This document shows, one piece after another, positions 1-64,000 of a DNA stretch of 64,000 nt. The notes under the pieces were generated by a model, which was given only the letters and a program-made list of their open reading frames with translations, made no database searches and was not told where the DNA came from. This stretch comes from Sulfitobacter sp. BSw21498. Lineage in GTDB: Bacteria; Pseudomonadota; Alphaproteobacteria; Rhodobacterales; Rhodobacteraceae. The DNA lies in contig NZ_CP040753.1 of the NCBI RefSeq assembly GCF_006064855.1, forward strand, positions 1,550,001 to 1,614,000. Direction: 5' to 3'. The position numbers and the translations under genes are program-made. Position 1 is the stretch's first letter. Each line of letters begins with the position of its first letter.

Positions 1-53
1 AAAACGTGCCCCGTTGCGCAATGTCGACCCAAACCAAATTGCGAGGACGCGGC

Positions 54-1133
54 ATGGGCCTGCCAATCAGAGATCAGATGAAATACTGGGGCATCGCAGG
101 GGCGGTCTTTCTTGTTGTCTTGTGGTTCACCGGCGACATACTGCTGCCGTTTCTGATCGGCGCGGCGATTGCCTATTTCCTTGACCCCGTAGCTGACCGG
201 CTGGAAGCACTCGGCTTGACCCGCGCGATGGCCACGATGGTGATCACGCTGATGGCACTGCTGATCTTTGTGCTGATGGCGCTTCTGGTGATCCCCGCGC
301 TGATCAACCAAGCCGTGAACCTGATAGAGGTCGCGCCCCAGCTGGCGCGCAATTTCACCAACTTCCTGACCGAACGCTTTCCCACGCTGCTGGTCGAAGG
401 ATCGACGCTGCGCAGTTCGATCAACTCTATCGGGTCCACCATTCAGGAACGCGGCGGAGAGTTTCTGAACACCGCGATCGCCTCCGCTGCGACAGTGCTG
501 AACGTGCTGCTTTTGTTTGTGATCGTGCCGGTGGTTGCGGTCTATCTGCTGCTGGACTGGGACCGGATGGTTGGCCGCATCGACCAGTTATTGCCACGCG
601 ACCACGCGCCAGTGATCCGCCGGCTTGCACGTGATATCGACCGCACGCTGGCAGGTTTCATTCGTGGCATGGGGACGGTCTGTCTGATTCTAGGCACCTA
701 TTACGCCATTGCCTTGATGTTGGTGGGGCTGCAATTTGGTCTTGTGGTTGGCTTTATCGCCGGTCTGGTCACTTTTATTCCCTATCTCGGGGCTGTTCTG
801 GGCGGCGCGCTGGCCATCGGTCTGGCGCTGTTTCAATTCTGGGGGGATTGGTTCTCTATCGGGATGGTCGCGGGTATCTTTGTGCTGGGCCAAATGATCG
901 AGGGCAATCTGCTCACGCCTAAACTGGTCGGCAACTCGGTCGGGCTGCATCCGGTCTGGCTGATCCTCGCGCTGTCGGTCTTTGGCTCGCTGTTCGGGTT
1001 TGTCGGCATGCTGGCCGCCGTCCCCATCGCCGCCGCCCTTGGGGTGATCGCGCGGTTCGCAACAGAGCAATACGTCGAAAGCTCGCTCTATCAGGGCACG
1101 CAACGATCGACTTTGGACGAAACGGCGGACTGA
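54..1133 (+). CDS. AI-2E family (PerM-type) membrane permease
   Basis: A 359-residue polytopic inner-membrane protein of the AI-2E/PerM exporter family. Members are proposed to move small molecules or ions, and the substrate cannot be read from the sequence. Hydrophobic segments lie near residues 10-45, 60-90, 150-175 and in several helices of the second half. Two family hallmarks are visible in the second half: IPYLGAVLGG and the stretch GNLLTPKLVG followed by VGLHP. I chose the ATG at 54 because GAGGA (43-47) sits six bases before it. In-frame GTG 6 and ATG 21 lack such a site and would add a basic leader. It is followed after four bases by the HdaA-like gene, so the two are probably co-transcribed, an order common in alphaproteobacteria. 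Confidence 0.88.
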   Translation: MGLPIRDQMKYWGIAGAVFLVVLWFTGDILLPFLIGAAIAYFLDPVADRLEALGLTRAMATMVITLMALLIFVLMALLVIPALINQAVNLIEVAPQLARNFTNFLTERFPTLLVEGSTLRSSINSIGSTIQERGGEFLNTAIASAATVLNVLLLFVIVPVVAVYLLLDWDRMVGRIDQLLPRDHAPVIRRLARDIDRTLAGFIRGMGTVCLILGTYYAIALMLVGLQFGLVVGFIAGLVTFIPYLGAVLGGALAIGLALFQFWGDWFSIGMVAGIFVLGQMIEGNLLTPKLVGNSVGLHPVWLILALSVFGSLFGFVGMLAAVPIAAALGVIARFATEQYVESSLYQGTQRSTLDETAD

Positions 1134-1137
1134 TAGC

Positions 1138-1821
1138 ATGGCACAACAGCTTGGACTTGACCTTCCCAGTCGCCCCGCACTGGGACGGGACGACTTTTTT
1201 GTCGCCCCGTCAAACGCGATTGCAGTGGCCATGATCGAAGGCTGGCAGGCGTGGGCCGGCCGCAAGCTGGTGCTGACCGGCCCATCCGGATCGGGCAAGA
1301 CCCATCTGACACATGTCTGGGCCAACCTGTCGGGCGCACAGATCATCGACGCGGCCGATATTGCCACGGCAGATATCCCCGCGCTGGCGCAGGGGCCTTT
1401 GGCGGTTGAAAACATCCCCGCAATCGCCGGCGACACCACCGCCGAGACAAATCTTTTCCACCTGCATAATCTGGCGCTGGCCGAGGGTCACAGCCTGCTG
1501 CTGACCGGCGCGCCCGCGGTGCCCCACTGGGGGCTGCACCTGCCCGACCTCACCAGCCGTATGCGCGCTGCCACCGCTGCAGCGCTTGAAGCGCCCGATG
1601 ACAGCTTGCTGACGGCAGTTATGGCCAAGCTGCTCGCCGACCGGCAGCTGACACCAAAACCCGATGTGATCCCCTATCTGCTGCTGCGGATGGACCGGTC
1701 ATTTGCAGCGGCGGGCGATCTGGTGGCTGCGCTGGATGCCGCCAGTCTGGCCCTACAAAGGCCGGTGACACGCACACTCGCGGCACAAGTGCTGGACAAT
1801 GGGATTTCCGCTGCGCGATAG
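1138..1821 (+). CDS. hdaA: DnaA-related regulatory inactivator (HdaA/Hda family)
   Basis: A 227-residue AAA+ protein equivalent to the ATPase part of DnaA without the C-terminal DNA-binding domain. Hda-type proteins bind the sliding clamp and stimulate ATP hydrolysis by DnaA, preventing re-initiation. The N-terminus carries QLGLDL (residues 4-9), matching a clamp-binding motif. The Walker A loop is GPSGSGKT (48-55). The Walker B region reads AVENIPAIAGD, with Glu where DnaA has Asp, and LPDLTSRM plus RMDRSF follow as in E. coli Hda. Length and motif order fit Hda rather than full DnaA. It starts four bases after the permease stop and precedes ppk1. Confidence 0.85.
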   Translation: MAQQLGLDLPSRPALGRDDFFVAPSNAIAVAMIEGWQAWAGRKLVLTGPSGSGKTHLTHVWANLSGAQIIDAADIATADIPALAQGPLAVENIPAIAGDTTAETNLFHLHNLALAEGHSLLLTGAPAVPHWGLHLPDLTSRMRAATAAALEAPDDSLLTAVMAKLLADRQLTPKPDVIPYLLLRMDRSFAAAGDLVAALDAASLALQRPVTRTLAAQVLDNGISAAR

Positions 1822-1873
1822 TCTTGGTGAATTGCGTCACAAACCCATTACAATCCAACGCCATAAGGCCGTC

Positions 1874-4048
1874 ATGACAAACGCTGACTTTCTCGAATCC
1901 GCCTTCGTACCGGCCCAAGATATGCCCGAACTGGATATCACCGGACCGGGTCGCTTTTACAACCGCGAGCTCAGCTGGCTCGGGTTCAACTGGCGTGTGC
2001 TGGAAGAGGCCAAGAACCCCCGCGTGCCGCTGCTGGAACGGCTGCGCTTTTTGTCGATCTCGGCGGGCAATCTGGATGAATTCTATACCGTGCGCGTCGC
2101 TGGTCTGCGCGAGCTGGCACAGGCGGGCAACACCACGCCCGCCAGCGACGGGCTGACCCCTGCGCAACAGCTGGTGCTGATCAATGAAGACGCGCGCCGG
2201 CTGATGACCGAACAGCAAAATGTCCTGGTCGATCTGATGTCAAGGATGGACGAACAGAACATCATGCTTGAACGCGCCGCTGATCTGGACGAGGCCGACC
2301 TGGCCTATCTGGATGATGTGTTCTTGCACCGGGTCTTTGCCGTACTGACCCCGCTGGCCGTCGATCCGGCACACCCTTTCCCGTTCATTCCCAACACCGG
2401 CTATGCGCTGGCGTTGCAATTGGAACGCACCAGCGACAAGCGCCCCTTGCAAGCCTTGCTGCCAATTCCGGCGCAGATCGACCGCTTTGTCTCCCTGCCT
2501 GCCGCCGAAGGATCGCTGCGGTTCCTGCCGCTCGAAGATCTGCTGGTGCTCAAAATTCCAGGCCTGTTTCCGGGCTATAAGCTAAAGGCCCATTTTGAAT
2601 TTCGGGTCCTGCGTGACAGCGACCTTGAGGTCGAAGACGAAGCCGAAGACCTTGTGCGCGAATTCGAAGTCGCCCTGAAACGCCGCCGCCGCGGCGAGGT
2701 CGTGCGTCTGACCCATTCCGCCGGAGCGCCTGAAAAACTGAAATCCGTGGTCATGGCCGAATTGGCCGTGCGCCCGCAAGACGTGATAGAGCTGGACGGG
2801 ATGATCGGCATCAGCGATCTGGCGGAACTGGTGGTCGACAGCCGCCCCGATCTGCTTTGGCCGCAATTCACGCCGCGCATCCCCGAGAGGGTGACCGACC
2901 ACGAAGGCGACATGTTCGCGGCGATCCGGTCCAAGGACATGCTGCTGCACCACCCCTACGAGACGTTCGACATGGTCGTGCGCTTTCTAGCGCAGGCCGC
3001 ACGTGACCCGGATGTTGTGGCGATCAAACAGACGCTCTATCGCACCTCGCGCGACAGTCCCATCGTAGAGGCGCTGTGCGAGGCCGCCGAAGACGGGAAA
3101 TCGGTTACCGCGCTGGTCGAGCTCAAGGCACGTTTCGACGAAGCCGCCAACATCCGCCAGTCGCGCCGGTTAGAACGCGCAGGCGCGCATGTGGTCTATG
3201 GTTTTCTCGACCTTAAGACCCACGCGAAAATCTCGACTGTGGTGCGCCGCGAAGGCGATCAACTGGTCACCTATACCCACTATGGCACCGGCAACTACCA
3301 CCCGATCACCGCGCGCATTTATACTGATCTGTCGCTGTTCACCTGCGACCAGAAGCTGGGCCGCGATGCAACCAAAGTGTTCAACTACCTGTCAGGCTAC
3401 GCGCAGCCCGACACGCTGGACAATCTTGCGATATCGCCCATCACGCTGAAACCGCGCCTGCTGGCCATGATCGCCGCCGAAGCCGAATATGCCGCAGCAG
3501 GCAAACCGGCAGAAATCTGGGCCAAGATGAACTCCGTCGTCGATGCGGATGTGATCGACGCACTTTATGCGGCATCGCAGGCAGGGGTAAAAATCAGCCT
3601 CGTGATCCGCGGCATCTGCGGGTTGCGCCCCGGCATCAAGGGCCTGTCCGAGAACATCCGCGTGAAATCCATCGTCGGGCGTTTTCTGGAACATTCGCGC
3701 ATCGTCTGCTTTGGCAATGGCCACGGGCTACCGCATAAAAAGTCGCGGGTTTTCATGTCATCTGCTGACTGGATGGGGCGCAACCTGACCCGGCGTGTCG
3801 AAACACTGGTCGAGATTGAAAACCCCACCGTCAAGGCGCAGATCACCAGTCAGGTGATGGCGGCCAATCTGGCAGATGTGGCCCAAAGCTGGGTCATGTC
3901 GCCCGATGGAAGTTTTTCACGCCCCGAAATTGCCGACGGCACCTTTGCGTTCAACTGCCACCGCTTCTTCATGGAAAACCCCTCCCTCTCGGGGCGCGGC
4001 ACGGCGGGGGCGTCCGACGTTCCGAAACTGACCCATACCGAAGACTGA
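1874..4048 (+). CDS. ppk1: Polyphosphate kinase 1
   Basis: A 724-residue polyphosphate kinase that reversibly transfers the terminal phosphate of ATP to polyphosphate. The N-terminal domain starts with FYNRELSWLGFNWRVLEEA, a strong family signature. The autophosphorylated histidine is expected at His469 in HYGTGNYHP, and a second conserved histidine at His607 in LEHSRIVCFGNG. Both PLD-like catalytic halves are intact, and the length is close to the roughly 690-720 residues usual in the family. I start at ATG 1874 (MTNADFLESA); the frame opens 75 bases earlier, but that would overlap the preceding gene and add a sequence without family likeness. The exopolyphosphatase gene follows 183 bases downstream, so synthesis and breakdown of polyphosphate are encoded together. 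Confidence 0.96.
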   Translation: MTNADFLESAFVPAQDMPELDITGPGRFYNRELSWLGFNWRVLEEAKNPRVPLLERLRFLSISAGNLDEFYTVRVAGLRELAQAGNTTPASDGLTPAQQLVLINEDARRLMTEQQNVLVDLMSRMDEQNIMLERAADLDEADLAYLDDVFLHRVFAVLTPLAVDPAHPFPFIPNTGYALALQLERTSDKRPLQALLPIPAQIDRFVSLPAAEGSLRFLPLEDLLVLKIPGLFPGYKLKAHFEFRVLRDSDLEVEDEAEDLVREFEVALKRRRRGEVVRLTHSAGAPEKLKSVVMAELAVRPQDVIELDGMIGISDLAELVVDSRPDLLWPQFTPRIPERVTDHEGDMFAAIRSKDMLLHHPYETFDMVVRFLAQAARDPDVVAIKQTLYRTSRDSPIVEALCEAAEDGKSVTALVELKARFDEAANIRQSRRLERAGAHVVYGFLDLKTHAKISTVVRREGDQLVTYTHYGTGNYHPITARIYTDLSLFTCDQKLGRDATKVFNYLSGYAQPDTLDNLAISPITLKPRLLAMIAAEAEYAAAGKPAEIWAKMNSVVDADVIDALYAASQAGVKISLVIRGICGLRPGIKGLSENIRVKSIVGRFLEHSRIVCFGNGHGLPHKKSRVFMSSADWMGRNLTRRVETLVEIENPTVKAQITSQVMAANLADVAQSWVMSPDGSFSRPEIADGTFAFNCHRFFMENPSLSGRGTAGASDVPKLTHTED

Positions 4049-4051
4049 CCG

Positions 4052-4086
4052 CTTCATTTTGCCCCTGTAAACTCTCGCCGAAGGCG
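4052..4086 (+). repeat. Intergenic repeat, subtype B
   Basis: Starts CTTCATTTTGCCCC and continues to CTCGCCGAAGGCG, three bases after the ppk1 stop. Near-copies occur at 39881 and 49919. Its right half CTCGCCGAAGGC is identical to that of the subtype A copy at 46550-46587, so the two subtypes look related. The inverted bases around CGCC/GGCG could form a small hairpin. Confidence 0.6.
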
Positions 4087-4231
4087 CATCTATCCGCCCG
4101 CGTTGTCGCTGGCGATTATACACCCTCGATCCCTTTGGGTTTTTCAGCCGCCTGCCCGTGTTAGCGATTGACGTAGCAGTCCGGCTGGGCCACCTTGCCC
4201 CCCCAAGACCAAAGCCCCCGCAGGAGCGTTC

Positions 4232-5806
4232 GTGGCAGATAGAACCGACACCCCTCCGCCCTCTCCCGTCCCTGAAACGGGCGTCGCTGATTTAGGCTTG
4301 TTCGGAAAACCCCTGTTTCTTGACCCTTCGGCCCGCGCGCTGGCGCGTGTCGGTGTGGTGGATGTGGGGTCGAACTCTGTCCGCTTGGTCGTCTTTGACG
4401 GGGCCGCGCGATCACCTGCGTACTTCTATAACGAAAAGATCATGTGTGCGCTTGGGGCCGGCATGGCCGAAACCGGTCATCTGTCCCCCGTCGGGCGGGT
4501 CCGGGCGCTTTCAGCCATGCGACGTTTCAGCAAACTGGCCCAAAGCATGGGCCTGTCCGAGCTGACCGTTGTGGCCACCGCCGCGGTGCGTGACGCCAGC
4601 GACGGACGCGACTTTTGCGACGAGGTCCAGCGCGAGACGGGCCTGAAAATATGGGTTATCGACGGCGAAGAAGAGGCACGGCTGTCCGCACAGGGCGTCC
4701 TGCTGGGCTGGCCCGGTGCCTATGGGTTGGTCTGTGACATCGGTGGATCCTCGATGGAGCTGGCCGAGATTTCCGGCGGGCGTGTGGGCAAACGTGTGAC
4801 CTCCGCGCTTGGTCCATTGAAACTGCGTGACATCAAGGGCGCGGCCAAGGCGCGTCAGGCCCAGATCAAGACCGTGATCGAAGGGCTGGCGGAAAAGATG
4901 GGCGCACAGCGCGACCGTCTGTTTCTGGTCGGCGGGTCATGGCGTGCGATTGCGCGGATCGACATGGTGCGCCGCGGCTATCCGCTGCACGTGCTGCATG
5001 AGTACCGTATGACGCCCACATCGGTGCGCGAAACGGTCAAGCACATCCAGTCCAGCGACCACGAAGAACTGCGCAAAATCAGCGGCGTATCGGCCAGCCG
5101 GATGGCGCTGGTGCCCTACGCCGCCGAAGTCCTGTCGCGGCTGGTCAAGACGTTCAAACCCAAGGATATCGCGATTTCCAGCTACGGCATCCGCGAGGGG
5201 ATGCTGTACGAGCAGATGCCGCAGCGCCTACGTGACCGTGATCCACTGATCGAAGCCTGCCGCTTTGCCGAAGCCAAAGACGCGCGGTCGCCGGGGTTCG
5301 GCAAGGCGCTGTTCGACTTTATCCTGCCGCTCTACAAATCGGCCTCGCCGCAGCGCAAACGACTGGTCAAGGCCGCCTGTCTGCTGCACGATGTCAGCTG
5401 GCGCGCGCACCCCGACTACCGCGCCGAAGTCTGCTTTGACAATGCCACCCGCGCCAATCTGGGCGGGCTGAAACATGCTGAACGGATCTATCTGGGGCTG
5501 GCATTGCTGCACCGGTATTCCAACAAGCGCGAGAACACCCGTTTCGAAGACCTCTATGAAATGGTCGACGAAAAGAGCCGCAACGAGGCAGAGATCCTGG
5601 GTAAGGCCATGCGCTTTGGCGCGATGCTTTGGATGAACCCCGAGGAAGAGCGCGGCCATCTGCGCTGGTTCCCCAAAAAGAAGCTGCTGGAACTTTGGCT
5701 GACCGACGACATGATGCCCCTGTTCGGAGAGGTCGCCGAGGCGCGGCTAAACTCGCTCGCGCTGTCGCTCGGCGCCGAGGTGCAGCTCAAGACCTGCAAA
5801 AAATAA
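4232..5806 (+). CDS. ppx: Ppx/GppA family exopolyphosphatase
   Basis: A 524-residue member of the Ppx/GppA family, which removes terminal phosphates from polyphosphate or hydrolyses pppGpp. The ASKHA-type nucleotide fold is visible as VGVVDVGSNSVRLVVFDG (about residues 40-57), VATAAVRDASDG, and the phosphate loop CDIGGSSMEL. The C-terminal half is an all-helical HD-like domain with LLHDVSW. The start is GTG 4232, with AGGAG at 4222-4226 five bases away; no ATG fits as well. It lies downstream of ppk1 on the same strand, which favours the polyphosphatase role over GppA, although the sequence does not exclude both activities. Confidence 0.92.
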   Translation: MADRTDTPPPSPVPETGVADLGLFGKPLFLDPSARALARVGVVDVGSNSVRLVVFDGAARSPAYFYNEKIMCALGAGMAETGHLSPVGRVRALSAMRRFSKLAQSMGLSELTVVATAAVRDASDGRDFCDEVQRETGLKIWVIDGEEEARLSAQGVLLGWPGAYGLVCDIGGSSMELAEISGGRVGKRVTSALGPLKLRDIKGAAKARQAQIKTVIEGLAEKMGAQRDRLFLVGGSWRAIARIDMVRRGYPLHVLHEYRMTPTSVRETVKHIQSSDHEELRKISGVSASRMALVPYAAEVLSRLVKTFKPKDIAISSYGIREGMLYEQMPQRLRDRDPLIEACRFAEAKDARSPGFGKALFDFILPLYKSASPQRKRLVKAACLLHDVSWRAHPDYRAEVCFDNATRANLGGLKHAERIYLGLALLHRYSNKRENTRFEDLYEMVDEKSRNEAEILGKAMRFGAMLWMNPEEERGHLRWFPKKKLLELWLTDDMMPLFGEVAEARLNSLALSLGAEVQLKTCKK

Positions 5807-5833
5807 AATGCTGATCAGAGCCGGATCGACCGC

Positions 5834-6238
5834 TCACAGGTCGAACTGTGGCACCTCGTCCAGATAGATCGCCGGCGGTGCGGGCGCGTCGTTTGGCGTT
5901 TCGTCTTCCGGCTCTGGGTCTGTTTTGCGGCGGATCACGATATCACCATTGGGCATCTTTTGGGGCGGCTCGTAGACGCTCCAATCTTCGACCTCATCCA
6001 GCAAATCGGTCAAGGCGGGCCCCATCTCGGAGACGAAATTGCGCAATGCGGGGCTGGCCTTGCGGCCCCAATCGCTGAGCCCGTCCAGCGCGGGGGCCAT
6101 CTCTTTTTTCATGCCGTCAAAGAAATTTCTGGCCCCGCGTTCCATCAAAGAAAAGCCGGAGGTATCGTTGTCATTTTCCTGTGCCAGCGCAAAACCGGAC
6201 AGACAAATCAGGGTGGTGGTCAAAAGAAACTGTCTCAT
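5834..6238 (-). CDS. Small secreted protein of unknown function
   Basis: 134 residues. The first 19 form a signal peptide ending in FALA before QEND. The mature part is acidic, with an amphipathic stretch LMERGARNFFDGMKKE, repeats of G-P-A-L (SEMGPALTDLL, MAPALDGL), and a proline- and acid-rich tail. From memory, similar proteins in Rhodobacteraceae are sometimes labelled AAA+ family ATPase, but no P-loop or Walker motif is visible, so that name should not be used. It is the last gene of a minus-strand run, 54 bases after the EEP hydrolase, and is convergent with ppx. The repeated amphipathic helices suggest a periplasmic helical protein; no function is proposed. Confidence 0.75.
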   Translation of the reverse strand: MRQFLLTTTLICLSGFALAQENDNDTSGFSLMERGARNFFDGMKKEMAPALDGLSDWGRKASPALRNFVSEMGPALTDLLDEVEDWSVYEPPQKMPNGDIVIRRKTDPEPEDETPNDAPAPPAIYLDEVPQFDL

Positions 6239-6292
6239 ACATCAGACACTGCCCTATTTCCTGACATGAGGAAAGCGGCATTAAAGGGCCGC

Positions 6293-7306
6293 TCAGAGCG
6301 CGAGATCAATCGTCACTGGAAAGTGATCCGACGCCGTGATCAATGCATCGCGCAAACCTGCATCGGCCCAGCATTCCGGATCGTCCATCGGGTGCCAGAT
6401 ACGCCACTGGGGGTGGTGCGCGGTCAGGGCCGGGCTGATCATGATGTAATCCAGCAGCGCCTGAAGATAGCGTTTCTCGGGCGCGATCCAAAAGCGCGAG
6501 GTCGTGGGCATCGCCCCAATCCGCTGCCCCAACGCACGGGTTGCATGTGGGTCGACCAAAGCCCGATCCTGCCTGTGCCCCATCACGATCTCTACCGAGG
6601 ACCGCCCGAAAAGATCCTCGAAACTGTCCAGCCCGGGCCCGTCGTTCAGATCGCCCAGAACCATCAACGGGGTGCCCGCGTCCAGCTGCGCATCAATCCG
6701 ACGTCGCAGCCAGACCGCCTGTGCCAGTTGTTTGCGCCGGCTTGCGATCCCGATGCGCAGCGCATCTTGCGGCGTCTTGGCCCCATGCGGTGCTTTGGAT
6801 TTCAGATGCGCACCGATCATATGAAAAGCGACCCCGTCACGGGTCACGATATCCAGCTCAAGCGGCGGCTTAGAGAAGACCACGTGATCCTCGCGCGCGT
6901 CGATATCCAGATCAATATCAAAGGTGCCATCGAACCGCGGGGCCTGCCCCCGCCCGACCGTCCCGCCGGGTGCATGAGTGGCCGTCAGCTTGTCGGGATC
7001 AAATAACAGCGCGATTTCCTGCTGGGTATCATTGGCAAAACCGATCAGCGCCTTGCGCGTGCGCAAATTAAAATGCGCGGCAAAACGTTCCAGCGCAGCC
7101 ACCGTCCCGCGTTTGCGGCTTTGATCCGGGGCCTCGATCACCATCACGGCATCGGCGTCCAAGGCACGAAACACAGCGCCCAAAGCCTGCGCCTGCTGCG
7201 CACGGGTAATATCGTGGCGGGCCGACCAGCCGTCGTCCAGCAGCAGCTGGTCATTGTCGTCAAACAAACCGGTGAACCATTCGACATTATAGGTCGCGAT
7301 CCGCAT
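6293..7306 (-). CDS. Endonuclease/exonuclease/phosphatase (EEP) family hydrolase
   Basis: A 337-residue EEP-superfamily protein, a metal-dependent phosphodiesterase fold shared by nucleases and phosphatases. The N-terminal strand TYNVEWF supplies the metal-binding Asn and Glu. LGDLNDGPG supplies the catalytic Asp-Asn pair, and ASDHFPVTIDL at the C-terminus supplies the terminal Asp-His. No signal peptide is visible, so it is probably cytoplasmic. The start at 7306 overlaps the stop of the upstream J-domain gene by one base (TAATG), indicating translational coupling; the frame extends ten codons upstream, but that would run into the neighbour. The substrate (DNA, RNA or a phosphoester) cannot be told. 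Confidence 0.85.
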   Translation of the reverse strand: MRIATYNVEWFTGLFDDNDQLLLDDGWSARHDITRAQQAQALGAVFRALDADAVMVIEAPDQSRKRGTVAALERFAAHFNLRTRKALIGFANDTQQEIALLFDPDKLTATHAPGGTVGRGQAPRFDGTFDIDLDIDAREDHVVFSKPPLELDIVTRDGVAFHMIGAHLKSKAPHGAKTPQDALRIGIASRRKQLAQAVWLRRRIDAQLDAGTPLMVLGDLNDGPGLDSFEDLFGRSSVEIVMGHRQDRALVDPHATRALGQRIGAMPTTSRFWIAPEKRYLQALLDYIMISPALTAHHPQWRIWHPMDDPECWADAGLRDALITASDHFPVTIDLAL

Positions 7307-7986
7307 TACCGCGCCTTGCCTGACCAGGTCTCCCATGCGCGGTTGATGTCGATCATGCGTTTTTCGGCCATCGCCACGGCCTCTTGTGGCAGACCGCGTG
7401 CAACCAGCGCGTCAGGATGATTGGCGCGCACCAGCTTGCGCCACGCAGCACGCCCCTCTTCACGCGAGGCATCGGGCGGAATGCCCAGAACCGCATGGGG
7501 CAACGGCGATGTATCGGGCACAAACCGCGCCCGAAGCGAGGCAAAGTCACTGTCATCCATCGCAAAAATCTGCGCCACCCGCACCAGAAACGCGTCTTCG
7601 TTCGGGTGGTACATGCCGTCAGCCATGGCAATGTGGAACAACCCTTCTATCAGATCATGCAGCATCTCGGGCTGATCCGCGAACATCTGCGCAATGCGCG
7701 CGGCGTAATCCTCAAAGCCGGCCACATCATGCCGCGCTAAATTGAATACCCGCGCAGCACCCTGCTGGTCGGCTTCGGCAATCTGGAACACCTCTCGAAA
7801 GGCGGTTACCTCGTCTCGGGTCACCTGCCCGTCGGCCTTGGCCATCTTGGCCCCCAGGGCAATCACGGCAATGGTAAAGGCCACCGACCTCTCGGGCGGG
7901 GTGCGCAGACGGTCGAAAACGGCCGACAGCCCCTCACCGGCGGTGAGCGCTGACAAAGCTTCGGTGATGCGTGACCAAATAGACAT
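7306..7986 (-). CDS. TerB-like / DnaJ-domain protein (DjlA-like)
   Basis: A 226-residue soluble protein with a TerB-like helical region (about 30-140, e.g. IAVIALGAKMAKADGQVTRDEV and FHIAMADGMYHPNEDAFL). A C-terminal J domain (about 150-226) keeps the HPD motif in VRANHPDAL. The layout matches DjlA-type co-chaperones, but the N-terminal transmembrane helix of E. coli DjlA is missing. J domains stimulate Hsp70 ATPase, while TerB domains occur in tellurite-resistance and membrane-associated systems. I start at ATG 7986 (MSIWSRIT); the ATGs 9 or 15 bases upstream are possible. It overlaps the next gene by one base and follows the GNAT gene by 32 bases. Confidence 0.85.
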   Translation of the reverse strand: MSIWSRITEALSALTAGEGLSAVFDRLRTPPERSVAFTIAVIALGAKMAKADGQVTRDEVTAFREVFQIAEADQQGAARVFNLARHDVAGFEDYAARIAQMFADQPEMLHDLIEGLFHIAMADGMYHPNEDAFLVRVAQIFAMDDSDFASLRARFVPDTSPLPHAVLGIPPDASREEGRAAWRKLVRANHPDALVARGLPQEAVAMAEKRMIDINRAWETWSGKAR

Positions 7987-8018
7987 GACGCCCATCATAC
8001 GGGGCACCGCCAAGGAAG

Positions 8019-8504
8019 TCAGCGGGGCGACAGCATTTTCTGCATCAAAATTAGGTCAAGCTGCTGCCCGTTCTTCTGCCCGATGCGCGGCATCCTGCCC
8101 ACGTGGTCAAAGCCAAGTGCGGTATGAAACCCGACGGCACCCGGATTGGCCCCGCTGATGGCCGCCACCATGATGCGCCGCCCCTGTGCGGCTGCGGCGT
8201 CAAAGGCGGTTTGCATCAAGCCACGCCCCACGCCAGTGCCCCGCACAGAGCTGTCCAGCACGATCGAATGTTCCACCGCATCGCGGTATCCCGGCCCGCT
8301 GCGAAAGGGGCCGAAAGTCACAAACCCAACGATTCCATCAACCTCTGCGACCCAAAACTGGTCTGCACGGACAGCGATAAGATCCTCGACCTCGGCGGCC
8401 GTTTTAACATCCGTGGTAAAGGTAAACAGCGTATCGGCGATCATGCCATTCCAAAGTGCTGCCACTGCAGCCCCATCGTCACCGAACGCCGCCCGCAGGA
8501 TCAC
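8019..8504 (-). CDS. GNAT family N-acetyltransferase
   Basis: A 161-residue acetyltransferase resembling the phosphinothricin/methionine-derivative acetyltransferase branch of GNAT proteins. The acetyl-CoA pyrophosphate loop is RGTGVGRGL, preceded by the beta-strand EHSIVLDSSV. Downstream, ANPGAVGFHTALGFDHVGRM is the usual motif B region. It transfers an acetyl group from acetyl-CoA to a small amine; the acceptor is unknown. The start codon overlaps the VOC gene stop by four bases (ATGA), so translation is probably coupled. Confidence 0.88.
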   Translation of the reverse strand: MILRAAFGDDGAAVAALWNGMIADTLFTFTTDVKTAAEVEDLIAVRADQFWVAEVDGIVGFVTFGPFRSGPGYRDAVEHSIVLDSSVRGTGVGRGLMQTAFDAAAAQGRRIMVAAISGANPGAVGFHTALGFDHVGRMPRIGQKNGQQLDLILMQKMLSPR

Positions 8505-9115
8505 GCCAGCACGCCCCTGCCCACGGGGGTATCAAAGGTTGCAAACAGCCCCGGCGTTCCGGCCTCGAACACGACCCGCGCATCCACCAATAAAGGTGCC
8601 AACGCAGCCGCCAACGCCTCTGCCTGTGGATGCTGAACCGTTAATGTCACCAGTCGACAGCCCGAGCTTTCAAGCCGTTGGGTCGGATGTGCATCCCCGT
8701 CCCACTGCATCAAAGCAGGCGCGCAATTATCATACGGCAACACACCGTTTTCCGGCACGGCCATACGCCAGCTTAAATCACCGCGCTGCAACTGTACCGG
8801 CGCGCCATAGCCTTCTGGCAAAGCGTCCAGCGCCGCCTCCAGATCATCGCAGCGGCAAATCCAGTTGGACAGACGCGCCGGCCCGTTGAACCGATCCAGA
8901 TCAAACCACCTTGCATAGGCGGTCTGTGGCGCATCGGGATCAACAGCAATCGCCTCTAGATAAAGCGCATCTGACAGGCCTAACAGTTGGTTATGCGTCC
9001 CAAATACCGCATGCGCGCCACCCGATTGCAACGGGACCCCTAGCACCTGCGCGGCATAGTCTGATGCTGCCTCAAGGCTTTCGCCTGCGACTGCAAGGTG
9101 ATCCAGTTCAATCAT
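8501..9115 (-). CDS. VOC/glyoxalase-like domain protein
   Basis: A 204-residue protein starting with IELDHLAVAGESLEAASDYAAQVLGVPL, the usual opening of the vicinal oxygen chelate fold in the glyoxalase-like 3 group. It continues through LEAIAVDPDA and a second half-module. Such proteins are mostly uncharacterised and may bind a metal through His and Glu residues (His6 and Glu74 region here). It is the first gene of the minus-strand run ending at 5834, and its start lies next to an intergenic repeat (9124-9175). No substrate can be inferred. Confidence 0.8.
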   Translation of the reverse strand: MIELDHLAVAGESLEAASDYAAQVLGVPLQSGGAHAVFGTHNQLLGLSDALYLEAIAVDPDAPQTAYARWFDLDRFNGPARLSNWICRCDDLEAALDALPEGYGAPVQLQRGDLSWRMAVPENGVLPYDNCAPALMQWDGDAHPTQRLESSGCRLVTLTVQHPQAEALAAALAPLLVDARVVFEAGTPGLFATFDTPVGRGVLA

Positions 9116-9123
9116 GCTTCATG

Positions 9124-9175
9124 CTTCCAAATGGCTCAAATCCTCGGGGGAGTGTGAGGGGGTAGACAGCCCCCT
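9124..9175 (+). repeat. Intergenic repeat, subtype A, with G/C hairpin
   Basis: Begins CTTCCAAATGG, then four bases, AATCCTCGGGGG, and ends in a GGGGG...CCCCC hairpin. It lies between the mcm stop and the VOC start. Copies of the same head occur at 60790 and, reversed, at 33671 and 46587. For minus-strand transcripts the hairpin follows mcm and could help termination, although there is no clean T-run. Confidence 0.7.
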
Positions 9176-9185
9176 CGCGCCCAGC

Positions 9186-11315
9186 TCAGTCCCGCGCGGC
9201 GCGGATCAGTTTCAGGATATCCTGCGCCGCATTCGGAATGTTGGTGCCCGGCCCAAAGATCGCCTTAACCCCTGCATCTTTAAGGAACTTATAGTCCTGT
9301 TGCGGGATAACGCCGCCGCAGATCACCAGAATATCCTCGGCCCCTGCCTCTTTCAGCGCGTTGATCAATTGCGGTGCCAGAGTTTTATGGCCCGCCGCCT
9401 GTGACGAGATGCCGATGACATGCACGTCATTGTCCACGGCGTCCTGCGCGGCTTCGGCAGGGGTCTGGAACAGCGGGCCTACGTCCACGTCAAAGCCGAT
9501 ATCGGCAAAGGCCGTCGCGATGACCTTGGCCCCGCGATCGTGCCCGTCCTGACCCATTTTTACCACCAGCATACGCGGGCGGCGGCCTTCGGCTTCGGCG
9601 AAATCTTCTACGGATTTTTGGATTTCCGCAAAGCCGCTGTCGCCTTCATAGGCCGCGCCATACACACCGGCCAGCGTTTTGACCTCGGCGCGGTGACGTC
9701 CGAATTTTTCTTCCATCGCCATGCTGATCTCTCCTACGGTGGCGCGGGCACGGGCAGCTTCGACCGCCCCTTCCAACAGGTTTCCGCCCTCGGAGGCACG
9801 GCGGGTCAGTTCGGCCAGCGCGGCGGTACATGCCGCTTCATCCCGAGACCCACGGATGGCTTCCAAACGCTTGATCTGGCTGTCGCGCACCTTGACGTTG
9901 TCCACATCGAGAATGTCGATCTCGTCCTCGACCTCGCGGCGGTATTTGTTCACGCCGACGATCACCTCGGTCCCGCGGTCGATCTTGGCCTGACGGGTGG
10001 CAGCGGCCTCTTCGATGCGCAGCTTCGGCATGCCGGACGCGACGGCTTTGGTCATACCACCCAGCTCTTCGACTTCCTCGATCAGTTTCCAGGCTGCATC
10101 TGCTAGATCGGCGGTCAGCTTTTCGACGTAGTAGCTGCCCGCCAAGGGGTCGATGACGTTGGTGACGCCGGTTTCTTCTTGCAAAATCAACTGTGTATTG
10201 CGGGCGATGCGCGACGAGAAATCCGTGGGCAGTGCAATCGCCTCGTCCAGCGCGTTGGTGTGCAGCGACTGCGTGCCGCCAAGCACTGCGCTCATGGCTT
10301 CATACGCCGTGCGGACCACGTTGTTATAGGGATCTTGTTCCTGAAGGCTGACGCCCGAGGTCTGGCAGTGGGTGCGCAACATCGAGGACTTGGGGTTCTG
10401 CGGTTTGAATTCATCCATAATCCGCGACCACAGCAGACGTGCCGCGCGCAGCTTTGCCGCCTCCATGAAGAAGTTCATGCCGATGCAGAAGAAGAAGCTC
10501 AAACGCGGCGCGAAACGGTCGACATCCATCCCTGCGGCGATGGCGGTGCGCACATATTCGCGGCCATCGGCAAGGGTAAAGGCCAGTTCCTGCACAAGGT
10601 TCGCGCCCGCCTCTTGCATGTGGTAGCCCGAGATCGAGATCGAATTGAATTTCGGCATATGGTCCGAGGTGTATTCGATGATGTCGCCAATGATCCGCAT
10701 CGAGGGTTCAGGCGGGTAGATATAGGTGTTGCGGACCATGAATTCCTTCAGAATGTCGTTCTGAATGGTGCCCGACAGCACGGATTTATCGTGCCCCTGC
10801 TCTTCGCCTGCGACGATAAAGCTGGCCAAAATCGGGATCACCGCGCCGTTCATTGTCATGGAAACAGACACTTTATCCAGCGGGATGCCGTCGAACAGGA
10901 TCTTCATGTCCTCGACGCTGTCGATCGCAACGCCCGCCTTGCCCACGTCCCCTTCTACGCGGGGGTGATCACTGTCATAGCCGCGGTGGGTGGCCAGATC
11001 GAATGCAACCGAGACACCTTGCTGCCCTGCCGAGAGTGCGCGGCGGTAAAAGGCGTTCGATTCCTCAGCCGTGGAGAACCCCGCATATTGACGGATGGTC
11101 CAGGGACGACCGGCGTACATGGTCGCTTTGACGCCACGGGTAAAGGGCGCTTCGCCGGGGATGCCGCCGAGGTGATCCAGCCCTTCGGTGTCTTCGGCCG
11201 TATAAAGCGGTTTGACGTCGATGCCTTCCAGCGTGTTCCACGTCAGGTCATCCAGGCTACGCCCCCGCAATTCCGCCTCAGCCAGATTGCGCCAGTTTTC
11301 TTTGTCCGCTGTCAT
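9186..11315 (-). CDS. mcm: Methylmalonyl-CoA mutase
   Basis: A 709-residue single-chain methylmalonyl-CoA mutase (also called scpA or mcmA). It interconverts (R)-methylmalonyl-CoA and succinyl-CoA using adenosylcobalamin. The N-terminal TIM barrel is recognisable from [19 protein letters not shown] and [22 protein letters not shown]. The C-terminal B12 domain carries the GQDGHDRG motif with the cobalt-ligating His592, followed by [10 protein letters not shown]. With pccA and pccB in the same locus it completes the propionyl-CoA to succinyl-CoA route, apart from the epimerase and the MeaB-type GTPase, which are not in this window. Its start lies inside the end of the sulfotransferase-like gene (38-base overlap), so the pair is probably co-transcribed. 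Confidence 0.97.
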
Positions 11316-12207
11316 GGTGGTGTCCTTTTATTCTGTCGCCTTCTGGCCAGCTTGTGCTGGTTCTTGTGGCGGTTGAGTTCTCTGTCAGGGTCGCAAGACC
11401 ATCGGCACCGGCAGTCAGCCAGAACAGATCGTCCGCATAGGTTTCTCGCAAAGCCGCTGTCTGGTCCTTGGTAAAAGGTTGCCAGTGGCCCAGACCATCG
11501 CTGGGCAGTTCTGCCGTGTCGGGGTCCATTTGCGCGTGCAAGGCGGCCACATCCGGACGGCGGTTCAGCCAGTATCCGGTGTCTGAGACAGGGGCAGCGC
11601 GCCCCGTCAGTTGCGAAAATAGCAGGTCGGGGTGGCCGGCGAAATCGTCATAGCGGGCGACGGTGATTTTCGCTTCGGGCATGGCGCAAGCAAGATCGGT
11701 GATGACATCGCGCCAGCCACGCGGATCATGGGCGATCCGATTGAGCTGATCCGCATCTGGTACCGGATGCCCGCGCCCCACCGTGTACGACACAGCAGAG
11801 ATCCACCACTGGTCGGTTTGCCGGATGGCCAGCACCACCTGCGTCACGCGCCCGCCAAAGCTGGAACCGAACCGTGCCATACGTTCGCCAATCGCAGGAA
11901 AAAGCCGCGCGCTGCGCACCGAATGACGTGTAGACCCGATCATGTTTTCGTCTGAAATCAGCAGTTGGTCCGCACCAAGCTCGCGGGCCTTGCCCATCAA
12001 CAGCGAAACGCGCCCGTTTACCAGATTGGGGTCAGGTCCAAGGCCGCCCGACGCAGGAAACAGCCCCGTAAAAAGCCCCCCGCGGGTCTGGCGCGGCCCC
12101 CAGACGCAGGTGCCACGCGCCGCGATCGCATCGGAATGATCCGCCAAATAGTGTTGAAAACTGGTCGTGCCTGTCCGGTGCGCACCAACGTGAAGAAGGA
12201 TATCCAT
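11278..12207 (-). CDS. Sulfotransferase-like P-loop protein
   Basis: A 309-residue protein whose start [21 protein letters not shown] contains a 5'-phosphosulfate-binding-type loop (residues 8-16), as in PAPS-dependent sulfotransferases and some related nucleotide-binding proteins. The central strand [19 protein letters not shown] resembles the 3'-phosphate-binding region. I use ATG 12207; the frame runs 23 codons further up but without family character. The last 13 codons overlap the mcm start in another frame. What a sulfotransferase would do beside mcm is unclear, and other roles of this loose family are possible. Confidence 0.68.
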
Positions 12208-12375
12208 GATCTGCTTGCCCAATCCTTGAAAGGAGGTCAGCCCAAAAGGCCCACCGAGAGTGTGAGCCACAGTCATGCCTGCAAACCTGTTGCAGAGTGC
12301 TTAATATGCGCAGATGTCGGGTTGTGCATCGCAATCGCGTCGCGCAAGCTTATATCTGTACGGACAGGAGAAACG

Positions 12376-12837
12376 ATGAAATCAGTGATAGCCCTTGTTT
12401 TTGCAGGATTGTTTGCGGTCTCGGCGGGGGCGGAAACGGTCTCTGAACCACAGGTTCCCGACTTGTTCTTGCCCGCCGATATGGAAAATTTAAGTGAATT
12501 CCACTGGAAAAAAAGGCCGGTGCTGGTCTTTGCAGACAGTGAGGACGACCCCGCATACCAGGCCCAGATGGAGCTTTTGCGCGAGCAGCCCGTAGACTTG
12601 GTTAGCCGAGATGTCATCGTATTGACCGACACAGACCCCGCCGCACGTAGCCCGTTACGGCTGCAGATGCGGCCGCGCGGGTTCATGCTGGTGCTGGTCG
12701 GCAAAGACGGCGACATCAAGTTGCGTAAGCCCCGCCCGTGGGACGTGCGCGAAATTACCCGCAGCATCGACAAAATGACCATCCGGCAGCGCGAAATCCG
12801 CGACGCAAAGGAACGGGCAGGCAAACTCTTTGACTGA
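12376..12837 (+). CDS. DUF4174-type secreted protein
   Basis: A 153-residue exported protein. Residues 1-19 form a signal peptide ending SAGA before ETVS. The mature part has a thioredoxin-like feel: KRPVLVFADSEDDPAYQAQMELL, then VIVLTDTDPAARSPLRLQMRPRGFMLVLVGKDGDIKLRKPRPW. This is the pattern I associate with DUF4174, but the CxxC of active thioredoxins is absent. AGGAG at 12366-12370 supports ATG 12376. It is transcribed opposite to its neighbours, between the sulfotransferase-like gene and pccA. Function unknown, periplasmic. Confidence 0.78.
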   Translation: MKSVIALVFAGLFAVSAGAETVSEPQVPDLFLPADMENLSEFHWKKRPVLVFADSEDDPAYQAQMELLREQPVDLVSRDVIVLTDTDPAARSPLRLQMRPRGFMLVLVGKDGDIKLRKPRPWDVREITRSIDKMTIRQREIRDAKERAGKLFD

Positions 12838-12864
12838 AGGTACGCCAGCCGCAACGATATGGGG

Positions 12865-12895
12865 CGGCGCTGCGCAGGAATCCCCCGCAGCGCCG
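12865..12895. terminator. Hairpin between convergent genes
   Basis: A perfect ten-base inverted repeat, CGGCGCTGCG and CGCAGCGCCG, with an 11-base loop. It lies between the converging DUF4174 gene and pccA. No T-run follows on either strand, so it is a plausible but unproven bidirectional terminator or mRNA 3' end. Confidence 0.5.
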
Positions 12896-12931
12896 TATTG
12901 TGTCCCATGATCGCAACGGCTGGCATGGTGT

Positions 12932-14977
12932 TTATTCAAACTCGATGATGACATCGTCCACAGCAAGGCTGTCGCCCGCTGCGGCGTTGATCTTGGACAC
13001 TTTGCCCTTTTTCTCGGCGCGCAGGATGTTTTCCATCTTCATCGCCTCAATGGTGCACAGGTTCTGGCCTTCTTGGACTTCATCGCCAACCTCGACGTCG
13101 ATCTTTACCACCAGACCCGGCATCGGGCAAAGCAGCAGCTTGGACGTGTCGGGCGGCAGCTTTTCGGGCATCAGACGCGCGAGTTCTGCCTGACGGGGGC
13201 TGCGCACATGCACTTTCATATCCGCGCCACGCGCCCGCACGCGGAACCCGCCCGAGATCTTGCCGACCTTGAACACCAGTGGCGTGTCATCGACGGTCAT
13301 TTCTGCCAGTTGGTCGCCCGGCGTCCAATCGCCCGCAACCCGGAGCGATGTGCCGTCGTCAAAGGTGACCGTAGCGCCCTTGGGGTCCGCCTGAATATCC
13401 ACGTCAAACGAGTGACCTTGCACCGCAACATTCCATGCGGTGCCGACCTTGCGTTCGTGGTTATCCATACGGCCCGACACGCGCGTCCGGCGAATTTCGC
13501 CGACGCGGTGCATGGCTGCTGTGGCGGCCGCAATGCGACGCAGGTCTGCTTCGGCCAGGTCTACCCCGTCAAACCCATCCGGATACTGCTCTTCGATAAA
13601 GGCGGTGGTCATGTTGCCTTCGACAAAAATCGGATGATCCATCACGGCGGACAGGAAGGGCAGATTGTGTCCGATGCCTTCGACCTCGAAGCTGTCCAGC
13701 GCCACGCGCATCCGTTCAATCGCCTCGGCGCGGGTTGGTGCCCATGTGCACAGCTTGGCGATCATCGGATCGTAATACATCGAAATCTCGCCGCCCTCAT
13801 AGACGCCGGTATCGTTGCGCACGGCCATTTCGCCCGCTGGCGCGTCGCCCTGCCATTTATCGTTCTCAAGCAGGGGGCCTGCCGCAATTTCCATCGGAGG
13901 ACGGTAGCGCGTCAGACGCCCGATCGAGGGCAAAAAGCCGCGATAGGGATCTTCGGCATACAGACGGTTTTCGATGGCCCAACCGGTCAGCTTGACGTCG
14001 TCTTGGGTGATGGTCAGCTTTTCGCCATTGGCGATGCGGATCATCTGTTCAACCAGATCAACGCCCGTGATCAGTTCGGTCACGGGGTGTTCCACCTGAA
14101 GACGTGTGTTCATCTCGAGGAAGAAGAAATTCTTGTCGCCGTCCACGATGAATTCGACCGTACCGGCAGAAGTATAACCCACGGCCTGCGCCAATGCGAC
14201 GGATTGCTCGCCCATGGCTTTGCGTGTCGCCTCGTCCAGGAAAGGCGACGGGGCCTCTTCGACGACCTTCTGGTTGCGGCGCTGGATCGAACATTCACGT
14301 TCGCCCAGATAGATGCCGTTGCCGTGGCTGTCGCACAGGACCTGAATTTCGATGTGGCGCGGCTGGGTCACGAATTTCTCGATGAAGATACGGTCGTCGC
14401 CAAAGCTGTTGGCCGCTTCGTTCTTGGACGACTGGAACCCCTCACGGGCTTCTTCGTCATTCCAAGCGATACGCATGCCCTTGCCGCCGCCGCCCGCAGA
14501 CGCCTTGAGCATCACCGGATAGCCGACCTCGTTCGAGATTTTGACGGCTTCGTCAGCGTCAGCGATCAAGCCCATGTAACCGGGCACGGTGGAAACGCCG
14601 GCCTCTTGGGCGATTTTCTTGGACGTGATCTTGTCGCCCATCTTCTCGATCGCGCCGACAGGCGGGCCGACAAAGGCGACGCCCGCAGCGGCAAGCGCTT
14701 CGGCAAACTTGGAGTTCTCAGACAAAAAGCCATAGCCCGGATGCACAGCCTGAGCGCCCGATTTCTTTACCGCCTCCATGATCTTGTCGATTACGATATA
14801 GGACTGGTTCGCGGCAGGAGGGCCGATGTGGATCGCCTCGTCCGCCATCTCGACGTGCAACGCCTGCGCATCCGCGTCTGAATAGACAGCAACGGTTTCA
14901 ATGCCCATCTTCTTGGCGGTCTTAATAACACGGCAGGCAATTTCGCCGCGGTTGGCGATCAGGATCTTATTGAACAT
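12932..14977 (-). CDS. pccA: Propionyl-CoA carboxylase, biotin carboxylase subunit (alpha)
   Basis: A 681-residue biotin-dependent carboxylase alpha chain. It opens with FNKILIANRGEIACRVIKTAKKMG (biotin carboxylase N domain), followed by the ATP-grasp glycine loop SAGGGGKGMR and the catalytic region RECSIQRRNQK. A linker domain follows, and the biotinyl domain ends with EAMKMEN, where Lys647 would carry biotin. It carboxylates biotin with bicarbonate and ATP for transfer to propionyl-CoA by PccB. The length matches propionyl-CoA rather than acetyl-CoA carboxylase biotin carboxylase, which lacks the fused biotinyl domain. A terminator-like hairpin lies only 30 bases before the start codon, so control by attenuation or an internal promoter is possible. 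Confidence 0.95.
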   Translation of the reverse strand: MFNKILIANRGEIACRVIKTAKKMGIETVAVYSDADAQALHVEMADEAIHIGPPAANQSYIVIDKIMEAVKKSGAQAVHPGYGFLSENSKFAEALAAAGVAFVGPPVGAIEKMGDKITSKKIAQEAGVSTVPGYMGLIADADEAVKISNEVGYPVMLKASAGGGGKGMRIAWNDEEAREGFQSSKNEAANSFGDDRIFIEKFVTQPRHIEIQVLCDSHGNGIYLGERECSIQRRNQKVVEEAPSPFLDEATRKAMGEQSVALAQAVGYTSAGTVEFIVDGDKNFFFLEMNTRLQVEHPVTELITGVDLVEQMIRIANGEKLTITQDDVKLTGWAIENRLYAEDPYRGFLPSIGRLTRYRPPMEIAAGPLLENDKWQGDAPAGEMAVRNDTGVYEGGEISMYYDPMIAKLCTWAPTRAEAIERMRVALDSFEVEGIGHNLPFLSAVMDHPIFVEGNMTTAFIEEQYPDGFDGVDLAEADLRRIAAATAAMHRVGEIRRTRVSGRMDNHERKVGTAWNVAVQGHSFDVDIQADPKGATVTFDDGTSLRVAGDWTPGDQLAEMTVDDTPLVFKVGKISGGFRVRARGADMKVHVRSPRQAELARLMPEKLPPDTSKLLLCPMPGLVVKIDVEVGDEVQEGQNLCTIEAMKMENILRAEKKGKVSKINAAAGDSLAVDDVIIEFE

Positions 14978-15007
14978 CGACTGTCCCTTTTGGTCTTGAG
15001 TGAACGG

Positions 15008-15040
15008 AAAAACCCCGCATCAGCACGAGGCTGAGCGGGG
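15008..15040 (-). terminator. Rho-independent terminator-like hairpin before pccA
   Basis: On the minus strand CCCCGC, a mismatch, CAGC, a short loop, GCTG, two bases and GCGGGG are followed by TTTTT (15012-15008). It lies 53 bases after the small lipoprotein stop and 30 bases before pccA, so it would end transcription from pccB and the small genes or act as a leaky attenuator. Confidence 0.8.
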
Positions 15041-15093
15041 CAAAATCTTGAGCAATACAGCTACCGCGGCGCGTGGCCGCAGCAGATGTCAGA

Positions 15094-15300
15094 TTATTGG
15101 CAGCGTACCGCGCCGGACTGGCAGGCCAGTACGTTTGCGCCGGCACCGATGGCTGCACCTTGTGCAAGGCTACCGCCTGTGACCGCTGCGGCACCAGCGC
15201 CCACGACACCACCGCCAAGCGCTTGCTCGCCCAGAGTGTCGCCACAAGCGGCAAGGCCAGCGGACGCAGTAACGGCGAGAAGAATTGTTTTGATGGACAT
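15094..15300 (-). CDS. Small glycine-rich lipoprotein
   Basis: 68 residues. The signal sequence ends in the lipobox LAAC (Cys19). The mature part is rich in Gly and Ala (GGGVVGAGAAAVTGG, GAAIGAGANVLAC), resembling glycine-zipper outer-membrane lipoproteins, and two cysteines stand near the C-terminus. It lies between an unrecognised 105-residue gene and pccA, and is followed by a terminator. A structural envelope role is likely; nothing more specific can be said. Confidence 0.75.
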   Translation of the reverse strand: MSIKTILLAVTASAGLAACGDTLGEQALGGGVVGAGAAAVTGGSLAQGAAIGAGANVLACQSGAVRCQ

Positions 15301-15484
15301 GGGTATAAACCTTTTATTGAACGTGCGTTATTCGCGATGTGATACTGCTTAACGCACGATTTTGTAGAAGGTTCCACAGCCGTCGGGAAAAGAGCACGCG
15401 CCCCCGTCAAACTGGGCATACTCTTGCGCAATACGCAAAGCGCATGGCGAAAAGCAGCCGGAACGATGGGGGCAACGCGCATCA

Positions 15485-15802
15485 TTAATCCCCGAACGCG
15501 TCAGGAAAAGACGCGCGGGCCAGCGCTTCGTTGATGACCAGCATCGCCTCGTAGTCGGCAGGATCAAACGGATCGTCTACCGCAACCACTTCACGGCCAA
15601 ATAGCCACGACAAACGCCCGGCATCAAGATTGCCCCTCTCGAACGGCTGGTCGCCAAAGGCTTCCCAGAGCGCGCGCATAAAGGCGGTGTCAACGCGACG
15701 GTCCGCCGCCTTGCGATCAGACCGGCGTTCGCGGCGGGTCAACGGGGTGATCCCGCGCGGGTTGGCGCGACGAATGACGAATTGATAGTCTGAACCGGGC
15801 AT
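15485..15802 (-). CDS. Unrecognised cytoplasmic protein, 105 aa
   Basis: Starts MPGSDYQFVIRRANPRGITPLTRRERRSDRKAADRR; a basic N-terminal half gives way to an acidic C-terminal half (VVAVDDPFDPADYEAML). I recognise no domain and see no signal peptide or membrane segment. The ATG at 15802 is preferred; one ten codons upstream (15832) is also in frame. The stop codon overlaps ATG 15485 in a second frame (TAATG), but that frame does not look coding. It belongs to the group of small minus-strand genes between pccB and pccA. Confidence 0.65.
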   Translation of the reverse strand: MPGSDYQFVIRRANPRGITPLTRRERRSDRKAADRRVDTAFMRALWEAFGDQPFERGNLDAGRLSWLFGREVVAVDDPFDPADYEAMLVINEALARASFPDAFGD

Positions 15803-15931
15803 ACGCCCCGGGAACCCGCGATGCTTCAGCATGATGCCCCCCAGACTGCAGGGGAAATGCGCGGTGAAACCCCTGCGTTAAATGCCGCAGAGGGAATGGA
15901 GACAGGCGCAGACGCCTGCCCCCAGCAAGTC

Positions 15932-16075
15932 TTACTTGTACTTGCCTGTGTACACGGGCTCAACCGAGATGGGCTCGGGTGCGACCACGACATATTCTTC
16001 TTGCTGCTTGGGTGCGCATGCCGAAACGGCTGCGATAAGGCCGAATGCGGCCAGCATTGTGATGCTCTTGGACAT
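15932..16075 (-). CDS. Very small lipoprotein, 47 aa
   Basis: Translated from the sequence: a signal peptide MSKSITMLAAFGLIAAVSAC with a lipobox-like VSAC (Cys20), then an acidic, valine- and proline-rich tail with EEYVVVAPEP and VYTGKYK. GGAG at 16082-16085 stands seven bases before the ATG. It is short but has the full make-up of a lipoprotein gene. It lies in the minus-strand stretch between pccB and pccA; function unknown. Confidence 0.72.
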   Translation of the reverse strand: MSKSITMLAAFGLIAAVSACAPKQQEEYVVVAPEPISVEPVYTGKYK

Positions 16076-16289
16076 CTAAGTCTCCTGTCACTGTTTAAAG
16101 GGCCTGGCACTGCCTCATGCCAATCATACCCCGGTTTTAAAGTGGGCAATACATCGGTATTCCCCGCCGCGACATTATCGCAGTTCAAAGCGGTTGGATA
16201 CGGTGTGGTTTCCAATCCGCCCAAATGTGACGCCAAAGTCGCAGTTCGGTGCGCTGGTACCGCAGCGCTCGCAAGATGTTGTGGGTGCA

Positions 16290-16685
16290 TCAAAGGCCCT
16301 CCCAGATACAGGTGTCGTTGCTCAGGCGAAACGCCTCGAAAAACTGTGTGGCCTCGGGGTCTGACACCCCGAATTCCGTGACGCGATCAGCCAAAGAGAT
16401 CACAATGACCTCTCCGTTCAGCGCGTGTTGCGCCATATAGGGAATGGCCAGCGCGTCGCACAGATAGGTCATATCGGCCCCTACCTGCGCAAAGTCCACA
16501 GTGCCTGTATCACGCGCGATATATGGTGCGACGAAACGGAAGCGCAGCCATGTTTCGGTCTCCACCTGATCAACCAGAACTTCTTGCAGTTCCAGGCTTT
16601 GCCCCGACGGCATTTCGACCGCGCTGGCCGCGACGGCACCCGCGGATGTCGCTGCAAGCAATACCGATGCAGCAAACCACGTCAA
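16290..16685 (-). CDS. Secreted protein of the DUF6497 type (start uncertain)
   Basis: About 131 residues from TTG 16685. The N-terminal hydrophobic segment LTWFAASVLLAATSAGAVAA is a signal peptide, and the mature part has LQEVLVDQVETETWLRFRFVAPYIARD, MTYLCDALAIPYM and NDTCIWEGL, with two cysteines that could form a disulfide. I associate this pattern with DUF6497 of Rhodobacteraceae, a family without known function. No ATG exists at the expected place; TTG 16685 gives the shortest sensible signal peptide and GTG 16748 is an alternative. It lies downstream of pccB on the same strand. Confidence 0.7.
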   Translation of the reverse strand: MTWFAASVLLAATSAGAVAASAVEMPSGQSLELQEVLVDQVETETWLRFRFVAPYIARDTGTVDFAQVGADMTYLCDALAIPYMAQHALNGEVIVISLADRVTEFGVSDPEATQFFEAFRLSNDTCIWEGL

Positions 16686-16815
16686 CGCAGACGCCCGATG
16701 GGGGCGGTCCGTGCAACTGAGTTGACAAAGGGCGGGGCGAACTGTCACCGAAAGGGGTCTCCTGCCCCTTGTGGTCCCTGCGCGGACACCACAAGGGTTG
16801 CGAATTGTACCGACG

Positions 16816-18348
16816 TTAAAGCGGGATGTTGTTGTGCTTCTTCCAAGGCATCGCGGCTTTCTTGTTGCGCAGCGAGGCAAAGGCGCGGGCAATCCGCTTG
16901 CGGGTCATGCGGGGCTGGATCACCTCGTCGATAAAGCCGCGTTCTGCCGCAACAAACGGGTTCGCAAAACGCTCCTCGTAATCGGCTGTGTGGCGGGCGA
17001 TCTTTTCGGGATCATTCAGATCGGCACGGTGGATGATCTCTGTCGCGCCCTTGGCCCCCATCACGGCAATCTCGGCTGTGGGCCACGCATAGTTAAAGTC
17101 GGACCGCAGGTGCTTGGACGCCATCACGTCATAGGCACCGCCATAGGCTTTGCGGGTGATAACTGTCACCATCGGCACCGTTGCTTCACCATAAGCGAAC
17201 AACAGTTTTGCGCCGTGTTTGATCACACCACCGTATTCTTGCGCGGTACCGGGCAGGAAGCCGGGCACGTCGACCAGCGTGAGGATCGGAATTTCGAAGG
17301 CATCACAGAACCGCACAAACCGCGCGGCCTTGCGCGAGCTGTCGATATCCAGACACCCCGCCAGCACCATCGGCTGGTTCGCAACGACGCCCACAGTGCG
17401 CCCTTCGATGCGGATAAATCCGGTTAGGATGTTCTTGGCGTAATCTTCTTGAATCTCGTAGAAATCAGCCTCGTCAGCCAGCTTGTGGATCAGCTCTTTC
17501 ATGTCGTAGGGCGTGTTGGCGTTGCTCGGTACCAATGTATCCAGCGACGCCTCGATCCGGTCAGGTTCATCAAAGAACGGGCGGACGGGTGGTTTTTCAC
17601 GGTTATTCGCGGGCAGGAAATCGACCAGACGACGGACTTCGGCCAGCGCTTCGACGTCATTTTCAAACGCGCCATCCGCGACAGAGGATTTGCGCGTGTG
17701 CGTGGACGCGCCGCCCAGTTCTTCTGCGGTGACCTGTTCGTTGGTCACGGTTTTCACCACGTCAGGGCCGGTCACAAACATGTAAGAGGTATCTTTGACC
17801 ATGAAGATAAAATCGGTCATCGCAGGCGAATAGACCGCCCCGCCCGCGCAAGGCCCCATGATCACGCTGATCTGCGGGATCACGCCCGAGGCTTCGATAT
17901 TGCGCTGGAACACTTCGGCATAACCGGCAAGGCTGTCGACGCCTTCCTGAATACGCGCACCACCGGAATCGTTAATACCGATAACCGGCGCACCATTCTG
18001 GATCGCCATGTCCTGAATTTTGCAAATCTTCTGCGCGTGGGTCTGCGACAGCGAGCCGCCGAAAACGGTGAAATCCTGACTGAACACATAGACCAGACGA
18101 CCATTGATGGTGCCCCAGCCTGTGACAACGCCGTCGCCTGCGGGTTTTTGCTCTTCCATCCCGAAATCGGTGCAGCGGTGTGTGACGAACATATCGAATT
18201 CTTCGAACGACCCTTCATCAAGCAATAGGTCGATCCGCTCGCGGGCGGTCAGCTTGCCACGGGCGTGCTGCGCGTCGATGCGCTTTTGCCCTCCGCCCAA
18301 TCGAGCATCATCGCGGCGGGTTTCAAGCTGTTCCAGAATATCTTTCAT
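16816..18348 (-). CDS. pccB: Propionyl-CoA carboxylase, carboxyltransferase subunit (beta)
   Basis: A 510-residue carboxyltransferase subunit. Together with PccA it makes methylmalonyl-CoA from propionyl-CoA. The N-terminal crotonase-like half has [37 protein letters not shown] and the oxyanion region [17 protein letters not shown]. The C-terminal half has GIVANQP-type [13 protein letters not shown] and [16 protein letters not shown], and ends in [10 protein letters not shown]. The length and ending match the propionyl-CoA rather than acetyl-CoA branch. Its first codon is ATG 18348 or 18351. The promoter region upstream holds several TTTGCAAA sites for PccR, so propionyl-CoA or a related acyl-CoA probably controls it. 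Confidence 0.95.
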
Positions 18349-18409
18349 CACGCACCTCTATAAGATTTCCCGTATGCTAACGCCGGGCCGGTGCGAACCA
18401 AAGCTCATT

Positions 18410-18465
18410 TTTGCAAATTTGCAAATATTATACATTTGCATTTTTGATAATTGAAAACTTGCAAA
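18410..18465 (-). promoter_or_regulatory. pccB promoter with PccR-type operators
   Basis: A TATAAT box reads on the minus strand at 18432-18427, about 80 bases before pccB. Next to it stand two abutting TTTGCAAA sites (18410-18417 and 18418-18425), a TTTGCA half-site (18435-18440), and CTTGCAAA (18458-18465). TTTGCAAA is the motif known for PccR/ScfR of Rhodobacter. The placement over the expected transcription start and upstream of -10 fits direct regulation of pccB and perhaps of the divergent MFS gene. Confidence 0.78.
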
Positions 18466-18526
18466 TTGTTCGGTTACCGTATGGTTCTGGATAGACAAGG
18501 TTCAACCGCAGGCATACTTATGTGTA

Positions 18527-19744
18527 ATGACCAAGGATAACCCCGTCCGCTTTCTGGATAAAACCTCCCCCCCGCATATTTCGACGTTGATCCTTTTGTC
18601 GGGGATTGGCGCGCTGGCGATGAACATGTTCCTGCCAAGCCTTCCCGCTATGGCTGAATATTTCGACACAGATTATTCCGTCATGCAGCTGTCAGTCCCG
18701 CTTTACCTGCTGTGCAGCGCGGTATTGCAGGTTATTATCGGGCCCGTTTCCGACAATCTGGGGCGGCGTAATGTGCTGCTGTGGGGGCTTGCGATATACA
18801 TGGTCGCGACGGTCGGGTGCATCTACGCGCCCACGACGGCCGTATTTCTCGCGTTCCGCTGCGTTCAGGCGATCGTGGCCGTATCAATGGTGCTGAGTCG
18901 TGCCGTGGTGCGCGACATGTTCGCCCAAGACAAAGCCGCTTCGATGATTGGCTATGTCACGATGGGCATGGCGCTGGTGCCTATGATCTCTCCCGCTGTG
19001 GGCGGGTTGCTGGAACAGTCGTTTGGCTGGCAGGCAACCTTCTGGGCAATGTTCTGGATCGGCGGACTGGTGCTGGCGATTACATGGTTCGATCTTGGCG
19101 AAACCCATGTCGCATCGGGCCGCACACTGGCCCAACAATTTGCCGAATACCCTGAACTGCTCGGCTCGCCGCGGTTCTGGGGGTATTCGATGGCCGCAGC
19201 CTGCTGCTCAGGCGCGTTCTTTGCTTATCTGGGCGGTGCGCCCTTTGTCGGCAGCGTGGTCTTTGGCATGGAACCGGCAGAGCTTGGTCTTTATTTCGGT
19301 GCGCCCGCCGTGGGCTACTTCCTTGGCAATTTCATCACGGCCCGCAAAGCAACGGTCGTCGGTGTGAACACGCTGGTGCTGTGGGGCTGTCTGGCCAATG
19401 CAGTCGGTGGCTCTGTCTCTATGTTGATCTTCTTGCTGGGCTATGGCTCGCCGCTGTCGTTCTTTGGGATGATGACGCTGGTCGGGCTTGGCAACGGGCT
19501 GTGCATCCCCAACGCGACGGCGGGCCTTTTGTCGGTGCGTCCGCATCTGGCGGGCACGGCATCGGGGCTTGGCGGGGCGATCATGATCGGCGGCGGTGCA
19601 GGACTGAGCATTCTGGCCGGTGCCCTGCTGAGCGAAGAAACAGGCGCCTACCCGCTGCTGTGGATCATGCTGGCCACAGCCGTCGCAGGCGTGGCGTCGA
19701 TACTGGTCGTGATCCGCCGCGAACGGGCGCTTGGCATCGCCTGA
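18527..19744 (+). CDS. Bcr/CflA-family MFS efflux transporter
   Basis: A 405-residue, 12-helix major facilitator. It begins HISTLILLSGIGALAMNMFLPSLPAMAEYFDTDYSVMQLSVPLYLL, the typical first two helices of the Bcr/CflA drug-resistance group. It then has GPVSDNLGRRNVLLWGLAIY (MFS motif A) and RCVQAIVAVSMVLSRAVVRDMF. Family members export drugs or small metabolites. It sits between the PccR operators at pccB and pccR itself, so it may be part of the same regulon, for example to export an organic acid; that is inference from position only. Confidence 0.9.
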   Translation: MTKDNPVRFLDKTSPPHISTLILLSGIGALAMNMFLPSLPAMAEYFDTDYSVMQLSVPLYLLCSAVLQVIIGPVSDNLGRRNVLLWGLAIYMVATVGCIYAPTTAVFLAFRCVQAIVAVSMVLSRAVVRDMFAQDKAASMIGYVTMGMALVPMISPAVGGLLEQSFGWQATFWAMFWIGGLVLAITWFDLGETHVASGRTLAQQFAEYPELLGSPRFWGYSMAAACCSGAFFAYLGGAPFVGSVVFGMEPAELGLYFGAPAVGYFLGNFITARKATVVGVNTLVLWGCLANAVGGSVSMLIFLLGYGSPLSFFGMMTLVGLGNGLCIPNATAGLLSVRPHLAGTASGLGGAIMIGGGAGLSILAGALLSEETGAYPLLWIMLATAVAGVASILVVIRRERALGIA

Positions 19745-19763
19745 CAAGCCTTGCCGCGGCAAG

Positions 19764-19803
19764 TTTGCAAAGATACGGTTTGCAGAACAGCAAACTTTGC
19801 AAA
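19764..19803 (+). promoter_or_regulatory. PccR-type operator pair before pccR
   Basis: Two perfect TTTGCAAA palindromes at 19764-19771 and 19796-19803, 32 bases apart, with a partial TTTGCA at 19779-19784. The second ends 13 bases before the pccR ATG. Autoregulation of pccR is the simplest reading. Confidence 0.8.
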
Positions 19804-19816
19804 GGCCCCTCCCCTA

Positions 19817-21217
19817 ATGGCGATCCAAAAGCTTTACGCTGGCGCAAAACTACGCGAGCTGCGCACCAAACTGGCCCACACCCAAAAGGAATTCGCCGCG
19901 CGGCTTGGCGTGTCTCTCCCGTACTTGAACCAGATGGAGAATAATAACCGTCCGGTCAGCACCACTGTCGTGTTGGCGCTGGCGTCGGAGTTTGGGATGG
20001 ACGTGACCGAACTGTCGAGCGGCGACAGCGCACGGCTGGTCAGTGACATGCGCGAAGTGCTGTCGGACCCTGTGTTCGAAGGTGATGTGCTGCCGTTGGC
20101 GGATGTGCAGCTTGCGGCTTCAAATGCGCCGGGGCTGGCGCGGGCGTTCATCAAGCTGCATCAAAGCCATCGACAGACGCAGGAACGTCTGGCCTATCTG
20201 GACGAAGCATTGGGCCGCGAGGATGCCCGCCCGTCCCCCAGCCCATGGGAAGAGGTGCGCGATTTCTTCCATTATTGCGACAACTACATTGATGCGGTGG
20301 ACCGCGCCGCCGAATATTTCGCCCGCGATACCGGCAGCGGCCAAAGCCTGCGCGACACTACCAAAGCCGCCCTATCCGCCGCCGGGATCACAGTCGCGTT
20401 CGACGAGACGGACGCCCTGCGCCGCTATGATCCGGCCAGCGGCGTGCTGCATGTCTCTGCCCGCGCCTCGCAGGCAACGCAAACGTTCCAGATGCTGTTG
20501 CAAGTCGCGCTTGTGCGGCAGAACGACCTGCTTGAAGCGACACTGGATTTCGCCCGCTTCAACAGCCCTGCTGCCCGTGACATCGCGAAAATGGGGTTGG
20601 CGAACTATTTTGCCGGGGCCGCATTGATGCCCTATGGCCGCTTTCTGGAGCACGCTCAAAGCTGTCGTCATGACCTTGAGGTCCTTGCGACGCAATTCGG
20701 GGCCTCGATCGAACAGGTCGCGCACCGGCTGTCGACGCTGCAACGCCCCGGATCAAAGGGCATTCCGTTCTTCTTTGTGCGCGTGGATCAAGCCGGCACG
20801 ATCACCAAACGCCATTCGGCCACGCGGCTGCAATTTGCCCGTTTCGGCGGAGCTTGCCCCCTATGGAATGTGCACAGCGCGTTCGAAACGCCCGGCCGTT
20901 TTCTGCGCCAGCTGGCCGAGACACCGGATGGGGTGCGCTATATCTCGTTGGCGCGCGACATATCGAAACCGGCGGGGCGGTTTGGCGCACCGGTCCGGCG
21001 CTATGCGATTTCGCTGGGATGCGAGGTCCGCCACGCGCCCGCGCTGGTCTATGCCGACGGAATGGATACAACACGCGCCTCGGCGTTTGAACCGATCGGT
21101 ATTTCCTGCCGCATCTGCGAGCGCAAGCATTGCCATCAACGGTCTGTGCCGCCGCTGGAACGTCAGTTGGTGGTCGATCCGAACCTGCGCGACGTGCTGC
21201 CCTATCAGGTAGAGTAA
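19817..21217 (+). CDS. pccR: ScfR-family acyl-CoA-responsive regulator PccR
   Basis: A 466-residue regulator. An XRE-type helix-turn-helix occupies residues 12-60, with the recognition region HTQKEFAARLGVSLPYLNQME. An IrrE-like middle region and a conserved C-terminal domain follow, with cysteines 431, 434 and 439 in CRICERKHCHQR, typical of the short-chain fatty acyl-CoA regulator family. In Rhodobacter sphaeroides PccR controls propionyl-CoA carboxylase genes through TTTGCAAA sites, and the same sites stand here before pccB and before this gene. I take ATG 19817 rather than the frame opening at 19751, because the operator pair would otherwise lie inside the coding region. Confidence 0.92.
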   Translation: MAIQKLYAGAKLRELRTKLAHTQKEFAARLGVSLPYLNQMENNNRPVSTTVVLALASEFGMDVTELSSGDSARLVSDMREVLSDPVFEGDVLPLADVQLAASNAPGLARAFIKLHQSHRQTQERLAYLDEALGREDARPSPSPWEEVRDFFHYCDNYIDAVDRAAEYFARDTGSGQSLRDTTKAALSAAGITVAFDETDALRRYDPASGVLHVSARASQATQTFQMLLQVALVRQNDLLEATLDFARFNSPAARDIAKMGLANYFAGAALMPYGRFLEHAQSCRHDLEVLATQFGASIEQVAHRLSTLQRPGSKGIPFFFVRVDQAGTITKRHSATRLQFARFGGACPLWNVHSAFETPGRFLRQLAETPDGVRYISLARDISKPAGRFGAPVRRYAISLGCEVRHAPALVYADGMDTTRASAFEPIGISCRICERKHCHQRSVPPLERQLVVDPNLRDVLPYQVE

Positions 21218-21221
21218 TGTG

Positions 21222-21908
21222 CTATCGCCGTGCGGCCCGCCATCCTGCGGCACGTGCTTGCGCGGCGGTGCAGAACCAATGTTCGCCCTTATCGGTGCGG
21301 ATCACGGTGCGGTCATAATCGCGCTGGCCCGGCGTATGGAATATCCGCGTGCCCTTGCTGCTGACGTTGCCTTTGATCTCGCAACCGCCCGAACCCGCTG
21401 ACGCGGCGGGCTTTGTCGCTGTTTTCGACGCCTTGCGAAAGACATCAGGGCGCTGCGTTTCATAGGCGTGTACCCCGCGTCGCGCCTGTTTGGCAGCCGC
21501 TTCGGTCTTGACGTAATCGCGGCTGTAGCGCGCATAGGAAAACGCCAACCCCGCCGCGACCAGAGCCTGCCCCATATCCTGCCCGAGCGCTTTGCAGCGT
21601 GCCACGGTCCGACCATAGCGGTCGGTATCGACCCTCACACAATCAGCGCGTTGCCCGTCATAGCTCTGGCGGACCAAGGACGACACCCAAGCGCCGCAGT
21701 TCAATACGGTACCATCCGCTGCCGTGCAGGGTTGATCCCCCTCGACGGCATCGATACCGAACAGTCGGATGCGGGTTTTGCCAAGGGCGATTGTATCGCC
21801 GTCAATCACCCTGATCACACCGGTGATACGCGGTTCGACCGCCGCAGACGGCTGCACGGTTGCGACCACAAAAGCCGCGGATAATAGTGTTTTAAGTATT
21901 AATTTCAT
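21222..21908 (-). CDS. Secreted thermonuclease (SNase) family protein
   Basis: 228 residues. A signal peptide (about residues 1-22, ending SAA) precedes a staphylococcal-nuclease-like OB fold: GVIRVIDGDTIALGKTRIRLFGIDAVEGDQPC carries the substrate Arg and catalytic Glu, and DRYGRTVARC carries the second Arg. The fold ends AYETQRPDVFRKAS. An extra C-terminal module follows: GCEIKGNVSSKGTRIFHTPGQRDY, then RWFC-type GEHWFCTAAQARAAGWRAARR, often seen after secreted thermonucleases. It probably degrades DNA or RNA outside the cytoplasm. The start is ATG 21908. It is convergent with pccR (five bases between the stops). Confidence 0.88.
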   Translation of the reverse strand: MKLILKTLLSAAFVVATVQPSAAVEPRITGVIRVIDGDTIALGKTRIRLFGIDAVEGDQPCTAADGTVLNCGAWVSSLVRQSYDGQRADCVRVDTDRYGRTVARCKALGQDMGQALVAAGLAFSYARYSRDYVKTEAAAKQARRGVHAYETQRPDVFRKASKTATKPAASAGSGGCEIKGNVSSKGTRIFHTPGQRDYDRTVIRTDKGEHWFCTAAQARAAGWRAARR

Positions 21909-22018
21909 ATCCGGCTGATTGGGACGTTTCCGCGCCCTAATCAACCGGAGATATTAAGAGAGGTTAATTTTCATGCACCACCGTGTCATGTCGTCCCTGT
22001 CACCCAATAGCGCCTGCC

Positions 22019-23677
22019 TTAGCGCTGCGAGGTTTCCCAATCGGGGTGAATCCAAGGCGCGTCATTTGACGCGGCCAATGGGTCAAGCCCCAGCACATGG
22101 TCCGAGATTTTCTCGCCGACCATGATGGACGGCGCGTTGAGGTTGCCGTTGGTGATCCGCGGAAAGATCGAGCTGTCGGCGACGCGCAGCCCCTCTACGC
22201 CGATCACGCGGCCCTGAGGATCGACGACCGCCTGCGGGTCATCGGCGCGGCCCATGCGGCAGGTGCCGCAGGGGTGATAGGCGCTTTCGGCATGTTCGCG
22301 GATAAAGGCATCAAGTTCGTCATCGCTTTGCAGGTCAGCCCCGGGCTGAATCTCGTGTTTGACGAAGGGTTTGAACGCGTCCTGTGCAAAGATCTCGCGG
22401 GTGAGGCGAATGCAATTGCGGAACTCCTCCCAATCTTTTTCCTGCGACATGTAGTTGAAAAAGATTTTGGGCGCGTCGGCTGGGTCGCCGGACGCCAGCG
22501 TGACCGACCCGCGCGACGTGGATCGCATCGGCCCGACATGGGCCTGAAACCCGTGCCCCTCAGCCGCCGCCTGCCCGTCATAGCGCACGGCAATCGGCAG
22601 GAAGTGATACTGGATGTCCGGGTATTTGATCCCCGCTTTGGACCGGACGAACGCCGCACTTTCAAACTGGTTCGACGCGCCCATGCCGGTTTTCGTAAAC
22701 AGCCACTGCGCCCCGATGATAGCCTTCGAGAAGACGTTCCAGTGCTTGTACAACGTGATCGGCTGGCTGGCGGCCATCTGGATATACAGTTCAAGGTGGT
22801 CTTGCAGGTTTTGCCCGACGCCCGCGCGGTCGGCGACCAAGTCGATGCCGTGCTCTGCCAGATGTGCAGCAGGGCCGATGCCCGACAGCATCAGCAGTTT
22901 AGGCGAGTTGATCGACGACGCCGCGATGATAACCTCACCGCTGGCACGCAGAATTTCGGTTTTGCCACTGCGCAGCACTTCGACGCCGACAGCACGACCG
23001 TCCTCGATCACGATCCGCTGCGCCAAGGCACGGACCAGTTCGACATTACCGGTCTTTTGCGCGGGCCGCAGATAGGCGTTGGCCGCGGACCAGCGGCGGC
23101 CTTTCCAGACCGTCTGCTCCATCGGGCCAAAGCCTTCTTGCTTTTCGCCGTTATAGTCGTCGGTTGCTTCATAGCCCGCTTGCTTGCCCGCCTCGACAAA
23201 GGCTTCGAACAACGGGTTTTCACGCGGGCCACGGCTGACATGCAGCGGGCCGTCGGTGCCGCGCCACTCGGGGTCGCCCCCGTGGCCACCATCGTGCCAG
23301 CTTTCCATACGTTTGAAGTAGGGCAGCACGTCGGCATAGCCCCAGCCATCGGCACCCTGTTCGGCCCAATGATCATAGTCCATCGCATGACCGCGCACAT
23401 ACACCATGCCGTTGATCGAGGATGATCCACCAATCACCTTGCCGCGCGGGGTCGCCAGACGGCGGTTATCCAGATGCGGCTCTGGCTCTGACTGGAAGCC
23501 CCAATCATAGGTTTTCATGTTCATCGGGTAGGACAGCGCCGCAGGCATCTGGATGAACGGTCCGGCATCACTGCCGCCGTGTTCGATGACCAGAACCTTG
23601 CGCCCCGCCGTCGCCAAACGATACGCCATCGCGCAGCCCGCGCTGCCCGCCCCTACGATAATAAATTCAGCTTCCAT
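22019..23677 (-). CDS. betA: Choline dehydrogenase
   Basis: A 552-residue GMC-family flavoprotein that oxidises choline to betaine aldehyde. The FAD-binding loop is [18 protein letters not shown]. The first GMC signature is [19 protein letters not shown], the second is [18 protein letters not shown]. The C-terminal active-site region has [10 protein letters not shown] and [19 protein letters not shown]. The length matches bacterial BetA. It is the last gene of the operon, separated from betB by 169 bases that contain two strong hairpins. Confidence 0.96.
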
Positions 23678-23710
23678 CTTATCGCCTTTCTTCCGTATGT
23701 CTCGGGCGGG

Positions 23711-23757
23711 TCAAGGAGGCCCTAGGCCGCCGCGCGTCTGGCGCGGCTTGTCCTTGA
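23711..23757 (-). other. Intercistronic hairpin near betA
   Basis: A GCCGCGC/GCGCGGC stem (23729-23747) stands inside an outer TCAAGGA/TCCTTGA pair (23711-23717 and 23751-23757). It lies 33 bases before the betA start codon on the minus strand and could mask the ribosome entry or stabilise the transcript. No T-run follows. Confidence 0.55.
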
Positions 23758-23787
23758 TGCGCTCATGACTTGCATCCCAACAGTGAC

Positions 23788-23826
23788 GAGGTGCCTTGAG
23801 GATCAGGCCGATCCCCAAGGCACCTC
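23788..23826 (-). other. Strong intercistronic hairpin after betB
   Basis: A 17-base inverted repeat with one mismatch, GAGGTGCCTTGAGGATC against GATCCCCAAGGCACCTC, with a five-base loop. It starts 20 bases after the betB stop. No T-run follows, so an mRNA-processing, stabilising or partial-termination role is more likely than full termination. Confidence 0.65.
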
Positions 23827-23846
23827 TCAACAATTTTCGCTGCGCC

Positions 23847-25298
23847 TTAGAAAGGCGCTTCCATATCGCCCATGCGCACGTAGACGGTTTTCAGCTGGCT
23901 ATAGTGATCAATCGCCGCCTTGGAGTTTTCACGCCCCACACCGGAGTTTTTCATGCCGCCAAACGGCGCTTCGACCGGCGCATCGTTATAGGTGTTGATA
24001 TAGCAGGTGCCTGCTTCGAACCCCGCCGCGACCCGGTGCGCGCGGGACAGGTCTTTGGTGAACACACCGGCGGCCAGACCGAATTCGGTCGCATTGGCGC
24101 GGGCCATGACCTCTTCCTCGGTGTCGAAATCCAGAACGGACATGACCGGCCCAAAGATTTCTTCACGCGCGATAGACATGTCGTCGGTCACATCGGCAAA
24201 GACGGTGGGCTGCATGTAGAACCCTTCACGGTCAATCGCCGAGCCACCAAAGACCAGACGCGCGCCTTCGGCCTTGCCCTTTTCGACATAGCTTAGCGCG
24301 ATCTCCATCTGGCGCTTTGATACCATCGGGCCAAAGCTGGTGTTGGGGTCCATCGGGTCGCCAATCACCGCGGTGTCGAGACGTTCAGCCAACCGCTTGA
24401 GGAAAGCTTCCTTGATGTCGCGGTGCACAAAGACGCGGGTGCCGTTCGAGCAGATTTGACCTGAGCTGTAGAAGTTACCCAGGATCGCGCCGCTGATGGC
24501 GTTTTCGATATCGGCGTCTTCGAACACGATCATCGGGGACTTGCCGCCCAGTTCCATCGTGACGTGCTTGATGCCTTCGGCGGCGGCGGCATAGACCTTG
24601 CGGCCTGTCGGCACAGAGCCGGTCAGCGATACTTTGTCGACGCGCGGGTCGGTCACAAGGGACGCGCCCACGTCGCCCATGCCTTGCACAACGTTATACA
24701 GACCGGCGGGCAGCCCTGCCTCGACCAGAATTTCCGCGACTTTCAGCGCACACAGCGGCGTTGTTTCGGACGGTTTGAAGATGATCGAATTGCCACAGGC
24801 CAGCGCCGGTGCGCCTTTCCAGCAAGCGATTTGCGTCGGATAGTTCCACGCGCCGATGCCGACACAGACCCCCAGAGGTTCGCGTCGGGTATAGACCCAG
24901 TCTTCGCCCAGCTGGATATGCTCGCCCGTCAGCGATGCGGCCAGCCCGCCGAAATATTCAAGCGCGTCCGCGCCACTGGTGGCATCCGCGACAGAGGTTT
25001 CCTGATAGGGTTTGCCCGTGTCATAGGTTTCGAGGATCGACAGATCGTGGTTGCGTTCGCGCATAATGTCGGCTGCACGGCGCAGGATGCGGCCCCGTTC
25101 GGTACCGGTCATCGCCGCCCAAGCCCGCTGCGCTTTGCGTGCGGCGGTGATGGCCTTGTCCACGATTTCAGGCGTGGCGGCGTAGACGGTCGCGATCACT
25201 TCGCCGGTGGCCGGATAGATCACCTCGATCGGGGTGCCATTGGTGTCTTCGACGTATTCGCCGTTGATGAAGTGGCTTGCTTTGGGTTGCGTTTGCAT
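23847..25298 (-). CDS. betB: Betaine aldehyde dehydrogenase
   Basis: A 483-residue NAD(P)-dependent aldehyde dehydrogenase that converts betaine aldehyde to glycine betaine. The catalytic cysteine is Cys283 in [13 protein letters not shown], and [18 protein letters not shown] supplies the general-base Glu. The nucleotide-binding region has [31 protein letters not shown]. The ending [11 protein letters not shown] is typical of BetB. It lies third from the end of the bet operon, between the transporter gene and betA. Confidence 0.96.
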
Positions 25299-25356
25299 AG
25301 GTCTCTCTTTTTCGGTTGGGCCCCGCCCGTACGGCGGGGCCTGAAAGGTTTAGGGT

Positions 25357-26541
25357 TTATTCGGCAGCCACATTGGGGTTGCCATCCAGCCCGTGCAGGT
25401 GGCGGCGTTTGACAAAGAACATATAGCCAAGCGCCAGCAGGTAGATGCCTATTACGATGGTCCCGACCCACTGGATTTGCAGCCACTGGCTTTGGAACAG
25501 CAGGGTCAGCACGAACAGGCCGATGGCGTTGGCAAAGACGTAAGACACCGTGCCAAAGCGTTCTGTCGTGAAGTTCAGGTTATCGGTGTAAAGGCGGATC
25601 AAACTGTCGAAGGAGTTGATCACGAACACGATGCCCACGATGGTCATAGCCCAGTTCGGGAAGCCTTCGGTGCCGATGCCATTCAGGTGGTAATAATACA
25701 GAACCGAGAACCACAGCCCCAGCGGGATCGACGGGAACACCAGCAAGGAAGCCAGCAGCTGCCACGTTTTCAGCCCGCCGACAAAACGGCTGACGAACTG
25801 ACCGATCATGATCGACCATGCGAACCACCAGAACAGGTAGAATTCGTGGTAATCGGTCAACGGGATGACGAACTTGTGGATGTTGGTGAAATAGCTGCCC
25901 AGATTGCTTGCGGTTGAGGCGAATTCGCCCAGTCCCATGCCGGCATTCAGCCACATGTAAGCAATCAGCGCCAGAAACAGCAGCGTCGAGCTGACAGAAA
26001 GCACGCGCACGAACTTGAGGTCCGTCGAACTGAATGCCGCAATCAGGATCACGAGGAAGCAGATCAGGTAGAAGACCGGCAGGATCGTCTCTCCGTCGCC
26101 GACCTCGGCGATGTAATAGGGCATATAGATCAGGAACAATGCACCCGTGAAGGCGCAGGTAGTGATGATGACGATGTTGTTCAGCAGCTTGATCGCGGGA
26201 ATTTCAAAGAACTTCACCCGCGGTTCAATCGCGCAGAAATAAAAGGTCGTTAGGAAATAGAAGGCCCAGATCAGAAAGCCCCAGAACCCGAATTCGAGCG
26301 CCAGCGGATTGGTGAACGCATAGGCAGGCTCCGCGCCCGTATCCGCATAAAGCGGATAGTCAAAGGCCAGTGGGAACATGATCAGCCCCACATCCAGACC
26401 CGAGGTGAAAAGGATCGCTATAAAGGTGAACAGCGGCACCGGCGTCACACCGGTCAGCGGCAGGTTCCACCACTTGATCGTACAAAAAACGGTTAGGCCC
26501 AAGGCCATGATGACCCCGAACGAAATGATGGTTGTTAACAT
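25357..26541 (-). CDS. BCCT-like transporter in the bet operon (short form)
   Basis: A 394-residue membrane protein with about ten hydrophobic segments. The tryptophan-rich stretch FWWFAWSIMIGQFVSRFVGG is the BCCT family hallmark helix that lines the quaternary-amine site, and GLDVGLIMFPLAFDYPLY resembles the upstream region of helix 3. BCCT transporters (BetT, BetP) usually have 12 helices and 500-700 residues, so this is clearly shorter at both ends. Its place between betC and betB makes choline or choline-O-sulfate the expected substrate. Whether the protein works alone or is a diverged member is open. I see no frameshift that would explain the shortness. Confidence 0.8.
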   Translation of the reverse strand: MLTTIISFGVIMALGLTVFCTIKWWNLPLTGVTPVPLFTFIAILFTSGLDVGLIMFPLAFDYPLYADTGAEPAYAFTNPLALEFGFWGFLIWAFYFLTTFYFCAIEPRVKFFEIPAIKLLNNIVIITTCAFTGALFLIYMPYYIAEVGDGETILPVFYLICFLVILIAAFSSTDLKFVRVLSVSSTLLFLALIAYMWLNAGMGLGEFASTASNLGSYFTNIHKFVIPLTDYHEFYLFWWFAWSIMIGQFVSRFVGGLKTWQLLASLLVFPSIPLGLWFSVLYYYHLNGIGTEGFPNWAMTIVGIVFVINSFDSLIRLYTDNLNFTTERFGTVSYVFANAIGLFVLTLLFQSQWLQIQWVGTIVIGIYLLALGYMFFVKRRHLHGLDGNPNVAAE

Positions 26542-26604
26542 ATTGTCCCTCCGTATTGGGGGTGCATTATTATTTTGGGTGCCCGCACCCCTTGGGCGGT
26601 CGTG

Positions 26605-28113
26605 CTATTCGCCGCGCGGAAAACGTTTGTTGTCTTCGAGCACGTTCAAATCCATGTGGTTGCGCATGTATTGCTCTGACGCTTTGCGCAGCGGCTGGTG
26701 ATCCCAAGGATAATATCCGCCCTTGCGCAGCGCCTCGTAGACGATCCAGCGGCGGGCCTGACTTTTGCGCACATCAGCGTCAAAGGCAGCCAGATCCCAG
26801 CGGGCATCAGCCTTGGCCGACAGGGTCAGCCGCGTCCCCTGATGGGCGGGTTCCTCGGCAAGGTTGGTCAATTCATGCGGATCAGCGTCCAGATCGAACA
26901 ACTGGTCAGGATCAAGGGCGCAGCGGTTGAACTTCCACTTGCCATAGCGCAGCGACACCATCGGCGCGTAAGACGCCTCTGCCGCGTATTCCATGGCGAC
27001 GGGTTCGGTGCGTTCAATCCCCTGCCCCATGGGCACCAAAGATTGCCCCGTGGTCCACTCCATCAGTTCGTCCATCGACACGCCGGCCAGATCACAGACC
27101 GTCGGACAGACATCGATGTTGCTAACGGCGGTTGTCTGCAGACCGGGCTCCATCTGCGGCGCGGCGATCATCATTGGCACGCGGGACGACCCTTCGAAAA
27201 AGCTCATTTTGAACCACAACCCGCGCTCGCCCAACATATCGCCGTGGTCCGAGCAAAAGACGATAATCGCCTCCTGCCGCGTGTCCTCTAGCGTTTGCAG
27301 AATTTCCCCGATCTTGTCGTCGAGATAGCTGATGTTGGCGAAATAGGCCTGACGCGAGCGTTTGATGTCCCGCTCAGTGATGTCAAAGCTGCGCCAGTCG
27401 TTCGCATCAAAGATGCGTTTGGAATGGGTGTCCTGATTGTCGTACCCCAGATCGGGAACCGTTGGCAGCAGATGTTCGCAATCGTTGTAGAGATCCCAGT
27501 ATTTCTTGCGCGCCACATAAGGATCATGCGGGTGCGTAAAGCTGGCTGTCAGGCACCACGGGCGCGGATCAAGACCGCGTGACAGGTCGTAAATCTTGCG
27601 CGTCGCCTCATAGGCAACGGCGTCGTCATATTCCATCTGGTTGCTGGTTTCAGCCACGCCCGCACCCGTGACGGACCCCATGTTGTGATACCACCAGTCA
27701 ATCCGCTCGCCGGGTTTGCGGTAATCCGGCGTCCAGCCAAAATCGGCGGGGTAGATATCAGTGGTCAGGCGTTCTTCGAACCCGTGCAGCTGGTCGGGGC
27801 CAACGAAATGCATCTTGCCCGACAGGCAGGTCTGATAGCCTGCGCGGCGCAGGTGGTGCGCATAGGTCGGTACGCTCGACGGGAATTCTGCTGCGTTGTC
27901 ATAGACACCCGTGGCCGAAGGCAGTTGCCCCGACATAAATGCCGCCCGTCCCGGTGCGCACAGCGGGCTGGCGGTATAGGCGTTCTTGAACCGCGTCGAC
28001 CGCGCGGCCAGTTTCTTGAGGTTCGGCGCGTGCAGCCAGTCGGCGGGACCGTCGGGAAACAGCGTACCGTTCAACTGGTCAACCATCAGGATCAGGATAT
28101 TGGGCTGGGTCAT
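26605..28113 (-). CDS. betC: Choline-sulfatase
   Basis: A 502-residue sulfatase that hydrolyses choline-O-sulfate to choline and sulfate. The metal-binding start ILILMVDQLNGTLFP and the sulfatase motif C-A-P-G-R (Cys52, converted to formylglycine) in ASPLCAPGRAAFMSG are intact. VFCSDHGDMLGERGLWFKMSFFEGSSRVPM is the second signature. The C-terminal region with YPWDHQPLRKASEQYMRNHMDLN is characteristic of choline-sulfatases. No signal peptide, so it acts in the cytoplasm on imported substrate. Its start overlaps the betI stop by four bases. Confidence 0.95.
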   Translation of the reverse strand: MTQPNILILMVDQLNGTLFPDGPADWLHAPNLKKLAARSTRFKNAYTASPLCAPGRAAFMSGQLPSATGVYDNAAEFPSSVPTYAHHLRRAGYQTCLSGKMHFVGPDQLHGFEERLTTDIYPADFGWTPDYRKPGERIDWWYHNMGSVTGAGVAETSNQMEYDDAVAYEATRKIYDLSRGLDPRPWCLTASFTHPHDPYVARKKYWDLYNDCEHLLPTVPDLGYDNQDTHSKRIFDANDWRSFDITERDIKRSRQAYFANISYLDDKIGEILQTLEDTRQEAIIVFCSDHGDMLGERGLWFKMSFFEGSSRVPMMIAAPQMEPGLQTTAVSNIDVCPTVCDLAGVSMDELMEWTTGQSLVPMGQGIERTEPVAMEYAAEASYAPMVSLRYGKWKFNRCALDPDQLFDLDADPHELTNLAEEPAHQGTRLTLSAKADARWDLAAFDADVRKSQARRWIVYEALRKGGYYPWDHQPLRKASEQYMRNHMDLNVLEDNKRFPRGE

Positions 28114-28685
28114 ACCGCGGTCCCCACAAGCATATGCAGGACGGATAAGGCACGGTCACTGGCGGTGCGCGCATTTCCATCATCGGACAGTGCGGCCCGT
28201 AGGTACAGCCCGTCAATCAAGGCGGCCAATGTGTCGGCATCCCCGGACGGATCGTCCGAGATCGGGCGCAGCGCATAGGTCAGGTTCGACCGCAAGCGCC
28301 GCTGATACACCACCAGAAGGCGATAGGTTTCAGTATTGGTGCGCGACGAGGCATAGAGCGTCATCCAGGCGCTGACGGTGGCCGGATCGAAATAGCTTTC
28401 CTCAAAGCTCGCGCGGATGATGGCTTCGGCGCGCCCGAGAGGGGATTTGGTCAGCCGGAGTTCGCGCCGCACCTCGGCGCTGTATTCCGACAGGATATAG
28501 CGCATGGCTGCCAGAAAAATCTGATCCTTGCCGCCAAAGTAGTGGTGCGCCAGCGCCGATGACATACCAGCGCGGCGCGCGATCTGGCCAACCGTCACAT
28601 CCAAAGACTGTGCGGCACCGATTTCGGCAATCGTCGCTTTGACCAATGCGTCGCGGCGAATAGGCTCCATTCCGACTTTGGGCAT
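28110..28685 (-). CDS. betI: TetR-family repressor BetI
   Basis: A 191-residue TetR-family repressor with a helix-turn-helix at about residues 31-50 (TVGQIARRAGMSSALAHHYF) and the N-terminal IRRDALVKATIAEIG seen in BetI. It represses the bet genes in the absence of choline. AAGGA stands just before its ATG. Two inverted repeats in front of it (28701-28725 and 28731-28754) are the likely operators, placed over the expected promoter. It is the first gene of the operon betI-betC-transporter-betB-betA. Confidence 0.95.
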   Translation of the reverse strand: MPKVGMEPIRRDALVKATIAEIGAAQSLDVTVGQIARRAGMSSALAHHYFGGKDQIFLAAMRYILSEYSAEVRRELRLTKSPLGRAEAIIRASFEESYFDPATVSAWMTLYASSRTNTETYRLLVVYQRRLRSNLTYALRPISDDPSGDADTLAALIDGLYLRAALSDDGNARTASDRALSVLHMLVGTAV

Positions 28686-28700
28686 AAAGAATCCTTAGTG

Positions 28701-28754
28701 GTTTGATAGCGTCTGGCTATCAAACCTACGTTTATTGACTGGCAAGTCAATAAA
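28701..28754 (-). promoter_or_regulatory. bet operon promoter with two BetI-type inverted repeats
   Basis: GTTTGATAGC and GCTATCAAAC (ten-base arms, five-base spacer, 28701-28725) and TTTATTGACT with AGTCAATAAA (ten-base arms, four-base spacer, 28731-28754). On the minus strand the second repeat contains TTGACT, a possible -35, with a weak -10 about 16 bases later. Both palindromes would bind a TetR-type dimer. Confidence 0.72.
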
Positions 28755-28807
28755 AACCTCAGGGTGGATCAACCCACGATTTAGTCACATCCAAGCAGCC
28801 GGTGCCG

Positions 28808-29710
28808 CTAGAATTTCGTCGCCGGTGCGGCGGGTGTGATCTGGCGTTTCAGCATCGCTTCGCGCCAAGTGATAAAGGTGACAGAGCCGAGGATCACGGC
28901 ACCGCCAAGAACGACCCAGATATCAATGGGTTCGGCAAAAGCGATCGCCCCAAGTGCCGTCGCCCATACCAGCTGCAGGAAGGTCACGGGCTGGGTCACC
29001 GTCAGGGGTGCAGCAGCAAAGGCGAGCGTCATCGTGTAGTGACCTGCGGTTGCAAAGCAGGCGACAGCGGCAAGAATTCCGATCTCCTCCCATGTGGGGG
29101 TAATCCAAGATGCCAGCGCAAAGGGGGCCAGAAACAGCGTCACAAACAGCGACATCATCGCCACGACAACCGAGGGGCGCACCTCGTCCGCGAGCACTTT
29201 GGCCAGTAAATATGCCCCGCCAAACACCACCGCCGCGATCAGCATAGCGAAATGCCCACCAGTCAGTTCCCGAAACCCCGGCCGCAGGATGATCGCGGCC
29301 CCGACCAACCCGAGCACAACCGCAATGATCCGGCGCAGCGCAAGCGTTTCGCCCAAAAACAGCGCAGCCCCGACGGTAACATAAATGGGCGCGAGATAGT
29401 TCATCGCCGTTACCTCGGCGATAGAGATGCGGGTCATCGCGTAGAACCACAAGATCACCCCGATCGCGTGCAACCCGCCCCGAACACTGAAAAGCGCCCA
29501 TTGCCGGCGCGACAGCTTGGCCGCCCGCAGCGCCCCGATGGCGGGCAGCAGGAACACCAGACCAAAGCCGTAGCGGATAAAAGCAGCCTCTGAGGATGGC
29601 AGGCGCGGCCCCATATGCTTGACCAAAGCGGTCACACAGATGAAACAAAGGCCGGTCACGACCATCCAGAAGATACCGGTGACGGGGCTTTGGGGATGTG
29701 CAGTTTTCAT
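28808..29710 (-). CDS. EamA/DMT-family permease
   Basis: A 300-residue, ten-helix drug/metabolite transporter with two EamA repeats. It has FWMVVTGLCFICVTALVKHMGPRLPSSEAAFIRYGFGLVFLLP in the first and the sequence ALGAIAFAEPIDIWVVLGGAVILGSVTFITW at the end of the second. ISIAEVTAMNYLAPIYVTVGAALFLGE is the usual repeat junction. ATG 29710 is used; a TTG six codons upstream is possible. Substrate unknown (often metabolites or amino acids). It is the last gene before betI in genome order but is co-directional with it and not part of the bet pathway. Confidence 0.88.
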   Translation of the reverse strand: MKTAHPQSPVTGIFWMVVTGLCFICVTALVKHMGPRLPSSEAAFIRYGFGLVFLLPAIGALRAAKLSRRQWALFSVRGGLHAIGVILWFYAMTRISIAEVTAMNYLAPIYVTVGAALFLGETLALRRIIAVVLGLVGAAIILRPGFRELTGGHFAMLIAAVVFGGAYLLAKVLADEVRPSVVVAMMSLFVTLFLAPFALASWITPTWEEIGILAAVACFATAGHYTMTLAFAAAPLTVTQPVTFLQLVWATALGAIAFAEPIDIWVVLGGAVILGSVTFITWREAMLKRQITPAAPATKF

Positions 29711-29747
29711 CTGCGCAACATTCCGCAATGCTTCGGCAAGAGCAAGG

Positions 29748-30344
29748 TCACATCAGCAGAAGTTTCAACGCAATCGCCCACATTGTCAGGGCGATGACGC
29801 CGTCCAGTATCTGCCAGCTGCGCGGCTTGCTGAAGAATGGCCCCAACAGCCGCGCGCCATAGCCGAGTGCAAAGAAGAAGAAAAAGCTCGAACTGACCGC
29901 CCCCAGCCCGAAGGCAAAGCGGTTGTCATATTGCGCAGCAATCGACCCCAGCAGCACAACTGTATCCAGATAGACGTGCGGGTTCAGCCAAGTCAGCGCC
30001 AATAGTGTCAGGATCGTGCGGCGCAGGCTGGTCGGCGCGGTGCCATCGACCGACAGCGCATGCCCCCCCTGCCATGCAGACCGTGCATTCTGGAAGCCAT
30101 ACCAGATCAAGAACGCCGCGCCGCCAAAGCGCATAACCGTCTCGAACCACGGCACCGCCACAGCCAGCGCGCCAAATCCCGCCACCCCCGCCGCGATCAA
30201 CACAGCATCGGATAGGGCGCAAGTCAGGCACACCCAGAAAACATGCTGCAACCGCAATCCCTGACGCAGCACAAAAGCATTCTGCGCGCCGATGGCCAAA
30301 ATCAAGGTTAGACCAAGCGCAAAGCCGGGGAAAAAGGCGGTCAT
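29748..30344 (-). CDS. LysE/ArgO-family amino acid exporter
   Basis: A 198-residue, six-helix exporter of the LysE family. It begins TAFFPGFALGLTLILAIGAQNAFVLRQGLR, the family's opening with the conserved GAQNAF. It then has ILTLLALTWLNPHVYLDTVVLLGSIAAQY, where NPHVYLDT is the ArgO/LysE hallmark. It most likely exports basic amino acids. The frame is open 17 codons further upstream but ATG 30344 gives the family start. A 38-base gap separates it from the EamA gene. Confidence 0.9.
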   Translation of the reverse strand: MTAFFPGFALGLTLILAIGAQNAFVLRQGLRLQHVFWVCLTCALSDAVLIAAGVAGFGALAVAVPWFETVMRFGGAAFLIWYGFQNARSAWQGGHALSVDGTAPTSLRRTILTLLALTWLNPHVYLDTVVLLGSIAAQYDNRFAFGLGAVSSSFFFFFALGYGARLLGPFFSKPRSWQILDGVIALTMWAIALKLLLM

Positions 30345-30547
30345 GTCTGGCAGGCTCCGTCGGGTATTTGGGGTGGTATCGGCAGGATGCGGCACCGCAG
30401 TTCACCAAAAAGTAAAACCTTCCCCCGCGGCAACCCCAATTTTATTATTGCGGCCGCGAAACATTTGCGTGATTGGGCCCGTTACTACTAGCGAACCACA
30501 GATAGAGCGCCTATCTGACCCCTCTAAGACAACCAAGGAATACTGTC

Positions 30548-30787
30548 ATGTTCGACAATAAACAGAAGCTGGAAATCAGCCAAGATGAATTGGCGCTCAT
30601 CGAAGCAGCCCTGCACACGCAATCCAAGATCCTGAGCGTTCAGGCAAGCGCAGGCGGCTCCAAGGCGTTGGGCCGTTTGAACGAAGTCAAGCGCGTGCTG
30701 TCAGCCATTGCGCAACAGCGTGCCCCCGAAACTAGAACTAAACCCGCATGGGGTGGTCTTTTTCGTATGGCGCGCCTTCTGGGATAA
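30548..30787 (+). CDS. Small unrecognised protein, 79 aa
   Basis: Starts MFDNKQKLEISQDELALIEAALHTQSKILSVQAS; mostly helical, with an amphipathic leading half and a basic tail (KPAWGGLFRMARLLG). No domain is recognised. It has its own strong terminator 23 bases after the stop and lies divergently from lysE, which supports a real stand-alone gene. GC-rich codon use is like its neighbours. Confidence 0.68.
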   Translation: MFDNKQKLEISQDELALIEAALHTQSKILSVQASAGGSKALGRLNEVKRVLSAIAQQRAPETRTKPAWGGLFRMARLLG

Positions 30788-30810
30788 ATTTCGGCCCAAG
30801 CGCTGATTAA

Positions 30811-30850
30811 AAAAAAACCGCCCAGCTGGCAAGCCAGGGGCGGTTTTTTT
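30811..30850. terminator. Bidirectional rho-independent terminator
   Basis: A 13-base inverted repeat AAAAAAACCGCCC / GGGCGGTTTTTTT with an inner CTGGC/GCCAG stem. Both strands have a seven-base T-run, so it can end the 79-residue gene on plus and any minus-strand read-through from yebC. Confidence 0.93.
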
Positions 30851-30894
30851 ATGTCTCTAAAGTCGTGGTGACCGGTGACTGCATAAGCTAACCC

Positions 30895-30926
30895 CGCGCC
30901 CCGACTGATGTCAGAGGCGGGGCGCG
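30895..30926 (-). terminator. Hairpin after yebC
   Basis: CGCGCCCC and GGGGCGCG (eight-base arms) with an inner CTGA/TCAG stem, four bases after the yebC stop on the minus strand. It has no T-run but lies ahead of the terminator at 30811-30850. Confidence 0.6.
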
Positions 30927-30930
30927 CTGC

Positions 30931-31671
30931 TTACAGCTGTTCCATCACCTCGTCAGAGGCTTCGAAGTTCGTCGTGACGCGTTGCACGTCATCGTCGTCT
31001 TCCAAGGCGTCGATCAGCTTCATCAGCTTCTCCATCCCCTCGAGGTCCATCTCGGTCGTGGTGGTCGGACGCCATACCATCTTGGTGCTGTCGGATTCAC
31101 CGAGCTCGGCTTCGAGAGCGCTGCTCACCTCGTTGAGGTCGGTGTCCATGCACCAGATCACATGCCCCTCGTCCGAGCTTTCAACGTCTTCGGCACCGGA
31201 TTCGATCGCGGCCATCATGACCGTATCGGCATCGCCTACGCTGGCGGGATAGGTGATCTCTCCCTTGCGGTCGAACATAAAGCCGACGCTGCCTGTCTCG
31301 CCCAGATTGCCGCCGTTCTTGGTGAACGTGGAACGTACGGTCGACGCGGTGCGGTTGCGGTTATCGGTCATCGCCTCGACGATCACTGCGACACCATTGG
31401 GGCCGTAGCCTTCATAGCGGATTTCTTCGTAATCCTCGCTCTCGCCGCCCACGGCTTTCTTGATCGCGCGATCGATGTTGTCCTTGGGCATGGACTGGCC
31501 CTTGGCCTCTTTCACCGCAAGGCGCAGACGCGGGTTCTTGTCCGGGTCGGGTTCGCCCATCTTCGCCGCGATGGTGATTTCCTTGGAGAGCTTTGAAAAC
31601 ACCTTGGCGCGCAGTTTGTCCTGACGGCCCTTACGGTGCTGGATATTTGCCCATTTTGAGTGACCTGCCAT
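30931..31671 (-). CDS. YebC/PmpR-family regulatory protein
   Basis: 246 residues. The N-terminus [37 protein letters not shown] is the YebC/TACO1 signature, and [39 protein letters not shown] follows in order. The family includes transcription regulators and translation factors that help ribosomes at difficult stretches; both assignments are reported. The whole protein is intact at the usual length of about 245. It is transcribed alone between a hairpin and a divergent permease gene. Confidence 0.95.
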
Positions 31672-31832
31672 GGTGACCTCATATGCTAAAATTCAGTGTT
31701 GGCCCTCTATACGGCAGCCTAGGCACCTGAACAAGCCACCGCGCACGCGGCCCCCCGTGGCAGCGTTTGGGGCAGACAGCCTGTGGTGCGGCTGCTAGTG
31801 CTGCAAGCGCAGTTCACCCAAGGTATGCCGAA

Positions 31833-33605
31833 ATGACCACTGACCAAATTATTCTGTTTACGCTATTTGCCGCCGTGTTCGGCATGCTGCTGTGGGGGCG
31901 TTTTCGCTATGACCTTGTGGCCTTTTCCGCGCTGATGGTCGCGGTGGTGCTGGGGGTCGTTGAGAGCAAGGATGCGTTTGCCGGCTTTGGTCACCCTGCG
32001 ACGCTGGTGGTGGCGCTGGTGTTGATCGTATCGGCGGGATTGACGCGGTCGGGGGCGGTGCTGCTGATCACCCGCACGCTGGTCGATGCCTCGCGCAGTT
32101 TGGGCGGGCATATTACCCTGATGGGGGTGATCGGCGGGGTGCTATCGGCCTTTATGAACAACGTGGCCGCACTGGCGTTGCTGATGCCGGTAGATATCCA
32201 GACCGCCCGCAAGGCGGGGCGATCACCGGGGTTAAGCCTGATGCCACTGAGCTTTGCCACGATCCTTGGCGGGATGGCGACGCTGATCGGGACGCCGCCC
32301 AACATCATCATCGCCTCGATCCGGCAGGAATCCCTTGGGGAACCGTTTCGCATGTTCGACTTTGCCCCCGTGGGCGGGATTGCGGCGGCGGCGGGGCTGG
32401 CCTTTGTCGCGCTGATCGGCTGGCGCTTCATTCCGCAACGCGAAAACAACGTATTGGGCCCCGAAGACCTGTCCCCCTATCTGGCAGAGCTTACGATCCC
32501 CGAAGGCAACGCCCAAGTTGGCAAACGTCTGGCCGAACTTCAGGATGTCGCCGATAAGGCTGATGTCGCCATGCTGGGGGTGATCCGCGACGGCAAGCGC
32601 CGCTACGGCCAATCGCGCAACCTGCCCCTGCGCGCGGGCGATGCGCTGGTGCTTGAGGCCACGCCGGATGCGCTCGACGAGTTTCGCAGCACGCTGGATT
32701 TGCACGTCGCCGACGCCGACCGCGAGGACCGGCTGCACGCCGATGGCGAAGGCGTCGAGATCATCGAGGTCGTGGTCACCAGCGATTCCCGTATGAATGG
32801 CCGTTCTGCACAGGCAGTTGGCCTGTCGTGGCGGCAGCGCTCTGTGCTGCTGGGGGTGTCGCGGCGCGGCAAACGCATCACATCCCAGTTGCGCAAGACC
32901 GAGTTGCAGGTGGGCGATATTTTACTGTTGCTGGTACCCCGCGATACCGCCTCGCATGTGGTCGAATGGCTGGGCGTGCTGCCATTGGCCGACCGCGGGC
33001 TGGCGGTGACCGAAAACCACAAGGTTTGGCTTGCTATTGGTCTGTTCGCCGGCGCGGTGACGGCGGCGAGCTTTGGGTTGATCTATCTGCCTGTGGCCTT
33101 GGGGCTGGTGGTGATCGCCTATGTGCTGGCGCGGATCGTTCCGCTGTCGGAACTTTACACCCATATTGAATGGCCAGTCGTCGTCCTGCTAGGGTCGATG
33201 ATCCCGCTGGGGGCGGCACTGGAAAGCTCTGGCGGGACGGAGCTGATTGCCGGTGCGCTGGTCGGATTGACCCAAGGGATGCCCGCGTGGGTGGTGCTGA
33301 CCGTGTTGATGCTGGTCACGATGACCCTGTCGGACGTGCTGAACAACACCGCCACAACCATCGTTGCTGCCCCTGTAGGCATCCAGATGGCGCAAAGCCT
33401 TGATGTATCGCCCGACCCCTTCCTGATGGCGGTCGCCGTCGCGGCTTCAAGCGCGTTTCTGACGCCCATTGGACATAAGAACAACACGCTGATCCTTGGG
33501 CCCGGGGGCTATAGCTTTGGCGATTACTGGCGCATGGGGCTGCCGCTTGAGATCATCGTCGTGGCGGTGTCTATTCCGGCCATTCTGGTGTTCTGGCCAC
33601 TTTAG
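31833..33605 (+). CDS. SLC13-type permease with TrkA-C domains (copy 1)
   Basis: A 590-residue membrane protein. The first half has the sodium/anion (DASS/ArsB-like) permease helices, with SAFMNNVAALALLMPVDIQTA and SFATILGGMATLIGTPPNIIIASIRQ. Two soluble TrkA-C (RCK-C) regions follow at about residues 210-380. The second half ends SDVLNNTATTIVAAPVGIQMA and LTPIGHKNNTLILGPGGY. Members import dicarboxylates, sulfate or other anions with sodium. ATG 31833 is chosen; the frame opens earlier without a good start. Convergent with a second, more distant permease of the same length and layout (33685-35457). Confidence 0.9.
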   Translation: MTTDQIILFTLFAAVFGMLLWGRFRYDLVAFSALMVAVVLGVVESKDAFAGFGHPATLVVALVLIVSAGLTRSGAVLLITRTLVDASRSLGGHITLMGVIGGVLSAFMNNVAALALLMPVDIQTARKAGRSPGLSLMPLSFATILGGMATLIGTPPNIIIASIRQESLGEPFRMFDFAPVGGIAAAAGLAFVALIGWRFIPQRENNVLGPEDLSPYLAELTIPEGNAQVGKRLAELQDVADKADVAMLGVIRDGKRRYGQSRNLPLRAGDALVLEATPDALDEFRSTLDLHVADADREDRLHADGEGVEIIEVVVTSDSRMNGRSAQAVGLSWRQRSVLLGVSRRGKRITSQLRKTELQVGDILLLLVPRDTASHVVEWLGVLPLADRGLAVTENHKVWLAIGLFAGAVTAASFGLIYLPVALGLVVIAYVLARIVPLSELYTHIEWPVVVLLGSMIPLGAALESSGGTELIAGALVGLTQGMPAWVVLTVLMLVTMTLSDVLNNTATTIVAAPVGIQMAQSLDVSPDPFLMAVAVAASSAFLTPIGHKNNTLILGPGGYSFGDYWRMGLPLEIIVVAVSIPAILVFWPL

Positions 33606-33622
33606 GGCGCAGGGCAAGTGAA

Positions 33623-33671
33623 GGGTCCGGGGGCCAGCCCCCGGACCCCCGGGATTTAATCCATTTGGAAG
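33623..33671 (-). repeat. Intergenic repeat, subtype A, with perfect hairpin
   Basis: Minus-strand copy starting CTTCCAAATGG, four bases and AATCCCGGGGG, ending in a perfect GGGTCCGGGGGC/GCCCCCGGACCC hairpin (33623-33648). It lies between the stops of two convergent permease genes and probably works as a terminator for either. Confidence 0.75.
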
Positions 33672-33684
33672 CGCGGGCTGTGCG

Positions 33685-35457
33685 TTACCAGAACAACGGG
33701 ATCATCAGGGAGACGAGCAACGACATCGACAGGTTCAAGGGAATGCCGATGCGCATGAAGTCGGTGAAACGGTAGCCGCCCGGACCGTAGACCAGCGTGT
33801 TCGTCTGGTAGCCAATGGGTGTCGCAAAGGCGCACGACGCTGCGATCATGACCGCGACTACCAAGGGGCGCGGGTCCATGCCAAGCGCGGACCCGAGGCT
33901 GATGGCAATCGGCGTCATGATCACTGCCACCGCGTTGTTCGACACGATTTCTGTCAACGTTGTCGTCAGCAGGAACACCGCAAAGATCACATAGAAGGGT
34001 GACAGTGTGCCAAGGAACGGTGCGATATTATCAACGATCAGGCTGATCGCACCGGAGTTTTGCAACCCTGCCCCGATGGCGAGCATCGAGAAAATCAGCG
34101 CAAGCAAGCGGCCGTCGACAAAGCTGAAGGCCTCCTCGGCGTCGATGCAGCCTGTGACCAGTACCAGGGCCACGGCCAGCACCGCCAGCAGCAGGATCGG
34201 CGCGATGTTAAGAGCGGCCAGCACCACGATACCCACCAGTGCAGCGATGGCGATCGGGGCGTGCCCACGCCGGAATGCGCGCGCCGAGGGCTGCGATACA
34301 TCGACCATATCCATATCTGCGGCAAGACGCTGGATATCCTCCATCGCGCCCTCGAGCAGCAGCGTGTCACCGACTTTGACGATAAGGTCATCGAGCTGGC
34401 GGCCGATGTTCTGGTTCCGGCGGTGCACCGCCAGAGGGTACACGCCATAGCGCCGCCGCAGACGCAGCGCCCCCAGCGTGCGGCCCACCATTTTGCAGCC
34501 CGGTGTAATCAGCACCTCTACGGTAGAGGTTTCAACGGCGGAAACCTGATCGACACGTTTCAGTTCCTTGTTGGCCTGAAGGCTCAGGAGTTCCGTCATC
34601 TGGGTCCGCAGAACCACACGGTCACCAACCCGCAGTTCGACACTGGCAAGATCGCGGCGCAAGGATTGGTCGCCGCGCACCACGTCGATCAGCCGCACGC
34701 CTTCGCGTTTAAAGAGCTGCACATCCAGCACCTCGCGTCCGATCAGGTTGGAGTCCGGCGGAATCACGGCTTCGGTGAAGAACTTCATCTTGGATCGGTC
34801 CGACAGCATATTCGCCATACTGTCACGCGCAGGGAGCAGCTTGGGCGCGAAGACAGCCATATAGATCAGCCCCCATGCGCAGACCACCAGACCGATGGGC
34901 ATGATTTCAAAGATGCCAAACGGCTCTAGCCCCTGAGACCGCGCGACACCGTCCACCAGAAGGTTAGTCGATGTCCCGATCAGTGTCAGCGAACCGCCCA
35001 TGATCGCCGCATAGCTAAGCGGGATCAGCAGCTTAGAAGCTTTGGTGCCGAGCGTCTGGCTCAGCTGCACCACGACCGGAATCATCACCACCACCACGGG
35101 CGTGTTGTTCATCACCGCAGAGGCCGCCATCACAGCCACGATCACACCGACCACTGCCGACTTGGGGTGGGTCTTGGCGTAGCGTTCGGCCATCCGCGTC
35201 AGGACATCCAGCGCGCCCGTGCGCACCAACGCGCCCATCACGATAAACATCGCGGCAATGGTCCAAGGGGCCGAGTTCTGCAACACCGCCTGCGCATCAT
35301 CATAGGGTAAGATGCCAAGCGCCAGCATGACGGCCGCCCCCGATAGCGCCACGACCTCGGTCGGGAGGGATTCGCGCAGGAACATGACGAACATGATCAC
35401 AACAACGGTCAACGCCAGGATTGCAGAGGTGCTATCCGACAGGTTTAGAAAGTCCAT
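33685..35457 (-). CDS. SLC13-type permease with TrkA-C domains (copy 2)
   Basis: A 590-residue permease with the same architecture as the convergent gene at 31833. The N-terminal helices have SAVMNNTPVVVVMIPVVVQLS and YAAIMGGSLTLIGTSTNLLVDG. Two TrkA-C regions follow, with LIGREVLDVQLFKREGVRLIDV and VGDTLLLEGAMEDIQRLA. The second half ends ETVSNNAVAVIMTPIA-like EIVSNNAVAVIMTPIAISLG and FATPIGYQTNTLVYGPGGYRF. The proteins are clearly homologous but diverged throughout, so duplication is old or the two came separately. Anion/sodium symport is expected; the substrate is not readable. Confidence 0.9.
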   Translation of the reverse strand: MDFLNLSDSTSAILALTVVVIMFVMFLRESLPTEVVALSGAAVMLALGILPYDDAQAVLQNSAPWTIAAMFIVMGALVRTGALDVLTRMAERYAKTHPKSAVVGVIVAVMAASAVMNNTPVVVVMIPVVVQLSQTLGTKASKLLIPLSYAAIMGGSLTLIGTSTNLLVDGVARSQGLEPFGIFEIMPIGLVVCAWGLIYMAVFAPKLLPARDSMANMLSDRSKMKFFTEAVIPPDSNLIGREVLDVQLFKREGVRLIDVVRGDQSLRRDLASVELRVGDRVVLRTQMTELLSLQANKELKRVDQVSAVETSTVEVLITPGCKMVGRTLGALRLRRRYGVYPLAVHRRNQNIGRQLDDLIVKVGDTLLLEGAMEDIQRLAADMDMVDVSQPSARAFRRGHAPIAIAALVGIVVLAALNIAPILLLAVLAVALVLVTGCIDAEEAFSFVDGRLLALIFSMLAIGAGLQNSGAISLIVDNIAPFLGTLSPFYVIFAVFLLTTTLTEIVSNNAVAVIMTPIAISLGSALGMDPRPLVVAVMIAASCAFATPIGYQTNTLVYGPGGYRFTDFMRIGIPLNLSMSLLVSLMIPLFW

Positions 35458-35607
35458 TCAGGTATATCCGGCCTTGGGCAAAGGAAAATCAGACTGCAGT
35501 TTCGTCGATTGCTTCGTCCACGGCAAGCGCCGCCTTGGGGCAACTGTCAGATGCCCCTGCCCTGCGCTATTCCGGATACGGGTCTGTCATCCCCCGCAGC
35601 ATGGCGG

Positions 35608-36420
35608 TTATGGGGCGCTTTGCTGCAGCTTGCCGCCTTGACGCACGGGCACGATGCGCGTCGCCTTGCCGGTGCGGTCGTCCGTCTCGATATAGACGCC
35701 GGACAGGGTCGCCTCTTCGTTGGCGGGGGTGAACCGGTCCTTGGGCATGCCCGTGATAAACCGGCGCAGGGGTTCGGTTTTTTCCATCCCGATGACCGAA
35801 TGATAGTCGCCGGTCATGCCAGCATCCGTCAAATAGGCTGTCCCGCCGGGCAGGATCATCGCGTCAGAGGTCGGCACATGGGTATGCGTGCCCACAACAA
35901 GGCTGGCGCGGCCATCGCACCAATGCCCCATCGCCATCTTTTCGGATGTAGCTTCGCAATGCATATCGACAATCACCGCAGAGGCCATGCCCCCCAGCGG
36001 ATGGGTTTTGAGCACGGGTTCGAGCGCCGAAAACGGATCGTCAAAGGGGCGTTTCATGAAGACCTGACCAAGCGCTTGCGTCACCAGCACCTTGCGCCCG
36101 TTCTGGGCGGTGAACAACCGTGCGCCTTTACCCGGTGCGTTTTTGGAAAAATTCAGGGGACGGATGACGCGCGGTTCTTGTTCGATAAAGCTCAGCATGT
36201 CTTTTTGATCGAACGCGTGGTCGCCCAGGGTCAGGCAATCTGCGCCCGCGTCCAGGAGCGCTTTGGCGTGGCTGCCAGACAGCCCCATGCCAGAAGTGGC
36301 GTTTTCACCGTTCACCACGATAAAATCGAGCTTCCATTCCGTCCGCAAACGGGAAAGGTTTTCGCTGATTGCGCGGCGGCCCGCGCGGCCCATGACATCG
36401 CCGAGGAAGAGTATTTTCAT
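35608..36420 (-). CDS. YmdB-family (TIGR00282) metallophosphoesterase
   Basis: A 270-residue phosphodiesterase of the YmdB family. It opens MKILFLGDVMGRAGRRAISENL, where Asp8 binds metal; VVNGENATSGMGLS supplies Asn and Glu, and CLTLGDHAFDQKDML follows. VIVDMHCEATSEK and VGTHTHVPTSDAMILPGGTAYLTDAGMTG complete the active site. Bacillus YmdB hydrolyses cyclic nucleotides and affects global expression. ATG 36420 gives the family start; 12 codons further upstream are in frame. It follows copy 2 of the SLC13 permease by 150 bases on the same strand. Confidence 0.92.
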   Translation of the reverse strand: MKILFLGDVMGRAGRRAISENLSRLRTEWKLDFIVVNGENATSGMGLSGSHAKALLDAGADCLTLGDHAFDQKDMLSFIEQEPRVIRPLNFSKNAPGKGARLFTAQNGRKVLVTQALGQVFMKRPFDDPFSALEPVLKTHPLGGMASAVIVDMHCEATSEKMAMGHWCDGRASLVVGTHTHVPTSDAMILPGGTAYLTDAGMTGDYHSVIGMEKTEPLRRFITGMPKDRFTPANEEATLSGVYIETDDRTGKATRIVPVRQGGKLQQSAP

Positions 36421-36494
36421 ACCCCCAGCGTTAGGCTGCGCAGCGCCCGAGGGCAAGGGGCGGCGCTGGAGTTTTTGCGCTTGTGCCGGTCAGG

Positions 36495-37052
36495 CTAGCC
36501 GATCTCGATCACGCCCGTCTCTGTCACGATCAGATCAAGCGGCTGGTCTGTGGGTTCAAGCGGCAGATCGTCAACCTCTTGTCCCGCAAAAGAAAATCCG
36601 ATCGCCAAGGTCGCCCGCCGCGCGCGCAGCTGTTCAAGCGTGCGGTCGTAAAACCCGCCGCCATACCCCAGACGTCCGCCAGAGCGGTTGAACGCCAGCA
36701 GCGGCACGATCACAATCTCGGGGTCGAAAAAGTCATCCAAAGCGGGGATTTGCGCCCCAAATACACCGTCCACCAGCGCGGTCTCGGACGTCCAGCGCGA
36801 AAATCGCAAGGGTTGCGCCGGCCCCATGATCACCGGCACGCCCACGGGCCCATGCGCTGCCGCTTCGGCCAGGGCCGGGCGCGGGTCGATCTCTGTGCGG
36901 ATGGGTAGAAAGCCGGACAGCGGCACGCCACGATACCCAGCCAGCACTTCGCTTAGATACCCCGCCTGAGCGGCGTTTGCCGTATCAAACAGCGGCTTGC
37001 GACGGGCGAAAGCAGCCTTGCGTGCCGCAGCTTTGGTCGCAATCATATCCAT
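36495..37052 (-). CDS. 5-formyltetrahydrofolate cyclo-ligase
   Basis: A 185-residue enzyme that converts 5-formyl-THF to 5,10-methenyl-THF with ATP. The N-terminus has KAAARKAAFARRKPLFD, the middle FLPIRTEIDPRPAL, and the hallmark LGYGGGFYDRTLEQL for ATP and phosphate binding is near residue 135. The ATG at 37052 overlaps the mgtE stop by one base (TGATG), so translation is coupled. A GTG one codon upstream is possible. It lies downstream of mgtE in one operon. Confidence 0.93.
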   Translation of the reverse strand: MDMIATKAAARKAAFARRKPLFDTANAAQAGYLSEVLAGYRGVPLSGFLPIRTEIDPRPALAEAAAHGPVGVPVIMGPAQPLRFSRWTSETALVDGVFGAQIPALDDFFDPEIVIVPLLAFNRSGGRLGYGGGFYDRTLEQLRARRATLAIGFSFAGQEVDDLPLEPTDQPLDLIVTETGVIEIG

Positions 37053-38455
37053 CACAGCAAAACCGCAGCGGCCAGCCCGAGAAAGGCAAAAAAGCCCACG
37101 ACATCCGTCACTGTGGTCACGAAAGCCCCAGAGGCAAGCGCGGGATCGACGCCGAACCGTTCAAGCAGGATCGGGATGCCCGTCCCTGCCAGTCCCGCCA
37201 CGACCATATTGATGACCATCGCGGTCGCTATCACATACCCGAGGGCGGGCGAACCGAACCACAAGAGGCCAACGACCCCCATGATGATGGCGAAAATCAA
37301 GCCGTTCACGAGGCCCACCAGACATTCACGACGGATCACGCGCCAGACGTTCGATCCGGTCAAATCGCGGGTCGCAATGGCGCGCACGGCGACGGTCAAA
37401 CTTTGAGTGCCTGCATTGCCGCCCATAGAGGCGACAATGGGCATCAAAACCGCCAGCGCGACGATCTGCGTAATCGCGGCCTCGAACTGCGAAATCACCA
37501 TCGACGCTGCGATCGCGGTCAAAAGGTTCACCGCAAGCCAAGGCAAACGCTGCTTTGTCGTTTCTATCACGCGGTCGGACAGAGAGCCCTCCCCGACACC
37601 GGCAAGCCGCAGAATATCTTCTTCGTGTTCCTCGTCGAGCACGGACATGGCGTCATCAATGGTGATCACACCGATCAGACGGCCTTCGTCGTCGACAACC
37701 GGGGCCGAAATCAGGTGGTACTGGTTGAACGCATAAGCCACATCGCCTTCGTCGCGTAAGGCGGGGATGACCTGAAACGTGTCTTCTAGAATATCACGCA
37801 TCGGCGTGGCGCGCTTGGACCGCATCAGTTTGCCTAACGTGACATTACCCACCGGATGTAGACGCGGATCGACCATAACAATGTGATAGAACTGGTCAGG
37901 CAGGTCTTCTTCGGGGGTGGCGCGCAGGTGGTCGATCACCTCGCCCACCGTCCAATGCTCCGGTGCCATCACGACCTCGCGCTGCATCAAACGACCGGCC
38001 GAGTATTCAGGATAGTTCAGCGCCTGCTCAACCGCGACCCGGTCGGCATCTTCCAAGGCACCCAGAATGGTTTCCGCCTGCGCATCCTCAAGGTCTTCGA
38101 TGAGGTCAACAACATCATCGCTGTCCATGTCGCGTACAGCATCCGACAACACTTCGGGCGTCAAAATGGCAATGACTTCTTCGCGGATCGATTCGTCGAG
38201 CTCCGACAGGATTTCACCATCGAACTCACGGTCATAAAGCCGGATCAGCTTGGTCCGCTCGAACGCGCTGATCTGTTCCAGAAGGTCGGCGATATCGGCC
38301 GCATGCAGCGGTTCCATCAGCTCTGTCAGCTTGGCGGCGTCGTCGATTTCCACCGCATAAAGGATGGACGCCACAGCCTTTTTGTTCAGCCGGTATGCCT
38401 CGGCTTCGTCCTCAGCATCGGGGGAGAGTTCAAGTTCCTGCGCGTCGTCAACCAT
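37052..38455 (-). CDS. mgtE: MgtE-family magnesium transporter
   Basis: A 467-residue MgtE channel. The acidic N-terminal domain (ADIADLLEQISAFERTKLIRLY, LDESIREEVIAIL) is followed by two CBS domains (VGNVTLGKLMRSKRATPMRDIL; DDEGRLIGVITIDDAMSVL). Five C-terminal transmembrane helices follow with the pore region PIVASMGGNAGTQSLTV. In this family Mg2+ binding to the cytosolic domains closes the pore. ATG 38455 is used; GTG 38467 is the alternative. It is divergent from guaD and overlaps the cyclo-ligase gene by one base. Confidence 0.95.
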   Translation of the reverse strand: MVDDAQELELSPDAEDEAEAYRLNKKAVASILYAVEIDDAAKLTELMEPLHAADIADLLEQISAFERTKLIRLYDREFDGEILSELDESIREEVIAILTPEVLSDAVRDMDSDDVVDLIEDLEDAQAETILGALEDADRVAVEQALNYPEYSAGRLMQREVVMAPEHWTVGEVIDHLRATPEEDLPDQFYHIVMVDPRLHPVGNVTLGKLMRSKRATPMRDILEDTFQVIPALRDEGDVAYAFNQYHLISAPVVDDEGRLIGVITIDDAMSVLDEEHEEDILRLAGVGEGSLSDRVIETTKQRLPWLAVNLLTAIAASMVISQFEAAITQIVALAVLMPIVASMGGNAGTQSLTVAVRAIATRDLTGSNVWRVIRRECLVGLVNGLIFAIIMGVVGLLWFGSPALGYVIATAMVINMVVAGLAGTGIPILLERFGVDPALASGAFVTTVTDVVGFFAFLGLAAAVLL

Positions 38456-38572
38456 AGCTGCCCCCACTTACGAATTTGTGCAGACCATATGCGGGGCAAA
38501 GCGCGGATACAATGGCGCGGAACCGTACCCAAACGGATTGTGGCCGCTGCGGGCTGGGGTTAGACAAGCCGC

Positions 38573-39865
38573 ATGAAAACACAAACACTCCTCCTTGGCC
38601 AAACGCTCCGTTTTACGGGCAATCCCCTCTCTGACCCGTGGGAGGATACAGTCCGTATCGATAGCGACGGCGCGGTTCTGATTGAGGGCGCGCATATCAA
38701 GGCCGTGGGCCGCGCCGGCGATCTGCGCAAGGCACATCCGCAAGCAACGGTCAAAGACTACGACGACCGGCTGATCTGCCCGGGATTTGTGGACGCCCAT
38801 GTACACTACCCCCAAACCGCAATCATCGCGAGCTGGGGAAAACGGCTCATTGACTGGCTCAACACCTACACCTTCCCCGAGGAAATGCGCCTGTGCGATC
38901 CCGCATATGCCCGCGATATCGCCGGGCGCTATCTGGACCTGACACTGGCCAACGGTACCACCACAGTATGCTCCTTCGCCACCATCGCCCCCACCAGCGT
39001 CGACGCCATATTCGAGGCGGCGGCAGCGCGTGGCCAAAGGATCGTAGCGGGCAAGACCTGCATGGACCGCAACGCACCCGAAGGGCTGCGCGACACCGCG
39101 CAATCCGCCTATGATGACAGCAAGGCACTCATTGACCGCTGGCACGACAAGGGCCGCGCCAGCTATGCGATCACGCCGCGGTTCACGCCCACGTCGACGC
39201 CCGAACAGCTGGCGGCACTCGGGGCGCTTTGGTCGGAACGCGCCGCCTGCCTGATGCAGACGCACCTGAGCGAACAGGTCGACGAAATTGCCTGGGTCAA
39301 AGACCTTGTGCCTCATGCCCGCGATTATCTGGACACCTACGAAGAACACGGGCTGGTGCGTGACCGCGCGGTCTTTGGTCACGCGATCCATCTGACCCCG
39401 CGCGAGGTCGACCGCCTTGCCGATAACGGCGCATCCGTTGTGCATTGCCCGACATCGAATACCTTTATCGGATCAGGTTTGTTCGACATGGCGCAAATCG
39501 CGGCGCGGCGCATCCCCATCGGTTTGGCGACAGACACCGGCGGCGGATCATCCTTTTCCATGTTGCGCACGATGGCCGCAGCTTATGAAATCGGTCAGCT
39601 GCGCGGCACCCCCACCCACGCGGCACAGCTGATGTGGTTGGCAACAGCTGGCTCTGCCCGCAGCCTCCACCTGCACGATAAGATCGGCACGCTCGGCGAA
39701 GGATACGAGGCCGACATCACGATCCTTGACCTCGCCTCTACCCCAGCGATCAAGCAGCGAAGCGAGAATGCCCAAAACACCTGGGACCAACTTTTCGCGA
39801 CCATCATGATGGGCGACGACCGTGCGATCGATGATGTCTGGGTTAACGGGGTGCGGCGGGGCTAG
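38573..39865 (+). CDS. guaD: Guanine deaminase
   Basis: A 430-residue amidohydrolase that turns guanine into xanthine. The zinc site begins with His76 and His78 in CPGFVDAHVHYPQT, preceded by the usual beta-sandwich strands. ASWGKRLIDWLNTYTFPEE is typical of guanine deaminases. Later metal and substrate positions appear in MQTHLSEQVDE, HAIHLTPREVDRL, VVHCPTSNTFIGSGLFDM and LATDTGGGSSFSMLRTM. The gene is divergent from mgtE. A related but different deaminase gene (8-oxoguanine) lies 600 bases downstream, on the other strand. Confidence 0.94.
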   Translation: MKTQTLLLGQTLRFTGNPLSDPWEDTVRIDSDGAVLIEGAHIKAVGRAGDLRKAHPQATVKDYDDRLICPGFVDAHVHYPQTAIIASWGKRLIDWLNTYTFPEEMRLCDPAYARDIAGRYLDLTLANGTTTVCSFATIAPTSVDAIFEAAAARGQRIVAGKTCMDRNAPEGLRDTAQSAYDDSKALIDRWHDKGRASYAITPRFTPTSTPEQLAALGALWSERAACLMQTHLSEQVDEIAWVKDLVPHARDYLDTYEEHGLVRDRAVFGHAIHLTPREVDRLADNGASVVHCPTSNTFIGSGLFDMAQIAARRIPIGLATDTGGGSSFSMLRTMAAAYEIGQLRGTPTHAAQLMWLATAGSARSLHLHDKIGTLGEGYEADITILDLASTPAIKQRSENAQNTWDQLFATIMMGDDRAIDDVWVNGVRRG

Positions 39866-39880
39866 CGCCACACTCGGTCG

Positions 39881-39912
39881 CTTCATTTTGCCCCTGAAAC
39901 TCCCAGCGGCGC
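39881..39912 (+). repeat. Intergenic repeat, subtype B
   Basis: Starts CTTCATTTTGCCCCTG and continues CTCCCAGCGGCGC; it is nearly identical in its first 16 bases to the copy at 4052 and stands 16 bases after the guaD stop, in a gap to the convergent CAP-domain gene. Confidence 0.6.
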
Positions 39913-39952
39913 GTCCCGCACGAACAACAGGCAGCGCCGCCACGGGTCTATC

Positions 39953-40393
39953 CTAGCAGGGCGCAGCCAAGACCATCGCCCAAATGCGGTCTGGGCCCTG
40001 AAACAGGCCAAATGCGCGCGCATTGCGGTTCATCATGTTGCGGAAATGCGGTGGTGACTGCGCCCATCCCTGCATCACCTGCGCCAGTTCACGCTGACCC
40101 TTGGCAAGGTTTTCAGCGACATAGCACCAGTGATACCCCTGCGCGCGCGCGCGGTCGCCAACACCCGAGCCATCCAGACCGCTATGAGCGAAATACCCGT
40201 GCCGGGCCATGTCCAGCGCATGGGCGCGCGCTGCAGCTTCCAAGCTGAATGAATAAGTTAACGGCGCGACGCCCTCTCGTGCGCGCATCGCATTCAGCAT
40301 CTTTACCGATAGCGGGTCTGCCGCGGCAGAGCAGATCGCAGCAACGATCATCACAATCGCCATGCCAAGCTGTCTAGCAATACGTATTATCAA
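39953..40393 (-). CDS. Secreted CAP-domain (SCP/PR-1) protein
   Basis: 146 residues: signal peptide of about 25 residues (ending SAAA), then a small CAP domain. LNAMRAREGVAPLTYSFSLEAAARAHALDMARHGYFAHSGLDGSGVGDRARAQGY is the usual helical start, and ENLAKGQRELAQVMQGWAQSPPHFRNMMNRNARAFGL carries the His and acidic positions of the cleft. Bacterial CAP proteins are exported; their activity is largely unknown. It is convergent with guaD and its start is 68 bases from the next gene. Confidence 0.85.
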   Translation of the reverse strand: MIIRIARQLGMAIVMIVAAICSAAADPLSVKMLNAMRAREGVAPLTYSFSLEAAARAHALDMARHGYFAHSGLDGSGVGDRARAQGYHWCYVAENLAKGQRELAQVMQGWAQSPPHFRNMMNRNARAFGLFQGPDRIWAMVLAAPC

Positions 40394-40461
40394 ACCACCC
40401 TCGTTCCGCAGCGCTTATACAAACGGACTTCCTTCATAAACTCGCGCCGCCAAATGCGGTA

Positions 40462-41802
40462 TCAAAGAGTATCGCGAAGGGCCCGCGCCAGTTGGTTCTG
40501 CCGCGCGATTTGCGCGGGCAAGTCTATGGTCACAACCTGCCCGTCCCTTACCACCCTGCGCCCTTCGACCAGTAAGTCTCGGACAGAAGTTGGTCCGGCA
40601 AGCAACAACGCGGCCGGATCCCAGCTGCCCGCGCTTGCAATCCCGCTGACATCCCAAATGGCAATATCCGCACGCGCACCGACGGCGATCCGCCCGCATT
40701 CGGGCCGCCCTAGAATATCCGCCCCGCCGCGCGTCGCTATCTCTAGCGCCTCACGTGCACTCATGGCGTTGGCCCCGCCCGAGACCCGTTGCAGCAGCAT
40801 AGCTTGCCGGGCTTCGGCCACGAGATTTCCTGCGTCATTGCTGGCCGACCCGTCGACCCCAAGACCCACCGGCACGCCTGCATCCCGCATGGCCCGAACG
40901 GGAGCTATCCCCGACCCCAAGCGGCAATTCGAACAGGGGCAATGCGCAACGCCTGTTTTGGTCTGCGCAAACAGCGCGATTTCGCTGGGGTCAAGTTCGA
41001 CGCAATGCGCATGCCAGACATCGGGACCGACCCAACCCAGATCTTGCGCATATTGTCCGGGGCGACACCCAAACCGCGCCAGCGAATAGGCAACATCTTC
41101 GGCGTTTTCGGCAAGATGGGTATGAAGCATGACACCCTTGTCCCGTGCCAACAGCGCCGCATCGCGCATCAACTCCCTACTCACAGAGAAAGGTGAGCAA
41201 GGCGCGATCCCAATACGGCACATAGAGGATGCCGCCCCGTCATGGAAACCGTCGATCAGCCGTATGCAATCCTCCAGTATCGCCGCCTCACGCTCGACCA
41301 AAGCATCAGGCGGCAAGCCGCCGTCGCTTTCCCCGATGCTCATCGCGCCGCGCGTTGGCTGAAACCGCATCCCCAGTTCTGCTGCAGCATGGATCGTATC
41401 TTCCAGCCGGCTGCCATTGGGATACATATAGAGATGATCCGAACTTAATGTGCACCCCGACAAGGCAAGTTCGGCCAGCCCGACCTGCGCCGAAACAAAC
41501 ATATGATTCGGCGTGAAACGCGCCCAGATGGGGTAGAGCGTCTTCAACCATCCAAACAGCAGCGCGTCCTGACCACCTGGCACTGCCCGCGTCAGGCTTT
41601 GATAGAGGTGGTGATGGGTATTCACCAATCCAGGCGTCACAACACACCCTGATGCTTCAATCACCTCCCCCTCGGTTGACAGGTTATGTCCTACCGCTGC
41701 AATGACACCATCGGCCAACAGGACATCAGCCGCGACCAATTCGCGACGCGTGTCATCCATAGTAACAAGATGATCAGCGTTGCGTATCAGCAGTTCGGTC
41801 AT
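40462..41802 (-). CDS. 8-oxoguanine deaminase (amidohydrolase)
   Basis: A 446-residue amidohydrolase related to chlorohydrolases and guanine deaminases. The metal site is His63 and His65 in LVNTHHHLYQSLTRAVPGGQDALLFGWL, a motif that I associate with 8-oxoguanine deaminase. It continues LHTHLAENAEDVAYSLARFGCRPGQYAQDLGW, WHAHCVELDPSE, VAHCPCSNCRLGSG and GLGVDGSASNDAGN. It would convert 8-oxoguanine to urate, or act on isocytosine-like rings. ATG 41802 overlaps the upstream gene's stop (ATGA). It is strikingly close to guaD, but on the opposite strand. Confidence 0.86.
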   Translation of the reverse strand: MTELLIRNADHLVTMDDTRRELVAADVLLADGVIAAVGHNLSTEGEVIEASGCVVTPGLVNTHHHLYQSLTRAVPGGQDALLFGWLKTLYPIWARFTPNHMFVSAQVGLAELALSGCTLSSDHLYMYPNGSRLEDTIHAAAELGMRFQPTRGAMSIGESDGGLPPDALVEREAAILEDCIRLIDGFHDGAASSMCRIGIAPCSPFSVSRELMRDAALLARDKGVMLHTHLAENAEDVAYSLARFGCRPGQYAQDLGWVGPDVWHAHCVELDPSEIALFAQTKTGVAHCPCSNCRLGSGIAPVRAMRDAGVPVGLGVDGSASNDAGNLVAEARQAMLLQRVSGGANAMSAREALEIATRGGADILGRPECGRIAVGARADIAIWDVSGIASAGSWDPAALLLAGPTSVRDLLVEGRRVVRDGQVVTIDLPAQIARQNQLARALRDTL

Positions 41803-42605
41803 AGCGGACAATTCTTAAGGAACTCTAAAGCTTCGGCGTGTATTTCGCTATTGGCTGCCGCAATTGCACGGCCGCCGTTATGAGCCGGGCCACCGTCCCA
41901 ATCCGTTACGATACCGCCCGCCGCCTGCACCACAGCAATAGGTGCTTGAATATCATAGGGTTGCAGCGAGGCTTCTATGACCAGATCGACCTGACCTGAA
42001 GCCACCAAAGCATAGGCATAGCAATCCATCCCAAAACGCGTTAGCCGCGCATGTTGTGAAACTTTGGCAAAGGCCGCACCTTCAGGGGCCGAGCCGACTT
42101 CGGGAAATGTCGTGAAAACGGTGGCTTGGGCCAAGGGCCGAGGGCTTCGCGTTTGCAAGGCGTACGCCCCCGACGGCCCCATGACCTCGGCCCGTTCGCC
42201 ATACCCTAAAAAACGCTCGCGGATATAGGGTTGGTCGATGATACCGAAAAACGGGCCGTTCGCATCGCTGAGCGCGATCAACACGCCCCAAGTGGGCGTA
42301 CCGGATACAAACCCACGGGTTCCGTCGATCGGGTCCAGTACCCAGGTTAGTCCGGAAGTTCCTTCGGTGGATCCGTATTCCTCGCCCAAAATTGCGTCGT
42401 CTGGCCGTTCGCGCTCTAGAATCTCGCGCATTGCCCGTTCGGCAGCTCGATCAGCTTCCGTAACCGGATCATAGCCAATTTGAAACTTATTGTCCGCAAG
42501 CAGATCAGGTTGTCGAAAATGGGGGAGTATTGCCGTACGCGCTGCATCAGCCAGTAGATGACCCACACGAAGTATATCGGGATCCGAATGCAAGTTCTGT
42601 ATCAT
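41799..42605 (-). CDS. hisN: Inositol-monophosphatase-family (HisN-type) histidinol-phosphatase
   Basis: A 268-residue Mg2+-dependent phosphatase of the IMPase family. FQIGYDPVTEADRAAERAMREIL, GEEYGSTEG, WVLDPIDGTRGFVSGTPTWGVLIAL and DIQAPIAVVQAAGGIVTDWDGG are its metal and phosphate motifs in order. The sequence TRGFVSG with a following TPTWG is the pattern of HisN rather than SuhB. Other histidine genes are not in the window, so the role is a family inference. ATG 42605 is used; 12 codons more are in frame. The stop overlaps the deaminase start. Confidence 0.85.
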   Translation of the reverse strand: MIQNLHSDPDILRVGHLLADAARTAILPHFRQPDLLADNKFQIGYDPVTEADRAAERAMREILERERPDDAILGEEYGSTEGTSGLTWVLDPIDGTRGFVSGTPTWGVLIALSDANGPFFGIIDQPYIRERFLGYGERAEVMGPSGAYALQTRSPRPLAQATVFTTFPEVGSAPEGAAFAKVSQHARLTRFGMDCYAYALVASGQVDLVIEASLQPYDIQAPIAVVQAAGGIVTDWDGGPAHNGGRAIAAANSEIHAEALEFLKNCPL

Positions 42606-42662
42606 GGCTACCGATCTGACACTTTCGCCAGATCCTTGCAAGATAACAGTTTGCGTTAGCGA

Positions 42663-43037
42663 TTAAGCAACATCACTCAGCACACGCGCCAATTCGAACA
42701 ACCGCCGACGCTGGTTTTCTGGGATGGCATAATAGGACCGGATGAGGTCCATCGCTTCTTTATCCCCGACCAGATCAGCAGGTATGTTTTCCAGCCCTTT
42801 CTCGGCCTGAGGTTTTTCCGCCTCTAGCCCCTCGAAGAAATGGGCCACATCGACATTCAGAGCAAAGGCAATATCCCAGAGCCTAGAGGCGCTGACGCGG
42901 TTTGCGCCTGTCTCATACTTCTGGATCTGCTGAAACTTTATGCCAACAAGCTCTGCCAGGCGCTGCTGGGTCATGCCGGTCAACCAACGGCGCTGTCGTA
43001 TCCGCTGGCCAACATGAACATCTACTTTGTGAGGCAT
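42663..43037 (-). CDS. XRE-family transcriptional regulator
   Basis: 124 residues. A helix-turn-helix covers roughly residues 8-62: VGQRIRQRRWLTGMTQQRLAELVGIKFQQIQKYETGANRVSASRLWDIAFAL is a classical Cro/C1-type domain. The remaining part has GLEAEKPQAEKGLENIPADLVGDKEAMDLIRSYYAIPENQRRRLFELAR, a helical tail often seen with this type in alphaproteobacteria. The target is unknown. It faces an 865-base stretch without a gene and is followed by hisN on the same strand. ATG 43037 is preferred; GTG 43040 would add one codon. Confidence 0.9.
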   Translation of the reverse strand: MPHKVDVHVGQRIRQRRWLTGMTQQRLAELVGIKFQQIQKYETGANRVSASRLWDIAFALNVDVAHFFEGLEAEKPQAEKGLENIPADLVGDKEAMDLIRSYYAIPENQRRRLFELARVLSDVA

Positions 43038-43040
43038 CAC

Positions 43041-43905
43041 GATCTTCTTTCTAATTCAGCGCCCATAATTTCGACGCTTGCAATTGTAGTATTGAGGAAG
43101 AGACCAATTCACGTGGTCCTTTCCGACAAAACGTGCTACTTACAAATCTCATCGCTATGCGCAAATAAAATGAAAATGGACATACGTTCAGTTATCATCT
43201 CATTTAACCGCAACACCCAATCACGCGTTGATTGAGTGAATGAATTACCCCTTATACGAGAAGTAAACCTAGCGGGCGAAATGTAGATTGCATATGATCT
43301 TGGCCAATCATGCACCTGTAGCTTTGCGGCATTCTTGGTTATTATTCCACTTCAGTGACCCTGCCCTGCTTATGCACGAAACAGATTCGGTTACATATCA
43401 ACACCGTAGCTCACCCTGCATGTGACACTTTGACATCGCACGGGTAGTACGCGGTCTTTCGCTCACAGCAAAAATTATTCGCGTCAATCGCAGTGGTAAC
43501 GAAAACGTTACAAAAAGTGCGAGAGCTGCGGTCGGCGAGAATCATCGGTTTCATAGACTGAGGATTGCACCACAAACCTTAATACATGGTGTAGGGTTAC
43601 GACATCTGCAGAAACGGCCCATCCTAATGCCGTCACACTCCCAATCTAGCGCCCGCGTTAGGCAAATGTTCACAAATGTTCTATAGACAGCATTCAGAGC
43701 ACGACAGAAGTCGCTAGGATTAATCCTTAATCGCAAGACATCGCCCAGTTGCGCGGCATTTGGCAAAGCACCGCGTCGAACTTAAGCTACCTTGCGTATT
43801 TGAGTGTGAAAGCACTTGAAAACAATGGCGTGGATGCCGATATTTGACACAATACCGAGGTCGGAAAACCGACTTTGCAACACGTCTATTATTTGGAGGA
43901 TATTC
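43041..43905. other. Intergenic region, AT-richer, no supported gene
   Basis: 865 bases with clearly more A and T than the flanks. I find no frame with normal codon use, no known RNA and no mobile-element remnant. It holds a palindrome GTAACG-AAAA-CGTTAC (43496-43511), a direct repeat CAAATGTTCA/CAAATGTTCT (43663-43682), and a 12-base palindrome AGGATTAATCCT (43716-43727). It may carry promoters for the XRE gene and for the BI-1 gene, whose RBS GGAGG is at 43895-43899. Confidence 0.6.
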
Positions 43906-44682
43906 ATGGCTGACGTGAACACAATCCGGTCCGCTGCCGGATCCCGCGCCGCCGCTATCGATGAAGGGCTGCGCACCCATATGAACAAGGTGTATGGCAC
44001 CATGTCTATCGGCATGTTGATCACCTTTGCAGCGGCTTGGGCCATCTCTGGCCTCGCTGTTACGACGGATCCCTCGGCCGCAGCGGCGCAGATCGGCCCT
44101 GACAAGTACCTGACGGCCTTAGGGGCTGCGTTGTACACGTCGCCTTTGAAATGGGTCGTGATGCTTGCTCCGCTCGCCTTTGTGTTCGGACTTAGCGCTG
44201 CGATGAACAAGATCTCGGCTGCGACTGCACAAACGCTGTTTTATGCCTTTGCTGCGGTTATGGGCGTCTCGATCAGTTCGATTTTCCTGGTCTTCACCGG
44301 ATATTCGATCATTCAGATCTTCCTCGTCACCTCTATTGCGTTCGCTAGCCTTTCGCTCTGGGGGTACACCACCAAAAAGGACATTTCTGGCTGGGGAAGC
44401 TTCCTTATTATGGGGGTGATTGGTCTGGTGGTCGCGTCGATCGTGAACATCTTCCTTGCCTCGCCTGCACTGGTCTTTGCGATTTCGGCCATTGGCGTTC
44501 TGATTTTTGCTGGTCTTACCGCTTATGACACCCAAAATATCAAGAACACCTACTTGGCCCATGCGCACCACGGCGATCAGGAGTGGCTGCAAAAATCCGG
44601 TATCATGGGTGCCCTGAGCCTATACCTGAACTTCATAAACATGTTCATGATGTTGCTGCAGCTTTTCGGCAACCGCGAGTAA
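43906..44682 (+). CDS. Bax inhibitor-1 (BI-1)/YccA family membrane protein
   Basis: A 258-residue, seven-helix membrane protein. The region RTHMNKVYGTMSIGMLITFAAAWAISGLAV starts the family domain, and SLWGYTTKKDISGWGSFLIMGVIGLVVASIVNIF and AGLTAYDTQNIKNTYL carry its conserved second half, including the acidic residues at the end. Bacterial members act as membrane proteins linked to proteolysis or calcium leak, with uncertain roles. The start ATG 43906 has GGAGGA six bases upstream. A strong terminator follows 40 bases after the stop, so it is probably a monocistronic gene. Confidence 0.92.
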   Translation: MADVNTIRSAAGSRAAAIDEGLRTHMNKVYGTMSIGMLITFAAAWAISGLAVTTDPSAAAAQIGPDKYLTALGAALYTSPLKWVVMLAPLAFVFGLSAAMNKISAATAQTLFYAFAAVMGVSISSIFLVFTGYSIIQIFLVTSIAFASLSLWGYTTKKDISGWGSFLIMGVIGLVVASIVNIFLASPALVFAISAIGVLIFAGLTAYDTQNIKNTYLAHAHHGDQEWLQKSGIMGALSLYLNFINMFMMLLQLFGNRE

Positions 44683-44722
44683 AACACGCTGTCCACCCTG
44701 TTTCGGCAGACGTGAAAAATAG

Positions 44723-44758
44723 CGCCCACCGACCTTCGAGCCGGTGGGCGTTTTTTTT
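44723..44758 (+). terminator. Rho-independent terminator of the BI-1 gene
   Basis: CGCCCACCG and CGGTGGGCG form a nine-base stem with a ten-base loop, followed by eight T. It stands 40 bases after the BI-1 stop on the plus strand. Confidence 0.95.
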
Positions 44759-44918
44759 GTCTTGGGTAGGGGATCTCTTTCGCAATTGAAAACAGGTCTG
44801 GCCCGAACAATTCATCGTACGTTCAGACCGAGATACTTAGGTAAGACACTACCTAGAACGGATGGTCCGGTCGCTTTTTAGGGATCTTCGCCGCTGCACT
44901 TTACGGCGCGTCGCAACC

Positions 44919-45608
44919 CTACACCGCCACATCAAAGATCTGGCCCAGCCCAGCGGTCACCGCCATCGCAAGCGCCCCCCAGACCACGGCGCGGATAATA
45001 GCAGCCCTCATGGGTGCCCCCCCGAGCCGGGCACCGCCGCCACCAAGTAAAATCAGCGCGAGCACGGCAGTCAGGGCAATTGGCCATAGCCCCTGCCCCT
45101 CGGGCGCACAGAGCGCGGCGAGCAGAGGGAAGGCCCCACCAAGGGCAAAGGCAAGGGCCGATGCACCTGCGGCCTGTAGCGGGTTTGCCTGTCCTGCCAA
45201 GCCGAACATGCCAAGCTCTTCGCGCGCATGCGCCCCCAGGGCGTCATGGTCCGTCATCTGCGCCGCAACCTCAACGGCAAGCGCGGCATCGACACCGCGG
45301 CTCTCCAACCCTTCGGCCAGCTCTTCCAGCTCGTAATCGGGGTCTTCTTCCAGAGCGACGCGTTCACGCTCTAGATCAGCGGCCTCCACATCGGCCTGCG
45401 CCGAAACGGATACATATTCCCCTGCCGCCATCGACAAGGCCCCGGCCGTCAATCCGGCGAAACCGGTTAGGGCGATATTGCCCGTCTCCATCCCTGCCGA
45501 GGTGACGCCGACCAAAAGGCTGGAGATTGACACGATTCCATCATTTGCCCCCAGCACGGCAGCGCGCAGCCAGTTGCTGCGGTTGATGTAATGGCCTTCC
45601 TTGGGCAT
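44919..45608 (-). CDS. VIT1/CCC1-family membrane protein
   Basis: A 229-residue protein of the vacuolar iron transporter family. GHYINRSNWLRAAVLGANDGIVSISSLLVGVTSAG and SMAAGEYVSVSAQADVEAADLERERVAL are the conserved opening helices with the membrane-entry Asp and Glu residues. A cytoplasmic helical section with EDPDYELEELAEGLESRG follows, and three further helices end it. The family moves iron or manganese out of the cytoplasm. ATG 45608 has GGAGG upstream. A separate gene (rpmG) lies on the same strand 127 bases upstream. Confidence 0.9.
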   Translation of the reverse strand: MPKEGHYINRSNWLRAAVLGANDGIVSISSLLVGVTSAGMETGNIALTGFAGLTAGALSMAAGEYVSVSAQADVEAADLERERVALEEDPDYELEELAEGLESRGVDAALAVEVAAQMTDHDALGAHAREELGMFGLAGQANPLQAAGASALAFALGGAFPLLAALCAPEGQGLWPIALTAVLALILLGGGGARLGGAPMRAAIIRAVVWGALAMAVTAGLGQIFDVAV

Positions 45609-45685
45609 GACCCGCCTCCTTGCGCTCAAACGCGACACAGGCCCGCAGCGGCAGGCCTATTCAACTGTCCGGGGTATAGAAACGC

Positions 45686-45710
45686 AAAAGGCCGCGCACT
45701 AGGCGCGGCC
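45686..45710 (-). terminator. Rho-independent terminator of rpmG
   Basis: Minus-strand stem GGCCGCGC/GCGCGGCC with a five-base loop, followed by TTTT (45689-45686). It lies 26 bases after the rpmG stop. Confidence 0.88.
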
Positions 45711-45735
45711 CTCATATCGCGTCGACAGTAAGATC

Positions 45736-45903
45736 TTACTTGATCTTGCCTTCTTTGTATTCAACGTGCTTGCGAATAACGGGGTCGTACTTCTTGATGA
45801 CCATTTTCTCGGTCATGGTACGTGCGTTTTTCTTAGTGACGTAAAAATGGCCTGTGCCCGCGGACGAGTTCAGACGGATCTTGATCGTGGTTGGCTTCGC
45901 CAT
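45736..45903 (-). CDS. rpmG: 50S ribosomal protein L33
   Basis: Found by reading the strand: 55 residues, [22 protein letters not shown], then [20 protein letters not shown] and an end [13 protein letters not shown]. This is the cysteine-free (zinc-independent) form of L33. AGGAG stands seven bases before the ATG. It is short and easily missed, but all ribosomal protein positions are as expected. The terminator at 45686-45710 follows and rnpB lies upstream on the same strand. Confidence 0.97.
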
Positions 45904-46085
45904 AGTCGTTCTCCTGCAACGACGAGCCGGCCGCTGTTCGACCGCTCGTGAAATCCTGAGTTTTGGGTTCTAGTCACGCCTGCGCCTGAGTCAACCGCTA
46001 TTTCGAACTCACGGCCCAAACGAACCGTAAAAATTGATATTTTCCGGCATTCCCACCCCGAAATAAGGAGAGCTGGCCCGTAAAT

Positions 46086-46503
<418 letters not shown>

Positions 46504-46549
46504 CACGCCTAGCGCCTAAATTCGGGTGGGGTCAATGTGTTTCGCCAGA

Positions 46550-46587
46550 CGGATGCCTTCGGCGAGGATTTTTAACCATTTGGAAAC
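46550..46587 (-). repeat. Intergenic repeat, link between subtypes A and B
   Basis: Minus-strand copy: TTCCAAATGG, then AAATCCTCGCCGAAGGC. The left half is subtype A, while the right half CTCGCCGAAGGC equals that of the subtype B copy at 4052. No hairpin of G and C runs follows. It lies between rnpB and the amidase stop. Confidence 0.6.
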
Positions 46588-46597
46588 GGGTGTGATG

Positions 46598-47257
46598 CTA
46601 CAGATTATGCCCAAGGACCATATCATCAGCGCAAAGTGGCCCCTTGCGCCAAGGTGCAAAGCGCAGGCGTGTGCTTTGTAACAAAAGGTCTATGTCATGC
46701 GTGGCTGTGTAGCCCGCCGCACGTGCTGCTGTGACAAAGGCATCGACCGTAGGATCGGCAGTCGCGCGCTGGCTGTTTCCTTTTCCGGCGAGGTTCTGTC
46801 GTGCCAGACGGCGCCAGTCGAACCGTGGGCCGGGGTCTACCTTGCGCCCAGGAGCCATATCGGAATGGCCTATGACCCCTTCTGGCAGGATCGCCCAACG
46901 GTCCATGATGCCACGCAGTAACGTCTCGAGCATGGCCATCTGCGGTTCGGGAAACGGGTGAGAGCCCCGATTATCGAGCTCGATCCCAATGGAGCGGGAA
47001 TTGATGTCAGAGTGCCCCCGCCACTCTCCGGCTCCCGCATGCCAGGCACGCTGATCCTCTGGCACCAGTGGCATCGTGTCGCCCGTCATGGTGATGAGGT
47101 AATGGGCCGAAACTTCGGCCTCGGGGTCACAAAGGCGCGCACAGGCGGCTTCGGCGCTGTCCATTGCGGTATAGTGCAACACGATCAAAGAGGGCCGCAG
47201 CCCGTTCCGGCGCGGCCCATGATTCGGAGATTTACAGTGCAGCGGCGTGCCTACCAT
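46598..47257 (-). CDS. N-acetylmuramoyl-L-alanine amidase (AmiD/AmpD type)
   Basis: A 219-residue type 2 amidase that cleaves the lactyl-amide bond of peptidoglycan. The zinc ligands are in LIVLHYTAMDSAEAACARL (His), ENQRAWHAGAG-like EDQRAWHAGAGEW (His) and GVIGHSDMAPGRKVDPGPRFDW (His and Asp). No signal peptide is visible, so it is probably cytoplasmic like AmpD, acting on recycled muropeptides, or released otherwise. It starts five bases after the stop of the Excalibur lipoprotein gene, so both are likely in one transcript. Confidence 0.92.
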   Translation of the reverse strand: MVGTPLHCKSPNHGPRRNGLRPSLIVLHYTAMDSAEAACARLCDPEAEVSAHYLITMTGDTMPLVPEDQRAWHAGAGEWRGHSDINSRSIGIELDNRGSHPFPEPQMAMLETLLRGIMDRWAILPEGVIGHSDMAPGRKVDPGPRFDWRRLARQNLAGKGNSQRATADPTVDAFVTAARAAGYTATHDIDLLLQSTRLRFAPWRKGPLCADDMVLGHNL

Positions 47258-47262
47258 CAGGC

Positions 47263-48009
47263 CTAGCCCTGCACCCCTTTGCGGTAGGGGCTTGGATCCC
47301 AGTTGCAGGCATATCCATCGCCGTCAGGGTCCATGCCATCGCGGTCTTTGGTAGGCCCGCCAGCGCTCAGAAAGGCGATCTGCGCTTGATCGGGGTGTGA
47401 ATACTGTGCGCAGGCCCGCGCGAACTTGCGTTCTTTGTTGAACCCGCGACGGGTATATTGCGCGGTGCCAACGGCATGGGAATTCTGCAACGCGTAGGCC
47501 ACGATATTGGGGCCGGCGTCGGCGCGATCCGGAAGCGCCTCGGGCTGCACCACACGGTATTGCGCACGATTGGCCGCGATGCGGGCCGCATCCCCTTCGA
47601 TACTGCGCTCATCGGCCACCGCGTCAAAGTTGTTCTCTTGCGAGATCCCCCCTGCCCCCAGCACCGGCGGCGCAGGGTTCGACGGGCTGGCGTTGACCGG
47701 TGCCACGCCCGAATTGGTCGCGGCATCGTTGCCCAGACCACCGGGGCGCGTGGCATCCAGAATACGCGCCGTTGCAGCTGCCGTAGCGGCGGGGGAGCCG
47801 TCATTGACGGCATCCAGCGGCGTGGCATCCACAGTGGCTGGTGCCGGCATACTTGCCACCGCCCCGCCTGCCAGTGCCGTATCCCGCTGCGCTTGCGCGG
47901 AATCGAATGAACCGTCGAAACCGACGCCTCGTCCACTGTCGGGGACCGCGGGTTGGCAGGCCGAGAGGGCGAGCCCCAAGGCTGCAACAATTGAACAACG
48001 TATCATCAT
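47263..48009 (-). CDS. Excalibur-domain lipoprotein
   Basis: 248 residues. The signal peptide ends with lipobox LSAC (Cys18). A long, low-complexity linker rich in Ala, Asp and Pro (residues 20-150) leads to FNKERKFARACAQYSHPDQAQIAFLSAGGPTKDRDGMDPDGDGYACNWD. The last part is the Excalibur calcium-binding motif (DxDGDGYAC) at the C-terminus. Such extracellular domains usually bind calcium and sit near wall hydrolases or nucleases. Here the next gene is a peptidoglycan amidase, which makes an envelope role likely. The gene is upstream in the same run. Confidence 0.85.
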   Translation of the reverse strand: MMIRCSIVAALGLALSACQPAVPDSGRGVGFDGSFDSAQAQRDTALAGGAVASMPAPATVDATPLDAVNDGSPAATAAATARILDATRPGGLGNDAATNSGVAPVNASPSNPAPPVLGAGGISQENNFDAVADERSIEGDAARIAANRAQYRVVQPEALPDRADAGPNIVAYALQNSHAVGTAQYTRRGFNKERKFARACAQYSHPDQAQIAFLSAGGPTKDRDGMDPDGDGYACNWDPSPYRKGVQG

Positions 48010-48047
48010 CGGACCTGCTTTATCTGCTCTGGTTTATCGGCGGGGGT

Positions 48048-49535
48048 TTACCACCATTTTTGCGGCTTGGCTACAAAGCCGGCCGCCTGCTCTAGTGCAT
48101 AGGCGGTAGACAGTAGATCGGCCTCTTCCCATGGGCGACCAATCAGTTGCAAACCAAGGGGCAGCCCTTTGTCGCTGATACCGGTCGGCAGCGCGATGCC
48201 AGGCAGCCCCGCGAGGTTCACGGTGACCGTAAAGACGTCGTTCAGATACATCGCCACCGGATCGGCATCCGTCATCTCGCCCAGCCCAAAGGCCGCCGAC
48301 GGCGTGGTTGGTGTCAGGATGCTGTCGATACCTGCCGCAAATGCGTCTTCGAAATCTTTCTTGATCAAGGTACGGACCTTGCGTGCCCGATTGTAATAAG
48401 CGTCGTAGAACCCCGCGCTTAGCACATAGGTACCGACCATAACCCGGCGCTGCACCTCGGCCCCGAACCCTTCGGCGCGGGTCTTTTCATACATTTCTGT
48501 GATGCCGTCGCCGTGGTCCAGCTTGGCGCGGTGGCCATAGCGCACCCCGTCATAGCGGGCGAGGTTCGACGAGGCTTCCGCCGGCGCGATCACGTAATAG
48601 GCAGGCAAAGCGTATTTCGTGTGCGGCAAGGAAATATCGACAATCTCGGCCCCGGCATCGCGCAGCATGGCAATACCGTCCTGCCACAGTTTATCGATCT
48701 CTGCGGGGATGCCATCAATGCGGTATTCGCGCGGGATACCGATCTTTTTGCCCCGAATGTCACCCGTCAGCGCCGCTTCGAAATCGGGCACGGCCAGCTC
48801 GGCAGAGGTGCTGTCTTTGGCGTCATACCCGGCCATAGCGCCCAACATGATTGCCGCGTCGCGTACGGTTTTGGTCATTGGCCCCGCTTGATCCAGCGAA
48901 GAGGCAAACGCCACAATGCCCCAGCGGGAACAGCGCCCATAGGTCGGCTTGATCCCGACGGTGCCGGTAAAGGCCGCAGGCTGGCGGATGGAACCGCCCG
49001 TATCGGTGCCGGTTGCCGCCAGACACAGGTCGGCTGCTACAGCCGCCGCCGACCCGCCCGAAGACCCGCCGGGCGTCAGCGCAGTGTCATCGCCGGACCG
49101 CCGCCAAGGGTTCACAGCATTGCCATAAACGGAGGTTTCATTCGACGAGCCCATCGCGAATTCATCCATGTTGAGCTTGCCCAACATCACCGCGCCACTA
49201 TCCAGCAGATTTTGCGACACGGTGCTTTCATACTCGGGCACGAAGCCTTCAAGGATCCGCGACGCGGCCTGCGACGGCACGCCTTTGGTGCAGAACAGGT
49301 CCTTGATGCCGATTGGCAAACCACACATCGCAGGCGCATCACCGGATTTAATCCGCGCATCTGCCGCCTTGGCCTGATCCATCGCAAGATCACCGGTGTG
49401 GTGCACGAATGCATTCAGCGCGCCCGCGCCTTCGATGGCGGTCAAACATGCGCCGGTTAGCTCGGCCGAGGTCACATCGCCTTTGCGCAGCGCGTCACGT
49501 GCTTCGGCAAGGCCCAGTTTGTTCAAATCAGCCAT
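48048..49535 (-). CDS. gatA: Glutamyl-tRNA(Gln)/aspartyl-tRNA(Asn) amidotransferase subunit A
   Basis: A 495-residue amidase. It releases ammonia from glutamine for Gln-tRNA(Gln) or Asn-tRNA(Asn) formation. The Ser-cisSer-Lys catalytic set is visible: Lys78 in [14 protein letters not shown], and the glycine-rich [34 protein letters not shown] contains both serines. The start overlaps the gatC stop by one base (TAATG), typical for the pair. gatB is not in this window. Confidence 0.97.
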
Positions 49536-49822
49536 TATTCAACCACCTTCGGAACCGCAAAAAAACCTTCACGCGCATCGGGCGCATTGGCCAGCACTTT
49601 GGCCTGCTGGTCGCCATCGCGCACCACGTCCTCGCGCTTTTTCAACACCTGAGGTGTTACGGATGTCATCGGCTCTACCCCGTCGACATCGACTTCGTTC
49701 AGCTGCTCGATAAAGCCGAGGATATTGTTGAACTCTTGCGCCAGCGCGGGCAAGGCGTCGGGTTCGACCTTGATGCGGGCCAGTTTCGCCACCCGTGCGG
49801 CTGTGGACTCGTCAATGGACAT
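49535..49822 (-). CDS. gatC: Glutamyl-tRNA(Gln)/aspartyl-tRNA(Asn) amidotransferase subunit C
   Basis: A 95-residue small helper subunit: [51 protein letters not shown], ending [14 protein letters not shown]. This is the standard GatC fold that locks GatA and GatB. AGGAG before ATG 49822 settles the start, although the frame opens 49 codons earlier. It overlaps gatA by one base. Confidence 0.96.
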
Positions 49823-49918
49823 GGGCGCTCCTTCATCTGATTGGGTGCCGTTTATCGCCCCCTGCCCGCCCCCGCAAGTCTGGCCACTGCTTCTAGCCCT
49901 TGATCGCGCCGGTTGATC

Positions 49919-49954
49919 CTTCATTTTGCCAAATAAACTCCAGCCGGAGGCTCC
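49919..49954 (+). repeat. Intergenic repeat, subtype B
   Basis: CTTCATTTTGCC, AAATAAACTCC and AGCCGGAGGCTCC, between the divergent gatC and UPF0173 genes. The right half CAGCCGGAGGCT is partly self-complementary. Its first 12 bases equal those of the copies at 4052 and 39881. Confidence 0.6.
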
Positions 49955-50011
49955 CCATAGCACAAACACGCGCTACAGTCCGCGAAAGACACCACATAAA
50001 GGGAGACCAAA

Positions 50012-50704
50012 ATGGATATCATCTGGCTAGGCCACGGCAGCTTTCGCATCGAGATCGAGGATCAGATTCTGCTGATCGACCCTTGGCTCACCGGCAACCC
50101 GATGCTGGACGACGCGCAGCACGATGCCGCACTGTCAGGCGTGACGCAAATCCTGGTGACCCACGGACATTTCGACCACACCCAAGACCTCAAGATGGTC
50201 GCGGAAAAAACCGGTGCGCCGGTTGCGGGCATGGTTGAACTGATGGGTTATTTCGGCGCGCAAGGCGTGGAAAACACCACGGGCTTCAACAAAGGCGGCA
50301 CGATCCGCTGCGGCAAGGTTGACGTGACGATGGTGCCGGCGTCGCATTCCTCTTCGGTCGATGGGGACGCGGGGCCGGTCTATATGGGGGCTGAAATCGG
50401 CTTTATGATCAAGGGCGAAGGTCACACGGTCTATGTGTCGGGCGATACCGATATTATGGCGGATATGGATTGGATGGGCGACTACCACAAACCCGACATC
50501 GGCATCCTGAGCGCGGGCGGACATTTCACTATGGATATGGCCGGCGCGGCCTATGCGGCCAAGCGGTATTTCGACTTCAAAACCGTGATCCCCTGCCACT
50601 ACCGCACCTTTGACGCGCTTGAGCAATCGGCTCAGGTGCTGGTCGACGGTTTGCCCGGCGTGGATGTGATCGAGCCCGAAGTGCTCAAGGCAATCACGCT
50701 ATAG
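50012..50704 (+). CDS. UPF0173 metal-dependent hydrolase
   Basis: A 230-residue metallo-beta-lactamase-fold protein of the UPF0173 group. The start DIIWLGHGSFRIE is typical, and His51, His53, Asp55 and His56 in VTHGHFDHTQDL form the di-metal site; VPASHSSS and VYVSGDTDIMADM add further ligands. The C-terminal PCHYRTFDALEQSA completes it. Its substrate is unknown. GGGAG stands six bases before the ATG 50012. The following gene is convergent with a seven-base gap between stops. Confidence 0.92.
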   Translation: MDIIWLGHGSFRIEIEDQILLIDPWLTGNPMLDDAQHDAALSGVTQILVTHGHFDHTQDLKMVAEKTGAPVAGMVELMGYFGAQGVENTTGFNKGGTIRCGKVDVTMVPASHSSSVDGDAGPVYMGAEIGFMIKGEGHTVYVSGDTDIMADMDWMGDYHKPDIGILSAGGHFTMDMAGAAYAAKRYFDFKTVIPCHYRTFDALEQSAQVLVDGLPGVDVIEPEVLKAITL

Positions 50705-50711
50705 GATCCCC

Positions 50712-51146
50712 CTAATCGATAGAAACGGCACGCTCCCCGGTAAAGCAGAGGGTGTCGTCGGCGCGCAGGGCGATGTTGCCTTGATCAAACGCAGCTTTGC
50801 GCGCCTTTTGCGGGTTCAGGGCCAGCGTCGTACAAACCTCGAACGCGGTGTCACCTAAACGGCGGTACACATAAGGTGCGCCGCTCGCTGGGTCGCCACT
50901 GGTTAGGATATCGTGCAGGCTGTGGCGCGTGCTGGGACAATAGGCGTCATCCGTCAGGGCCGGGGGCAGCGGCTTGCGCGGGTGGCCGATGCACATGAGA
51001 TGACTGCGAAGGATCCGCAGGTCACTGATGCGCTGCTTGTCCTCGCGCGCCAGTCGCGCCTGCTTTGGTCCACCTACCACCATCAAGCCACCGACAATGG
51101 CCCCGCCGACCAGCAAGCACATGCAGATCAGCAGCAGTTTGTTCAC
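50712..51146 (-). CDS. Unrecognised exported or membrane-anchored protein
   Basis: 144 residues with an N-terminal hydrophobic segment (residues 3-25, LLLICMCLLVGGAIVGGLMVVGG) that could be a signal anchor. Past it are charged helices and five cysteines (CIGHP, DDAYC, FEVC, DDTLC region), several of which could form disulfides. No domain is recognised. It starts by overlap of four bases with the stop of the DUF5671-type gene upstream and is probably co-transcribed with it and with tadA. Confidence 0.65.
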   Translation of the reverse strand: MNKLLLICMCLLVGGAIVGGLMVVGGPKQARLAREDKQRISDLRILRSHLMCIGHPRKPLPPALTDDAYCPSTRHSLHDILTSGDPASGAPYVYRRLGDTAFEVCTTLALNPQKARKAAFDQGNIALRADDTLCFTGERAVSID

Positions 51147-51763
51147 GCAGGGGCCTCTTCGCGCAGGTCCCGCACATAAAAACCGAATATGCCTCCCGCC
51201 ACTACCAGTACCACCAGCGCCTTAACGATAAATTGCAGCGTCAGATCACCGGTCAGCAGTGCATAGATCGTGGCAATTGCATCCCCGAGCAGGGTCAGCG
51301 CAGCCAAGAGCAGCCCGATATAGATCATCCATTTGCGGATCGCGGACCGGTAATGCGCAGGGTCGCGCGCCAGTTTCCGCCGCTCCCGCAGGGTCAGCCA
51401 CAGGTACAGCGGCGCAGTCACAATCAACACGGCAACGCCCCAGCGGATTGGCCGGTCACTGCCGCCATCCCCCGTGGTAAAGGCCAGATCAACCAGCGCC
51501 TGCAACACAACCACCAGATTGAATGCCCCAAGAATCAGTACGCAAAACGTCAGCGCATAGGTAAAGAAATCCCGCGCAGACACCGTCGCCACGGGGCGCG
51601 GAACAGGCGGAGAGAACGGCATCTCGTCCCATCCGTTCAGGGCGTCCTGCACCTCTGCGCTGCGCCAGCCCGCGTGGGCCAGAGCGGCAGTAATCTCGGT
51701 GCGGGACTTGCCTGCCGTCAACGCGTCGCGCACGAAAATGCTCAGTTCATCCCGTTGGGCCAT
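51143..51763 (-). CDS. DUF5671-type membrane protein
   Basis: 206 residues. Residues 1-50 are soluble (a helical region with SEIRTEITAALAHAGWRSAEVQDALNGW). Four transmembrane helices follow: ARDFFTYALTFCVLILGAFNLVVVLQ, WGVAVLIVTAPLYLWLTLRE, WMIYIGLLLAALTLLGDAIATIY and FIVKALVVLVVAGGIFGFYVRDL. The N-terminal soluble part resembles helix-hairpin domains before DUF5671; function unknown. The tadA stop lies five bases upstream of the start, so the two genes are tightly linked. Confidence 0.72.
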   Translation of the reverse strand: MAQRDELSIFVRDALTAGKSRTEITAALAHAGWRSAEVQDALNGWDEMPFSPPVPRPVATVSARDFFTYALTFCVLILGAFNLVVVLQALVDLAFTTGDGGSDRPIRWGVAVLIVTAPLYLWLTLRERRKLARDPAHYRSAIRKWMIYIGLLLAALTLLGDAIATIYALLTGDLTLQFIVKALVVLVVAGGIFGFYVRDLREEAPA

Positions 51764-51768
51764 GGCGC

Positions 51769-52224
51769 TTATCCTTTTCGTTTCGCAGCAAAAAACGTCT
51801 TCAGCAGCTCTTCGCTCTCGGCGGCTGCGATGGCGTCATAGACGTCGGGGGCGTGGTGGCATTGGGCGTGGGAAAACACCCGCGCGCCCTGTGCCACTCC
51901 GCCTGACTTAGGGTCGGACGCGCCGTAGTACAACCGCGCCACCCGCGCCGCCGAGATCGCGGCGGCACACATCGCGCAGGGTTCAAGCGTCACATAAAGC
52001 GCGTGCCCGCCCAGCCGTTCGGACCCCGCCGCAGCACAGGCGGCGCGAATGGCCAGCACCTCGGCGTGGGCGGTCGGATCATTCAACTCGCGCGTGCGGT
52101 TGCCAGCTTGGGCCACGACAGTGCCATCAGGTGCGACGATGACCGCACCCACGGGCACTTCACCGCGGGCAGCTGCGGCGCGGGCCTGTTCTAATGCGAT
52201 GGACATATAAGAGGTAAAGCTCAT
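51769..52224 (-). CDS. tadA: tRNA-specific adenosine deaminase TadA
   Basis: A 151-residue deaminase of the CDA fold that changes adenosine 34 in tRNA(Arg) to inosine. The zinc site is His53, Glu55, Cys83 and Cys86 (AHAEVLAIR; LEPCAMC). GEVPVGAVIV and YYGASDPKSGGVAQG are family features. The length is close to the 160 residues usual. Divergent from rluB with 64 bases between the starts. Confidence 0.93.
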   Translation of the reverse strand: MSFTSYMSIALEQARAAAARGEVPVGAVIVAPDGTVVAQAGNRTRELNDPTAHAEVLAIRAACAAAGSERLGGHALYVTLEPCAMCAAAISAARVARLYYGASDPKSGGVAQGARVFSHAQCHHAPDVYDAIAAAESEELLKTFFAAKRKG

Positions 52225-52288
52225 TCATGTCTCATGCCCGCAAACGGCGCCCTTTCGCAAGCGCAGGAAACAGGGTAAGCGCTGTGGT

Positions 52289-53299
52289 ATGAGCGAAGAT
52301 ACACCCTCCCAGCCCCCGAAATCCGGCACCCCACCCGGTGACCGTATTGCCAAAGTCCTGTCCCGTGCCGGACTTGCCAGCCGCCGCGAAGCCGAGCGCA
52401 TGATCGAGGCCGGCCGCGTGCGGGTCAACGGCGCGCAGATCGATTCGCCCGCGTTGAACGTGACGCCTGCCGATGCGATCACCGTGGACGGCAAGCTCGT
52501 CGGCGAGCCCGAACCACCCCGCGTCTGGCTGTACCACAAGCCCACGGGGCTGGTGACCACCAATCGCGACGAAAAAGGCCGCGGCACGATCTTTGATGAT
52601 CTGCCCGAAGACATGCCCCGCGTCATGAGCGTCGGTCGGCTTGACCTTAACTCCGAAGGGTTGTTGCTGCTGACTAATGACGGCGAGGTCAAACGCCGTT
52701 TGGAACTGCCATCGAACGGCTGGCTGCGGCGCTACCGCGTGCGGGTGAATGGCCGGCCCACCGATGATATGCTCGAACCGCTGCGCAAGGGCATCACCGT
52801 CGATGGTGAGGATTTCCAGCCCATGACGGTATCGCTTGATCGGCAACAGGGTGCAAATGCCTGGCTTACAATCGGTCTTCGCGAAGGCAAGAACCGCGAA
52901 ATTCGCCGCGCGATGGAAGCGGTGCACCTGTCAGTCAACCGTCTGATCCGCACCAGCTATGGTCCGTTCCAGTTGGGCGAGCTGAAACCCGGTGAGGTCG
53001 AAGAGCTGAAACGCAAGATCGTCCGTGACCAGCTTGGGCTTGAGATTGCGGATTCCACTGGTACCGCCGTCAAGAAAAAGCCCGCGCGTATCGTCAAACG
53101 AAAGACGCGCAAACCCGGAGAGCCAGGCCCCGGTCGCCCCGGTCTGCCAAAAGAACCCGGCGACAAGACCGCCACCGGCAAAACCATCCCCGGCAAGCCC
53201 AAGCCCGGCTATGGCAAATCCAAGCCTGCCCGCACTGCGTTCGACGCCCCTGCGCCGCGCAAATTCGGCACCCGCGTGAAATCCACCCGTAAACCCTGA
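52289..53299 (+). CDS. rluB: RluB-type rRNA pseudouridine synthase
   Basis: A 336-residue rRNA pseudouridine synthase of the RsuA/RluB type. An S4 RNA-binding domain lies at about residues 17-70 (DRIAKVLSRAGLASRREAERMIEAGRVRVNG). The catalytic Asp119 is in VGRLDLNSEGLLLLTNDG, followed by LREGKNREIRRAMEAVHLSVNRLIR. An unusual tail of about 80 residues after the catalytic domain is rich in Lys, Pro and Gly (KKKPARIVKRKTRKPGEPGPGRPG). Such basic tails are common in this family in alphaproteobacteria and probably help RNA binding. Confidence 0.93.
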   Translation: MSEDTPSQPPKSGTPPGDRIAKVLSRAGLASRREAERMIEAGRVRVNGAQIDSPALNVTPADAITVDGKLVGEPEPPRVWLYHKPTGLVTTNRDEKGRGTIFDDLPEDMPRVMSVGRLDLNSEGLLLLTNDGEVKRRLELPSNGWLRRYRVRVNGRPTDDMLEPLRKGITVDGEDFQPMTVSLDRQQGANAWLTIGLREGKNREIRRAMEAVHLSVNRLIRTSYGPFQLGELKPGEVEELKRKIVRDQLGLEIADSTGTAVKKKPARIVKRKTRKPGEPGPGRPGLPKEPGDKTATGKTIPGKPKPGYGKSKPARTAFDAPAPRKFGTRVKSTRKP

Positions 53300-53396
53300 T
53301 TTCTTTGGGTTTACGGCCCCTTGTCAGCTTCTTTTACGTGCTCAACCCTAGTCGGTGGCCGGTACGGCGACTATATGTCGTACAAAGGAAGGTCTG

Positions 53397-53627
53397 ATGG
53401 GTCGATTGCTAGTCATTGTCGCCACGCTGGCGCTGATTGTTGCGTTTGTCGCCATTTTGGTGACAATCGTCGCAAAGATACTGGACGCAAGCCGTCGCGC
53501 ATCGGCACCCGCGCAGGGACAGGAGATCTATCGCCCCATGGCACCGACACCGTTTCAGAAAATCACCTATGTCGCCCTGATCGTTTTGCTGTTCGGCGTG
53601 TCCACCGGCTGGCTTGGGGGGCTTTGA
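53397..53627 (+). CDS. Small membrane protein, first gene of the XpaC-TelA operon
   Basis: 76 residues from ATG 53397, with AAGGAAGG just upstream. Two transmembrane helices: LLVIVATLALIVAFVAILVTIVAKIL (N-terminus) and FQKITYVALIVLLFGVSTGWLGGL (C-terminus), with a short soluble loop between. No family is recognised. It ends three bases before the XpaC-like start, so translation is close to coupled and it is probably part of the same membrane complex. Confidence 0.78.
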   Translation: MGRLLVIVATLALIVAFVAILVTIVAKILDASRRASAPAQGQEIYRPMAPTPFQKITYVALIVLLFGVSTGWLGGL

Positions 53628-53630
53628 TCC

Positions 53631-54518
53631 ATGGCACAGCGCTTTGGCGGTAAATACAGCAATCAAGACAGCAGCGGCGACGCGTCTGCCCCGCGTGAAG
53701 CCCGTGCAAAACGCATAGAGGTTGACCCCGCAAGCGGGCGGGCAACGCTCTTGTTCATCCCCGCCATTCCGCTGGTGTTCCTGTCATTGAACGACGGCGC
53801 TCAGGGGCTTGCCCTTGGCTTGGTGGCCGCAGCGGCGTTGACCGGTGCCGCGTGGATGCTGCGCGAAGGATTAAAAGCCGAAGCCGCCTATACCGCGCGC
53901 AAAGTGGCTGAACGCCCCGCCCTGCCGCGCAAGATCATCGCCAGCCTGCTCACCGGTGCGGGTGTGGCCTTGGCTGCCTATAAAAATGATCCCGGCCTGG
54001 TGGCCCCCGTGCTGTATGGCTTGGCCGCGATGGGGCTACATGTGTCGGCCTTTGGCATCGATCCGCTGACCGCCAAAGGGATGGAAGGCGTGGACAGCTT
54101 TCAAAAAGATCGCGTCGCCCGTGTCGTGGACGAGGCCGAAAAGCACCTTGCCGCGATGAACACCGCTATTGTGCGCGCAGGCGACCGACAAGCGCGGGAC
54201 CGCCTGGCCCAGTTTCAGGACACGGCGCGCACCCTGATCCGCACTGTACAGGATGACCCGCGCGATCTGACCGGTGCCCGCAAATATTTGTCGGTCTACC
54301 TTTTGGGTGCGCGGGACGCGACGATCAAGTTCGCTGACATATATGCCAGCACAGGCGATGCGCAGGCGCGTGCCGATTATCTGGCCTTGCTGGATGATCT
54401 GGACAAAAATTTTGCCGCGCGCACCCAAAAATCGCTATTGGAAGACAAGACCGACCTGAACATCGAAATCGACGTGCTGCGCGAGCGGCTTTCCCGAGAA
54501 GGCGTGCGCCTCGATTAA
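53631..54518 (+). CDS. XpaC-like protein (5-bromo-4-chloroindolyl phosphate hydrolysis family)
   Basis: 295 residues. The N-terminal half has two hydrophobic segments (ATLLFIPAIPLVFLSLND; LVAAAALTGAAWMLREGL) and a further pair near residues 100-140. A helical cytoplasmic domain (about 150-295) follows with HLAAMNTAIVRAGDRQARDRLAQFQDTARTLIRTVQDDPRDLTGARKYLSVYLLGARDATIKFADIY. This organisation, directly before telA, is the XpaC pattern; XpaC-TelA pairs occur in tellurite and toxic-anion resistance loci. The name from phosphatase activity is historical and I do not infer a hydrolase. It is second in the operon. Confidence 0.82.
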   Translation: MAQRFGGKYSNQDSSGDASAPREARAKRIEVDPASGRATLLFIPAIPLVFLSLNDGAQGLALGLVAAAALTGAAWMLREGLKAEAAYTARKVAERPALPRKIIASLLTGAGVALAAYKNDPGLVAPVLYGLAAMGLHVSAFGIDPLTAKGMEGVDSFQKDRVARVVDEAEKHLAAMNTAIVRAGDRQARDRLAQFQDTARTLIRTVQDDPRDLTGARKYLSVYLLGARDATIKFADIYASTGDAQARADYLALLDDLDKNFAARTQKSLLEDKTDLNIEIDVLRERLSREGVRLD

Positions 54519-54555
54519 TCTGTCGCACCCGCAAGAACATAGGAATACTTGAACC

Positions 54556-55731
54556 ATGTCTGATACCGTTCGTGAAAAAGCCACCCAATCCGTAGCGCTG
54601 GTGGATGAGGTAAACGCCCAAGTGCTGGCCGACCCCGCGCCCGCGGATGCTGTCGTTTCGCTTGAAAAGGCAGATGCGCCACAATCGGCCGAGATCAAAA
54701 GCCGCATGGCAGAGATCGACATGGGCGACACGCAATCGATTATCGGTTTCGGCTCTGGTGCGCAGGCTGAGCTGCAGGAAATCAGCCAAGCGATGTTGCA
54801 AGACGTGCGGAACAAGGATGTTGGCCCCGCCGGTGACAGCCTGCGCAATATCGTGACGACCATCCGCGGTTTTTCGGTGTCGGAACTGGACGTTCGCCGT
54901 GAACGCAGCTGGTGGGAACGTCTGCTGGGTCGCGCCGCCCCCTTTGCCAAGTTCACCGCCAAGTTCGAACAGGTTCAAGGTCAGATCGACCGCGTCACGG
55001 ACGAGCTGCTGACCCATGAGCACACCCTGCTAAAGGATATCAAATCACTTGATATGCTGTATGAAAAGACGCTGCAGTTCTATGACGAACTCGCCCTTTA
55101 TATAGCAGCAGGCGAGGCCAAGCTGGCAGAGCTGGACGCGACCACCATTCCCGCCAAACAAGCGCAAGTCGATGCCGCGCCCGAGGCGGATCAAGTCATG
55201 GTCGCGCAGGAATTGCGTGACATTCGCGCCGCGCGTGACGATCTGGAGCGCCGTGTGCATGACCTCAAGCTGACCCGTCAGGTGACAATGCAGTCGCTGC
55301 CCTCTATCCGCTTGGTGCAGGAAAACGACAAGTCGCTGGTAACCAAGATTAATTCCACCCTCGTGAACACCGTGCCACTGTGGGAAACCCAGTTGGCGCA
55401 GGCGGTCACCATCCAGCGCAGCGCCGAAGCCGCCGCTGCCGTGCGCGATGCCAACGATCTGACGAATGAACTGCTGACGTCGAACGCGCAGAACTTGCGC
55501 GAAAGCAACAAGGTCATCCGCACCGAGATGGAACGCGGCGTTTTCGACATCGAAGCGGTCAAACAGGCTAACGCCGACCTGATCGGGACCATTCAGGAAT
55601 CCCTGCAAATCGCGGACGAAGGCAAAGCGCGCCGCGCCTCTGCCGAAAAAGACCTACAGGAAATGGAAGCCAATCTGCGCGACACGTTGGCCTCTGCCAA
55701 AGCGGCCAAGCCCGCACCCTCTTCGGTTTAA
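54556..55731 (+). CDS. TelA-family toxic anion resistance protein
   Basis: A 391-residue TelA/KlaA-type protein, mostly helical and soluble. The central part has TKFEQVQGQIDRVTDELLTHEHTLLKDIKSLDMLYEKTLQFYDELALYIAAGEAKL, DLKLTRQVTMQSLPSIRLVQENDKSLVTKINSTLVNTVPLWETQLAQAVTI, and a coiled-coil-like C-terminus (ADEGKARRASAEKDLQEMEANL). TelA proteins confer resistance to tellurite and some other stresses in various bacteria, by unknown mechanism. It follows the XpaC-like gene by 37 bases and is co-directional with the whole operon. Confidence 0.9.
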   Translation: MSDTVREKATQSVALVDEVNAQVLADPAPADAVVSLEKADAPQSAEIKSRMAEIDMGDTQSIIGFGSGAQAELQEISQAMLQDVRNKDVGPAGDSLRNIVTTIRGFSVSELDVRRERSWWERLLGRAAPFAKFTAKFEQVQGQIDRVTDELLTHEHTLLKDIKSLDMLYEKTLQFYDELALYIAAGEAKLAELDATTIPAKQAQVDAAPEADQVMVAQELRDIRAARDDLERRVHDLKLTRQVTMQSLPSIRLVQENDKSLVTKINSTLVNTVPLWETQLAQAVTIQRSAEAAAAVRDANDLTNELLTSNAQNLRESNKVIRTEMERGVFDIEAVKQANADLIGTIQESLQIADEGKARRASAEKDLQEMEANLRDTLASAKAAKPAPSSV

Positions 55732-55757
55732 TCCCTTTTACGCTTGGAGCGCGCGAT

Positions 55758-56717
55758 ATGGCATGGCAACGGTTAGGGCAGGCAGGATGGTTCGGCACGG
55801 TGGCAATGCTTGCCGCGCTCGCCGCCTGTACCCCGCAGCCCCCGGTTGAACCGACGCTGAAGCCCATCGCGCGCCCCGAAACGCCACCGGCCCCGCCGCC
55901 TGTGGTGGCCAAGCCGACGTCGCAAAAAAGCGCCAAGCTGCGCAGCTATTTGCATCAGGTTCAGCAGGCGCAGCTTAGCCAAGGCCTTTTGCGACGTGAT
56001 GGTGGCGGGCAGGATACCCCTTTTTCTGCCGGTATGCTGGTGCGCAACTTTGAACAAATCGCCTTTTACAACGAATACAATGCCACCCTGACCGGCCGTG
56101 GGGACAAATCCCCGATGCGTCGCTGGGAACGCCCCGTGCGGATGGAGGTGGTTTTCGGCGACGGCGTACCCCCGTCTGAACGCGCGCGTGACGAGGCTTC
56201 TATCAAAGATTACGCCGCCCGTCTGGCCGCGACGACGCAGCATTCCGTCTCAGTCGGGGGGAAACCGAACTTTATGGTGATCGTCGCCGGCGAGGACGAC
56301 CGGTCCGATGCTCTGGCCCTCGCAGCCAAGCGCATCCCCGGTGTCACTGCCGAAAGCCTTGCCGCGCTCAGCGATCTGCGCCGCGATACCTATTGCGTCG
56401 TCGCAGCCTATGCCGGGGGTGCGGACCCCAACATCTATACTGCTGCCGTGGCCGTGATCCGGGCAGAAAACCCGTCACTTATGCGGCTGTCGTGCATCCA
56501 CGAAGAGCTCGCGCAGGGGCTTGGCCTTGCCAATGACAGCCCCACCGCACGCCCGTCGATCTTCAACGATGACGACGAATTCGCGCTGCTGACCCGCCAT
56601 GACGAGCTTTTGCTCAAGATGCTTTATGATCCTCGCTTGCATGCTGGCATGACCGCCGAAGAGGCCACCCCCGTCGCTCGCGAGATCGCAAATGAAATAC
56701 TTGGCGGGCCCGTTTAA
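55758..56717 (+). CDS. DUF2927-type lipoprotein
   Basis: 319 residues. The signal peptide ends with lipobox LAAC (Cys24); a proline-rich linker (residues 25-60) follows. The domain has IAFYNEYN..., VRMEVVFGDGVPPSERARDEAS and CIHEELAQGLGLANDSPTARPSIFNDDDEFALLTRHDELLLKMLYDPRLHAGM. HEELAQGLGL looks like a degenerate zinc-protease helix with Glu after His and a second Gly-Leu in place of His. This order is what I associate with DUF2927. It is the only exported protein of the operon and lies between telA and the SPFH gene, so it may sense or contact the envelope side. Confidence 0.78.
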   Translation: MAWQRLGQAGWFGTVAMLAALAACTPQPPVEPTLKPIARPETPPAPPPVVAKPTSQKSAKLRSYLHQVQQAQLSQGLLRRDGGGQDTPFSAGMLVRNFEQIAFYNEYNATLTGRGDKSPMRRWERPVRMEVVFGDGVPPSERARDEASIKDYAARLAATTQHSVSVGGKPNFMVIVAGEDDRSDALALAAKRIPGVTAESLAALSDLRRDTYCVVAAYAGGADPNIYTAAVAVIRAENPSLMRLSCIHEELAQGLGLANDSPTARPSIFNDDDEFALLTRHDELLLKMLYDPRLHAGMTAEEATPVAREIANEILGGPV

Positions 56718-56750
56718 CCCGCCTCCGACTTCCCCCGAAAGGACCAAGAC

Positions 56751-57875
56751 ATGGGTATTCTCGATTTTCTCTCTGGCCAATTCATCGACGTTATCCACTG
56801 GACCGATGACACCCGCGATACGATGGTGTCGCGGTTCGAACGCGAGGGCCACGAGATCAAATACGGGGCCAAGCTGACCGTCCGCGAGGGTCAAGCTGCG
56901 GTGTTCGTCCACGAAGGCCAGCTGGCCGATGTGTTTACGCCCGGGCTTTATATGCTTGAAACCAACAACATGCCGATCATGACATCGTTGCAGCACTGGG
57001 ACCACGGCTTTAAAAGCCCCTTCAAATCCGAGATTTATTTCGTTAACACCACGCGTTTCAACGATCTGAAATGGGGCACCAAGAACCCGATCATCGTGCG
57101 CGACCCCGAATTTGGCCCCGTGCGCCTACGGTCCTATGGCACCTACTCTGTCAAAGTGTCGGACCCTGCGCGGTTCCTCACCGAAATTGTCGGCACCGAC
57201 GGCGAATTCACCATGGACGAGATCAGCTATCAGATCCGCAACATCATTGTGCAGGAATTTTCGCGCAGCATCGCGTTGTCGAATATTCCGGTGATGGATA
57301 TGGCCGCCAATACCCGCGAACTGGGCAAACTGGTGAGCACTGAAATCTCGGCTACTATTGCAGAATACGGCCTGACCATCCCCGAGATTTATATTGAAAA
57401 CGTCTCGCTTCCCCCTGCCGTAGAAGAGGTGATGGACAAGCGATCCTCGATGGGTGTGATCGGGGATCTTAACAAGTTCACCCAGTTTCAGGCCGCCGAA
57501 GCCCTGGGCCGCGAGGGTGCTGCCGGTGCCGCCCTGCAAACCGGCCTTGGGGCTGGGTTGGGGATGCAGATGGGTCAGGCTGCCGCCGCGCAGGCAGGCC
57601 CGTGGGGCCCCCGCCCCGCTGCCGCGGCCCCTGCCTCCCACACTCCTCCCCCGCCGCCTCAGCCCGACAAGGTCTGGCATCTGGCCGAAAACGGCCAAAC
57701 CAAGGGCCCGTTTTCCAAGGCCGCCTTGGGGCGCATGGCTGCCGATGGCGGGCTGAAACGCGAAACCTATGTCTGGACACCGGGTCAGGATGGCTGGCTG
57801 AAAGCTGACGACGTGGCAGAACTGGCGCAGCTCTTTACAGTGCTGCCGCCCCCGCCGCCGCCCGCCGGTGCATAA
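56751..57875 (+). CDS. SPFH-domain protein with C-terminal GYF_2 domain
   Basis: 374 residues. An SPFH (band-7-like) domain covers about residues 20-230, of the virion-core/YdjI-like subgroup: GAKLTVREGQAAVFVHEGQLADVFTPGLYML, FKSEIYFVNTTRFNDLKWGTKNPI and ISYQIRNIIVQEFSRSIALSNIPVMDMAAN. A Gly/Ala/Gln-rich linker (255-305) leads to a C-terminal domain WHLAENGQTKGPFSKAALGRMAADGGLKRETYVWTPGQDGWLKADD, matching GYF_2. In Bacillus, YdjI-type SPFH proteins work with PspA in membrane-stress response; the GYF part may bind a proline-rich partner. The nearest is the proline-rich lipoprotein linker next door, on the other side of the membrane, so the partner is unknown. Confidence 0.86.
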   Translation: MGILDFLSGQFIDVIHWTDDTRDTMVSRFEREGHEIKYGAKLTVREGQAAVFVHEGQLADVFTPGLYMLETNNMPIMTSLQHWDHGFKSPFKSEIYFVNTTRFNDLKWGTKNPIIVRDPEFGPVRLRSYGTYSVKVSDPARFLTEIVGTDGEFTMDEISYQIRNIIVQEFSRSIALSNIPVMDMAANTRELGKLVSTEISATIAEYGLTIPEIYIENVSLPPAVEEVMDKRSSMGVIGDLNKFTQFQAAEALGREGAAGAALQTGLGAGLGMQMGQAAAAQAGPWGPRPAAAAPASHTPPPPPQPDKVWHLAENGQTKGPFSKAALGRMAADGGLKRETYVWTPGQDGWLKADDVAELAQLFTVLPPPPPPAGA

Positions 57876-57917
57876 AGCGGTTTGAAACTCAGATGGGGCG
57901 GCCCACGTGTCTAGGCT

Positions 57918-58472
57918 ATGATCACACCCCGCCGCCCCTTGTTGCCCCACCGGCGCACCCTGATGAAACTGTTACATTGGGGCATGGTGCCCCTGTTCGT
58001 CTGGTTCTTGCTGGTGCAGCCGTCCGACGTGGCGCGGATCGGGCCTGCGGCGGTGCGGTTTCATTCTGCCATGGGACTTGTCTTTGTCAGTGCGGCGCTC
58101 CTGTGGTGGGTCCACTATATGCGACGTGGATTACTGGGCCGCCCCGGCCCCAAACTGACAGGCTGGGCCCGCTGGCTGCATCCTGTGCTGCATAAAACCC
58201 TGATCTGGGGTATCTTGGGTGTCGCGCTCACGGGGCTCATGATCGGGATTACATCTACTGTTCAGCTATGGGCCGGGGGCATTGTCCCGATTGCCGTACC
58301 GCTTGACCTGCCGCGTGCCAACGACTGGGTCGGCCTGATCCATAGTATCGAATTTTACGCCCTTGCAGGCATCGCGCTCGCCCATGCAGGGTTTCACATC
58401 TGGCGCCACATTCATCTGCGCGACAACGCCTTGCGCATAATGGCCCCCAAGCTGCTGCACCGTTTTTTGTAG
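57918..58472 (+). CDS. Cytochrome b561-type membrane protein
   Basis: About 184 residues with four transmembrane helices: LLHWGMVPLFVWFLLVQP, HSAMGLVFVSAALLWWVHYM, LIWGILGVALTGLMIGI and LIHSIEFYALAGIALAHAGFHIWRHIHL. The histidines His20, His49, His66 and those in the last helix resemble the paired haem ligands of the cytochrome b561/b6 domain, so a membrane haem-b electron carrier is likely. ATG 57963 is an alternative start 15 codons in. It lies within the XpaC-TelA operon, 42 bases from the SPFH gene, which suggests an electron-transfer or redox-sensing part of that system. Confidence 0.82.
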   Translation: MITPRRPLLPHRRTLMKLLHWGMVPLFVWFLLVQPSDVARIGPAAVRFHSAMGLVFVSAALLWWVHYMRRGLLGRPGPKLTGWARWLHPVLHKTLIWGILGVALTGLMIGITSTVQLWAGGIVPIAVPLDLPRANDWVGLIHSIEFYALAGIALAHAGFHIWRHIHLRDNALRIMAPKLLHRFL

Positions 58473-58538
58473 CCCCGCTCTGGTCGCAGCCTGCCCGGTG
58501 CCCTATGTCTGGTGCAGGCCTGACCAAAGGACAGCTCT

Positions 58539-59669
58539 ATGCCCGCCAGCACCGGCTTTGACGACCCCGCCCTCCCTCCGACGCCAAGCGAGGAACACCG
58601 TTTCCCCTGCGATACCTGCGGATCCGATCTGCGGTTTGATCCCGAAAGATATATGCTGGTCTGCGACCACTGCGGCAATACCGAGGAAATCTCGGGTGCG
58701 CACGGTGTGCATAGCCCCATCGCCGAGCTCGATTTTCAAGCCGCCCTCGCCAGCGCGCTCCCCCAATCCCAAATGGAGGAAACCCGCGTTACCACCTGCC
58801 CCAACTGCGCGGCGCAAGTGGAATTTGACCCCGGCAAACACGCGACGGAGTGCCCGTTCTGCGCGACGCCTGTGGTGATCGACACCGGCCTGAACCGCCA
58901 CATTAAACCCCGCGCTGTACTGCCCTTCGGCCTGACCGAAAATACCGCACGCGATGCCATGACAGACTGGCTTGGCAGCCTTTGGTTTGCCCCCAACGGC
59001 TTGCAAGAATACGCGCGCAAGGGCCGCAAGATGCAGGGGATCTATGTGCCCTACTGGACCTATGACGCCGACACCCGATCCAGCTATTCCGGCGAGAGGG
59101 GGACGGTCTATTACGTTACCCAAACCGTGATGCGCGACGGCAAGCGCGTGCAGCAGCAGGTGCCCAAAATCCGCTGGCGGGCGACCTCGGGTCGTGTGGC
59201 GCGTTTCTTTGACGATGTGCTGGTGCTGGCGTCAACGTCGCTTCCGAAACGGTTTACCGATGCACTGGCTCCGTGGGATCTGGCGGCGCTGGAACCCTAT
59301 GCACCGGAATACCTCGCAGGGTTTCGCGCCGAAGCCTATGCGGTGACGCTTGACGAAGGCTATGCGCAGGCCCGCGAGGTCATGGACGGAATGATCCAGC
59401 GCGACGTGCGTTTTGACATTGGTGGCGACCGCCAGCGCATCCACAATATCCAGACGCAGGTCAGTGATGTGACGTTCAAGCATATCCTGCTGCCGGTCTG
59501 GCTGGCGGCCTATAAATACCGCGGCAAGACCTATCGTTTTGTCGTCAACGGCCGCACCGGCAGTGTTCAGGGGGAACGCCCCTACTCCACCGTCAAGATC
59601 ACCTTTGCGGTGATCCTCGGCCTGATTGTCGCCGGGATCGTCGGATATTTTATGGCGCTGCAAAAATGA
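58539..59669 (+). CDS. Membrane protein with two zinc ribbons (YdjG/TFIIB-ribbon type)
   Basis: 376 residues. Two four-cysteine ribbons stand at the N-terminus: Cys24/27/42/45 (FPCDTCGSDLRFDPERYMLVCDHCG) and Cys87/90/105/108 (CPNCAAQVEFDPGKHATECPFC). A long beta-rich soluble part with MQGIYVPYWTYDADTRSSYSGERGTVYY follows, then FKHILLPVWLAAYKYRGKTYRFVVNGRTG, and a single C-terminal membrane helix (about 352-372). Databases often label such proteins replication-factor-Y-like; nothing here supports a helicase. It overlaps the nitroreductase gene by four bases, closing the operon core. Confidence 0.86.
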   Translation: MPASTGFDDPALPPTPSEEHRFPCDTCGSDLRFDPERYMLVCDHCGNTEEISGAHGVHSPIAELDFQAALASALPQSQMEETRVTTCPNCAAQVEFDPGKHATECPFCATPVVIDTGLNRHIKPRAVLPFGLTENTARDAMTDWLGSLWFAPNGLQEYARKGRKMQGIYVPYWTYDADTRSSYSGERGTVYYVTQTVMRDGKRVQQQVPKIRWRATSGRVARFFDDVLVLASTSLPKRFTDALAPWDLAALEPYAPEYLAGFRAEAYAVTLDEGYAQAREVMDGMIQRDVRFDIGGDRQRIHNIQTQVSDVTFKHILLPVWLAAYKYRGKTYRFVVNGRTGSVQGERPYSTVKITFAVILGLIVAGIVGYFMALQK

Positions 59670-60340
59670 CCCAGATCGATACGTTCACCGATATTCTAAA
59701 GGCGCGATCGTCCTGCCGTGCTTTCCGCCCCGATCCGGTCGATGACGCGGTGATCACGCGCATCGTCGAAACCGCCCGCCATGTGCCGTCGTGGTGCAAT
59801 GCGCAGCCGTGGCAGCTGACCGTCACCAAAGGGGCCGCGACCGACCGCTTCCGCGACGCGCTGGCGCAAGAGATCGCCAAGGGGACACCCCCCGCCGCCG
59901 ATCTCGATTGGCCCGCATCCTACAGTGGCGTTTACGGCGATCGGCGGCGGGCCTGCGGTTTCCAGCTCTATGACGCGGTTGGCATCGACAAGGCAGACCG
60001 CGCAGGCCGCGCTGCGCAGATGATGCGGAACTATGCGCTGTTTGACGCGCCGCATGTGGCGATTGTGACCTCTCCGGCAGAGCTCGGGGCATATGGCGCG
60101 CTGGACAGCGGCGGCTTTGTCACCGCCTTTACGCTGGCTGCCACAGCGCTTGGCGTTGCCACCATCGCCCAAGCCGCCATCGCCGCCTATGCGCCCACCG
60201 TGCGTAACCATTTCGGCCTGCCCCAAGACCGTCTGATCCTCTGCGCGATCTCTTTTGGCTATGCAGACGAAGCAGCTCCGATCAACCGGTTCCGCACGCA
60301 GCGGGCCAGGCCCGCCGACATTATCGACTGGAAGGCCTGA
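59666..60340 (+). CDS. Nitroreductase family protein
   Basis: A 224-residue FMN-dependent nitroreductase. The start [43 protein letters not shown] is the FMN-binding N-terminus, and the sequence [41 protein letters not shown] the conserved C-terminal part. It reduces nitro compounds, quinones or related substrates with NAD(P)H. Its start overlaps the zinc-ribbon gene by four bases (ATGA), so it is translated from the same transcript. Confidence 0.9.
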
Positions 60341-60341
60341 C

Positions 60342-60788
60342 ATGCGCGCACTTCTCCAACGCGTTACCGACGCCTCTGTCACTGTCGACGGCCAGATCAT
60401 CGGGCAAATCAACCATGGCCTGCTGATTTTCGTCTGCGCCATGCCCGACGATACCCAAGCGACCGCGCAGGCGCTGGCGCAAAAGATCGCCAAGCTGCGC
60501 CTGTTCAAGGATGATGCAGGCAAGATGAACCGCAGCCTCTCCGATACGGGCGGCAACGCACTGATCGTCAGCCAGTTCACCCTCGCCGCCGACACGTCCC
60601 GTGGCACGCGTCCCGGTTTCTCGCGCGCGGCCAAGCCCGATCAGGCAAAGATGCTGTACCAAGATTTTATCGCTTGCGTCGAAGCCCTCGGCGTTCCCGT
60701 CCAGACAGGTGCGTTCGGGGCCGACATGTCCGTGGCCCTGACCAATGACGGCCCCGTCACCCTCTGGCTCGATACGGAAAACCCCTGA
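60342..60788 (+). CDS. dtd: D-aminoacyl-tRNA deacylase
   Basis: 148 residues. It hydrolyses D-aminoacyl-tRNA. It starts [30 protein letters not shown] and contains the catalytic [17 protein letters not shown] and the Gly-cisPro-like [10 protein letters not shown] near the C-terminus. The ATG 60342 is one base after the nitroreductase stop; the frame is open 29 codons upstream but overlaps that gene. It is the last gene of the operon. A convergent repeat with a G/C hairpin follows. Confidence 0.95.
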
Positions 60789-60789
60789 T

Positions 60790-60845
60790 CTTCCAAATGG
60801 AAAAAATCCTCGGGGGGTCAGGGGGGCCGACAGCCCCCCTTGCCA
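60790..60845 (+). repeat. Intergenic repeat, subtype A, with G/C hairpin
   Basis: CTTCCAAATGG, four A, AATCCTCGGGGGG and a GGGGGGC...GCCCCCC hairpin, exactly between the stops of dtd and the convergent hlyD-type gene (60788 and 60849). The position fits a terminator for both. Confidence 0.75.
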
Positions 60846-60848
60846 GGC

Positions 60849-62039
60849 CTACGGCTCGCGAAACGCCTCTTTAGATTTATAAAGCGGCTTTAACAGATAC
60901 TGCAAAACCGTCTTTGACCCTGTGTGCAGCTCGACGCTCGCCTGCATCCCCGGGCGGATCTGCAAAGACGCCTGTCGTGGGGTGAGGTGTTCAGTATCCA
61001 CCTGCAACGTCACCTTATAATGCGGATCGCCATCCGCCGCACGGGACCGTTCGTCCTTGAACGTATCAGCTGAGATCAGTTTGACCGTCCCCTTAAGGGT
61101 CCCGTAAATCGTGTAGTCATAGGCCGACAGCTTGACCGTCGCCTCTTGCCCCGGACGCACACCAGCGATGTTTTCTGGCTTGACGCGGGCCTCTACGAAC
61201 AGCTCTTCGTCCAGCGGGATGATCTGCAAGATCTCCTCGCCCGGACGCACGACGCCGCCGATGGTGGTCACACTCAGGTTGTTGACGATGCCGCGCAGCG
61301 GGCTGACCAGCACGGTCCGGTTCAACTGGTCGGTGCTCGCCTTGAGGTTCTGTTTCAGCGTCGCCAGCTCTTTCAGAACGTCCGAATATTCCTGCGCGCG
61401 GTCCAGCTCTGTGCCGGTGACGATCTCGTCCAGTTTGATCCGTGCATCTGCATGGGCCTTGCGTGCACGCGTGACCTCGATCAGTGATACGATCTTTTTC
61501 TTGAGCATATTTTCAAGCAGCTCACGCTCTTTCGTGGCCTCGGTCAGCACCCGCCCCGCCCCCTCAGAGCGCGAAACGAAATCCGATTGCCGCGCCTTCA
61601 GCAACGTGCGCTCCGAGGCGACGATATCAGGGGTGCGCGTGCTATAGACGTCGGGCACGTCAAAGTCGTATTGCCCCGCCAGCTCTGCCTCCAGCCGCAG
61701 GCGGCGGATTTCAAAGGCGCTGATCTGATCGCGCAGATCATCCACCGAGGACTGGAACTGCGTGCCGTGCAACCGTGCCAACACGTCGCCCTTTTCCACG
61801 TGATCGCCCTCGCCCACGGCAAGCTCGGCCAGAATGCCACCTTCGAGGTTCTGGATAATCTGTGGCCGCGAGCTGGAAATCATCGACCCTTCGGCGCGCA
61901 CGATTTCATCGACCCACGCAAAAGCGGCCCACAGCAAAAACACCAGCACCGATGCGCCGCAGAGCCAGATCACTATGGAAGGCCCGCGCATCTGCCCCGT
62001 CATCTGCGCCCCCAGCGGCGTGGTGCTGACAGAGTTCAT
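60849..62039 (-). CDS. HlyD-family type I secretion adaptor
   Basis: A 396-residue membrane fusion protein. One N-terminal transmembrane helix (VIWLCGASVLVFLLWAAFAW, residues 24-43) is followed by a lipoyl-like motif (ILAELAVGEGDHVEKGDVLARLHGTQFQSS), a long coiled coil, and the beta-barrel region SPLRGIVNNLSVTTIGGVVRPGEEILQIIP. The C-terminus has the periplasmic end ASLQIRPGMQASVELHTGSKTVLQYLLKPLYKS. It links the ABC transporter to the outer-membrane channel. Its start overlaps the ABC gene stop by four bases (ATGA). The substrate and the TolC-like partner are not in the window. Confidence 0.94.
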   Translation of the reverse strand: MNSVSTTPLGAQMTGQMRGPSIVIWLCGASVLVFLLWAAFAWVDEIVRAEGSMISSSRPQIIQNLEGGILAELAVGEGDHVEKGDVLARLHGTQFQSSVDDLRDQISAFEIRRLRLEAELAGQYDFDVPDVYSTRTPDIVASERTLLKARQSDFVSRSEGAGRVLTEATKERELLENMLKKKIVSLIEVTRARKAHADARIKLDEIVTGTELDRAQEYSDVLKELATLKQNLKASTDQLNRTVLVSPLRGIVNNLSVTTIGGVVRPGEEILQIIPLDEELFVEARVKPENIAGVRPGQEATVKLSAYDYTIYGTLKGTVKLISADTFKDERSRAADGDPHYKVTLQVDTEHLTPRQASLQIRPGMQASVELHTGSKTVLQYLLKPLYKSKEAFREP

Positions 62040-64000
62040 GCGACATGCCCCTTCTGACCCGCCAGATGGGCGAGCACTTTTTCTTTTGGCCCGTCAACGG
62101 TCATACGGCCATCTTGGAGCACCAGCGTACGTTCTGTCAGTGCAAGGATCGGCGCACGGTGCGTCGCGATGATCGCGGTGCGCCCTGCCATCCAGTCTTG
62201 CAACCGCGAAACCAGTGTCGCTTCCAGTCGTTGGTCCAGCGCAGCCGTCGGTTCATCCAGCAGGCAGATCGCCGGATCCTGCAACCACAGACGCGCCCAA
62301 CCAATAGATTGCCGCTGTCCGATAGACAGGCCCGCGCCCGCGTCCTTGATCTCTAGGTCCAGACCCTTGTGGTGGTTGCGCACAAACGGCCCCAGACCCG
62401 CGAAATCAAGCGCGGCGTGCAGGCGGTCATCGTCACGCTCCAGCATGGTGAGGTTCAGGTTGTCGCGCAGCGTGCCCGAGAACAAGCGCACGTCCTGACC
62501 CAGATAGCCGATCAGCCGGCGCAGGTCGCGCGGCTCGATCTGGCCCAGCTCTGTGCCGTCAATCAAGATGCGCCCTTCGGTCGGGGCATAGAGCCCGCTG
62601 AGCATTTTCAGCAGCGTCGATTTACCCGACCCGTTGGCCCCGAGCACGGCAACATGCTGCCCCGGCTGGATCAGTATCGCTTTGATATCAACCGTCGGTG
62701 CGCCGTCGTCCTCATAGCGGAACATCACATCGCGCAGCTCGAACTGGCCTTTCAACTTTTCGCGCCGCAGATAGGTGCGCGCCTCGGCGGTGTCCTGCGG
62801 TGCGGCGACAATCGCGTCGAGCCCGTCCAGCGCGCCTTTGACATTGCCCCACCGCGCCATCGTACCCGAAAGCTGCGTCAGCGGCCCCAGCGTCCGGCCC
62901 GTCAGGATACCGACCGCGATAATGGACCCCACGGTGAATTCACCCGCAAACACCAGATAAGTGCCCACAATCACCGCGGCAACATAGGTAGCCTGCTGGA
63001 CCCCTTGGCTCCAAAACGTGAGGAACGACGCCAGCTTGCGTTGCTCTGAGGATTTAACCGACGACAAGGTGTTCAGCTCGGTCCACAGACGCAGCACGCG
63101 GTCCTCTGCCCGCTGAGTCTTGACCGTATCCAGCTCGAATATCGCCTCGTGCAGCAGCCGCGAGGATTTAGTCGACGCCCCTTGGGTTTCCTGCGTCAAC
63201 TGGATCGCTTTCTTTTGCAGAAAGAACCCCGGCACCAGCATCAAGATCCCGCCAAGCACCAGCACCCAAACCACATTGCCCGCGATGCTGGCGACGAGGA
63301 ACAGGAAGACGAAAATAAACGGGATATCCGCGATCGTGCCAATGGTCGACGCAGTAAAGAATTCGCGCACCGACCCGAATTCACGCATTGCGGAAAACAG
63401 CTGGTTGGGCGCTTGGCCGCGCGCGTCCGACCGCATGCCCAGCAACCGGCGCATCAAGACGTCTTGCACCGACAGTTCGATCTGCCGCCCTGCCCCGTCC
63501 ATCAACCGCGCCCGCGCCATCTTGAGGAAGGCCTCCATCAACAGCGCGAGGCCTGCACCGGCGGCGAGCACCCATAGCGTCGCTTCGGACTGGTGCGGGA
63601 TCACGCGGTCATAGACCTGCAACGAAAACAGCGCCACGGCGACAGCCAGCAGGTTCGCCACAAACGACCCCGTTGCGACCTCTATCAGCTGGCGACGAAA
63701 ACGCGGGAATTGCCCCCAGAACCAATGCGCAGGCGCACCGTCGGTTTTATGGGTTTCCGCCACTGTCTTCAGCGAGGCTTCGGCGCGCAGCACCAAACCT
63801 GCAAAGAAGGGTTTGAAATCGCTGATCGGCACCATCGCGCGGTTGTCGGTGCAGGTGGTATCATAGAGGATCAGATCGCCGCGCTGCTGGCCCATCACCA
63901 ACAGCACCTGCCCCGATGTCATATAGGCCAAGGCCGGCCACATATCTTTCGAAATGCCCTGCACGCGGCTGACCTGAGTGACCAGCCCTGCTGTTTCCAT
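62036..64000 (-). CDS. Type I secretion ABC transporter (permease/ATPase), 5' end cut by window
   Basis: At least 654 residues. A degenerate peptidase-like N-terminus (LVTQVSRVQGISKDMWPALAYM, with no catalytic Cys visible in this part) is followed by six transmembrane helices. The ATPase then has ANGSGKST (Walker A), LSIGQRQSIGWARLWL (signature) and AICLLDEPTAALD (Walker B). This is the LapB/RTX-toxin exporter type with a C39-like domain. The first codon seen (Met at 64000) matches an internal residue: homologues run some 60-80 residues longer, so the gene begins outside the window. It is followed by the HlyD adaptor gene. Confidence 0.93.
   Translation of the reverse strand: METAGLVTQVSRVQGISKDMWPALAYMTSGQVLLVMGQQRGDLILYDTTCTDNRAMVPISDFKPFFAGLVLRAEASLKTVAETHKTDGAPAHWFWGQFPRFRRQLIEVATGSFVANLLAVAVALFSLQVYDRVIPHQSEATLWVLAAGAGLALLMEAFLKMARARLMDGAGRQIELSVQDVLMRRLLGMRSDARGQAPNQLFSAMREFGSVREFFTASTIGTIADIPFIFVFLFLVASIAGNVVWVLVLGGILMLVPGFFLQKKAIQLTQETQGASTKSSRLLHEAIFELDTVKTQRAEDRVLRLWTELNTLSSVKSSEQRKLASFLTFWSQGVQQATYVAAVIVGTYLVFAGEFTVGSIIAVGILTGRTLGPLTQLSGTMARWGNVKGALDGLDAIVAAPQDTAEARTYLRREKLKGQFELRDVMFRYEDDGAPTVDIKAILIQPGQHVAVLGANGSGKSTLLKMLSGLYAPTEGRILIDGTELGQIEPRDLRRLIGYLGQDVRLFSGTLRDNLNLTMLERDDDRLHAALDFAGLGPFVRNHHKGLDLEIKDAGAGLSIGQRQSIGWARLWLQDPAICLLDEPTAALDQRLEATLVSRLQDWMAGRTAIIATHRAPILALTERTLVLQDGRMTVDGPKEKVLAHLAGQKGHVA

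Follow-up and report, generated by a model that had tools for sequence, protein, structure and literature searches.

An operon joining XpaC–TelA and SPFH/GYF–zinc ribbon modules in Rhodobacteraceae, a candidate inner-membrane scaffold for envelope maintenance

The Rhodobacteraceae bacterium Sulfitobacter sp. BSw21498 possesses an operon whose core, XpaC–TelA–SPFH/GYF–zinc ribbon, consists of two gene modules joined in one putative transcription unit. The seven genes of the operon occupy positions 53397..59669 on the plus strand of the window (the whole 64,000-nucleotide stretch of DNA analyzed) and are separated by 3, 37, 26, 33, 42, and 66 bases. We propose, with a probability of roughly 0.55, that their products form an inner-membrane scaffold for envelope maintenance, in which the two modules would together do a PspA-like job in a family where PspA is mostly absent. 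The annotations of TelA and XpaC derive from side phenotypes, and to our knowledge no mechanism has been established for either. The operon links both proteins with an SPFH scaffold and the zinc-ribbon membrane partner of that scaffold and thus offers them a concrete, testable role; it also suggests how a large bacterial family, most sampled members of which have no PspA match, may protect the inner membrane.

The original prediction of seven genes in the same direction with gaps of 3–66 bases was accurate in places, strand, and spacing, and Pfam and the sequences upheld its domain assignments (XpaC-like protein, TelA, lipoprotein, SPFH with GYF_2, haem-type membrane protein, and zinc ribbons). 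The XpaC-like membrane protein (53631..54518, 295 aa) matched PF10112 with 86.5 bits (cut-off 29.8) and has hydrophobic segments in its N-terminal half. It is followed by TelA (54556..55731, 391 aa; PF05816, 352.9 bits), so that the PF10112-to-PF05816 order of TelA/XpaC pairs is present in the window. TelA contains no hydrophobic segment by hydropathy, and its predicted structure (pLDDT 72.8) is all-helical with long helices. The SPFH protein (56751..57875, 374 aa), likewise without a hydrophobic segment, matched Band_7_1 (PF13421; 329.4 bits, cut-off 24) and carries a C-terminal GYF_2 domain (PF14237, 72.9 bits), a tail for which a sequence search among solved structures also returned a GYF domain. 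The PF13421 search gave matches in Bacillus subtilis as well, and YdjI is presumably itself a member of this family; the likeness to YdjI noted at the outset therefore holds at the level of the family.

The last core protein (58539..59669, 376 aa) reached the cut-off of no Pfam or NCBIfam family, and its comparison with solved structures by sequence yielded nothing convincing. In an alignment of 14 sequences (that of the window and 13 relatives), seven of its eight ribbon cysteines were invariant and C42 was present in 13, and hydropathy placed a single hydrophobic segment at the C-terminal end. These features confirm a membrane protein with two zinc ribbons, as had been predicted, and agree with the layout of YdjG, the likeness being one of layout only. 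The searches with TelA and with the zinc-ribbon protein covered the best 120 of 7,013 to 8,000 matches each, mostly close relatives. Several of the zinc-ribbon relatives listed are named primosomal protein N' or RNA polymerase subunit, names that the sequence does not support.

The operon is no peculiarity of this strain: TelA was matched in 194 of 196 Rhodobacteraceae genomes and the SPFH protein in 192 of 196. In 129 of the 131 genomes for which both places were listed, the SPFH gene follows telA on the same strand at a distance of 141–2651 bases; the genes are thus not scattered among relatives. The gene neighborhoods fetched are those of the 80 most similar SPFH proteins and describe close relatives. 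Within this set, all 71 evaluable loci encode XpaC, TelA, and the DUF2927 lipoprotein in the 5 kb preceding SPFH, and 74 of 75 have the zinc-ribbon gene downstream of it. Exceptions in the family are one genome with XpaC away from the set, two with the zinc-ribbon gene away from it, and a Paracoccus plasmid locus in which no XpaC was recognized.

Two genes of the window operon fall outside the core. The DUF2927 protein (55758..56717, 319 aa; PF11150, 207.7 bits) starts with a lipoprotein-type signal ending in LAAC. Its gene is present in 71/71 evaluable Rhodobacteraceae loci drawn from the best 80 by SPFH similarity, 2 of the 129 Rhodobacteraceae genomes with the linked pair leave too little room for it between telA and the SPFH gene, and it is not part of the four-gene form of four other alphaproteobacterial families. 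DUF2927 is accordingly a usual addition in Rhodobacteraceae; none of the papers searched mentions it. The cytochrome b561-like membrane protein (57918..58472, 184 aa) matched PF01292 marginally (30.8 bits against a cut-off of 30.1). Its histidines H49, H88, H92, and H142 are present in 22/22 aligned sequences and H20, H156, and H160 in 21. The gene is optional, occurring in 21 of 75 loci of close Rhodobacteraceae relatives, and in some loci other genes (e.g., RidA-like or SnoaL-like, among ten frames scanned) take its place. On this count we rejected b561 as a core member, and the original idea that the cytochrome supplies a redox input to the core was not supported.

The core also occurs, without DUF2927, in four other alphaproteobacterial families, and in a genome of another family XpaC–TelA adjoins a GYF_2 protein whose Band_7_1 match is below threshold (17.8 versus 24). 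Elsewhere in the phylum sample, the two halves are separate pairs, so the operon is best described as two modules joined. SPFH and zinc-ribbon genes lie together in 24 of the 27 genomes that encode both (for genomes outside Rhodobacteraceae, 13 of 14), and in 17 of 19 genomes with XpaC and TelA these two share a strand and are at most 3 kb apart. Against a joint system, TelA and SPFH were never together in the six genomes outside Rhodobacteraceae that have both, one SPFH match being weak and some of the assemblies fragmented. An SPFH tree of 29 rows required three changes of the joined-operon label, which is compatible with one or several origins. The combination of XpaC–TelA with SPFH–zinc ribbon did not appear in titles or abstract beginnings among the literature matches listed, and an earlier mention is possible; TelA and XpaC are absent from the main text of two papers on PSP evolution, and a 2012 survey of Ter systems reportedly discusses both.

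As for how the modules might act, membrane-embedded XpaC would hold the helical TelA protein on the cytoplasmic side, and the zinc-ribbon protein, through its one C-terminal membrane segment, would hold the soluble SPFH/GYF protein, which may oligomerize into a scaffold beneath the inner membrane. The two halves would meet in one complex, perhaps via the GYF domain, and this complex would maintain the inner membrane when the envelope is stressed, as PspA does with YdjI/YdjG in Bacillus. The DUF2927 lipoprotein would be an addition particular to the family and located at the outer face of the membrane; b561 would be an accessory in a minority.

In B. subtilis, xpaC-yaaN and pspA-ydjGHI both belong to the sigma-W regulon (PMC3498285), which by analogy supports a joint envelope role. 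YdjI, YdjG, and YdjH are required to bring PspA to the membrane (PMC8581546). Like the window operon, pspA-ydjGHI is described as encoding an SPFH (Band 7) protein with a two-zinc-ribbon membrane protein. However, the window has TelA and XpaC where Bacillus has PspA and the TPM protein YdjH (0/7 operon proteins matched a TPM family at E ≤ 0.1), DUF2927 and b561 are extra, and the SPFH protein ends in GYF_2, whereas a zinc ribbon is reported for the Bacillus protein, under the name YdjL. In both B. subtilis xpaC-yaaN and Listeria lmo1966-lmo1967, an XpaC-like gene stands directly 5' of telA, as in the window, but these loci are listed as two-gene operons that lack SPFH and zinc-ribbon genes.

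For the placing of TelA in a PspA-like position, only the genomic place fits. The whole genome of the strain contains no PF04012 (PspA) match at E ≤ 1e-5. At this threshold, 79 of 100 Rhodobacteraceae genomes, including that of the window, were without a match; given that the other 21 have one, the operon is not a strict PspA replacement. No basis in homology or fold was found. An hhalign comparison of TelA with an alignment of seven PspA-family proteins from Rhodobacteraceae gave a probability of 2.7%, which is no credible profile similarity; the TelA model matched only generic helical proteins in fold searches, with no specific fold match and no PspA, Vipp1, or ESCRT-III chain among the 50 rows listed in either search, and a search of solved structures with its sequence yielded nothing convincing. 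On these comparisons TelA was rejected as a relative of PspA/ESCRT-III, although such a chain may rank below the rows listed. A more tentative proposal, which we hold to be possible but doubtful, is that TelA, held by XpaC, takes over from PspA as the protein that works with the SPFH/zinc-ribbon platform, providing PspA-independent membrane protection in nearly all Rhodobacteraceae, with an unrelated helical protein replacing an ESCRT-III-like one. If true, TelA would have a general role in the cell beyond the resistance for which the gene is mainly known.

It is conceivable, though rather unlikely, that the operon encodes a constitutive scaffold on which membrane proteins are assembled or quality-controlled, comparable to HflKC or flotillins, with TelA and XpaC as structural parts and no stress trigger. 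SPFH proteins often serve as scaffolds, and the near-universal presence of TelA and SPFH in the family looks like housekeeping. In addition, Pfam recognized no regulatory domain in the operon proteins, and promoter and terminator scans gave no more matches than chance numbers. Against a trigger-free scaffold, both module types are in a Bacillus stress regulon (PMC3498285), and disruption of Listeria telA is cited as raising sensitivity 4-fold to the envelope-active agent nisin and 2-fold to tellurite (PMC12791056).

The larger effect of nisin than of tellurite in that citation (PMC12791056) also argues against a tellurite or toxic-anion resistance operon, which we consider improbable. TelA is named for this resistance, and telA of Rhodobacter sphaeroides, from the same bacterial group as the window, is listed as such a locus (PMC6955997). 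The redox proteins b561 and nitroreductase would then serve reductive detoxification. However, b561 is confined to 21/75 loci, a nitroreductase gene lies within 300 bases of the zinc-ribbon gene in 45 of 73 evaluable relatives, and selection by a rare anion does not explain genes that almost every Rhodobacteraceae genome contains. In the window, this nitroreductase-family gene (59666..60340, plus strand; Pfam) overlaps the stop of the zinc-ribbon gene by 4 bases and is followed by dtd, so that the run does not end at 59669 as first thought; the nitroreductase gene is perhaps on the same transcript as the operon.

Conservation of gene order by common descent, with no shared function, is a still weaker candidate. 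The flanking genes rluB and dtd do accompany the operon in 61 and 58, respectively, of the 80 fetched Rhodobacteraceae loci. In the four other families, however, the sequence examined around the core contained no match to rluB, nitroreductase, or dtd (one contig ends just upstream of xpaC), and the core is therefore more than inherited gene order; each pair also recurs alone across the phylum sample.

SPFH–zinc ribbon pairs on Vibrio, Comamonas, and Tsukamurella plasmids have the same two-gene order as the window operon (the Vibrio and Tsukamurella relatives were matched and aligned, and that of Comamonas is known by annotation only) but, unlike the window operon, are accompanied in the stretches examined by no gene matched or annotated as TelA or XpaC. 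Although a TIR-domain gene is encoded on the opposite strand some 3 kb away from the Vibrio pair, with one gene between them, the reading of the operon as an SPFH-based membrane platform for anti-phage defence or conflict is hardly credible and was rejected, since PADLOC models matched 0/7 operon proteins (E ≤ 0.01) and near-universal presence in Rhodobacteraceae is unlike that of defence genes.

Gene 1 (53397..53627) was called as a small membrane protein of 76 aa. Its short peptide was not found 5' of xpaC in the four other alphaproteobacterial families by a simple scan, which in one of these families covered only about 130 bases. In 33 of the 54 relatives inspected, the stop-to-stop frame has fewer than 60 residues and cannot accommodate the 76-residue form. 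The two helices first ascribed to gene 1 correspond to two hydrophobic segments in the called protein, but the conserved core is a peptide of about 29 residues, the C-terminal part from an internal ATG at 53538, with one hydrophobic helix and the ending GWLGGL.

As originally predicted, the seven genes at 53397..59669 form a single run on the plus strand, with gaps of 3, 37, 26, 33, 42 and 66 bases, and domain searches agreed with the domains assigned to them: after a small membrane protein (gene 1) come an XpaC-like protein, TelA, a DUF2927 lipoprotein, an SPFH protein with a C-terminal GYF_2 domain, a b561 cytochrome and a zinc-ribbon protein. On the 5' side, 97 bases separate the end of rluB from gene 1; a nitroreductase gene, overlapping the last operon stop by 4 bases, and then dtd follow the operon. 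Pattern scans found no promoter or terminator patterns above chance at the operon. TelA and SPFH each gave a single match in the 3.24-Mb genome (window, G000:C1:1550001-1614000), and the SPFH protein is 99% identical to its Sulfitobacter litoralis counterpart, which places the genome in or near Sulfitobacter.

Our analysis established the composition, order and conservation of the operon. In the family, defined as group f1 of the genome search, whose named relatives are Rhodobacteraceae, 194 of 196 genomes had a TelA match and 192 had one for SPFH. Two genomes (G011 and G106) had neither, two others had TelA without SPFH (G081 and G085, the latter with a weak TelA match), and the SPFH match of G185 was weak. 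Among the matches listed (150 places per protein), 131 genomes had both. In 129, SPFH lay less than 3 kb 3' of TelA in the same orientation, with a median gap of 1049 bases; in the remaining two they were on separate contigs. The gap was too small for DUF2927 in two of the 129 (157 bases in G020 and 141 in G023).

The expected co-occurrence was confirmed in the best 80 named loci by SPFH similarity, which are close relatives (SPFH 71–99% identical): XpaC, TelA and DUF2927 were upstream of SPFH, on the same strand and within 5 kb, at all 71 evaluable loci. A zinc-ribbon gene lay 3' of SPFH on the same strand in 74 of the 75 of these loci with enough downstream sequence, at a distance of up to 300 bases in 23 and otherwise up to 6.4 kb, and the nitroreductase gene was within 300 bases of it in 45 of 73 evaluable loci. 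Other members of the family include exceptions: the XpaC match of G006 is some 200 kb from the rest of the set, and the zinc-ribbon gene of G007 and G009 is elsewhere in the genome. An annotated Paracoccus plasmid carries TelA, DUF2927, SPFH and zinc ribbon in succession, and no XpaC was recognised at that locus. In public records, many relatives of the zinc-ribbon protein among the matches listed go by the name of primosomal protein N' or RNA polymerase subunit, to which the sequence lends no support.

The cytochrome had been proposed to add a redox input. Only 21 of the 75 evaluable loci among the best 80 have b561 in the interval from SPFH to zinc ribbon, and a redox role for it could be accessory at most. 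Of the 71 loci among the best 80 with enough upstream sequence, 55 had a recognisable gene 1. In the window, a conserved 29-residue frame at 53538-53627, immediately 5' of xpaC, would encode a one-helix membrane peptide; such a frame is easily missed in annotation. Our scan demanded a glycine-rich tail before xpaC and found it in 54 of 74 loci with xpaC, the remaining 20 lying outside the count. The frame was shorter than 60 residues in 33 of the 54, and an ATG giving a product of 25–40 residues was present in 48; among the matches listed, this product had 29 residues in 14 of 18 loci. Judged from these sequences, what is conserved of gene 1 resembles a membrane peptide with a single helix.

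The class (142 genomes) and phylum (249 genomes) samples show that two pairs, XpaC–TelA and SPFH–zinc ribbon, which are apart elsewhere, are joined in several alphaproteobacterial families. In the class sample, TelA was matched in 12 genomes and the SPFH query in nine, and seven of these nine matches extended beyond the GYF tail. Four of the five such genomes outside the family (G325, G251, G258 and G311, from four families) have XpaC, TelA, SPFH and zinc ribbon in one block; in the fifth (G207), TelA and SPFH are apart. DUF2927, rluB, nitroreductase and dtd had no match in the stretches examined around the four blocks, the contig of G258 ending about 130 bases 5' of xpaC. G258, a genome of 68% completeness, also carries a second TelA interrupted by a stop. 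In the phylum sample, 27 genomes contained both SPFH and zinc ribbon, and 24 of them had the two together (outside the family, 13 of 14); XpaC (over the cut-off) and TelA were both present in 19 and less than 3 kb apart in 17, sometimes in an order different from that of the window. TelA and SPFH were both found in 19 genomes and together in 13, every one in the family; outside it they were together in none of six, where the SPFH of G397 is weak and some assemblies are fragmented. In the SPFH tree, the linked proteins cluster, and the tree does not fix the number of joinings. In a 2-Mb genome of another family (G522), XpaC–TelA is followed by a GYF_2 protein (38.7 bits; cut-off, 25.8) with a sub-threshold Band_7_1 match (17.8 vs 24), and the SPFH search found nothing at threshold. 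This locus (L223:4826-9314) also includes a lytic transglycosylase gene in the same orientation.

A search for PspA (PF04012) gave no match in the window genome. It matched 21 of 100 family genomes vs 9 of 14 controls, among them the alphaproteobacterium Caulobacter; therefore, the sampled family is mostly, though with exceptions, without recognisable PspA.

In established families, SPFH proteins oligomerise at membranes, and proline-rich peptides are the ligands of GYF domains. Here, TelA and SPFH would be anchored by XpaC and the zinc-ribbon protein, and the assembly may keep the inner membrane intact under stress. The literature searches turned up no description of a joined TelA/XpaC and SPFH/zinc-ribbon system. 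Each module is already known; what appears new, given these searches, is their joining with a GYF-tailed SPFH and its constancy across a family mostly without recognisable PspA. In B. subtilis, pspA-ydjGHI and xpaC-yaaN are separate operons, both of the sigma-W regulon (PMC3498285); YdjI, YdjG and YdjH are needed for PspA to be at the membrane, and two-hybrid tests connect these proteins (PMC8581546); and a PSP survey (PMC11237479) gives YdjG two zinc ribbons, then a YpeB-related domain and a membrane segment. Disruption of telA in Listeria is cited (PMC12791056) as raising sensitivity to nisin 4-fold and to tellurite 2-fold, and PMC6955997 cites telA of R. sphaeroides as a locus for tellurite resistance.

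An XpaC-like frame lies just 5' of TelA on 10 of 12 TelA-bearing contigs classed as viral (L239-L248, some near-duplicates), and SPFH or zinc ribbon had no match within about 4 kb on each side of TelA on such contigs. Plasmid relatives of TelA are distant, 589 of 595 records showing less than 60% identity, and 549 of the 595 records, mostly from Acinetobacter and Enterobacterales, are predicted to be conjugative. Elsewhere in the window, 42001-44000 has a GC content of 0.512 vs about 0.60 around it; the region contains a short frame resembling a regulator and a stretch of about 0.5 kb in which no frame reaches 120 residues. At the window end, 60849-64000 on the minus strand carries frames that, read by eye, resemble a type I secretion adaptor and an ABC transporter.
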